Assembly (NCBI GenBank): GCA_001914695.1
Contig: MNCZ01000082.1
Coordinates: 1 to 37,989, forward strand
DNA: 37,989 nt
Source: Gammaproteobacteria bacterium 13_2_20CM_66_19
GTDB lineage: Bacteria > Pseudomonadota > Gammaproteobacteria > Steroidobacterales > Steroidobacteraceae
Reading direction: 5' to 3'
Below, in pieces: positions 1 to 37,989 of the stretch. The position numbers and the translations under genes are program-made. Numbering within the stretch: position 1 is the stretch's first letter; every line of letters begins with the position of its first letter. Under the pieces are notes generated by a model. It made no database searches. It was given only the letters and a program-made list of their open reading frames with translations, and was not told the origin of the DNA.

Positions 1-1
1 G

Positions 2-1290
<1,289 letters not shown>

Positions 1291-1294
<4 letters not shown>

Positions 1295-1992
1295 GCGATC
1301 CGGCCGCTCCCGGCACGGCGCCCGCGGGCGCGCCCGCCCCGCATGCACAGGCGCTGGCGCTGTTCGATCTCGATGGCACGATCACCCGTCGCGATACGCT
1401 CCTACCGTACGTCGCCGGCTTCCTGCTGCGCCACCCGGCGCGCCTGGTCCGCTTGCCGCGCATGCTGGCGGCGCTCGCGCGCTTCCCATTCCGCCGCGAT
1501 CGCGGCGAGCTCAAGTCGGCGCTGCTGCAGGCGGCGCTCGGGGGCTGCACGCGGGCCGAGTTGGATGCGTGGACCGCGCAGTTCGCCTCCCGGCTGCTCC
1601 GGCGGGGCCTCCGGGCGGACGCGCTGGCCGCGATCGCTCAGCACCGCCGGGGCGGCGACGTGCTGGCGCTCCTGAGCGCGAGCGTGGACCTCTACGTTCC
1701 GGCGATCGGCCGCTCGCTCGGCTTCAGCGACATCATCTGCACCGGAGTCCGGTGGGACGGGGAGCGCCTCGTGGGCACGCTCGCCACCGCCAACCGCCGC
1801 GGCGCGGAGAAGGTCTTCTGCCTCGCGCAGCTCCGCGCCCGGCATCCGCAGCTCCCGGTGACCGCCTACGCCGACAGCGCGGGCGACCTCGAGCACTTGA
1901 AGCTCGTGGAACGGCCCGTTCTGGTAAATGGCCGCTGGCGCACGCGGCGCGCCGCGGCCCGCTTGGGCTTCGCCTGCGAGGTGTGGTTCTGA
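1291..1992 (+). CDS. HAD-IB family phosphatase (SerB-like), CTG start
   Basis: A cytoplasmic phosphatase-type hydrolase of HAD subfamily IB; the substrate is not known. All four HAD motifs are present: FDLDGT (residues 25-30, nucleophile and acid/base aspartates), LLSAS (127-131, motif II serine), a lysine in RRGAEK (174), and YADSAGD (193-199, metal aspartates). The first motif lies upstream of the first ATG (1453), so a start there would destroy the active site. The in-frame stop at 1282 and the absence of ATG, GTG or TTG before the motif leave only CTG codons (1291, 1354, 1360). CTG 1291 overlaps the aconitase stop as CTGA. This gives 233 residues, normal for PgpC- or SerB-like HAD-IB proteins. 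Function confidence is high at family level only. Confidence 0.85.
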
Positions 1993-2012
1993 GGGACCGA
2001 CTAGCGTACAAA

Positions 2013-2050
2013 GCCCGGGAGGATCCTGTGTGACCTTTCGCCCTCCGGGC
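2013..2050 (+). other. Stem-loop between HAD gene and msrP
   Basis: GCCCGG at 2013-2018 pairs with CCGGGC at 2045-2050. AGG (2020-2022) pairs with CCT (2042-2044) across a one-base bulge, leaving a 19-base loop. There is no T-tract, so it is a poor intrinsic terminator. It could separate the acnA-HAD transcript from msrP or sit in the msrP leader. Confidence 0.3.
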
Positions 2051-2063
2051 CGGTCTACTGACC

Positions 2064-2071
2064 TAAGGAGG
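2064..2071 (+). promoter_or_regulatory. Strong Shine-Dalgarno sequence of msrP
   Basis: TAAGGAGG lies 10 bases before the GTG at 2082 and fixes that start. It is the best ribosome binding site in the window, in contrast to several neighbours that have none. Confidence 0.85.
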
Positions 2072-2081
2072 AGCTCGAGCC

Positions 2082-3022
<941 letters not shown>

Positions 3023-3026
<4 letters not shown>

Positions 3027-3718
3027 GCGGCACGCTACTGAACCTCACGCAACGCTACCGCTACCTCTACAAGCCGCTGGTCTTCGCCGCGGCTCTCGTG
3101 CCCCTCCTCTGGTGGACCTGCGCCGCGTTCGGGCTCTTCGGGTTGAGTCTCGGCGCCGACCCGGTGAAGAAGCTCGAGCACGCGTGCGGCAAGACCGCGC
3201 TGAATCTCCTCATGATCACGCTCAGCGTGACCCCGGTGAGGAGTCTCACTGGCCTGCCGCAGCTATTGCGCTTGCGACGCATGCTGGGCCTCTTCGCGTT
3301 CTTCTACGCCGTGGTGCACTTCACGATCTACCTCGTGCTGGACCTCGAGCTCAATTTCCGCCTGCTGGGGGCCGACATCGCGAAGCGCCCCTACATCACC
3401 ATCGGCTTCACGGCGCTCGTGCTGCTCGTGCCGCTCGCGCTCACTTCCACCAACGGCATGATGCGCCGCCTCGGTGCGCGCTGGCAGCGCCTGCATCGCC
3501 TGATCTACCCGATCGCGGCGCTCGCGGTGTGGCATTTCTACTGGCAGGTGAAGCGCGACGTGCGCGAGCCGCTCTTGTATCTCGGCATCCTCGCGCTGCT
3601 GCTCGGCTACCGGCTGCTGCGCTGGCAGCGGCTCCCGGCGGATGCGCACCCGCGCGCCGCGGCCCCCGGTGCCCTCACATCGAGGTCCGGATCTGCCACA
3701 GCTCCGGGAAGAACTTGA
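3023..3718 (+). CDS. msrQ: Heme-binding membrane subunit MsrQ, CTG start
   Basis: Inner-membrane b-type heme protein (YedZ, ferric-reductase-like domain) that passes quinol or flavin-derived electrons to MsrP. Several hydrophobic helices are visible, with the conserved [11 protein letters not shown], histidines in VVHFTIY and LHRLIY, and AVWHFYW that ligate heme in the family. The family N-terminus matches from RYRYLYKPL. No ATG, GTG or TTG lies in frame between a GTG at 2825, deep inside msrP, and this point; only CTG 3023 (overlapping the msrP stop as CTGA) or CTG 3038 fits. From 3023 the product is 231 residues. The 3' end overlaps the convergent kynA end by 44 bases. Function is secure; the exact start is inferred. 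Confidence 0.88.
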
Positions 3719-4532
3719 GCTCGAGCGCCTTGGCGAGGTAGGACACGCCGCCGGTGCCGCCGGTGCCCGGCTTGTAGCCGATGATGCGCTCCACGGTTTT
3801 CAGGTGATGGCAGCGCCACAGCTGGAAGTTGTGGTCGAGGTCCACCAGCCGCTCGGCGAGCTCGTAGAGGTCCCAGCCCTTCTCGGCGTTGTGATAGACC
3901 CCGAGCCACGCTCCGGCCACCTGCTTGCTGGCCTGGTAGGGCTCGCTGAAATCCCGCGACAGGTAGTCCTCGGGAATGCCGTAGCCCCGACGGCTCAGGA
4001 GTCGCAGCACCTCGTCGTAGAGCGACGGCGAGGCGAGCGCGCGCTGCAGCGCCTCGTACGCCGCCGGGTCGCGCTGATGCACCGCGACCATCTCCGCGTT
4101 CTTGTTGCCGAACAGGAACTCGAGCATCCGGTATTGCAATGACTGGAAGCCCGAGGAGCGCCCGAGCGTGTTGCGAAACGCCGAGTACTCGTGAGGAGTC
4201 AGCGTCGAGAGCACGTCCCACACGGAGATCAGCTGCGTCTGCGTGCGCGAGATGCGCGCCAGCATCTTGAGCGCGGGGTCGAGGTCGTCCCGCCGCACGC
4301 ACTCGAGCGCCGCGGTCAGCTCGTGGAGCATGAGCCGCATCCAGAGCTCCGACACCTGGTGCACGATGATGAACAGCATCTCGTTGTGCTCGCCGGAGAG
4401 CGGCTTCTGGGCCGCGAGGAGCTTGTCGAGGTGCAGGTATTCGCCGTAGGAGAGCGACGCGCCGAGATCCCAGTGCACCGCCTCGTCGGCGAGCTCGACG
4501 CGCTCGGTCTTGTCGTATCGACGGTCGCCCAT
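3675..4532 (-). CDS. kynA: Tryptophan 2,3-dioxygenase
   Basis: Cytoplasmic heme enzyme that opens the indole ring of L-tryptophan to N-formylkynurenine, the first step of the kynurenine pathway. The 285-residue product carries SGEHNEMLFI (H49, active-site region), HQVSELW (58-64), FRNTLGRSSGFQSLQYR, and WRCHHLKTVERIIG. In the last motif H243 sits at the position of the axial heme ligand, and GTGGTGGVSYL follows it. The ATG at 4532 is preferred over a longer frame to 4568, because the residues before it (PCVGRRVPSLT) resemble nothing in the family and a promoter-like element overlaps them. No other kynurenine gene (kynB, kynU) is adjacent. Very secure identification. Confidence 0.96.
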   Translation of the reverse strand: MGDRRYDKTERVELADEAVHWDLGASLSYGEYLHLDKLLAAQKPLSGEHNEMLFIIVHQVSELWMRLMLHELTAALECVRRDDLDPALKMLARISRTQTQLISVWDVLSTLTPHEYSAFRNTLGRSSGFQSLQYRMLEFLFGNKNAEMVAVHQRDPAAYEALQRALASPSLYDEVLRLLSRRGYGIPEDYLSRDFSEPYQASKQVAGAWLGVYHNAEKGWDLYELAERLVDLDHNFQLWRCHHLKTVERIIGYKPGTGGTGGVSYLAKALELKFFPELWQIRTSM

Positions 4533-4540
4533 GGTGAGCG

Positions 4541-4568
4541 ATGGTACACGTCGCCCGACGCACGGCAA
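4541..4568 (-). promoter_or_regulatory. Candidate kynA promoter, near-leaderless
   Basis: On the minus strand TTGCCG (4568-4563) and TACCAT (4546-4541) are separated by 16 bases. The -10-like hexamer ends 8 bases before the ATG, so transcription would begin at or within about two bases of the start codon. No Shine-Dalgarno sequence is seen. Confidence 0.45.
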
Positions 4569-4570
4569 CT

Positions 4571-4600
4571 CGCCCTTCCTCGCCCTTCCTCGCCCTTCCG
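4571..4600 (+). repeat. Three tandem copies of a 10-base repeat
   Basis: CGCCCTTCCT occurs at 4571-4580 and 4581-4590, and again at 4591-4600 with the last base changed to G. The unit is about one helical turn, and the array lies exactly between the two divergent candidate promoters of kynA and the ABC exporter. It could bind a regulator cooperatively, or be a simple slippage repeat. Confidence 0.8.
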
Positions 4601-4604
4601 AGGC

Positions 4605-4634
4605 TTAACGCTCCGCGGCCGAATCCGCTAGGAT
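4605..4634 (+). promoter_or_regulatory. Candidate promoter of ABC exporter, near-leaderless
   Basis: TTAACG (4605-4610), an 18-base spacer and TAGGAT (4629-4634) lie just after the decamer array. Nine bases separate the -10-like hexamer from the GTG start, and no Shine-Dalgarno sequence is visible. Confidence 0.45.
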
Positions 4635-4643
4635 CCCGCGACC

Positions 4644-5531
4644 GTGAGCGCCGCCATCCTCGAAGTAGAGAACCTCGTCAAGCAGTACCCCGGCACCACC
4701 GCCGTGGCCGGCGTGTCGTTCAGCGTGCCCGAAGGCGTCTGTTTCGGCCTGCTCGGCCCGAACGGCGCCGGCAAGACCACCACCATCGAGATCATGGAGG
4801 GGATCCTGCCGCCGACCGCCGGCGAGGTACGCTACCGCGGCGAGCCGCTCGGCGCGCGCTTTCGCGAGGACGCCGGCATTCTCTTCCAGAGGACCGCGCT
4901 GCAGGACTTTCTCACCGTGCGCCAGTCGATCGCGCTGTTCCGGGGGCTCTACGCCCACGGGCTCGAGGTCGATGAGCTAGTCCGCCTGTGCGCCCTGGAG
5001 AAGCTCGCGCGGCGCGACGCCCGCAAGCTCTCCGGCGGCCAGCAGCAGCGGCTGCTGCTCGCGATCGCGCTCGTCAACGATCCGGCGGTGCTGTTCCTCG
5101 ATGAGCCCACCACCGGGCTCGATCCGCAGGCGCGGCGCAATTTCTGGGAGCTGGTGCAGTCGATCAAGGCGCGCCGCAAGACCATCATCCTGACGACCCA
5201 CTACATGGAGGAGGCGGAGCTCCTGTGCGATGAGATCGCCATCATGGATCGCGGTCACATCATCGCCCAGGGCCCGCCCCGCCGGTTGCTGCACGAGCAC
5301 TTCGCGGAGGTGCTGCTCGAGCTGCCGCGCCAGGAGTTTCCGCCGGCCGCGCGCGAGCTGCCGCTCAACATCATCGACGCCAGCGATCGGGTCGAGATCA
5401 GCACCCATGACCTCGAGGCGACGCTGCGCACGCTGCTCGAGGCCCGGGTGCCGCTCGGCCACCTGCGTATCCGGCCCGGCAACCTCGAGGACCTTTTCCT
5501 CGAGCTGACCGGCAAGGAGCTGCGGCCATGA
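4644..5531 (+). CDS. ABC exporter ATP-binding protein (DrrA-like)
   Basis: ATPase subunit of an ABC-2-type exporter acting at the inner membrane; the substrate is unknown. The 295-residue product has Walker A GPNGAGKTT (38-46), Q-loop glutamine 82, signature LSGGQQQR (129-136), Walker B VLFLDEP (149-155) and H-loop H186. These are followed by about 90 C-terminal residues typical of DrrA/CcmA-like subunits. It overlaps its permease by four bases (ATGA), so the two are translationally coupled. The GTG start is the only sensible start before the conserved N-terminal strand. Antibiotic, lipid or polysaccharide export are all possible; nothing nearby decides. Confidence 0.92.
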   Translation: MSAAILEVENLVKQYPGTTAVAGVSFSVPEGVCFGLLGPNGAGKTTTIEIMEGILPPTAGEVRYRGEPLGARFREDAGILFQRTALQDFLTVRQSIALFRGLYAHGLEVDELVRLCALEKLARRDARKLSGGQQQRLLLAIALVNDPAVLFLDEPTTGLDPQARRNFWELVQSIKARRKTIILTTHYMEEAELLCDEIAIMDRGHIIAQGPPRRLLHEHFAEVLLELPRQEFPPAARELPLNIIDASDRVEISTHDLEATLRTLLEARVPLGHLRIRPGNLEDLFLELTGKELRP

Positions 5532-6535
5532 TGCGCCGCCTCCTCTCGGTGCTGCACGCGCGCAATCTCGAGTTCCTGCGCGACCGGGGGACGCTCGTGT
5601 TCACGCTGCTGCTGCCGGTGATGCTCGTCATCGGCATGGGCTTCGTGTTCGGCGGCCCGGAGCGGGGGCTGTTCAAGGTTGGCCTCCTCGGCGACGCTTC
5701 CGACCCGCTCGCGCATCCTTTCCTCTCCGAGCGCTACGTCGAGTTCATCGGCCTGCCGCAGCAGGGCGAGGCCTTGCGCAAGCTCACGCATCAGCAGATC
5801 GACCTGCTGCTCGAGCTGCGCCCGCCCGAGCGCTACTGGGTGAACACCGATTCCCCCAAGGGCTACATCGTCGAGAAGCTGCTGCTCGCCGCCGAGCCAG
5901 CAGCAAGCCGCGAGCCGGTGACCGGCGCCGCGGTGCGCTATGTCGACTGGCTGTTTCCCGGCATCCTCGGGATGAACATGATGTTCAGCTGCCTGTTCGG
6001 CGTCGGCTACGTCGTGCTGCGCTACCGCAAGAGCGGCTTCCTCAAGCGGCTGCACGCGACTCCGCTCAGCGCCTTCGAGTTCCTGAGCGCCCAGGTACTG
6101 TCGCGCCTCACGCTGATCCTCTTCATCACGGGTGTTCTGTACGCGGGCATCGGTGCCGTCATCGGCTTTCACAGCGCCGGCAGCGTGCTGCTGCTCGCCC
6201 CGGTCGCGGTGGCCGGTGCGCTGTCGATGATCGCGCTCGGGCTCACGATCGCGGCGCGCTTCTCGAGCGAGGAGGTGGTGGGGGGACTCCTGAACGTGCT
6301 CACGTGGCCGATGATGCTGCTGTCCGGGATCTGGTTCTCGCTCGAGGGCTCGCCCCGCTGGGTGCAGTGGGTGGCGCACCTGTTCCCGCTCACCCACGTG
6401 CTCGACAGCGCCCGGGCCGTGATGCTCGATGGCGCGGGCCTCGCGCAGATCGCGCCGCATCTGCTGTACCTCACCGCCACCGCGCTGGCGTTCCTCGCGT
6501 TCGGCGCCTGGTCGTTCCGCTGGCGCATCGACTGA
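5528..6535 (+). CDS. ABC-2 type exporter permease
   Basis: Membrane partner of the preceding ATPase. The 335-residue product has one N-terminal membrane helix (about 18-40, FTLLLPVMLVIGMGFVFG), a soluble loop of about 100 residues, then a block of five hydrophobic helices from about residue 140 to the end. This is the layout of single-chain ABC-2 permeases of the DrrB/YadH kind, which act as homodimers. The large extracytoplasmic loop holds no recognised motif. ATG overlaps the ATPase stop (ATGA). The substrate cannot be read from sequence. Confidence 0.9.
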   Translation: MMRRLLSVLHARNLEFLRDRGTLVFTLLLPVMLVIGMGFVFGGPERGLFKVGLLGDASDPLAHPFLSERYVEFIGLPQQGEALRKLTHQQIDLLLELRPPERYWVNTDSPKGYIVEKLLLAAEPAASREPVTGAAVRYVDWLFPGILGMNMMFSCLFGVGYVVLRYRKSGFLKRLHATPLSAFEFLSAQVLSRLTLILFITGVLYAGIGAVIGFHSAGSVLLLAPVAVAGALSMIALGLTIAARFSSEEVVGGLLNVLTWPMMLLSGIWFSLEGSPRWVQWVAHLFPLTHVLDSARAVMLDGAGLAQIAPHLLYLTATALAFLAFGAWSFRWRID

Positions 6536-6581
6536 GCGCTCCGGCACACTTGTGACCGCGCACCGCCGCGCACCGATTCTC

Positions 6582-6587
6582 GAGGAG
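6582..6587 (+). promoter_or_regulatory. Shine-Dalgarno sequence deciding the TTG start of ltaE
   Basis: GAGGAG sits 7 bases before TTG 6595 and supports this non-ATG start; no other start codon precedes the conserved N-terminus. Confidence 0.75.
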
Positions 6588-6594
6588 TAAGGGC

Positions 6595-7611
6595 TTGCGT
6601 TTTTTCAGCGACAACACCGCCACCGCCTGCCCCGAGATCCTCACCGCCCTCGAGGGCGCCAACCGCGGACTCGCCAAGCCTTACGGGGAGGACGAGTGGA
6701 CCGCGCGCCTCGACGGCGCCTTCAGCGCGTTCTTCGGTACCGAAGCGCGCGCGTTCGCGGTCGCGACCGGCACCGCGGCCAACTCCCTGAGCCTCGCCAC
6801 CTTGAGTCCGCCCTATGGAGCGATCTTCGCGCACCAGGAGGCGCATATCGCGGTCGACGAGTGCGGCGCCCCGGGATTCTTCTCGGGCGGAGCGCAGCTC
6901 GCGCTCCTCGCCGGCGAGCACGGCCGGCTCGAGGCCGCCATCTTCAGGGCGGCGCTCGGCGCCTACCCCCCGGGCGACGTTCACAAGGTGCAGCCGGCCG
7001 CGCTGTCGATCACCCAGGCCACCGAGCTCGGCACGTGCTACCGTCGCGAGCCACTCGCCGAGCTCTGCGCAATCGCCCATGAGCGCGGGCTCAAGGTGCA
7101 CATGGACGGCGCGCGCTTCGCGAACGCGCTCGCCTTCCTCGGCTGCCATCCCGCGGACATCACCTGGCGCGCGGGCGTCGATGTGCTGTCCTTCGGCGCC
7201 ACGAAGAACGGAGCGCTCGCCGCCGAGGCGGTGGTGTTCTTCGATCCCGCGCTGGTCGGGGACTTCGAGCTGCGCCGCAAGCGCGCCGGCCACCTGCTCT
7301 CCAAGTCCCGCTACGTCGCGGCGCAGCTGCTCGCGTACCTCGAAACGGGCGTATGGCGGCGCAACGCCGGGCGCGCCAACGCCCTCGCGCAGGCCATCGG
7401 TCGAGCCGCCGGCGCCGCGCTCCTGCACCCCGTGGAGGCGAACGAGGTGTTCGTCGGGCTCGGCGCCGAGCGTCGCCGGGCGCTGCGCGCGGCCGGTTTC
7501 GAGTTCTACGACTGGGGCCCGGAGAGCGCAGGCGACGCGCGCTTCGTCGCCTCCTGGGATCAGCCGGAAGGCGACGTGCCGGCGCTCTGCGAGGCGCTCG
7601 GGCGCTCGTGA
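6595..7611 (+). CDS. ltaE: Low-specificity L-threonine aldolase
   Basis: PLP enzyme that cleaves L-threonine or L-allo-threonine to glycine and acetaldehyde. The 338-residue product shows the family landmarks: FFSDNTA at the N-terminus, YGEDEWT (30-36), GTAANSLSL (59-67), H84 in QEAHIAVDE (expected to stack on the cofactor), D171 in HMDGARF (pyridine nitrogen contact) and the Schiff-base lysine K204 in SFGATKNG. TTG start is set by GAGGAG upstream. It lies 59 bases after the exporter permease on the same strand and may be cotranscribed. It meets the exporter operon of the minus strand tail to tail. The thr operon is about 9 kb away. Confidence 0.93.
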   Translation: MRFFSDNTATACPEILTALEGANRGLAKPYGEDEWTARLDGAFSAFFGTEARAFAVATGTAANSLSLATLSPPYGAIFAHQEAHIAVDECGAPGFFSGGAQLALLAGEHGRLEAAIFRAALGAYPPGDVHKVQPAALSITQATELGTCYRREPLAELCAIAHERGLKVHMDGARFANALAFLGCHPADITWRAGVDVLSFGATKNGALAAEAVVFFDPALVGDFELRRKRAGHLLSKSRYVAAQLLAYLETGVWRRNAGRANALAQAIGRAAGAALLHPVEANEVFVGLGAERRRALRAAGFEFYDWGPESAGDARFVASWDQPEGDVPALCEALGRS

Positions 7612-7654
7612 GCTCGCCGGCCTCCCCGGCGTGGAGACCTCACCGGGTGCACAC

Positions 7655-8833
7655 TCACGCCTCGCGCAGGCTCGTGGTCACCGGCAGCCGCGCGGCGCGC
7701 AGCGCCGGCAGAAAACCGCCGATCATGCCGATGACCACGGCGATGATGAGGCCCCGCACGACCAGCCTAGGCGTCACCTGGAAGTTGAACACCACCTGGG
7801 TGAAGTTCTGGCCGAGCGTCGACACCGAAAGGTTGTTGAACAGCGCGTAAGCGACCAGCGCGCCGAGCACCGCGCCGCCGAGCGCCAGCAGCAGCGCCTC
7901 GATCATCACCGACACGATCACCGGCAGTGCCGAGAAGCCGATGGCGCGCAAGGTGGCGATCTCCTTGCCGCGCGCGGCCACCGCGGCGTACATGCTGTTG
8001 AGCGCGGCGAACACCGCGCCGAGTCCCATGATGAGGGTGACCACCCCGGCGAGGAATCCGATCGTCTTGCGGAACTGCCGGGTCTGGCCGCTGAAATAGT
8101 CCTGTTCGCGCATCACGTCCATGGTGAGGCGCGGCTCCCCCGCCACGGCGCTCTTCAGCCGAGCGAGCCCGTCGGGCCCGTCGAGCGCCGCGAGCACCGA
8201 GCTCGACCCGAGTCGCCCGAACGTCGAGCGCGCCACATTGGCGTCGGTCCACATCTCGCTGTCATGCGCATCGCCGCTGGCGAAGATGCCGACCACGGTC
8301 CACTCCGAGCCGCGCATGCGGATCGCCTGGCCGAGCTCCGCGCCCTGGAACTGGCGTATCACGCCCCGGCCGACGATCAGCTCGCGCAGGCCCGGAGTGA
8401 AGTTGCGCCCTGCAATGATCTTCAGCTGCGGCCGCAGCGCGAACGCTTGCGGCTCGACCCCGCGCACCGTGATGTTCGCGCCATGCCGGAGGTCATCCTT
8501 GCGCACCAGCTCGGCGATGATCATGAGCTCGGCCGATGCCAGCGGCTTGCCGTCGCCGCCGATGCGGATGCCCGGCTCCTGCTTGATCAGGTCGGTGGAG
8601 TCGCGGTCGAACGCGGAATTGAGCTCCGCGTCCGACCCGCCGCGGAGGATCAGCGCCGCGTCGGTGCTTCCTGTGGCCTGGAGCGTGCTCTCGAAGCCGG
8701 CGGCCATCGCGAGCAGCGCGGTGAATACCGCCACCACGCCCGCGAGGCCGATGACGATGACCAGGGACGGGGCCCAGCGCTCGGGAATGCTCCGGATGTT
8801 GATGCCGGTGATGGCGAGAGCCTGACTCAACAC
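7655..8833 (-). CDS. FtsX-type ABC transporter permease (second of two)
   Basis: Last gene of the adaptor-ATPase-permease-permease operon. The 392-residue product has an N-terminal membrane helix (about 22-46), a large periplasmic domain of about 210 residues of the MacB type, and three C-terminal helices. They carry the FtsX signature around ARGKEIATLRAIGF. It is paralogous to the permease upstream but clearly different, so the pair probably forms a heterodimer. GTG start with AGGAG (8846-8842 on the minus strand) 8 bases before it. Substrates of this class include macrolides, peptides, lipids and lipoproteins; none can be assigned here. Confidence 0.9.
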   Translation of the reverse strand: MLSQALAITGINIRSIPERWAPSLVIVIGLAGVVAVFTALLAMAAGFESTLQATGSTDAALILRGGSDAELNSAFDRDSTDLIKQEPGIRIGGDGKPLASAELMIIAELVRKDDLRHGANITVRGVEPQAFALRPQLKIIAGRNFTPGLRELIVGRGVIRQFQGAELGQAIRMRGSEWTVVGIFASGDAHDSEMWTDANVARSTFGRLGSSSVLAALDGPDGLARLKSAVAGEPRLTMDVMREQDYFSGQTRQFRKTIGFLAGVVTLIMGLGAVFAALNSMYAAVAARGKEIATLRAIGFSALPVIVSVMIEALLLALGGAVLGALVAYALFNNLSVSTLGQNFTQVVFNFQVTPRLVVRGLIIAVVIGMIGGFLPALRAARLPVTTSLREA

Positions 8834-8841
8834 GATGGAAT

Positions 8842-8846
8842 CTCCT
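8842..8846 (-). promoter_or_regulatory. Shine-Dalgarno sequence of the second FtsX permease
   Basis: AGGAG (minus strand) lies 8 bases before GTG 8833 and supports that start over later ones. Confidence 0.7.
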
Positions 8847-8869
8847 GAAACGGCTTCCGAGCGACGCGC

Positions 8870-10030
8870 CTAATGACCCGCGAGCGCATCGACGATGCGC
8901 AGACGCCGCGCCCGCAGGCCCGGCAGCAGTCCCACCGCCACGCTCATCAGCACGATGGCCAGCACACCCAGCAGCCACACCGAGCCGTCGAGGTGCAGCT
9001 GAAACTGCCCGCCGGTGCCCTTCTCGACCATCGCGCCGGCGAGCGAGGCGAGCGAGAGCCCGACGAGGCCGCCGGCGAGGCACAGCGCAAAGGCTTCCGC
9101 GAGCACGAACCCGAGCACGCTGCGGTCGGAAAAGCCGAGGGTCTTGAGCACGGCCAGCTCGGGAATGCGCTCGCGCACGCTCTGTGCCATGGTGTTGCCG
9201 ACCACCAGCAGCAGCGTGAAGAACACCGCGAACAGGATCCAGCGCACGATGAGTCCGATGTCGCCGATCTGCTTGACGAAGCTGATGTTGAAGTCCTTCT
9301 CGGTCTGGGTCTTGGTCTCGTCCGGGGAATTCTCGAACATCGCGTCGACCGTCTTGGCAGTCGCCTCGGCGCGAGCGCTGTCGGTGAGCTTGAGGATGAA
9401 GAAATTCGTCCTGCCCTTCATGCCGAACTGATTCGCCTCGTCGAAGTAATCATGCTGCATGTAGACGATGTTGGTGCGTTTCTTCCAGTTCTCGTCCTTG
9501 CCGTCGAAGATGCCGACGAGATCGAAGCTCCACGCCTTGCTGCCGTTCTTCTGCGGGAAGATGTTGGAGGAGATCGGGATCTTCTGGCCGAGCTTCCAGC
9601 CGTACTGCTCGGCGACCATCTTGCCGGCGATCATGCCGGTACGCGTGTCGGCGAAGGCCTGCCACTCGCCCTCGGGCATCACGTACTCCGGGTAGATGTC
9701 GTGATGGCGCAGCGGATCGATCGAGAACATGATGAGCGGCGTGTTCTCCTGCCACACGCCGCCGAACCACTGCGAGTACCCGACGCGCGCCACGCCGGGG
9801 ACGGCCTCGAGCTTCGGCAGCATGCTGATCGGCAGCGGCGAGGTGAAGGACACGCGCGCCTGGACTATGAGGCGCGTGGCACCGACGAAGTCGGCGCCCG
9901 CGCTGAAGATGGTGTTCACCGACTGCAGCAGCCCGAACAGCAGAAACGCCGTGATCACCGACAGCAGCGTCAGGATCGTGCGCGTCCTCTTGCGGAACAG
10001 GTTGGCGATGACAAAGCCGCTCTTGGTCAT
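8870..10030 (-). CDS. FtsX-type ABC transporter permease (first of two)
   Basis: Inner-membrane permease of the same exporter, 386 residues. A helix near residues 17-40 (TILTLLSVITAFLLFGLLQS) is followed by a periplasmic domain of about 220 residues. The C-terminal three-helix block contains VRERIPELAVLKTLGF, the typical FtsX motif that contacts the ATPase. It ends 36 bases before the second permease starts. Having two unlike FtsX permeases with one ATPase and one adaptor differs from MacAB, where permease and ATPase are one chain, and from DevBCA, which has one permease. The start ATG is followed by TKSGFVIANLFRKRTR, typical of the class. Confidence 0.9.
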   Translation of the reverse strand: MTKSGFVIANLFRKRTRTILTLLSVITAFLLFGLLQSVNTIFSAGADFVGATRLIVQARVSFTSPLPISMLPKLEAVPGVARVGYSQWFGGVWQENTPLIMFSIDPLRHHDIYPEYVMPEGEWQAFADTRTGMIAGKMVAEQYGWKLGQKIPISSNIFPQKNGSKAWSFDLVGIFDGKDENWKKRTNIVYMQHDYFDEANQFGMKGRTNFFILKLTDSARAEATAKTVDAMFENSPDETKTQTEKDFNISFVKQIGDIGLIVRWILFAVFFTLLLVVGNTMAQSVRERIPELAVLKTLGFSDRSVLGFVLAEAFALCLAGGLVGLSLASLAGAMVEKGTGGQFQLHLDGSVWLLGVLAIVLMSVAVGLLPGLRARRLRIVDALAGH

Positions 10031-10058
10031 GGCGAGTCCCCGGTGTGCGGTAGCATCA

Positions 10059-10092
10059 GGCCGCGGTCGGGTGTCGGGCCGCGGTCGCGGCC
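10059..10092 (-). repeat. Direct repeat and stem-loop between ATPase and permease genes
   Basis: GGCCGCGGTCG is repeated at 10059-10069 and 10077-10087. CGCGGCC (10086-10092) is complementary to GGCCGCG in either copy (10059-10065 or 10077-10083), so alternative hairpins can form in the transcript just after the ATPase stop codon. It may tune expression of the permeases relative to the ATPase. Confidence 0.4.
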
Positions 10093-10093
10093 T

Positions 10094-10786
<693 letters not shown>

Positions 10787-10841
10787 GGGAACCTCAGCTC
10801 GATACCAGAAGAATGATGGATGACGCTCCGACGCCTTCGGC

Positions 10842-12095
10842 TCACCGCTCCGCGGCCGACACCGGCATGTCGTCCCTGAGCCCTGCCGGCGCATCGATGA
10901 TCACCGCCTCCCCGGGGCTCACGCCAAGGAGCACCAGTCGCGACTCGCCGCTCGCGCCCCCGAGCGTCACCGCGCGGCGCTGGGCCTTGTGGCCCTTGAG
11001 CACGAACACGACCTGCTCGGCCCCATCCAAGCGCAGCGCCGCCGCCGGAACCAGCACTCCGCGCGCGGCGGGCTGCGTCGGCGCGGCGGCAGCTTTCTTC
11101 TCCTCGAGGAAGGAGACGCGCACGCCCATGTCGGGCACGATGCGCGGGTCCTTCACCTCCAGCGCGATGCGCACCTTCACCGTTGCCTTGGAGCGATCGG
11201 CGGTCGGGATGATCGCGATCACGTGCGAGGGAATCGTCCAGTCGGGATAGGCATTCAGCACCGAGGCCACCGCTTGCCCGGGCTGCACCCGGTTGATATA
11301 GGCCTCGTTGACGTCGACCTCGATCTCGAGAGAATCCATGTCGACGATCGTACCGATGCCGGTGCGCGTGTAACCGCCGCCTGCGGAAAACGGCGAAACG
11401 ATCTCGCCCACCTGGGCCGCCTTGGCGATCACCACACCGCTGAACGGCGCGTGCACGGTGCAATACTCGAGCTGCACTCGCGCCGAGCGCACGCTGGCTG
11501 CGGTGAGCTCGATCTGCCTGCGCTGCGCCTGCACCTGCGCCGTCTGGGCAGCGACCTGGGTGCGCGCCTGCTCCACCGCCTGTGCCGAGACGAGCTTGCG
11601 CTCGAGGAGATCCTCGGCGCGTTTCAGGTCCCGCTGGCTCTGCGCGAGCTGCGCCTCGTATTGCGCGAGCAGCGACTCGGCGCCGTGCAACTGCGCCTGC
11701 GCCTGCGCCAGCGACGCCCGCTGCGCGGTGTCGTCGAGCCGCGCGAGCACCTGCCCGGCCTTGACGTGCTCGCCTTCCTCGATCAGCACCTCGATCAGCG
11801 TGCCGGTGATCTGCGCCGATACGGTCGCCTCCCGCCGCGCGGTGACGTAACCGGTCGCATCGAGCACCGAGGCGTTCGCCGACGTGGCGCCGATCGGCCG
11901 CGCCACCGCCGTGTGCACCGGCAGCGCCCCCCGCCCGGAGACCCCGAGCCACGCGCCGGCCACGAGCAGCGCGACGAGCAGCACGACGGCGCCGATGATC
12001 CACAGACGACGTCCGGGACCCGTGTCGGCTTCGCGCTGAGTGCGGTCGATGCGCAGTTGTCCCAACAGCGCATTCTTGTCCGTCTCCGGAGGCAT
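10842..12095 (-). CDS. HlyD/MacA-type periplasmic adaptor subunit
   Basis: Membrane-fusion protein that would link the inner-membrane permeases to an outer-membrane channel of the TolC type, which is not encoded nearby. The 417-residue product has one N-terminal membrane helix (about 31-51). It continues with a lipoyl half-motif (GYVTARREATVSAQITG), a long alpha-helical hairpin rich in A, Q, E and R (about 110-200), the second lipoyl half (VHAPFSGVVIAKAAQVGEIV) and beta-barrel domains. ATG 12095 is preceded by GAGAGGG at a suitable distance; an upstream start at 12116 is possible. It is the first exporter gene and lies 76 bases after the TPR-like gene. Confidence 0.92.
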   Translation of the reverse strand: MPPETDKNALLGQLRIDRTQREADTGPGRRLWIIGAVVLLVALLVAGAWLGVSGRGALPVHTAVARPIGATSANASVLDATGYVTARREATVSAQITGTLIEVLIEEGEHVKAGQVLARLDDTAQRASLAQAQAQLHGAESLLAQYEAQLAQSQRDLKRAEDLLERKLVSAQAVEQARTQVAAQTAQVQAQRRQIELTAASVRSARVQLEYCTVHAPFSGVVIAKAAQVGEIVSPFSAGGGYTRTGIGTIVDMDSLEIEVDVNEAYINRVQPGQAVASVLNAYPDWTIPSHVIAIIPTADRSKATVKVRIALEVKDPRIVPDMGVRVSFLEEKKAAAAPTQPAARGVLVPAAALRLDGAEQVVFVLKGHKAQRRAVTLGGASGESRLVLLGVSPGEAVIIDAPAGLRDDMPVSAAER

Positions 12096-12171
12096 CCATC
12101 CGATCCCTCTCGCCAAGGGCGCGCAACGATATCACAGCCGCCCCGCGTCTTTTACGCCGGTGCGGGCTTGG

Positions 12172-12981
12172 TCAGCCGGAGAGGATCTGCGCCATCAGCC
12201 GGCGGGCCTGCGCATAGTCGGGCGCGATCAGCAGCGCATGCTCGAGCGCGTCGCGCGCGCCGAGCGCCTCGCCGTGATCGAGCAGGTCGCGGGCGAGGAG
12301 CAGATAGGCTTCGGCGGCGCCCCAGCCCGGCAGCTGCTCGGTACCCGCGCGCTCGAGCTCGAAGGCCGCGACCGCCTGGCGCAGCTTCGCGAGCGCTCGC
12401 TCCTTGTCGCCCCCGCGCTCCGGCGCGAGCTGGTAGTCGCTCATGGCATCGATCAGCAGCACGCGCGGATTGCGCGCCGCGAGGCGCAGCGCCCGGCCGA
12501 TGTCGCGGCGCGCGCCCCGGGCGGCGTGCCCGGCATGCGCGCTGTCGGCTTCGGTCGCGAGGCACGCCGCGCGCAGCGCCAGACCTTCCGCAAAGTCCGT
12601 CGCCGCGGCGAGCGTCGCATCGAGCTCGCCCACGCAGCGCCGCGCCAGGTGCGCCGCCGAGGCGCCGCGCACGGCGCCCGGGCCCTGCGCGGCGAGCTGC
12701 GCCAGACGCCACGCGACGAGCCCCGCGTAATATCCGTGCAGCCTGTCGCGCGATTCATCCAGCGCGACCGTCTCCGCGAGACTCCTGAGGGCTGGGGCGT
12801 CCTCGGTGTAGTAGCTGTATTGAATGCGGCCCTCGAGATCGCGCCAGGAAACTTCCGCGCGGGGCGCACTGAAGGATACGCTCGCGAGCGCCGCGGCGGC
12901 GAGCGCCACGGCGCAAAGCGCGCAGCCGTGCGGCCGCAGGCCTCGGCGGCGGCCGTGAGTGCGGGCGAGATTTCCGGGCAT
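12172..12981 (-). CDS. Secreted protein with C-terminal TPR-like repeat
   Basis: Not recognised as a named family. The 269-residue product begins with a basic stretch (ARTHGRRRGLR) and a hydrophobic core (about residues 20-38), consistent with a signal peptide or membrane anchor. The rest is alanine-rich and helical. The last 45 residues (AEAYLLLARDLLDHG to APDYAQARRLMAQIL) have the spacing of a tetratricopeptide repeat. The start at 12981 avoids overlap with divergent tatD; a longer frame to 13047 would run into it. It is upstream of and codirectional with the exporter operon, so it may be its first gene and could assemble or scaffold the exporter. That role is inferred only from position. 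Confidence 0.7.
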   Translation of the reverse strand: MPGNLARTHGRRRGLRPHGCALCAVALAAAALASVSFSAPRAEVSWRDLEGRIQYSYYTEDAPALRSLAETVALDESRDRLHGYYAGLVAWRLAQLAAQGPGAVRGASAAHLARRCVGELDATLAAATDFAEGLALRAACLATEADSAHAGHAARGARRDIGRALRLAARNPRVLLIDAMSDYQLAPERGGDKERALAKLRQAVAAFELERAGTEQLPGWGAAEAYLLLARDLLDHGEALGARDALEHALLIAPDYAQARRLMAQILSG

Positions 12982-13005
12982 GCGCTGCGGTTCTCCGGGT
13001 TTCGT

Positions 13006-13011
13006 TAGAAT
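13006..13011 (+). promoter_or_regulatory. Candidate -10 element of tatD
   Basis: TAGAAT lies 11 bases before the tatD ATG, inside the 41-base gap to the divergent TPR-like gene. No convincing -35 or Shine-Dalgarno sequence is seen. Confidence 0.35.
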
Positions 13012-13022
13012 GTGCACGCCGC

Positions 13023-13898
13023 ATGCGAAACCATAGCACAGCCTCACCGGCAGCCGTCGCCTCGCCGGCGGCCCCGTTGATCGACATCGGTATCAATCTC
13101 GCCCATGACAGCTACGACGCCGACCGCGAGGCGGTGCTCGCGCGCGCCGAGGCCGCGGGCGTCGTGCAGATGGTGATCACCGGCTCGACGCTCGAGAGCA
13201 CTCGCCGTGCGCTCGAGCTCGCACGTGCACACCCCAGTAGACTGTTCGCGACCGCCGGCGTTCACCCCCATCATGCGAGCGAGCCCGGAGCGCAGCGCGA
13301 GGCGGAGCTCGAGGAGCTCGCCAGGGCGCCCGAGGTCGTCGCGGTGGGAGAATGCGGGCTCGATTACTACCGGGACTTCTCGCCCCGCGATGCGCAGCGG
13401 CGTGCCTTCCACCGTCAACTCGAGCTCGCAGTGCGCCTCGGCAAGCCGGTGTTCCTGCACCAGCGCGAGGCGCACGCCGATTTCGTGGCCATCCTGCGCG
13501 AGCACGCGCCCGCGTGGCGCGGCGTGGCGCATTGCTTCACCGGCTCGGCGGAGGAGCTGTCGTGTTATCTGGAGCTGGGGCTGGCGATCGGGATCACCGG
13601 CTGGATCTGCGATGAGCGCCGTGGCAGCCATCTCGCCGCCCTCATGCCGAAGATTCCCGCCGGGCGGTTGCTCGTCGAAACCGACGGCCCCTATCTGCTG
13701 CCGCGCGACGTGAGACCCAAGCCCGCCTCCCGCCGCAACGAGCCCGCCTTTCTTCCCCGGATTGCGGCGACGGTCGCGCGCGCGCGGGGGGAGACGCTGG
13801 AGTCGCTCGCGCGCTCGAGCAGCGCGGCGGCGCGCGCCCTCTTCCAACTCCCCGAGCTTGGGTTCCGCCCTCAGGGGGCGACCGCGAGCGAGAACTGA
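13023..13898 (+). CDS. tatD: TatD family metal-dependent nuclease
   Basis: Cytoplasmic 3'-5' exonuclease of the TatD family, linked to DNA repair and RNA turnover; despite the name it is not needed for Tat export. The 291-residue TIM-barrel product shows metal and catalytic positions: DIGINL (21-26), GVHPHH (79-84), E110 in VGECGLDYY, H146 in FLHQRE, H170 in HCFTGS and D221 in ETDGPYLLPRD. DIGINL instead of the more common DTHCHL is as in E. coli TatD itself, which separates it from YcfH and YjjV paralogues. It is divergent from the TPR-like gene. Confidence 0.92.
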   Translation: MRNHSTASPAAVASPAAPLIDIGINLAHDSYDADREAVLARAEAAGVVQMVITGSTLESTRRALELARAHPSRLFATAGVHPHHASEPGAQREAELEELARAPEVVAVGECGLDYYRDFSPRDAQRRAFHRQLELAVRLGKPVFLHQREAHADFVAILREHAPAWRGVAHCFTGSAEELSCYLELGLAIGITGWICDERRGSHLAALMPKIPAGRLLVETDGPYLLPRDVRPKPASRRNEPAFLPRIAATVARARGETLESLARSSSAAARALFQLPELGFRPQGATASEN

Positions 13899-13986
13899 CG
13901 CGCGAATATCACTACAAGTTATTGGTATTACTTGATTTATCTTCGGCTAAACACCTACCCTCGGCTCAAACACACGAGACGAAACC
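13899..13986. promoter_or_regulatory. AT-rich intergenic segment before M20 peptidase
   Basis: This 88-base gap is strikingly AT-rich for the window (for example TTATTGGTATTACTTGATTT within it) and must hold the peptidase promoter. Several poor -10 and -35 matches exist and none can be preferred. Confidence 0.4.
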
Positions 13987-15402
13987 ATGGACCAGAAGCG
14001 CCTGACGGGCTCGATCGAGAAGACCTGGAACGACTCCATCATCGAGCGGCTGATCGCGTACGTGCGCATCCCCAACAAGTCGCCGCAGTTCGACCCGAAC
14101 TGGGAGCGCAACGGTCACATGGAGGCGGCGGTGAAGCTGATGGCGGACTGGTGCCGCGCCCAGCCGCTTCCCGGCTCGCGCGTCGAGGTGCGCCGTCTGC
14201 CGGGCCGCACCCCGCTCCTGCTGGTCGACGTGCCGGGAGAGCTGCCGGGTACCGTGCTGCTCTACGGGCACCTCGACAAGCAGCCGGAGTTCACCGGCTG
14301 GCTGCCCGGCCTCGGACCCTGGGAGCCGGTGATCCGCGACGGACGGCTCTACGGGCGCGGCGCGGCGGACGATGGCTACGCGGTGTTCAGCTCGCTCACC
14401 GCGATCGCCGCGCTGAAAGAGCAGCGGGTGCGGCTGCCGCGCTGCCTGGTGCTCATCGAGGCGTGCGAGGAATCGGGTAGCGGCGATCTGCCGGCGCACC
14501 TCGCGACGCTCGGCAGCGCCCTCGGCGAGCCCGCGCTCGTCGTGTGCCTCGACGCGGAATGCGGCAACTACGAGCAGGTCTGGTGCACCACCTCGCTCCG
14601 CGGGCTCGTCGACGGCACGCTGCGTGTGCGCGTGCTGAAGGAAGGCGTGCATTCCGGCATGGCCACCGGCATCGCGCCCACGCCGTTTCGCATTCTCGAG
14701 CAGCTGCTCGCCCGCATCGAGAACCCGGTGACGGGCGATGTCCTGCTCGATGAGCTGCAGTGTGCCATTCCGAAGGACCGGCGCGCGCAGGCGGCCGCAG
14801 CCGCGCGCACTCTCGGCGGCTCGGTGGCGGGCAAGCTCCCGTGGGCGTCAACCGCGCAGCCGATCTCCAACGATCCGACCGAGCTCATCATCAACAGCAC
14901 CTGGCGCGCCACCGTCGCGGTCACCGGCGCGGAGGGACTGCCGCCGCTCGGCTCGGCGGGCAACGTGCTGTTGCCGGAGGTCGCGGTCAAGCTGTCGCTG
15001 CGCGTGCCGCCGAGCTGCGATGCCGCGCGCGCCGCGGCCGCAGTGCGCGAGGCTTTGCTGCGCGACCCTCCCTACGGGGCGCAGGTGAGCTTCGAGGAAG
15101 GCTCGGCGACGGGCGGCTGGAATGCGCCGGCTTTCGCGCCGTGGCTCGAGGAGGCCATCAACCGCGCCTCACGCGCGGTCTACGAGCGCGATGCGGTGCA
15201 CATCGGCTGCGGCGGGACGATTCCCTTCATGGGCATGCTGGGTGAGCGCTTCCCGCGCACCCAGTTCTTCATCACCGGCGTCCTCGGCCCGCATGCCAAT
15301 GCGCACGGCCCGAACGAGTTCCTGGCTCTCGAGTACGCGAAGCAGCTGACGGCTTGTGTATCGCTGGTGCTGGCGGATCACGCTCAGATTCTTTCCTCTT
15401 GA
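13987..15402 (+). CDS. M20 family metallopeptidase (dipeptidase-like)
   Basis: Zinc-dependent aminoacyl peptidase or amidohydrolase of family M20, cytoplasmic since no signal peptide is seen. The 471-residue product has LLYGHLDKQPE (H95, D97), GRGAADDGY (metal-bridging D128), the catalytic/metal pair in EACEESGSGD (E161, E162), D in LDAECGNYEQ, and the late zinc histidine in GPHANAHGPNE. The dimerisation lid contains VHSGMATG. The size and the HLDKQPE motif fit the group with carnosine- or CNDP-like dipeptidases. Substrate is not determined. It runs convergently to within 12 bases of the NERD-domain gene. Confidence 0.92.
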   Translation: MDQKRLTGSIEKTWNDSIIERLIAYVRIPNKSPQFDPNWERNGHMEAAVKLMADWCRAQPLPGSRVEVRRLPGRTPLLLVDVPGELPGTVLLYGHLDKQPEFTGWLPGLGPWEPVIRDGRLYGRGAADDGYAVFSSLTAIAALKEQRVRLPRCLVLIEACEESGSGDLPAHLATLGSALGEPALVVCLDAECGNYEQVWCTTSLRGLVDGTLRVRVLKEGVHSGMATGIAPTPFRILEQLLARIENPVTGDVLLDELQCAIPKDRRAQAAAAARTLGGSVAGKLPWASTAQPISNDPTELIINSTWRATVAVTGAEGLPPLGSAGNVLLPEVAVKLSLRVPPSCDAARAAAAVREALLRDPPYGAQVSFEEGSATGGWNAPAFAPWLEEAINRASRAVYERDAVHIGCGGTIPFMGMLGERFPRTQFFITGVLGPHANAHGPNEFLALEYAKQLTACVSLVLADHAQILSS

Positions 15403-15414
15403 CCGGGGTGGGTT

Positions 15415-16026
15415 TCACGGCAAGCGTAATTTACGCAGCTTCATGGTGTGGCTCATGTCGGCCATGTAGCTGGGCTTGACCGCGGCCTTCAGCCGCTGCC
15501 AGGCGTCGCGATAGCTTGCGGCGACATCGCCGCTCGGAAACTCCGCCCTCAACCCATCGAGCATCAGCGTCCACTTGGGCAGGCCCTTGGGAAAGCGAGC
15601 CTGGCGGGTGAACACGATGCGCCCCTCGACCGCCACATCGCCGGCGGTCGCCTTGACGGCGGCAATGCGGTCGTAGAGCGCGCCCTGCGGGTTCGTGAAA
15701 GTGAAGCGGTGTGGACCATCCATGACGGTCCACTCCGCCATCTGGTCTGCACCGAAGATGTTGCCGCGCACGTCGCGCAGATCGATCACGACTACGCCGC
15801 GCTGCGTCAGCAGCAGATAGTCGACATGGTAGCCACCCCCCATGCCGTCGGGCACCAGGGCATCGACCAGGTGGTCCATCGTCCCGGCGATGACCGCGTT
15901 ATGCAGCGCCTTGCGGGCGCGATACCTGCGGTACCAGCGCCATGCGAGCGACAGTACGAAGCCGAACGCGACCGCGGCTGCGATCAGCACCCAGACGATC
16001 GGCGGCAACTGGCTCAGCTGATCCAC
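15415..16026 (-). CDS. Membrane-anchored NERD-domain protein
   Basis: A 203-residue protein with an N-terminal membrane helix (residues 9-30) followed by a basic stretch (RWYRRYRARK), so the domain should face the cytoplasm. The rest matches a NERD (nuclease-related) domain: GGYHVDYLLLTQRGVVVIDLRDVRGNIFG. In the PD-(D/E)XK fold the second strand normally reads E-x-K; here it reads D-L-R, so catalysis is doubtful. GTG start one base after the thrC stop (TGA, C, GTG), so it is very probably the last gene of the thr transcript. A link to threonine synthesis is not known. Confidence 0.8.
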   Translation of the reverse strand: MDQLSQLPPIVWVLIAAAVAFGFVLSLAWRWYRRYRARKALHNAVIAGTMDHLVDALVPDGMGGGYHVDYLLLTQRGVVVIDLRDVRGNIFGADQMAEWTVMDGPHRFTFTNPQGALYDRIAAVKATAGDVAVEGRIVFTRQARFPKGLPKWTLMLDGLRAEFPSGDVAASYRDAWQRLKAAVKPSYMADMSHTMKLRKLRLP

Positions 16027-16027
16027 G

Positions 16028-17344
16028 TCATTTCCCCTGCTCGAGGAGCGCGCGCAGCGCGCGTCCGTCCGCGTCGATTTCAACACACTGCGCGGGACGC
16101 GCGAACAGCTTCGCGAGCGTCTCCGGCACCGGGACCGTGCGCCCGATGAGCGGCTCCACGATCTCGCGGAACTTGGCCGGGTGGGCGGTCGCCGCCAGCA
16201 CCCAGCGACGCTCCCGGCGTGCCTCGGGCGGCAGCCGCGCCCACGCCTCGGCAGCGGTCGCGGTGTGCGGGCACCAGATCTGGCCGAATTGCCGGTAGCC
16301 GGCAACGATGCGTGCGCGGATCTCATCGTCGCTGACCGAGACGGCGCTGACCGCGGCCCGCAGCTCCTCGATTCCCGCATGGAGCGCCCGCAGCCGCTCC
16401 ATGTTGCTCGGGTCGCCGACGTCCATGGCCGAAGCCAGCGTGGCGACGCTCGGCCGCGGACGCCATTCCCCGCTCGCGAGAAAGTCCGGCACCGTGCGGT
16501 TGGCATTATGCGCCAGCACCACCTCTCCGATCGGCAGTCCGATGCGCCGCGCCCAGAGGCAGGCGAGCGCATTGCCGAGGTTGCCGCTCGGTACGATGAA
16601 GGACGCGCGCTCGCGGTGGGCGCGCCAGGTGGCAAGGCTCGCCGCCGCATAGTAGACCATCTGCGGCAGGAGCCTGCCCAGGTTGATGCTGTTGGCCGAG
16701 GAGAGCTGCGTGCGCGTCGCGAGCGCTGCGTCACGGAACGCCTCCTTCACGAGGCGCTGACAGTCGTCGAAAGTGCCGCGGACGGAAACCGAGCGGACAT
16801 TGCCGCCCCAGCAGGTGAGCTGGCGCTCCTGGGTGGGGGACACCAGTCCCTTGGGAAAGAGCACCGCGACCTCGACGCCGGGACGCTGGTGGAAAGCGGC
16901 CGCCACCGCTCCCCCCGTATCGCCCGAGGTCGCGACGAGAATGGTGAGCGGCCGCTCGGCGCCTTGGCGAAGGCAGCCGAAGCAGCCCGCGAGGAAGCGC
17001 GCGCCGAAATCCTTGAAGGCGGCGGTCGGGCCGTGGAACAGCTCGAGCACCGAGAGTCTGCCGTCCGGCGCGAGCGGCACGAGCGGCGCCGGAAAGTCGA
17101 GCGCTTCGGCTGCGAGCGGCGCCAGCTCCCGCGCGAGTGGATCGCCTTCCATGAAGGGTGCGAGCAGCCGCCCGGCGATGGCAGGCAGCTCGCTCACGCC
17201 ATCGAAATCCGGAGGCGCCAGATGCGGCCAGCTGAGGGGCACGTAGAGGCCGCCGTCGGGTGCGAGCCCCTGGAGCACCGCTGCGCCGAAGCTGACGGTG
17301 GGCGCCCCGCCGCGCGAGCTCGCGAACAAGGCCCTCGTGGTCAT
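16028..17344 (-). CDS. thrC: Threonine synthase
   Basis: PLP enzyme converting O-phosphohomoserine to L-threonine, the last step of the pathway. The 438-residue product has the N-terminal family pattern VSFGAAVLQGLAPDGGLYVP (18-37), the cofactor lysine K111 in HGPTAAFKDFGARF, TSGDTGGAVAAAF and SANSINLGRLLPQ. It is third in thrA-thrB-thrC, 10 bases after thrB. Domain order and length match the gammaproteobacterial long form. Confidence 0.96.
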   Translation of the reverse strand: MTTRALFASSRGGAPTVSFGAAVLQGLAPDGGLYVPLSWPHLAPPDFDGVSELPAIAGRLLAPFMEGDPLARELAPLAAEALDFPAPLVPLAPDGRLSVLELFHGPTAAFKDFGARFLAGCFGCLRQGAERPLTILVATSGDTGGAVAAAFHQRPGVEVAVLFPKGLVSPTQERQLTCWGGNVRSVSVRGTFDDCQRLVKEAFRDAALATRTQLSSANSINLGRLLPQMVYYAAASLATWRAHRERASFIVPSGNLGNALACLWARRIGLPIGEVVLAHNANRTVPDFLASGEWRPRPSVATLASAMDVGDPSNMERLRALHAGIEELRAAVSAVSVSDDEIRARIVAGYRQFGQIWCPHTATAAEAWARLPPEARRERRWVLAATAHPAKFREIVEPLIGRTVPVPETLAKLFARPAQCVEIDADGRALRALLEQGK

Positions 17345-17354
17345 GGCGCCGCCC

Positions 17355-18299
17355 TCACCCGATCACCCGCGCCCCGTTCGAGCGCAGCTCCACCACCCAC
17401 TCATCGGTCGCGAGCGAATGCCGTGCGAAGGCCTCGCGCATCGCCGCCAGCACCTTTGGCGCCGTCGCCTCGAGTGCCCAGGCGAACATCGAGGGGCCCG
17501 CCCCCGAGATCGAGCACCCGAGCGCACCGGCCGCCATGGCGCCGCGACGCACGTCCGCGAAGCCGGGAATGAGCGCCTGGCGCTGCGGCTCGATCACGAC
17601 GTCCTCCAGGGATGCGCGGATCATGTCGAGGTCGTCGGTGTAGCACCCCGAGATGAACCCGGCGAGATGCGCCGTCTGCCACACGAAATCGGACAGCTCG
17701 ACGCTGCGCCGGAGAATCGCGCGCGCCTTCGCCGTGGCGAGGAACATGTGAGGATGGACGATGACGGCGCGGATACTCGCGGGTACCGGGATGCGCTTCA
17801 CCCTCGGGTGATCGATGCCGACGGTGAGCACGAGCCCCCCGTAGAGCGAGGCTGCGATGTTGTCGACGTGCCGTGCGCCGCTCGCCACCGCTTCGCCTGC
17901 CATGGCGAACCTCAGCAGCTCGAGCTGCCCCCAGGGCTCAGCGAGCAGCGCATTCGCGGCCACGACCGCAGCCACTGCGGAGGCCGCCGAGCCTCCGAGG
18001 CCCGAGCCGAGCGGAATGCCCTTGTCGATCTCGAGAGTGAAGCCAAACTTGGGTTGCAGGGCCTCCTGCATGGCGAGCAGCGCCCTCCCCGCGGTGTTGT
18101 CCTCGGCTCTCTGCGGCAGCTCGTCGGCGATTCCCCTTACTGCGGATATCGTCACGCCGGGGGCGGCGGTCGAGGTCACGGTGACGCGATCCCCGAGCGC
18201 CTCGACGGCAAATCCGAGGATGTCGAAGCCGATCGCGACGTTGCCGACCGAGGCGGGCGCGAACGCGCTCGCACGCGTGCGTGGGGGCGCTGCGCTCAC
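17355..18299 (-). CDS. thrB: Homoserine kinase
   Basis: GHMP-family kinase that phosphorylates L-homoserine with ATP. The 314-residue product shows the GHMP motifs: APASVGNVAIGFDILG (14-29), the phosphate loop PLGSGLGGSAAS (96-107) and GCSISGAGPSMFAW near the C-terminus. GTG start overlaps the thrA stop as GTGA, so it is translationally coupled to thrA. This is the ThrB type of gammaproteobacteria, not the aminoglycoside-kinase-like type found in some other Proteobacteria. Confidence 0.96.
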   Translation of the reverse strand: MSAAPPRTRASAFAPASVGNVAIGFDILGFAVEALGDRVTVTSTAAPGVTISAVRGIADELPQRAEDNTAGRALLAMQEALQPKFGFTLEIDKGIPLGSGLGGSAASAVAAVVAANALLAEPWGQLELLRFAMAGEAVASGARHVDNIAASLYGGLVLTVGIDHPRVKRIPVPASIRAVIVHPHMFLATAKARAILRRSVELSDFVWQTAHLAGFISGCYTDDLDMIRASLEDVVIEPQRQALIPGFADVRRGAMAAGALGCSISGAGPSMFAWALEATAPKVLAAMREAFARHSLATDEWVVELRSNGARVIG

Positions 18300-20779
18300 A
18301 GCTGCGCCCCCAGGTAGGCCGCGAGCCGCAGCAGATCCGCAAACACCCCGCCCGCGGTGACCTCCGGTCCCGCACCCGGGCCCTGCACGATGAGCGGATT
18401 GTCGCAGTAGCGGCGCGTCGCAAAGCGGACTACGTTATCGGTGAGAGCGATGTTGGCGAATGGGTGCTGCGCCTCGAGCTCGCGCAGGCCGACGGTGGCC
18501 TCGCCCGCCGCCGTGAGCGTGCCGGTGTAGCGCAGCACCTTGCCGCGCTCGCGTGCCGCCGCCAGGCGCGCGGCCATGGCGCCATCGTAACGCGGCAGCT
18601 CAATCATGAATTCCTCGATCGGGCCGTGCGCGAGCTCCGCCGGCACCAGGCTCTCGACCCGCACGTCCTTGAGCTCGAGGTCGAGTCCCATTTCGCGCCC
18701 GAGGATGATGAGCTTGCGTGCCACGTCCTGTCCCGAGAGATCGTCGCGCGGATCGGGCTCGGTGAAACCGCGGGCGCGCGCCTCCCGCACGATCTGCGAG
18801 AAGCTCGTCGCGCCGTCGTACACGTTGAAGAGATACGCGAGCGTACCCGAGAAGATGCCGTCGATGCGCCTGATCTCGTCGCCGGTCTCGCGCAGATCGC
18901 GCAGCGTGTGTATCACGGGAAGCCCCGCGCCCACCGTGGCCTCGTAGAGGTAATGCGCGGCACCGGCGCGCCGCGCCTCGTGCAGCCGCTGGTAGTAGGC
19001 GAGATCCGCGCTGTTCGCCTTCTTGTTCGGCGTCACGATGTGAACGCCGGCCGCGAGCCACTCGGCGTAGCCGGCGGCGATCGCGGCGCTCGCGGTGCAG
19101 TCGATGAGCACCGTGTGCGGCAGGTAATCGACGCGCACGTGCTCGACGAAGCGCGCCAGGTCGGCCGGCGTGTCGCTCTCCTCGTAGGCGGCGCGCCAGC
19201 TCCCGAGAGCCACCCCCGGTTCCGCGAGCAGCATGCGCCGCGAAGCGAGCACGCCGCGCACGCGCAGATCGAGCTTGCATTGCCGTCGCAGCCGCTCGCT
19301 CTGCGAGGCGAGCTGATCGAGCAGCACACGGCCCACCGTGCCGGGCCCGATCACGCCGATGGAGATGGTGTGCGGCGAGAGATACAGTCCCGCATGCACG
19401 GCGCGCAACGCCCGGGTGGCACTCTTGCCCTCGACCACCGCCGAGATGTTGCGCTCGGAGGCGCCCTGGGCAATGGCGCGCACGTTGACGCTGGCGGTGC
19501 CGAGGGCGGCGAACACCTTGCCGGCGATGCCCGGGGTGCCCGCCATGCCGTCGCCGACCACGGCGAGGATGGCGAGGTCAGAGTCGACCTCGACGCGCTG
19601 GATCTGCCCCTCGGTGAGCTCGTGCTCGAAGGCGCGGCGCACCACGCTGGCTGCGCGCTCGGCCTGCTCCTGCGGGATCGCACAGCAGATCGAGTGCTCG
19701 GAGCTCCCTTGCGAGATGAGGATGACGGAGATGCCCTCCTCGCGCAGCGCCCCGAACAGGCGGTGGGCGGTACCCGGCACGCCGATCATGCCCGTACCTT
19801 CCAGGTTGATGAGCGCGACGCGCTCGATACTGGTGATCCCCTTGACGGGCAGCCTTGATTCGGGCTGCGCGCAGATCAGCGTGCCGATCTTCTCGGGCGC
19901 GAAGGTGTTGCGGATCCAGATGGGAATGCCGTCCTTGACCGCCGGCGCCATGGTCTGGGGGTGGATCACCTTGGCGCCGAAGTACGCGAGCTCCATCGCC
20001 TCGCTGTAGGAGAGTGAGTCGATCACCGTCGCGTCAGGCACGCGGCGCGGGTCGGCGGAGAGTACGCCGTCGACATCGGTCCAGATGTGGATCTCGGAGG
20101 CGCCGAGCAGCGCCCCGAAGATGGAAGCGGAGAAATCGCTGCCGTTACGCCCGAGCGTGGTCTGCACGCCCTTCGTGTTGGAGGCGATGAAGCCGGTGAC
20201 GATGAGGGTTCCGTTGAAGTCGGACGGCACCAGCGCGGCGAGCTTGGCGCGCGATTCGGCCCACTGGATGCCCGGGCCGAGCGGGCCCCACTGCGCGACC
20301 ACCACCCGCCGTGCATCGAGCCACTGGACCGCGCCCGCGCGCCGAGCGTGCTGCGCAAAGAAGCTCTGGAACAGCCGCGTCGACCAGATCTCGCCGTAGC
20401 CTGCGATGAGATCGCGGACGCTGTGGGCGGCCGCGCGGGTGAGCTTGACCGTGTGCAGAACCCCGAGCAGGTCGTGGCAGTCGCGGTCGAGACCGGCAAG
20501 GTAAGACTGCGCGGCGCCAGGTGTCAGCAGCTCCGTCGCGATCCCCGCGTGGCGCACGCGCAGCTGCGTGAGCTCCTCGCGGAAGGCCTTGTCCTGGCGC
20601 TCGGCCAGCGCCACCAGGCCGAGCAGCGCATCCGTCACGCCGCGGCACGCCGACAGCACCACGCCGAGGCGCCCTGCCGGGGCGGATTCGAGAATGGCCG
20701 CCACTCGACGGAAGCAGTCGGCGTCTGCGACGCTCGAGCCCCCGAACTTGTGCACGACCCAGGGAGCGGGGTTGAGCAT
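18296..20779 (-). CDS. thrA: Bifunctional aspartokinase/homoserine dehydrogenase I
   Basis: Carries out the first and third steps of the aspartate-to-threonine branch. The 827-residue product begins with the aspartokinase domain (KFGGSSVAD, 11-19; GRNGSDFSASIFGALL; WTDVDGV) and passes through two ACT regulatory segments (ISVILISQGSSEHSI; VNVRAIAQGASERNIS). It ends with the homoserine dehydrogenase (IGVIGPGTVGRVLLDQL, ANKKANS-like TPNKKANS, DPRDDLSGQDVARKL). The fused form supports a gammaproteobacterial host. The ATG lies only 12 bases after the tetR stop, so there is no room for the threonine leader peptide and attenuator found upstream of thrA in enterobacteria. Feedback inhibition by threonine through the ACT domains is expected from the family. 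Confidence 0.97.
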   Translation of the reverse strand: MLNPAPWVVHKFGGSSVADADCFRRVAAILESAPAGRLGVVLSACRGVTDALLGLVALAERQDKAFREELTQLRVRHAGIATELLTPGAAQSYLAGLDRDCHDLLGVLHTVKLTRAAAHSVRDLIAGYGEIWSTRLFQSFFAQHARRAGAVQWLDARRVVVAQWGPLGPGIQWAESRAKLAALVPSDFNGTLIVTGFIASNTKGVQTTLGRNGSDFSASIFGALLGASEIHIWTDVDGVLSADPRRVPDATVIDSLSYSEAMELAYFGAKVIHPQTMAPAVKDGIPIWIRNTFAPEKIGTLICAQPESRLPVKGITSIERVALINLEGTGMIGVPGTAHRLFGALREEGISVILISQGSSEHSICCAIPQEQAERAASVVRRAFEHELTEGQIQRVEVDSDLAILAVVGDGMAGTPGIAGKVFAALGTASVNVRAIAQGASERNISAVVEGKSATRALRAVHAGLYLSPHTISIGVIGPGTVGRVLLDQLASQSERLRRQCKLDLRVRGVLASRRMLLAEPGVALGSWRAAYEESDTPADLARFVEHVRVDYLPHTVLIDCTASAAIAAGYAEWLAAGVHIVTPNKKANSADLAYYQRLHEARRAGAAHYLYEATVGAGLPVIHTLRDLRETGDEIRRIDGIFSGTLAYLFNVYDGATSFSQIVREARARGFTEPDPRDDLSGQDVARKLIILGREMGLDLELKDVRVESLVPAELAHGPIEEFMIELPRYDGAMAARLAAARERGKVLRYTGTLTAAGEATVGLRELEAQHPFANIALTDNVVRFATRRYCDNPLIVQGPGAGPEVTAGGVFADLLRLAAYLGAQL

Positions 20780-20791
20780 CGCCCTGCGACT

Positions 20792-21550
20792 CTACTGACG
20801 CGCCTGCGCGCGCGCAACGCCCGCAGCCGCGGCGGGGGCAACGCCCGAGGAGAGCAGCGCCTGCGTATGCCGCAGGAAGCGCGTCACGAACTCCTCGTCG
20901 TTGCGCACGCCGAACACCCGGCTGGTCAGCGGAAAGGCGAGGAAGGGAAAGATCGCCAGGCTCACCACCGACAATACCAACAGCCTCGGATCGAGGTCGG
21001 AGCGGATCGCCCCGCGCGCCATCTCCGCGCGCAGCGCGCGCTCGGCGAGCGGAGCCAGGCGCTCGGGAAATTCACGCAGAAACATGGCGCGCATCGGCCC
21101 CCCGGGGGTGAGCACCTCGCGCAGCACGAAGCCGGCGATCCAGGGGTTGCCGGCCCACACCCGGGTCATGTGGCTGAGGATGTCCGGGAGCCTCATCTCC
21201 CGGCCGCCCTCCTGCGGAGCGCCCAACATTCCGCTCACATCCGGCGGCAGCACGCTCTGGAGGATCTCCCGGTAGAGCCCCGGCTTGCCGCCGAAGTAGT
21301 AACGGATCAGCGCGAAGTTGACGCCCGCGGCGGCGCCGATCTGGCGGCTCGAGACGGCGCGGTAGCCGTAGCGCAGAAAGAGCTCGCGCGCGGCCGCGAG
21401 CAGCCGCTCCCGCACGTTGCCGGCGCTCCCGCCCTTCGGGCGTCCGCGTCCGCGCCGCCTGCGGGGTGCGCTCGGCGCGGGCTCCCGTTCCAGCGGCGAG
21501 GCGGCCGGCCGAGGCGGCCCGGCCAGGCTTGCTGCGACTTTATTAATCAT
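20792..21550 (-). CDS. TetR family transcriptional regulator
   Basis: Probable DNA-binding repressor of 252 residues. An unusual basic N-terminal tail (RRRRGRGRPKGG, 30-41) contains an AT-hook-like GRP core. The TetR helix-turn-helix follows (about 47-93; AARELFLRYGYRAVSSRQIGAAAGVNFALIRYYFGGK in order), then a helical ligand domain. ATG 21550 is chosen, because the longer frame to 21667 adds residues unlike the family and crosses the divergent promoter region. It is codirectional with thrA and ends 12 bases before it, so regulator and thrABC are probably one transcript. It diverges from the XdhC gene. Ligand unknown. Confidence 0.85.
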   Translation of the reverse strand: MINKVAASLAGPPRPAASPLEREPAPSAPRRRRGRGRPKGGSAGNVRERLLAAARELFLRYGYRAVSSRQIGAAAGVNFALIRYYFGGKPGLYREILQSVLPPDVSGMLGAPQEGGREMRLPDILSHMTRVWAGNPWIAGFVLREVLTPGGPMRAMFLREFPERLAPLAERALRAEMARGAIRSDLDPRLLVLSVVSLAIFPFLAFPLTSRVFGVRNDEEFVTRFLRHTQALLSSGVAPAAAAGVARAQARQ

Positions 21551-21564
21551 GAGTAGAATTAAAG
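21538..21564. promoter_or_regulatory. Imperfect AT-rich palindrome over the tetR start
   Basis: CTTTATTAAT (21538-21547) and AGAATTAAAG (21555-21564) are inverted copies with 7 of 10 positions matching, separated by 7 bases that include the tetR start codon. It is the most AT-rich patch in the divergent region. The position suits an autoregulatory TetR operator, which is an inference. Confidence 0.35.
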
Positions 21565-21642
21565 CGCCGACGCGTCCCCCACGCAAATACCAGAGCACGC
21601 CGCGGCAGAGGGTCCGCGCACGGCGCGTGCAGGGTGCGCTGG

Positions 21643-21648
21643 CATAAT
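21643..21648 (+). promoter_or_regulatory. Candidate -10 element of the XdhC gene
   Basis: CATAAT lies 9 bases before GTG 21658, the same geometry seen at other starts in this window. There is no convincing -35 and no Shine-Dalgarno sequence. Confidence 0.4.
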
Positions 21649-21657
21649 GGGCCGCGC

Positions 21658-22776
21658 GTGGAAACATCCTTAGGACCGCTATTGCCCCTGTTCCGGCGTG
21701 AGCGCACCGCCCGCCGGGCGCTGGCGATCGGCATGCTCGTGCATACCGCCGGCTCGACCTATCGCAAGGCGGGGGCCCTCATGCTGATCGCCGCCGACGG
21801 CGAATACGCCGGGCTCCTCTCCGGCGGCTGTCTCGAGGCCGATCTGCGCGAGCACGCGCGCGCCGTGATCCGCACCGGCGAGCCCCGCACGGTGCAATAC
21901 GACCTCCGGGAGCGCGATGACCCGCTGTGGGGACTGGGACTCGGGTGCGAGGGCGCAATGCAGATCCTGCTGCTCCGGGCGGGCCCGGACAACGACTGGC
22001 AACCGCTTACCCATCTCGCCGGCGCGCTCGAGGAGCATGTGGCGACCGCGTTCGGCGTAGTGATCGAGTCGGCGGGCTCGGACCTTCCGGTCGGAACCCT
22101 GACGTTGCCCGCCGACGGTGCCCGGTGGGACGGGGCAAGGCACCCTCGGCTCGAAACGCCGGCCGTGCGGGCGGCGCTCGAGCGCGCGGTCGGTGAGGGC
22201 CGGGTCGCCTGGGTGGATGAACAGCACCCGTCGTGGAAGCTCTTCGTCGTGCCGCTTTCCCTGCCGCCGCGGATCCTGCTGCTCGGGGCCGGACCCGACG
22301 CGGTGCCGGTAGTGGATTTCGCCGCCCGCCTCGACTGGAAAGTGACGCTGCTCGACCACCGACCGGCGTACGCGGTCGCCTCACACTTCCCGGCCGCCGA
22401 GCGGGTGATTCTGGCGCGCCCCGATGCGCTGCCCGCGGCGCTCGACCTGTCCGGGTTCGCCGCCGCCGTCGTCATGAGCCATCACCTGCCGTCCGATCTC
22501 GCCTACCTGCGCGCGCTCGCGGCCACCGGGATTGCCTATGTCGGACTCCTCGGCCCCGCCGCCCGTCGCGAGAAGCTGCTGTCCGATCTCGGGACGGCGG
22601 CGCACGCCCTGCGCGGACGGCTCCGTGCGCCGGTCGGTCTGCCGCTCGGCGGCCGTTCACCCGAGTCGATTGCGCTCGCGATCGTCGCCGAGCTGCATGC
22701 ACATCTGCATCGACCCGCCGCCACCGTCGACGCCGCCGCGGCCACGCCGGCCGTGGCGGTCTCCCGGGCCGGGTGA
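21658..22776 (+). CDS. XdhC/CoxI family molybdenum enzyme maturation protein
   Basis: Proteins of this family bind molybdenum cofactor and help sulfurate and insert it into xanthine dehydrogenase-like or CO dehydrogenase-like hydroxylases. The 372-residue product has the CoxI/XdhC N-terminal domain (HTAGSTYRKAGALML, LLSGGCLEADL, GLGLGCEGAMQILL). The C-terminal Rossmann-type XdhC domain follows (PRILLLGAGPDAVPVVDFA, VMSHHLPSDLAYLRAL, YVGLLGPAARREKLL). GTG 21658 is chosen; GTG 21634 in the same frame is possible but would precede the -10-like CATAAT. It is first of three codirectional genes. No hydroxylase subunits are in the window. Confidence 0.88.
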   Translation: METSLGPLLPLFRRERTARRALAIGMLVHTAGSTYRKAGALMLIAADGEYAGLLSGGCLEADLREHARAVIRTGEPRTVQYDLRERDDPLWGLGLGCEGAMQILLLRAGPDNDWQPLTHLAGALEEHVATAFGVVIESAGSDLPVGTLTLPADGARWDGARHPRLETPAVRAALERAVGEGRVAWVDEQHPSWKLFVVPLSLPPRILLLGAGPDAVPVVDFAARLDWKVTLLDHRPAYAVASHFPAAERVILARPDALPAALDLSGFAAAVVMSHHLPSDLAYLRALAATGIAYVGLLGPAARREKLLSDLGTAAHALRGRLRAPVGLPLGGRSPESIALAIVAELHAHLHRPAATVDAAAATPAVAVSRAG

Positions 22777-22796
22777 ACCCGCTTCGAGCGCGACCC

Positions 22797-23381
22797 ATGA
22801 ACGAGACAGAGATCATTCGCCAACAGCTCGCCACGGAGCGCCAGCACGCGAGCGCCGTGGCCAACGCCTGCGCGAGCGCGCTCGGGCGCGCGGCTCCCGA
22901 GGCTCTGGGCGGCCCCTCGCCGCTCGTTCAGTTCCGGCAGGCCTGCGTCGACTACCTCGTGTGGGACCTCGCCCGGTTCGAGGAGCGCGACCAGCGCCTC
23001 GCCGAGGTGTGGCATGCGCGGCTGCCGAGCGGGCACAGCGCGCGGCGTGCGGTCGACGAGGCGCTGTCGCGGCCCGGCCGCAGCCGTGAGGCGCTCGCGA
23101 GGCTCGAAGCGGCGCTCGCGGAGGCGGTCGCCGCTTCGCCGCCGCCCGGGGCGCAGAAGAGCTGGCAGGAGTTCGTGCAGTTCTTCAACACCGTGTGGAG
23201 CGCGCGCCGCGACGCGATCGAGGCGCTGCTCGCTCGGCACGCGCACATCGGCGACTGGCGGCTCGTCGGCGGCATCGACGCCGACTCGATCCTCGAGGAA
23301 CGGCGGCGCTACCAGCGCGTCAGTGCGACGCTGCCCCCGGGCGCCTCACTCGCCGGGCCGCCGCCGGCGCGGGACTCCTAG
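22797..23381 (+). CDS. Uncharacterised helical protein between XdhC-like and MocA-like genes
   Basis: Not recognised. The 194-residue product starts at ATG 22797 (MNETEIIRQQL). It is soluble-looking with no signal or membrane segment, and almost entirely predicted helical, with many A, R, E and L residues. Notable patches are CVDYLVWDLARFEERDQRL (about 51-69), a tryptophan/phenylalanine-rich SWQEFVQFFNTVWSARRD, and HIGDWRLVGGIDADSILEERRRY. The first two could be the helices of a four-helix bundle; a hemerythrin-like fold was considered, but the required histidine spacing is not clear. It lies 20 bases after the XdhC gene and 2 bases before the MocA gene, so a role in molybdenum hydroxylase maturation is inferred from position only. 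Confidence 0.75.
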   Translation: MNETEIIRQQLATERQHASAVANACASALGRAAPEALGGPSPLVQFRQACVDYLVWDLARFEERDQRLAEVWHARLPSGHSARRAVDEALSRPGRSREALARLEAALAEAVAASPPPGAQKSWQEFVQFFNTVWSARRDAIEALLARHAHIGDWRLVGGIDADSILEERRRYQRVSATLPPGASLAGPPPARDS

Positions 23382-23383
23382 CC

Positions 23384-23998
23384 GTGCCCGCATCCCAGGG
23401 CGGCGGCCGCGCGGGTGACGGTCTCTATGCCGTGCTGCTGGCGGCGGGTGCTTCGACGCGCTTCGGATCGCCCAAGCAGCTCATTCGCGTCGCCGGCCGC
23501 CCGCTCCTGCACGCCGCGGTGACGCGCGCGGCGGAGGTCACGGGGCACGCTCTCATCGTGGTGCTGGGCGCAGGCGCCGCGGAGCTCGCCCCGCTTCTTC
23601 GCCATTCACCGGGCTCGGTGGTCATCAATCACGAATGGCGCGAGGGCCTCGCCAGCTCGATCCGCGCGGGGGTGGCGCGGCTCCCCCCCGCGTGCACCGG
23701 CGTCCTGCTGCTGCTCGCGGATCAGGCGGCGGTCACGGCGGAAGACCTGAGGCGCCTCGCCGGCGCCTGGCGCAAGCAGCCGCAGTACATCGCCGCCGCG
23801 CTCTATGCCGGGATCACCGGCGTGCCGGCCATCTTTCCGCGCAGTGTGTTCCGCGAGCTCGCGGAGCTGCGCGGCGATGCGGGTGCGCGGGTGCTGCTGC
23901 GGCGCAGCACCGAGCGCCTCGTGCGCGTGACGATGCCGAGCGCGGCGCTCGACATCGACACCCCGGAGGATCTGCTCGCGCTCGACGCGCCGAAGTGA
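23384..23998 (+). CDS. MocA-like molybdenum cofactor cytidylyltransferase
   Basis: Nucleotidyltransferase of the MobA-like NTP transferase family. Members next to XdhC usually attach CMP to molybdopterin to form the MCD cofactor of hydroxylases. The 204-residue product has the NTP-binding signature VLLAAGASTRFGSPKQ (17-32), VINHEWREGLASSIRAG and the metal-binding aspartate in LLADQAAVT. The GTG start follows the previous stop by two bases. It stops 3 bases before the convergent CitE-like gene ends. A related function such as GMP attachment (MobA) is less likely because of the XdhC neighbour. Confidence 0.85.
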   Translation: MPASQGGGRAGDGLYAVLLAAGASTRFGSPKQLIRVAGRPLLHAAVTRAAEVTGHALIVVLGAGAAELAPLLRHSPGSVVINHEWREGLASSIRAGVARLPPACTGVLLLLADQAAVTAEDLRRLAGAWRKQPQYIAAALYAGITGVPAIFPRSVFRELAELRGDAGARVLLRRSTERLVRVTMPSAALDIDTPEDLLALDAPK

Positions 23999-24001
23999 TT
24001 C

Positions 24002-24931
24002 TCAAGCGCGCCCCTTGCGCTGCGCGGCGGCGAGGATGCGCTGCGCCTGGACGAGGTGCGGCCGATCGATCATCTGGCCGTCGAGGCTCGCGACCCCCGT
24101 GCCCGGTGCAGCCGCGAACGCCGCCACGACGCGTCGCGCGTGCTGGCACTCCGCCTCGCTCGGCGTGAACGCGCCGTTGATGGCGGCGAGCTGATCCGGG
24201 TGGATCGCGAGCTTGCCGGTGAATCCGTCCCGGCGGGCACTCGCGAGCTCGCGCTCGAGACTCCCGGTGTCGCGAAAGTCAGTGTGCACCCCGTCGATCG
24301 CCTGCACTCCGAGGGCCGCCGCGGTCAGCAGGCACGTGCTGCGAGCCAGCTGGAAGGTGAAGGTCAGTGCGCCGCCCTCCTCCCGCTTGCCGAGCGCGCC
24401 GAGCGCCGCGCTCAGGTCCTCCGCGCCCCAGGAGAGTCCCGCGAGTCGCCGGAGCGTCGCGGGCGCAGATTCGAGCACCGCCGGATAGTGCGGCAGGGCG
24501 AGAAGCCCCCGGGGTGTCTCGGTACCCAGGATGAGGAGCCGGGTGCAGCCCTCGGCCACACCGAGCCGCCGCTCGAGCCCGGTGAGGAGGGCCGCCGCGG
24601 CGAGGATCTCCTCGGCCGCGGAGATCTTCGGCAGCACCAGCCCCGCGGGAAGGCGTGTGCCGCTCACCGCCTCGAGATCCGGGAGCATGAGGCCGCTCGC
24701 GGGCGAATTCACCCGCACCCACAGCTCCGGCGCGTCCCCGGCTCGCCTTGCGGCGAGGAGCGTTGCCACGCGAGCGCGTGCGGCCGGCAGATTCGCCGGA
24801 TCGACCGAGTCCTCGAGATCGAGGATCAGTGCGTCGGCCTCAGCCGCGAGCGCCTTCTCCTGCTTAGCCGCGCTGTCCCCCGGAACGAACAGCAGCGAGC
24901 GGAGCGGCGCCGATTGAGCCGCGCCGCTCAA
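24002..24931 (-). CDS. HpcH/HpaI family CoA ester lyase (CitE-like), TTG start
   Basis: TIM-barrel lyase of the CitE/malyl-CoA lyase group, cleaving or forming a beta-hydroxyacyl-CoA with divalent metal. The 309-residue product has RSLLFVPGDS (11-20), DALILDLEDSVDP (33-45), the substrate arginine in LWVRVNSP (about 73), the metal glutamate in GTETPRGL and the aspartate in WGAEDLSAALG. TTG 24931 overlaps the MaoC stop as TTGA and directly precedes the conserved N-terminus. Pairing with a MaoC hydratase suggests one short pathway acting on a C4-C5 unsaturated acyl-CoA, such as a mesaconyl- or methylmalyl-CoA step. This is inference from the pair. Confidence 0.87.
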   Translation of the reverse strand: MSGAAQSAPLRSLLFVPGDSAAKQEKALAAEADALILDLEDSVDPANLPAARARVATLLAARRAGDAPELWVRVNSPASGLMLPDLEAVSGTRLPAGLVLPKISAAEEILAAAALLTGLERRLGVAEGCTRLLILGTETPRGLLALPHYPAVLESAPATLRRLAGLSWGAEDLSAALGALGKREEGGALTFTFQLARSTCLLTAAALGVQAIDGVHTDFRDTGSLERELASARRDGFTGKLAIHPDQLAAINGAFTPSEAECQHARRVVAAFAAAPGTGVASLDGQMIDRPHLVQAQRILAAAQRKGRA

Positions 24932-25383
24932 GCCGCCGGCCTCTTCAGCATCAGCGCCGCGCGGCGGCACGAGGCGACCTCCTCGTCGCGCTGGTTGAAG
25001 GCGCGATGCTCGAAGACGACGACGCCCGAGTCCTGGCGCGACTGGCTCTCGCGCTTCCCGACCACCGTGGTCGCCGCACGCAGCGTGTCGCCGATCAGGA
25101 CCGGCTTCGGGAAGCGCACCTCTTCCCAACCGAGGTTCCCGAGCGTCGTGCCGTAGGTGGTGTCGTACACCGAGAGGCCGACCATGAGCCCGAGCGTGAA
25201 TACGCTGTTCACGATGCGCTCACCGAAGGGGGTGCGCTTCGCATACTCGGCGTCCAGGTGCAGGCCAGCCGGGTTCATCGTGAGCGCGCTGAAGAGCAGG
25301 TTGTCGGTCTCGGTCACCGTGCGCCGCACCAGGTGCTCGAAGCGCCGTCCGACCTCGAATTCCTCGAAATACAGTCCCGCCAC
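24928..25383 (-). CDS. MaoC family acyl-CoA hydratase
   Basis: Single hotdog-domain enzyme of 151 residues that hydrates or dehydrates an enoyl-CoA. It has FEEFEVGRRFEH at the N-terminus, TETDNLLFSALTMNPAGLHLD (hydratase-like active-site segment with N and H), GERIVNSVFTLGLM and a C-terminal strand ending LMLKRPA. The TMNPAGLHLDAEYA pattern resembles mesaconyl-CoA hydratase-like proteins. GTG start with GGGAGG just upstream. It overlaps the CitE-like gene by four bases and diverges from cysI. Exact substrate unknown. Confidence 0.88.
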   Translation of the reverse strand: MAGLYFEEFEVGRRFEHLVRRTVTETDNLLFSALTMNPAGLHLDAEYAKRTPFGERIVNSVFTLGLMVGLSVYDTTYGTTLGNLGWEEVRFPKPVLIGDTLRAATTVVGKRESQSRQDSGVVVFEHRAFNQRDEEVASCRRAALMLKRPAA

Positions 25384-25444
25384 GTGCGCCTCCCGAAAGT
25401 CTCGAGGCCCCTCATGGGCCGCCGGGGCAAGTGTTGCATAGGCT

Positions 25445-25511
25445 CATAACCCCAGAAAGAGGTGCACCTAACCACACGGTATTTAGAGGCCCGAAGGGGC
25501 GCGTCTATAGT
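25445..25511 (+). promoter_or_regulatory. cysI promoter with CATAACC upstream element
   Basis: CATAACC (25445-25451) lies exactly 54 bases before TATAGT (25506-25511); a weak -35, TTTAGA (25482-25487), is 18 bases before the -10. The -10 ends 8 bases before the ATG, with no Shine-Dalgarno sequence. The same CATAACC-N54-TATAGTCG arrangement stands before cysH, so CATAACC is a candidate part of a CysB activator site. Confidence 0.6.
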
Positions 25512-25519
25512 CGATCGGC

Positions 25520-27175
25520 ATGTACCAGTACGACGCGCTGGATCAGGCGTTCGTCGATCGGCGGGTCGCGGAATTCCGCGACCAGATGCGGCGCCATCTC
25601 GCCGGGGAGCTCTCGGAGGACGAGTTCCGCCCGCTGCGGCTGCGCAACGGGCTGTACGTCCAGCGCCACGCTCCGATGCTGCGCATCGCGATCCCCTATG
25701 GACTCCTCGCCGCGCGCCAGTTAGCTAAGCTCGCCGACATCGCGCGCCGCTACGACCGTGGGTTCGGCCACTTTACAACGCGGCAGAACCTGCAGCTCAA
25801 CTGGCCGAAGCTCGCCGACGTGCCCGACATCCTCGCCGAGCTCGCCACCGTGCAGATGCACGCGATCCAGACGAGCGGCAACTGCGTGCGCAACGTCACC
25901 GCCGACCACCTGGCCGGCATCGCCCCCGACGAGGTCGATGATCCCCGTCCCTACTGCGAGATCATCCGCCAGTGGGCCACGCTCCACCCCGAGTTCACCT
26001 ACCTGCCGCGCAAGTTCAAGATCGCGGTGACCGGCTCGCCCGAGGACCGTGCCGCCTCCGAGGTGCACGACATCGGGCTGCACCTGAGGCGCGACGCCGC
26101 GGGCAGCATCGGCTTCACCGTGCTGGTGGGCGGGGGCCTCGGGCGGACTCCCATCATCGGGCAGGTGATCCGGGACTTCCTGCCGCTTCCCGGTCTGCTC
26201 TCGTATCTGGAAGCGATCCTGCGCGTCTACAACCGTCACGGCCGGCGCGACAACCTCAACAAGGCGCGCATCAAGATCCTCGTCAAGTCGCTCGGCATCG
26301 AGCGCTTCCGCGAGCAGGTCGAGGCGGAGTGGCGGCTCTCGCGGGACTCGTCGCCGCTTCTGCCGGCCGCGGAAGTCGAGCGGGTGCGCGGCTTCTTCAG
26401 GCCGCAGCCCTACGAGGCCCTCGAGGACTTCGATGCCACGAGCGGCCGCGAGCCGCGCTTCAAAGCCTGGTATCGCTATAACACCCGCGCTCACCGCGTC
26501 CCCGGCTATCGCGCCGTGTTCGTGGCGCTCAAGGCGCACGGGCACAACCCGGGCGACATGAGCTCGGACCAGATGGATGCGGTCGCCTCGCTCGCCGAGC
26601 GCGTGAGCTTCGGCTTGATCCGCACGACCCACAACCAGAACCTGCTGCTCGGGGACGTGCGGCAGCAGGATCTGTATGAGGCATGGCTCGAGCTCGAGCG
26701 GCTCGGGCTCGCCATGCCCAACATCGGCACGCTCACCGACATGATCGCCTGCCCCGGGCTGGATTTCTGCTCGCTCGCGAACGCCGGCACGCTCGGCGTC
26801 GCCCGGCAGATCCAGGAGCGCTTCGACGATCTCGACTATCTCTACGACCTCGGCGACATCGAGATCAAGATGTCCGGCTGCATGAACGCCTGCGGCCATC
26901 ACCACGTCGGCCACATCGGCATCCTCGGCGTCGACAAGCGCGGCGAGGAGTGGTACCAGATCTCGCTCGGCGGCTCGGCCAACGGCTTCACCGCGCTCGG
27001 CGAGGTCATCGGCCCGTCGGTCCCGAAGAGCGAGGTCGCCTCGACCATCGAGCGCATCGTCGAGGCGTATCGGGCGCTGCGCGCCGACGGCGAGCGCTTC
27101 ATCGATACGCTGCGCCGCGTAGGTCTCGAGCCGTTCCGGGAGGGCGCCTATGCGACGCATCCTGCGGCGGCGTGA
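25520..27175 (+). CDS. cysI: Assimilatory sulfite (nitrite/sulfite) reductase hemoprotein
   Basis: Siroheme/[4Fe-4S] enzyme that reduces sulfite to sulfide with six electrons, in the cytoplasm. The 551-residue product has the duplicated ferredoxin-like half-domains: FGHFTTRQNLQLNWP (83-97) in the first, TTHNQNLLLGDV in the second. The four cluster/siroheme cysteines are C411 and C417 (CPGLDFC) and C454 and C458 (SGCMNACG). No flavoprotein (cysJ) is adjacent, as is usual for the form found with DUF934 proteins in pseudomonads and relatives. Family members may reduce nitrite too, but the cysB, cysH and cysG neighbours argue for sulfite. It overlaps the DUF934 gene by 26 bases. Confidence 0.93.
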   Translation: MYQYDALDQAFVDRRVAEFRDQMRRHLAGELSEDEFRPLRLRNGLYVQRHAPMLRIAIPYGLLAARQLAKLADIARRYDRGFGHFTTRQNLQLNWPKLADVPDILAELATVQMHAIQTSGNCVRNVTADHLAGIAPDEVDDPRPYCEIIRQWATLHPEFTYLPRKFKIAVTGSPEDRAASEVHDIGLHLRRDAAGSIGFTVLVGGGLGRTPIIGQVIRDFLPLPGLLSYLEAILRVYNRHGRRDNLNKARIKILVKSLGIERFREQVEAEWRLSRDSSPLLPAAEVERVRGFFRPQPYEALEDFDATSGREPRFKAWYRYNTRAHRVPGYRAVFVALKAHGHNPGDMSSDQMDAVASLAERVSFGLIRTTHNQNLLLGDVRQQDLYEAWLELERLGLAMPNIGTLTDMIACPGLDFCSLANAGTLGVARQIQERFDDLDYLYDLGDIEIKMSGCMNACGHHHVGHIGILGVDKRGEEWYQISLGGSANGFTALGEVIGPSVPKSEVASTIERIVEAYRALRADGERFIDTLRRVGLEPFREGAYATHPAAA

Positions 27176-27647
27176 GATCGTCGCGGACGACTGGCGCCAT
27201 CTCGGCGAGGGCGCCGAGGAAGGCAGCGCTCTCATCGTGCCGCTCGTCGAGCTGCGCAAGGACCCCGAGCGCTGGCGCCGGTGGCGCGGCCGCCTCGGCG
27301 TGCGCTTGAGCTCGGTGGATCCGGTGGAGGAGCTCGCAGCCGACCTGCCGCGCCTCGATCTGGTCGCGATCGAATTCCCCAGTCCCAGTGACGGTCGCGG
27401 CTACTCGGCCGCAAGGCTGCTGCGCGAGCGACTGGGATTCCGTGGCGAGCTGCGGGCGGTCGGCGCCGGGGTCCGTCAGGACCAGGTGTTCCTGCTCGCG
27501 CGCTGCGGCTTCGATGCGATCGAGCTCGCCGAGAACGAGGACCCCGACGCGGCCCGCCGGGCGCTCGATCGCTATGACGTCGCCTACCAGGGCGGCTCAC
27601 GCGAAGTGGCCCTTCGCAGGCAACGTTTCTCGTCCCGGCCCGGCTGA
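27150..27647 (+). CDS. DUF934 family protein, sulfite reductase partner
   Basis: Small cytoplasmic protein of 165 residues, typically encoded right after this type of CysI. The family core is clear: VAIEFPSPSDGRGYSAARLLRERLGF (in order, about 75-100), ELRAVGAGVRQDQVFLLARCGFDAIEL. The biochemical role is not established; electron transfer to or assembly of CysI has been suggested by association. ATG 27150 lies inside the 3' end of cysI (26-base overlap) after GGAGGG-like sequence, so translation is coupled. It converges on cysB. Confidence 0.88.
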   Translation: MRRILRRREIVADDWRHLGEGAEEGSALIVPLVELRKDPERWRRWRGRLGVRLSSVDPVEELAADLPRLDLVAIEFPSPSDGRGYSAARLLRERLGFRGELRAVGAGVRQDQVFLLARCGFDAIELAENEDPDAARRALDRYDVAYQGGSREVALRRQRFSSRPG

Positions 27648-27669
27648 AGAAGGCCTCTCGGCCTGAGCG

Positions 27670-27689
27670 GCCGCGCCGCAGGGCGCGGC
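27670..27689. terminator. Candidate bidirectional terminator between DUF934 gene and cysB
   Basis: GCCGCGCC (27670-27677) and GGCGCGGC (27682-27689) form a perfect 8-bp stem with a GCAG loop in the 53-base gap between two convergent genes. There is no clear T-tract on either side, so efficiency is uncertain. Confidence 0.5.
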
Positions 27690-27700
27690 GTGCGCACTGT

Positions 27701-28672
27701 CTAGCGCAGCGGCAGCGCGATGTCGGCGAAGAGCTGTGCGACCTCAGCGGCGGAGGCGGCACGGTGGGCGCGCTCGATGAGGCGCCGGTCGAGGTGGGGC
27801 GCGAGCAGCTGCGCGAAGTCGTACATGTACTTGCGCAGGAGTGTGCCGCGGCGAAAGCCGATCCAGGTCGTGTGCGCGGCGAACAGGTGCGAGGCGTCGA
27901 CCCCCGCGAGGTCCGGATCGTCCTCAGCGACCGCCATGTGCGCGACGATGCCCACACCGAGACCGAGCCGCACGTAGGTCTGGATCACGTCCGCGTCGCG
28001 TGCGGTGATCGCGATGTTGGGGGTCAGCGCCGCCTTGGCGAACGCCTCGTGAAGCGATGAGGGCCCGGTGAAGCTGAACGTATAGGTGATGAGCGGGTAG
28101 GCGGCGAGCGCCTTGAAGCTCAAGCGCGCGCCGTTGGCGAGCGCGTGCCCCCGGGGCACGATGACGGTGCGATACCAGCGATAGCAGGGCAGCAGCGTCA
28201 GCTCCGCAAACAGCGCCTCGGAGCCCGTCGCGATGGCGCAGTCGATCCGATCGCCCGCCACCATCTCCGCGATCTGCTCGGAGGTGCCCTGGTGGAGGTT
28301 CAGGCGCACCTGCGGATAGCGCTCGCGGAACTGGCGGATCACGTTGGGCAGCACGTAGCGCGCCTGGGTGTGGGTGGTGCCGATCGAGAGGCTTCCCTTC
28401 CCCTCGTCGCGCAGCTCCGTCGAGAGGTCGCGGATGCTCTGGGCCTCCTGCAGGATCTTCAGCGCCCGCTCGATCACCTGCTGCCCGGCGGGGGTGATGC
28501 GGGTGAGATTGCGCCCCTCGCGCACGAAGATCTGAAAGCCCAGCTCGTCCTCCAGGAGCTTGATCTGCTTGCTCACCCCCGGCTGCGAGGTGTGGAGTTT
28601 GTGCGCTGCGGCCGTGATATTGAGCCCGCTCTGGGCGACGGCCGCGAGGTAGCGCAACTGGTGGAGCTTCAT
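27701..28672 (-). CDS. cysB: LysR family sulfur regulator CysB
   Basis: Transcription activator of sulfate assimilation, responding to N-acetylserine or O-acetylserine in known members. The 323-residue product aligns along its whole length with CysB: MKLHQLRYLAAV, the winged helix with TSQPGVSKQIKLLEDELG, TTHTQARYVLPNVI, LPCYRWYR, YTFSFTGPSSL, DADVIQTYVRLGLGVGI, GFRRGTLLRKYMYDF and a C-terminus like that of E. coli CysB. It diverges from cysH with 121 bases between them. Conservation of the effector-site TTHTQ motif suggests the usual control. Confidence 0.95.
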   Translation of the reverse strand: MKLHQLRYLAAVAQSGLNITAAAHKLHTSQPGVSKQIKLLEDELGFQIFVREGRNLTRITPAGQQVIERALKILQEAQSIRDLSTELRDEGKGSLSIGTTHTQARYVLPNVIRQFRERYPQVRLNLHQGTSEQIAEMVAGDRIDCAIATGSEALFAELTLLPCYRWYRTVIVPRGHALANGARLSFKALAAYPLITYTFSFTGPSSLHEAFAKAALTPNIAITARDADVIQTYVRLGLGVGIVAHMAVAEDDPDLAGVDASHLFAAHTTWIGFRRGTLLRKYMYDFAQLLAPHLDRRLIERAHRAASAAEVAQLFADIALPLR

Positions 28673-28716
28673 GCGCTCCCAAGACTAACTCAACCGGCAC
28701 CTTTCTGTGACCGTTC

Positions 28717-28783
28717 CATAACCGGCGCGCAGCCCTAAAGAAGCAATCATTCGTTCAAGGAGGCGGCGCGGCCTCGTTATAGT
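28717..28783 (+). promoter_or_regulatory. cysH promoter with CATAACC upstream element
   Basis: CATAACC (28717-28723) lies exactly 54 bases before TATAGT (28778-28783), as at cysI. The -35-like TTCAAG (28754-28759) is weak, as expected for an activated promoter, with an 18-base spacer. Ten bases separate the -10 from the ATG and there is no Shine-Dalgarno sequence. It probably drives cysH through modC. Confidence 0.6.
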
Positions 28784-28793
28784 CGGCCCCACC

Positions 28794-29513
28794 ATGGCGG
28801 AGCTGACGGCGCTCGGGCTCGAACGGAAAGCGGCGGCGGTGCACGCGCAGCTCGCGGCCGCCCTCGCCCGCCACGGGCGCCTCGTGTACTCGAACAGCCT
28901 CGGCGCCGAGGCGATCGTGCTCACCGACATCATCGCGACGCAGCTGCCCGAGATCGACATGTTCAGCATCGATACCGGGCGGCTGTACGAGGAGACCCAT
29001 GAGCTGCTCGAGAAGCTGCAGCGCCGCTACCGGCGCGCGATCCGGGTGGTCTACCCGGACGCCGCGGCGCTCGAGCGGCTGGTCGCGCGCCAGGGCGTGA
29101 ACGGCTTCTATCACAGCCTCGAGGCACGCCTCGAATGCTGCCGCATCCGCAAGCTCGAGCCCTTCAAGCGCGCGATCGTCGGGTACGACGGCTGGATCAC
29201 CGGCCTGCGGCGCGAGCAGTCGGCCGCACGCGCTGCGGCCGAGGCCGTCGAGTGGGACGCCGAGCACGGCCTGTACAAGGTGAGCCCTCTGCTCGAGTGG
29301 ACCGAGGCCGAGGTGTGGCAGTACATCCGCGCGCGGCGGCTGCCGTACAATCCGCTGCACGATCGGCAGTTCCCCAGCATCGGCTGTGCGCCGTGCACGC
29401 GCGCGATTCAACCGGGCGAGAGCCGCCGCGCCGGCCGCTGGTGGTGGGAGCAACCGGAGACGCGTGAATGCGGTCTGCATCCGAGGGTGCCTCCCGCGGC
29501 CCTGCCCGCCTGA
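28794..29513 (+). CDS. cysH: [4Fe-4S] adenylyl-sulfate (APS/PAPS) reductase
   Basis: Reduces adenylyl sulfate to sulfite and AMP with thioredoxin. The 239-residue product has YSNSLGAEA (32-40, nucleotide loop), DTGRLYEETH (60-69), ECCRIRKLEP (114-123), IGCAPCTRAI (197-205) and the redox cysteine in RECGLHP (C226). C115/C116 and C198/C201 are the cluster pattern that separates APS reductases from E. coli-type PAPS reductases, so APS is the likelier substrate. First gene of the sulfur-molybdate operon; 14 bases to cysG. Confidence 0.94.
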   Translation: MAELTALGLERKAAAVHAQLAAALARHGRLVYSNSLGAEAIVLTDIIATQLPEIDMFSIDTGRLYEETHELLEKLQRRYRRAIRVVYPDAAALERLVARQGVNGFYHSLEARLECCRIRKLEPFKRAIVGYDGWITGLRREQSAARAAAEAVEWDAEHGLYKVSPLLEWTEAEVWQYIRARRLPYNPLHDRQFPSIGCAPCTRAIQPGESRRAGRWWWEQPETRECGLHPRVPPAALPA

Positions 29514-29527
29514 GCGCGGCGGCCGCC

Positions 29528-30946
29528 ATGGATTACCTGCCGGTCTTTCTGCGCCTCGATGGCCATCCCGTCGTGGTGGTGGGCGGCGGGACGGTTGCGC
29601 TGCGCAAGGCGGCGTGGCTCCGCAGGGCGGGCGCCCGCGTGACGGTCGTGGCGCCGGGCGTGCACGCGGAGCTCGCGCAGCAGGCCGCGCGTGGCGAGCT
29701 GCGGCAAATTGCCGAAGAGTTCACGCCCGAGCATCTCGCGGGCGCCGTCGCCGTCGTCGCCGCCACGGCGGATCGCGCGACGAACGCGCGGGTCGCAGCC
29801 AGCGCGCGCGAGCGGGGCGTGCCGGTCAACGTCGTCGATGACGCCGAGCTCTCGACCTTCATCTTTCCGGCGATCGTCGATCGCTCGCCGCTCGTCGTCG
29901 CGGTGAGCTCGGCCGGACATGCGCCGGTGCTCGCGCGGCGCGTGCGCGAGCAGATCGAGGCGCTGCTTCCCGAGCGTCTCGGCGCGCTCGCGCGCTTCAT
30001 GGGCGCGCGCCGCAGCAGCGTGCAGCGCGCGCTCGGCGCCTTCGCCCGTCGTGGCTTCTGGGAACGCGTCGCCTCGGGTCCCGTCGCCACGCAGCTGCTG
30101 CGCGGGGACGCCGCGCAGGCGGAGCGGGCGCTGGGGCGGGAGCTGCTCGCCGCGCAGCTCCCCGTCGGCGCCGTCGCAAGGCTGGGCGAGGTATACCTGA
30201 TCGGCGCCGGCCCGGGCGATCCCGACCTGCTCACGCTCCGCGCCCTGCAGCTGCTGCAGCGTGCCGACGTGATTCTCTACGACCGGCTGGTGAGCGAGGC
30301 GGTGCTCGAGCGTGCGCGACGCGACGCGGAGCGCATCTTCGTCGGCAAGGAGTCCGGGGGCGAGGATCCGCAGCAGCGCATCCACGAGCTGCTGTTGCGC
30401 CTCGCCCGCGAGGGCAAGCGCGTGGCGCGCTTGAAGGGCGGCGACCCGCTCGTCTTCGGACGCGGCGGGGAAGAGATCGAGGTGCTGGCGATGCACGGCA
30501 TCCCCTGCACCGTGGTGCCCGGGATCACCGCGGCGCTCGGCGCGGCCGCCGCCGCGGAGCTGCCGCTCACCCATCGCGGGCTGGCGAGCAGTGTCACGCT
30601 CATCGCCGGGCGCTTGAGCGACGGCGCCCTGCCCGACTGGCGCTTTCTCGCGAACCCGCAGCACACCGTGGTCGTCTACATGGGTGTGGCTCAGCTACCG
30701 GACATCGTGGCGAGACTCGAAGCCGCGGGAGCCGCCGCGGGGCATCCCGCAGCCATCATCGAGCGGGCGACACTGCCCGGGCAGCGGATCCTGCGCGGCA
30801 CGCTCTCGAACATCGTCGCGCTCGCGCAGGCGTACCGGATCGAGCCGCCCTCGATTCTGATACTCGGCGACGTGGCGGCCTTCGCCGCCACCGAGGCGGG
30901 AGCCGCACCGCTCCCCCGGGCGGGCGCGCCCGGAGTCCCGGCGTGA
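29528..30946 (+). CDS. cysG: Siroheme synthase (multifunctional)
   Basis: Makes siroheme from uroporphyrinogen III: two methylations, NAD-dependent oxidation and iron insertion. Siroheme is the cofactor of the sulfite reductase encoded nearby. From ATG 29528 the product has 472 residues. The N-terminal dehydrogenase/ferrochelatase part has VVGGGTVALRK (18-28), D104 in NVVDDAELSTF and S128 in AVSSAGHAPVLAR; these numbers match the residues described for enterobacterial CysG. The C-terminal methyltransferase has GAGPGDPDLLTLRAL, RLKGGDPLVFGRGGEE and VPGITAALG. Longer frames upstream add residues from the cysH end. Confidence 0.95.
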   Translation: MDYLPVFLRLDGHPVVVVGGGTVALRKAAWLRRAGARVTVVAPGVHAELAQQAARGELRQIAEEFTPEHLAGAVAVVAATADRATNARVAASARERGVPVNVVDDAELSTFIFPAIVDRSPLVVAVSSAGHAPVLARRVREQIEALLPERLGALARFMGARRSSVQRALGAFARRGFWERVASGPVATQLLRGDAAQAERALGRELLAAQLPVGAVARLGEVYLIGAGPGDPDLLTLRALQLLQRADVILYDRLVSEAVLERARRDAERIFVGKESGGEDPQQRIHELLLRLAREGKRVARLKGGDPLVFGRGGEEIEVLAMHGIPCTVVPGITAALGAAAAAELPLTHRGLASSVTLIAGRLSDGALPDWRFLANPQHTVVVYMGVAQLPDIVARLEAAGAAAGHPAAIIERATLPGQRILRGTLSNIVALAQAYRIEPPSILILGDVAAFAATEAGAAPLPRAGAPGVPA

Positions 30947-31998
30947 GCGCGCAGCGCGCCCCGGCCGGCGGCGCCGTCAGCGGCTTCGTCGGCGCGGTCG
31001 GCAACACGCCCCTCATTCTGCTCAAGCGGGTGAGCGAGGAGACCGGCTGTCAGATCCTCGGCAAGGCCGAGTTCATGAATCCCGGCGGCTCGGTCAAGGA
31101 CCGCGCCGCGAGCGCGATCGTTCTCGAGGCCGAGCGGCAGGGTGCGCTCCCACCGGGAGGCACGGTGGTCGAGGGGACCGCGGGCAATACCGGCATCGGC
31201 CTCGCTCACGTCTGCAATGCGCGCGGCTACCGCTGCGTCATCGTCATGCCCGACAACCAGTCGCCGGAGAAGTACGCGCTGCTCGCGATGCTCGGTGCCG
31301 AGGTCCATCAGGTACCGGTGGTTCCCTACAGCAATCCCAACCAGTACCAGCACGTCGCGAAGCGGCTCGCCGCCTCGCTCCCCAACGCCATCTGGTCCAA
31401 CCAGTTCGACAACACCGCAAACCGCGACGCCCACGCGCGCACCACGGGACCCGAGATCTGGGAGCAGACCAACGGGCGCATCGATGCCTTCGTCGCCGCC
31501 TCCGGCACCGGCGGCACCTTCGCAGGGGTCGCGGAGTACCTGAAGTCGCGGCGGCGCGCGGTGCGCTGCGTGCTCGCCGACCCGCCGGGGAGCAGTCTCT
31601 ATGAGTACGTGCGCAGCGGCACCCCCAAGGCCACCGGCAGCGGCTCGATCACCGAGGGGATCGGCGTCGGTCGCGTCACGAAGAATCTCGAGGGTGCGCC
31701 GATCGATGAGGCCGTGCACATCGAGGACGCCGAGACGGTGCGGCACGTCTACCGGCTGCTGTACGAGGAGGGCTTGTTCCTCGGCAGCACCAGCGGAATC
31801 AACGTCGCCGCCGCGGTCGAGGTGGCCGGCTCGCTCGGGCCTGGGCACACCATCGTGACCGTGCTCTGCGACGGCGGGGCCAGGTACCAGTCGCGCCTCT
31901 TCAATCGCGAGTGGCTCGAGCGAAAAGGCCTCGCCGCACACGTGCCCCGCCCGCCCGAGCATCCCCCCGTTACGCTCGAGGCGGGTCTGGTCGCCTGA
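30943..31998 (+). CDS. cysK: Cysteine synthase
   Basis: PLP enzyme that makes cysteine from O-acetylserine and sulfide, finishing the pathway encoded around it. The 351-residue product has VGNTPLILL (19-27), the cofactor lysine K52 in NPGGSVKDR, the substrate loop EGTAGNTGIGLA, phosphate-binding ASGTGGTFAGV and SGINVAAAVE. EGTAGNTG in place of EGTSGNTG and a longer C-terminus put it in the longer CysK-like subgroup. Some members of that subgroup act as cystathionine synthases or cysteine desulfhydrases, so the direction of the reaction is inferred from context. GTG start overlaps the cysG stop (GTGA). Confidence 0.9.
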   Translation: MSAQRAPAGGAVSGFVGAVGNTPLILLKRVSEETGCQILGKAEFMNPGGSVKDRAASAIVLEAERQGALPPGGTVVEGTAGNTGIGLAHVCNARGYRCVIVMPDNQSPEKYALLAMLGAEVHQVPVVPYSNPNQYQHVAKRLAASLPNAIWSNQFDNTANRDAHARTTGPEIWEQTNGRIDAFVAASGTGGTFAGVAEYLKSRRRAVRCVLADPPGSSLYEYVRSGTPKATGSGSITEGIGVGRVTKNLEGAPIDEAVHIEDAETVRHVYRLLYEEGLFLGSTSGINVAAAVEVAGSLGPGHTIVTVLCDGGARYQSRLFNREWLERKGLAAHVPRPPEHPPVTLEAGLVA

Positions 31999-32019
31999 GC
32001 CCGGATACGGGGGGAGCAC

Positions 32020-32478
32020 ATGGCGGTCTCACCCGACGTCCCGTGGCTGGTCGCGGTCGGCTCCTTCGCCCAGCTGGTCGACGGCTGCGTAGGCATGGGC
32101 TACGGCATCTCCGCGAGCTCGATCCTCGCGACGCTCGGCGTGCCTCCGGCCATCACCAGCGCCACCGTGCACGCCGCGGAGACGGTCACCGCGGGCGTCG
32201 CGAGCGCCTCCCACGCCCGGTTCCGCAACATCGATCGCCGGATATTCTTCTCGCTCCTGCTCCCGGGAGTCCTCGGCGGAATGCTCGGAGCGACACTGCT
32301 CGCCCACGTGCCGGCGCACACGGTCCGACCGTTCGTGTGGGCGTACCTGCTCGCCACCTCGCTCCTGGTGCTCGCCCGCGTGATCCTGAAGCGCAGCCCG
32401 CTGCGCGCCGCGACCACCGCCGTCGGAGTGATCGTGTTCGTGCTCGGCGCCGCCGGGTTGTTTGTAACGCTCGGCTGA
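32020..32478 (+). CDS. Half-length TSUP (TauE/SafE) membrane protein
   Basis: Member of the sulfite/organosulfonate exporter family, which moves sulfur-containing anions across the inner membrane. The N-terminal family signature is clear: FAQLVDGCVGMGYGIS, SATVHAAETVTAGVAS, HARFRNIDRRIFFSLLLPGVLGG. However, the product has only 152 residues and about four membrane helices, where full members have about 250 residues in two repeated halves. The reading frame ends with a normal stop 6 bases before modB, and no remnant of the second half follows. It is either a decayed exporter or a natural half-size unit that would dimerise. ATG start, 21 bases after cysK. Confidence 0.8.
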   Translation: MAVSPDVPWLVAVGSFAQLVDGCVGMGYGISASSILATLGVPPAITSATVHAAETVTAGVASASHARFRNIDRRIFFSLLLPGVLGGMLGATLLAHVPAHTVRPFVWAYLLATSLLVLARVILKRSPLRAATTAVGVIVFVLGAAGLFVTLG

Positions 32479-32484
32479 GCGACC

Positions 32485-33171
32485 GTGCCAAGCTCCGCCG
32501 AGCTCGATGCCCTGCGCCTGAGTCTCGAAGTCGCCCTGCGCAGCGTCGCCTTCAGCCTGCCGTTCGCGGTGCTCATCGCCTGGCTCCTCACCCGCGCGCG
32601 CTTTCCAGGACGCATGCTGTTCGATGCGTTCGTGCATCTGCCGCTCGTGCTGCCCCCGGTGGCCGTGGGCTACGTGCTGCTGATCCTCTTTGGAGTGCGC
32701 GGCCCGATCGGCGGCTGGCTGCGGGCTCATTTCGGCATCGAGCTCGCGTTCACGACCGCGGGTGCCGCGCTCGCCACCGCCGTCATGACCTTCCCGCTGC
32801 TCGTGCGGGCGATCCGCCTCTCACTGGAGAACGTCGATCGGGGACTGGAAGAGGCGGCGCGCACGCTCGGCGCCTCTGCGCTCGATCGCTTCGTCTCCAT
32901 CACGCTGCCGCTGATGCTGCCCGGGATCCTCGCGGGCGCGGTCACGGCGTTCTCGGCGGGCCTCGGGGAATTCGGCGCCGTCATCACCTTCGCGTCCAAC
33001 GTGCCGGGGGTGACGCGCACGCTGCCCTTGGCTCTTTACACGGCGATGCAATCCCCGACGGGCGATGCGCTCGCGCTGCGGCTCGCGCTGCTGTCGTTCG
33101 CGCTCGGCCTCGCCGGACTCCTCGCCGCGGAGCTCCTGGTGCGCCGCGTGCGGCGGTTGCTGGGGCCATAA
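32485..33171 (+). CDS. modB: Molybdate-type ABC transporter permease
   Basis: Inner-membrane channel subunit for oxyanion uptake with ModC. The 228-residue product has about five hydrophobic helices. It carries the EAA motif that docks on the ATPase (EAARTLGASALDRFVSITLPLMLPGILAG in order), and the ModB-typical GLGEFGAVITFASNVPG. GTG start 6 bases after the TSUP stop and 3 bases before modC, so it is cotranscribed. The periplasmic binding protein modA, normally directly upstream, is absent; the half TSUP gene holds its place. Confidence 0.92.
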   Translation: MPSSAELDALRLSLEVALRSVAFSLPFAVLIAWLLTRARFPGRMLFDAFVHLPLVLPPVAVGYVLLILFGVRGPIGGWLRAHFGIELAFTTAGAALATAVMTFPLLVRAIRLSLENVDRGLEEAARTLGASALDRFVSITLPLMLPGILAGAVTAFSAGLGEFGAVITFASNVPGVTRTLPLALYTAMQSPTGDALALRLALLSFALGLAGLLAAELLVRRVRRLLGP

Positions 33172-33174
33172 CCG

Positions 33175-34278
33175 GTGCTCAAGGTCGCGGTCGTCAGGAA
33201 GCGCCCCGAGTTCACTCTCGAGGCGTCCTTCGCCGCGCCGACGCCGGGCATCACGGCGGTCTTCGGACGCTCGGGCAGCGGCAAGACGACGCTGGTCAAC
33301 ATGATCTCCGGCCTCCTCGCGCCCGACGCCGGCGAGGTGCGCCTGGACGATGAGGTGCTCACCGACAGCCGCGCCGGCATCGCCGTGCCGGCGGAGCGCC
33401 GTCGCATCGGGTACGTATTCCAGGATGCGCGGCTGTTCCCGCACCTGACGGTCGCGGGAAACCTCCGCTACGGCGAGAAGCGCGCGCGGGCGGCGCCGCA
33501 GGTCATCGGCTTCGACGAAGTGGTCTCGCTCCTGGGGCTGGCGCAGCTCCTCGAGCGCCGGCCCCGCCAGCTCTCGGGAGGGGAACGCCAGCGGGTGTCG
33601 CTCGGGCGGGCGCTGCTCTCCCAGCCTCGCCTGCTGCTGCTCGATGAGCCGCTGGCTTCGATCGACGCCGCGCGCCGCGAGGAGGTTCTGCCGTATCTCG
33701 AAACGCTGCGGGACCGGTTCGCGATTCCCATGGTGTATGTCAGCCACCAGTTCGACGAGGTGCTGCGTCTCGCCACCCACCTCGTGTTGCTCGACGGCGG
33801 CCGAATGCTGGCGGAGGGACCGGTGAGCGAGCTGAGTCTCCGGCCGGAGCTGCAGAGCATCGTGGGACCGGATCTCGTCGGCGCGGTGCTCGAGGGCGTG
33901 GTCACGCGCGTCGATCCCGAGCACGGCAGCGCCGATCTCACCGTCGGCCGCGGCACGGTGCAGGTCAGTGTGCGAGGCGCGCCGGTCGGCTCCCGCGTGC
34001 GCCTGCAGATCCTCGCGCGCGACGTGATTCTCGCGGCGCAGCCGGTGCAGGGCCTCTCGGTGCGCAACGCGATCGCGAGCACCGTGACCGCGATCTCGAA
34101 CGATGACTACGGGCAGGTGTTGGTGAGGCTCGACGTGGGCGGGGAGACGGTGCTTGCGCGCATCACGCACCACGCGCAGAAGGCCCTCAACCTGCGCGCG
34201 GGCGATGCGGTGTGGACGCTGGTGAAGGCGGTGTCGACGCGCGGACACGCGTTTCGCATCACGCCCGCGGGTGTCTAA
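33175..34278 (+). CDS. modC: Molybdate ABC transporter ATP-binding protein
   Basis: ATPase of the ModBC permease, 367 residues. Walker A GRSGSGKTT (31-39), Q-loop in YVFQDARLFPHL (80-91), signature LSGGERQR (133-140), Walker B LLLLDEPLASID and H-loop in VSHQFDE are all intact. The C-terminal part (about 285-360) is a Mop/TOBE domain with LSVRNAIASTVTAISNDDYGQ and ARITHHAQKALNLRAGD. This is the region that binds molybdate or tungstate and regulates transport in ModC, so it favours molybdate over sulfate as substrate. GTG start is the only start before the first strand. Confidence 0.93.
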   Translation: MLKVAVVRKRPEFTLEASFAAPTPGITAVFGRSGSGKTTLVNMISGLLAPDAGEVRLDDEVLTDSRAGIAVPAERRRIGYVFQDARLFPHLTVAGNLRYGEKRARAAPQVIGFDEVVSLLGLAQLLERRPRQLSGGERQRVSLGRALLSQPRLLLLDEPLASIDAARREEVLPYLETLRDRFAIPMVYVSHQFDEVLRLATHLVLLDGGRMLAEGPVSELSLRPELQSIVGPDLVGAVLEGVVTRVDPEHGSADLTVGRGTVQVSVRGAPVGSRVRLQILARDVILAAQPVQGLSVRNAIASTVTAISNDDYGQVLVRLDVGGETVLARITHHAQKALNLRAGDAVWTLVKAVSTRGHAFRITPAGV

Positions 34279-34548
34279 CCGCCCGTCCGTCCTCGGCGAC
34301 ATGCGCGTTCCTTGAAAATCAAAAGCTTGAGCGAGGACCCGGCGCGAGTCGTTGGCTCGGAAAGACAGTGCCCCTCTGAGTCCTTCGCACCGGCAGCGCC
34401 GCCCTACCGCAAAAGCCTGCCATTTCAATGGCTTAGTGACATACGTCGCGACCGCCTCACGGCGGCACGGATTTCGCAGGTCTCCCCGTGAGCGGCGCCG
34501 CCACCCGCTCGGCCCGACGCGCGCCAATGAGTGCGACCCGTACCATCC
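34279..34548. other. Gene-free stretch with small inverted repeats
   Basis: No coding sequence could be supported here. The stretch is locally AT-richer (for example TTGAAAATCAAAAGCTTG near 34311). It contains a perfect short palindrome GCCATT-TC-AATGGC (34419-34432) and a CCGCC-TCAC-GGCGG hairpin (34452-34465). No tRNA or promoter was recognised. It may hold the modC transcript end or be debris of the insertion that left the neighbouring IS630 fragment. Confidence 0.4.
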
Positions 34549-34959
34549 ATGGCCCCACGACTCACGCCCCTCAACCTGGCAGACACCGACCGGGAGCAGC
34601 TCGAGCGGTGGGCGCGCGCGCGCGACAATCGCCGGCCGCTCGCCCTCAGAGCCCGGATCGTGCTCTGTTGCCACACCGGGTGCTCGAATCGAGAGAGCGC
34701 AAGACGGCTGCAGCTCACCCCGCAGACCGTCGGCAAATGGCGCGCGCGCTTCCTCGCGCACGGTGTGCGGGGCCTCGCGGACCATCCCCGCTCGGGTGCC
34801 CCGCGCACGATCAGCGACGTGCTGGTGGAGGCCGTGCTCGCCAAGACCCTGCACGAGAGCCCGCCCGCCAGTGCGCGCTGGAGCAGCCGGCGCCTCGCCG
34901 CAGCGCTCGGAGTCTCGCAGCGCACGATCCTTCGCATCTGGCGCACGTTCGGCCTGTGA
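34549..34959 (+). CDS. Orphan IS630-type helix-turn-helix protein (transposase N-terminal fragment)
   Basis: A 136-residue protein made only of the paired helix-turn-helix DNA-binding part of IS630-family transposases: ALRARIVLCCHTGCSNRESARRL with TVGKWRARFLAHGVRGLADHPRSG, then SSRRLAAALGVSQRTILRIWRTFGL. It stops directly after the RIWRTFGL motif, where a full transposase continues into its DDE catalytic domain. No DDE segment is found in any frame downstream. ATG 34549 is preferred; GTG 34531 is in frame. It could be a truncated transposase or a domesticated DNA-binding protein. Confidence 0.7.
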   Translation: MAPRLTPLNLADTDREQLERWARARDNRRPLALRARIVLCCHTGCSNRESARRLQLTPQTVGKWRARFLAHGVRGLADHPRSGAPRTISDVLVEAVLAKTLHESPPASARWSSRRLAAALGVSQRTILRIWRTFGL

Positions 34960-35002
34960 CTGAAGCGTCGACCCGTGAGGGAGCGATTGCTTCAACGAAC
35001 TT

Positions 35003-35048
35003 GTGACTCGATGCGGCTCCCGCAGAGATCGAGTTCACCGCTGTTTTT
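35003..35048 (+). terminator. Strong stem-loop with T-tract
   Basis: GTGACTCGATGCGG (35003-35016) pairs with CCGC (35020-35023), ATCGAG (35028-35033) and TCAC (35035-35038), leaving a CTC loop, a four-base bulge and a one-base bulge, about 14 base pairs in all. Five T residues follow at 35044-35048. It fits a rho-independent terminator for the HTH gene or for read-through from modC. Confidence 0.65.
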
Positions 35049-35165
35049 CCGATTGATTTGCAACGCGCCGGGAATTATGCCCGCGTCTCGGCAACACGAC
35101 ACGTCGACGCTCGCGGGAACGGCGCGTAGAAGGCGCATACGAACTCGTGTATGGGGGGACGACCG

Positions 35166-36545
35166 ATGCGCTTGCATGACACGGCAATTCACACGGCGCT
35201 GGCCGCACTGTTGGTCGCCTCGAGCGCGTTGGCCTCGCCGGCGGCCGTGGCAGAGGTCATCGATCCCGGGGTGCGCCAGGCAGGCACCGACAACGGTCCG
35301 CCGCCGCCGCTCGCAGGCCTGACGGCCGACGAGGTCGCCTTCTTTCAGGATGGCCTCGCGCGCTTCTCCGCGGTCAAGATGGTCCGCAGTCCGACCGGCG
35401 ACAACAGCGGCCTCGGCCCGCGCTTCAACTCGAATGCCTGCGCGTCCTGTCACATACAGCCCTTCGTCGGTGGCAGCAGTCCCTTCGTCAATCCGTTGCC
35501 CGCCGTCGCCCACGCCGATGGCGCGACCAACGCAGTGCCCTGGTTCATCGTGACGAACGGACCGATCCGCGAGGCGCGCTTCGTTTCCGACGGCGGCGTC
35601 CACGATCTGTTCGTCGTCACTAACCGCAGCGACGCGGCCGGCTGCCAGATTGCGCAACCGAGCTTTGCGCCGGCGGGGAATGGATTCACCGGTCAGGGCG
35701 GAAACCCCAACATCGTGTATCGCATCCCGACTCCGCTGCTGGGCGCGGGTCTGATCGAGGCGATTCCCGATTCCGCGATCCTCGCCAACGCCCGCGCCGA
35801 CGCCTTCACCAAGCGGCTGTTCGGCGTGTCGGGACACCCGAATCGCAGCGGCAATGACGGCACCATCACGCGCTTCGGCTGGAAGGCCCAGAACAAATCT
35901 CTGCTGCTGTTCTCCGCCGAGGCCTACAACGTCGAAATGGGCATTTCCAACCTGATCTTTCCCCAGGAGCGGGACGAGACCCCGGCCTGCCAGGGGCTCG
36001 GGAATCTGACACCCAACGACACGTCCACCTTCGGCGCCCTGACGCCGCCGAATTCCGCAGTGTTGTCGGACATGGAAGGATTCGTCGATTTCATGCGCAT
36101 GCTGGGTCCGCCCGTGCCGGCGCAGCCGACCGTCTCGACTCAACATGGCGCGGCCGTGTTCAGGGCGGTGGGCTGCGGCTTGTGTCACACGCCGGTGCTC
36201 GCCACCGGCCCGGCAATCGCGGACGGTGATGAAGATACGCCGAGCCTCGCCCTGTCGAACCAGCCGGCGCGGCTGTTCTCGGATCTGCTCGTCCATCACA
36301 TGGGCGCGGCACTGGTGGACGGGATCACGCAGGGGAGCGCGGGGCCGGACGAATTCCGTACGGCCCCGCTGTGGGGCGTCGGGCAGCGCGTGTTCTTCCT
36401 GCACGACGGCCGGACCAGCAACTTGATTCACGCGATCCGCCTGCACGCCAGCCCGGGAAGCGAAGCGACCCTGGTGGCGCTGACGTTCTTCTCCCTGAGC
36501 GCTCAGGATCAGCAGGACCTGATCTATTTCCTGCGCTCGCTCTAG
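35166..36545 (+). CDS. Di-heme oxidoreductase (DUF1111/DHOR family) with signal peptide
   Basis: Periplasmic c-type cytochrome of the di-heme oxidoreductase family (sometimes called thiol oxidoreductase). The 459-residue product has a Sec signal peptide (hydrophobic 10-29, likely cleaved near AVAE). It has two heme-attachment motifs, CASCH (92-96) near the N-terminus and CGLCH (337-341), with LRSL at the extreme C-terminus. The family is distantly related to MauG and di-heme peroxidases; the physiological donor and substrate are unknown. ATG 35166 is chosen with GGGGGG as Shine-Dalgarno; ATG 35151 in frame would only lengthen the signal peptide. No imelysin or iron-uptake genes, common partners of this family, are adjacent. 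Codon use looks slightly less GC-rich than its neighbours. Confidence 0.85.
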   Translation: MRLHDTAIHTALAALLVASSALASPAAVAEVIDPGVRQAGTDNGPPPPLAGLTADEVAFFQDGLARFSAVKMVRSPTGDNSGLGPRFNSNACASCHIQPFVGGSSPFVNPLPAVAHADGATNAVPWFIVTNGPIREARFVSDGGVHDLFVVTNRSDAAGCQIAQPSFAPAGNGFTGQGGNPNIVYRIPTPLLGAGLIEAIPDSAILANARADAFTKRLFGVSGHPNRSGNDGTITRFGWKAQNKSLLLFSAEAYNVEMGISNLIFPQERDETPACQGLGNLTPNDTSTFGALTPPNSAVLSDMEGFVDFMRMLGPPVPAQPTVSTQHGAAVFRAVGCGLCHTPVLATGPAIADGDEDTPSLALSNQPARLFSDLLVHHMGAALVDGITQGSAGPDEFRTAPLWGVGQRVFFLHDGRTSNLIHAIRLHASPGSEATLVALTFFSLSAQDQQDLIYFLRSL

Positions 36546-36564
36546 ATCCGAGCGGCTTGCCTGC

Positions 36565-36584
36565 GGCGCGCGGGCGGCGCCTTT
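36565..36584 (+). terminator. Weak candidate terminator after the di-heme oxidoreductase
   Basis: GGCGC (36565-36569) and GCGCC (36577-36581) can pair around a 7-base loop and are followed by TTT. It lies in the 72-base gap between convergent genes. Confidence 0.3.
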
Positions 36585-36617
36585 CGCTCACCTCGAGGGT
36601 GGCGTGCGTGACCTGAG

Positions 36618-37988
36618 CTAGGCGTCGGGAACCGGCTTCTCGCTCACCATCGTCAGCACGTCGTAACTCGCGACCGCCTCGCCGCTCTGGTTGCTGATCG
36701 CCGTGTCCCAGCGCACCTCGCCGTAGCCCGCCCCGAGGCGGAGCGATTTCTCCTTGCAGGTGAGGCGCACCCGGATGCGATCGCCGGGCTTCACCGGCTT
36801 CAGGAATCTCAGCCCGTCGAGCCCGTAGTTGGCGAGCACCGGACCCAAGGGGGGATCGACGAAGAGGCCCGCCGCCGCCGAGATGAGGAAGTAGCCGTGC
36901 GCGACGCGCCCGCCGAAGAGCGGATTGCGGGCCGCTGCGGCCTCGTCCATGTGCGCGTAGAACCGGTCGCCCGAGAGTTCCGCGAAGCGCTCGATGTCCC
37001 CCACGGTGACCTCGCGCTCGGCGGAGGTGAAGGTGTCGCCGATGGCGAGGTCCCCGAAGGGCTTCCTGAAGGGATGTGTGCCCGGGTCGAGCTCGCGCGC
37101 GCCCTTGACCCAGCGGCCGGTCACCGCCGTGACGACATCCGGAGTGCCCTGAACCGCCGTACGCTGCATGTAGTGCAGAACTCCGCGGATGCCGCCCATC
37201 TCCTCGCCGCCGCCGGCCCGGCCCGGTCCGCCGTGCACGAGGTGCGGGAGCGGCGAGCCGTGTCCGGTGGACTCCTTCGCGCAGTTCCGGCTCACGACCA
37301 GGATGCGCCCATGGAAAGGCGCAAGGCCGAGCACCAGATGCGCCGCGACCGCCTCGTCGGCGCTGAAGACCGAGGCCGCGAGGCTCCCGCCACCACGCCG
37401 GGCGAGCTCGATCGCATCATCGGGCGTCTCGTAGGGAACGAGCGTGCACACCGGCCCGAACGCTTCGACCGAGTGAATCGCCCTTGCCGCCGCCGTATTC
37501 CGGCAATAAAGGAGCGTCGGCGGCAGGAAGGCGCCGCGGTCGGCATCGGCTCCGAGGGGCTGCGCCTGGCCTGCCTCGCCATACACGACCTCGGCTTCGC
37601 GAGTGAGCTTGCCGAGCTGCCCGAGCACCTCGCGGCGTTGTCCTAGCGAGGCCACCGGTCCCATCCTGACGTTCGGGAGGCGCGGATCGCCGACGATGAC
37701 CTTGGCGAGCGCGGCGCGGAGCGCGTCGAGGACATCCGCGGCCCGGGCCGCGGGGATGATGGCTTTTCGGATCGCGGTGCACTTCTGTCCCGCCTTCACC
37801 GTCATCTCGCGCACGACCTCCCGCACGAACAGCTCGAGCTCCGGCGACCCGGGCCCGGCGTCGGGACCGAGAATCGAGGAGTTGAGCGAATCGGTCTCGG
37901 AGGTGAACCGCACCGCGTTGGCGCGCACGATCCGGTGCTGGCGGAGCTTATGCGCCGTCGCCGCCGAGCCCGTGAAGGACACCACGTC
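36618..37988 (-). CDS. paaZ: PaaZ-type oxepin-CoA hydrolase/semialdehyde dehydrogenase (5' end outside window)
   Basis: Bifunctional ring-opening enzyme of aerobic phenylacetate degradation. The hydratase part opens oxepin-CoA and the dehydrogenase part oxidises the resulting aldehyde. The frame is open to the window edge (DVVSFTGSAATAHKL), so about the last 457 of roughly 680 residues are seen. The aldehyde dehydrogenase domain shows the catalytic cysteine in KAGQKCTAIRK and EAFGPVCTLVPY. The C-terminal MaoC-like hydratase domain has the active-site segment LSGDRFYAHMDEAAA, with the D and H used by E. coli PaaZ, then GRVAHGYFLIS. Both activities therefore seem intact. No other paa genes are in view. 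Confidence 0.93.
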   Translation of the reverse strand, partial: DVVSFTGSAATAHKLRQHRIVRANAVRFTSETDSLNSSILGPDAGPGSPELELFVREVVREMTVKAGQKCTAIRKAIIPAARAADVLDALRAALAKVIVGDPRLPNVRMGPVASLGQRREVLGQLGKLTREAEVVYGEAGQAQPLGADADRGAFLPPTLLYCRNTAAARAIHSVEAFGPVCTLVPYETPDDAIELARRGGGSLAASVFSADEAVAAHLVLGLAPFHGRILVVSRNCAKESTGHGSPLPHLVHGGPGRAGGGEEMGGIRGVLHYMQRTAVQGTPDVVTAVTGRWVKGARELDPGTHPFRKPFGDLAIGDTFTSAEREVTVGDIERFAELSGDRFYAHMDEAAAARNPLFGGRVAHGYFLISAAAGLFVDPPLGPVLANYGLDGLRFLKPVKPGDRIRVRLTCKEKSLRLGAGYGEVRWDTAISNQSGEAVASYDVLTMVSEKPVPDA

Positions 37989-37989
37989 C

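Follow-up and report, generated by a model that had tools for sequence, protein, structure and literature searches.

Operators of the LysR type combine a distal recognition site with a proximal activation site. The closest described system to the one reported here is the LysR-type regulator CysB of enterics, for which the available part of the published account (PMC11329422) places the binding sites upstream of the −35, centered 50−60 bp before the transcription start, and describes them as having a very weak consensus, with cysB itself unlinked to its targets. The same part of that account lists cysJIH, which includes cysI and cysH, among the CysB targets and offers a model in which a CysB tetramer sits on two short half-site pairs over ∼60 bp of DNA (PMC11329422). 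For LysR itself, the accessible text of a second source gives the consensus CTATA-n9-TATAG (PMC5002191). A third source, again as far as its accessible text goes, describes a TANNNT box ∼12 bp ahead of the start codon as the signature of leaderless genes and reports that, of 239 gamma-proteobacterial genomes, 15 contain them, chiefly in Xanthomonadales and Legionellales (PMC3160421). A search of the CysB literature, with most subscription journals lying outside it, found no description of a composite site built on ATAACC such as the one that we describe below.

Results and Discussion

The window, by which we mean the whole stretch of 37,989 nucleotides that was analyzed, carries two cys transcription units with a regulator gene between them. 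The first begins with a cysI-like gene (25520−27175, plus strand) for a one-component sulfite/nitrite reductase hemoprotein, which scores far under the cut-off of TIGR02041, the model for NADPH-type CysI. The second begins with cysH (28794−29513, plus strand), of the APS-reductase type (TIGR02055, 248.3 bits against a cut-off of 235.3), followed by cysG (29468−30946) and then by a cysteine synthase A gene (30943−31998), both of which score above the cut-offs of their profiles (NF007922, 554.3 against 400, and NF007989, 505 against 387, respectively). Between the two promoters lies a cysB gene (27701−28672, minus strand), as an earlier note on this DNA had proposed; its product exceeds the cut-off of the CysB equivalog model NF009326 (444.3 bits, cut-off 436), and its best matches in the PDB are the CysB chains 4gwo and 1al3. 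No other regulator gene was recognized between cysI and cysH among the open reading frames searched, a set that left out a short one at 27150−27647. Among named relatives, the nearest are metagenome assemblies, of which the first is labeled Steroidobacteraceae and the next Gammaproteobacteria or Proteobacteria.

A pattern search of the window places CATAACC at 25445−25451 on the cysI side and at 28717−28723 on the cysH side, and TATAGT at 25506−25511 and 28778−28783, with a gap of 54 bases in both cases. The complete CATAACC-N54-TATAGT composites (25445−25511 and 28717−28783) are each followed directly by CG, so the two-part promoter of the earlier note is exact in every base that it named. 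The −35 regions were also read correctly in that note: the hexamers TTTAGA (25482−25487) and TTCAAG (28754−28759) are poor, and each stands 18 bases upstream of TATAGT. When the spacing was relaxed to 50−58, the window contained these two matches, and none of 100 shuffled versions contained any. Within the organism's own genome assembly (3.14 Mb in 136 contigs, 82.6% complete), the composite occurs at these two places only when spacings of 48−60 are allowed, with no match to the reversed pattern as a control; since the assembly is incomplete, an additional site could be missing from it.

The promoter pair is real, well conserved within the genus, and larger than first described. The pattern ATAACC-N44−66-TATAGT has matches in 54 of the 58 genus genomes, 104 altogether against 37 for the reversed pattern (summed from the table); as read from the listing, 96 of these matches contain one of two middle elements and so belong to either of two promoter types. 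So that loci were not chosen by the motif itself, we anchored the comparison on protein matches to cysI and CysB. The cysI set consists of all 53 genomes with a match, one locus each; a second match with 37% identity in G434 was excluded, and only the N-terminal piece was used for the split cysI genes of G430 and G471. The cysB set consists of 49 of the 50 genomes with a close CysB (G426 was left out), with the weaker second CysB copies in G469, G470, and G477 excluded. An exact composite lies upstream of cysI in 47 of 53 loci, with gaps of 52−55, and beside cysB, before cysH or cysG, 42 of 49 loci have an exact composite followed by ATG or GTG, with gaps of 53−54. Conservation before cysI and cysH orthologues, the test on which the earlier note had staked its proposal, is therefore borne out within the genus.

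Of the six cysI loci that miss the exact composite, five differ by a single base or in the −10 (ATAACT in L182 and L275, TAGAAT in L227, CATACT in L231, and TATATT in L233), and the sixth, L167, is without ATAACC. The seven cysH misses comprise ATAACT in L244, ATAACT together with TATAAT in L262, a later start codon in L257, a contig edge in L253, the loss of ATAACC in L266, and other sequence between cysB and the proximal element in L267 and L268; in L267 the composite is present further from cysB, and L268 (genome G438) has no exact cysH-type composite. Both loci without ATAACC, L167 and L266, retain the other promoter parts. The base 5′ of ATAACC is C in 46 of the 47 exact cysI cases, and it varies at cysH, with T in 10 of 42 exact cases, which makes ATAACC a better unit than CATAACC. 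Among the dinucleotides that follow TATAGT, CG ranks second at cysI (15 of 47, behind CC with 19 of 47) and first at cysH (18 of 42).

Column-by-column alignment of the genus loci reveals three conserved parts in each promoter: ATAACC, a proximal element, and the −10. In the window, the distal CATAACC of the cysI promoter is followed by the plus-strand proximal element CTAACCACACGGTATTTAGA (25468−25487), which overlaps the poor −35, and by TATAGT 8 nt upstream of the start codon; the distal CATAACC of the cysH promoter is followed by the plus-strand proximal element AGAAGCAATCATTCGTTC together with its poor −35 (28739−28759) and by TATAGT 10 nt upstream of the start codon. The cysI proximal element has the consensus CMAACCAnnSGGTATTTAG, in which A, A, C, and A columns are invariant over the 53 loci. 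The cysH proximal element is a dyad, CAGAAGCAATCATTCGTTCTG, in whose consensus 8 of 10 opposed positions pair; the window's own copy deviates from the dyad at its ends and pairs at 6 of 8 positions in the core. The columns of GGTATT at cysI and of TTCGTT at cysH are partly fixed by the alignment anchors. Conservation is lower in the columns from the proximal element to the −10, which serves as an internal control for the conservation signal. In 24 genus genomes, cysI is just 55−59% identical to that of the window, and all of them keep the proximal element with small variants, with ATAACC exact in 22 (ATAACT in L182 and L275), which indicates that the promoter has persisted while the gene that it serves diverged widely.

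Each proximal element occurs about once per genome in the 58 genus genomes. The cysI-type pattern (≤1 mismatch) gives 59 matches in 54 genomes, whereas its reversed form gives 6; the coordinates of 52 of the 59 place them at cysI-type promoters. The cysH-type pattern (≤2 mismatches) gives one match each in 47 genomes and none when reversed; 44 of these adjoin a cysB match, and the others (in G448, G451, and G471) are on contigs without one. Seen from the regulator gene, 46 of 49 genus loci have a cysH-type element beside divergent cysB, and the three loci without it in the aligned stretch are L253, at a contig edge, and L267 and L268, where the element is further off. A gap of 15 separates ATAACC from the element in all 44 cysH loci that fit the template (49 in the set) and one of 17−18 in all 49 such cysI loci (53 in the set), and the gap between the element and TATAGT is 21−23 in the template-fitting loci of both sets. 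There is no likeness between the cysI and cysH proximal elements: the geometry is common to both promoters and the middle sequence is not. That the own genome assembly holds only two sites would suit a chance likeness, or a recent duplication of one promoter, but we regard this explanation as exceedingly improbable. Chance likeness is ruled out by the shuffles and the genus-wide conservation, and recent duplication by the unrelated middle parts, which speak against a common recent copy.

The position of TATAGT relative to the start codon is nearly fixed. The distance is 6−9 nt in all 47 exact cysI cases and, measured to the first ATG or GTG, 9−10 nt in 37 of the 42 exact cysH cases; for cysB, 40 of 49 genus loci also have a TANNNT box 6−10 nt ahead of the start, represented in the window by TAGTCT (28682−28687, minus strand), the putative −10 of cysB, 9 nt upstream of the start codon. 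Several loci outside the genus show the same placement, for example, L169 and L170, with TAGAGT 7 nt upstream of cysI, and L178 and L179, with TAAAGT 8 nt upstream of it. Judged by sigma-70 criteria, the −10 is nearly fixed with respect to the start codon, and the −35 hexamers are poor against TTGACA. Given the LysR consensus CTATA-n9-TATAG (PMC5002191, as far as available), we also weighed TATAGT as a LysR half-site and rejected this reading, both because the element sits at an almost constant distance from the start codon and because it varies mostly as a TANNNT box does (TATATT, TAGAAT, TATAAT, and TAGAGT, with one CATACT in L231). The short distances from −10 to start codon suggest that the cysI, cysH, and cysB mRNAs are probably leaderless. 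The arrangement resembles the leaderless TANNNT genes in the accessible part of the survey in that the −10 lies 6−10 nt before most cysI, cysH, and cysB starts, and it differs in taking in a biosynthetic pair together with the regulator of that pair (PMC3160421). In 200 kb of one relative, with crude start calls, TANNNT occurs at 13−17 nt in 10 of 147 first starts versus 8 of 682 later ones.

With a predicted transcription start 7 nt after TATAGT, the conserved block of either promoter extends from about −72 to −34 and is centered at about −53, which fits the placement of enteric CysB sites at 50−60 bp as given in the available portion of PMC11329422 and supports the proposal of a CysB-like placement above a weak −35. 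The further proposal, that CATAACC alone is a compact and general CysB operator, is not supported: the conserved unit is ∼40 bp, and its proximal half is promoter-specific. Like the enteric cysJIH, cysK, and cysP promoters, as far as that portion describes them, the promoters here combine a CysB-family regulator, cys targets, and a putative binding region upstream of the −35 (PMC11329422); unlike them, the site is sharply conserved in the genus, and cysB is divergent to cysH. Further differences are that the own genome assembly has two such promoters only and that the genes are probably leaderless. With LysR-type operators (LysR consensus as in the accessible text of PMC5002191), the locus shares the two-site layout, the divergent gene pair, and a T-N11-A at the cysH distal site, where, counted from the T of its CATAACC, the A at T+12 is found in 44 of 45 loci. 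It departs from them in that the cysI distal site lacks this A (present in 1 of 51) and in that the proximal elements are unlike between targets.

We also scored E. coli with the matrices of the two promoter types, taking nine genes as CysB targets, and the outcome was mixed. Three of the best 11 of 136,696 positions for the cysI-type matrix fall in upstream zones of these nine genes; with the same list, the cysH-type matrix has no target among its 25 best positions (best rank 58), and ATAACC or GGTTAT is found in 3 of 9 target versus 2 of 36 control upstream regions.

The enteric-like placement, taken together with the fit of the tetramer model in the available part of PMC11329422, led us to read both sites as CysB-activated weak promoters. 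Judging from the sequence, we consider it likely that they are CysB-dependent, leaderless sigma-70 promoters, each with a distal ATAACC and a promoter-specific proximal CysB site. A CysB tetramer would occupy ATAACC (about −72 to −67) and the promoter-specific element that touches the −35 (about −50 to −34), with the centers of the two sites roughly three helical turns apart; inducer-bound CysB would then contact RNA polymerase at a TATAGT −10 with a poor −35, and transcription would begin at the start codon or within a few bases of it. The cysH-side site, placed between the divergent cysB and cysH promoters, probably also serves cysB autoregulation. That some other LysR-type or global regulator explains the conserved block, with cysB a mere neighbor, strikes us as very unlikely: the link to CysB is one of neighborhood, family, and geometry, but the cysH-type element keeps its place beside divergent cysB across the genus, and, in the accessible part of PMC11329422, cysJIH is an enteric CysB target and the enteric sites have the same placement.

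A second alternative, unlikely in our judgment though deserving more weight than the last, is that CysB binds the shared ATAACC only and that two further regulators, each specific to one promoter, bind the proximal elements. Such two-factor promoters would accommodate proximal elements that are alike in geometry and not in sequence and that each occur about once per genome, as well as the cysH element having a dyad of its own with 8 of 10 pairs in the consensus and the cysH promoter of L266, which has lost ATAACC yet keeps its element and −10. However, no second regulator was recognized in the interval among the reading frames searched (27150−27647 left out), and the nearly fixed distance from ATAACC to the element suggests one protein assembly. 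Moreover, in genus g3, outside the genus of the window, the cysI regions carry CATATCCAAAGGCTATTT (L170) and CATATCCAAACCATATTT (L173) at the proximal position, and these are close to the ATAACC core. The g3 regions before cysB instead carry CAGAACGAA, with TCTTTC shortly after (L152 and L156); the two classes are already distinct there, which suggests that both forms predate the genus.

Beyond the genus, the exact composite is rare. A search of 60 family genomes matched 17, namely, 4 of the genus and 13 of the 56 others, and among these 13 only G388 is, by eye, of the cys type. A class-wide search of 369 genomes with the strict pattern gave matches in 110, but the reversed-pattern control columns were also well filled, and both middle elements were absent by eye among the matches listed and read, so that the search carries no signal at that breadth. 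The upstream region of the organism's own cysD contains none of the composite's parts, and a further 30 cysD regions from the genus were inspected by eye only. Because the own genome has two sites and a cysD without the parts, the composite is not supported, as far as the genome-wide search and cysD go, as a marker of a wider cys/ssu/tau/sbp regulon.

Conclusions

The kind of control proposed here is known, and what is new is a lineage-specific form of CysB-type control. The two different proximal sequences imply either that position outweighs sequence at the second site or that a second factor is involved. We tentatively entertain, as a possibility short of an even chance, that one CysB reads two unrelated proximal operators at a fixed position, with the shared ATAACC and the spacing as the anchor and geometry defining the activation site. 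If this is true, the separation of the two operator classes would have been maintained from before the origin of the genus, and cysI and cysH may respond differently to one regulator, for example, in their sensitivity to inducer or anti-inducer. The locus provides a candidate CysB site that is defined base by base over ∼50 genomes, in two promoters of equal geometry and with natural variants, and it makes a system suited to testing how a CysB tetramer seats on DNA and whether the second site is read via its sequence or its position.

Results and Discussion

In 24 of the 53 protein-anchored cysI loci of the genus, taken one per genome (for example, L272-L292), the cysI product is only 55-59% identical to that of the window, and the same promoter type, a distal ATAACC followed by a promoter-specific proximal element and the -10 TATAGT, stands in front of it. 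Because genes this divergent lie behind the same type of promoter, the sequences suggest gene replacement or fast divergence of cysI with retention of the promoter. At five loci of relatives (L219, L227, L231, L248, and L261), a second GTAACC-like copy is visible by eye ∼11 bp, or one helical turn, 5' of ATAACC, and this copy is perhaps an additional half-site.

At L246, L251, L257, and L262, cysH was not found at its usual place beside cysB, and cysG, identified by eye from its N-terminus, lies 3' of the cysH-type promoter instead. Two genus members (L267 and L268) carry an alike extra stretch between cysB and cysH, in which inverted repeats can be seen by eye. The region 5' of E. coli cysD (L344) reads, also by eye, TCATTCGTTCT-N10-CTATAGTCG; it has in common with the cysH promoter the -10 and an 11-mer of the cysH-type element, the conserved dyad that follows ATAACC. 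In E. coli the gap is shorter. This likeness may be due to chance.

Inspection by eye of further window genes, at 4644 and 13023 and, on the minus strand, at 20779 and 12116, revealed TANNNT boxes, the published signature of leaderless genes, 9-11 nt 5' of likely start codons. Since such boxes also precede the likely starts of these genes, leaderless transcripts in the window may extend beyond the cys genes.
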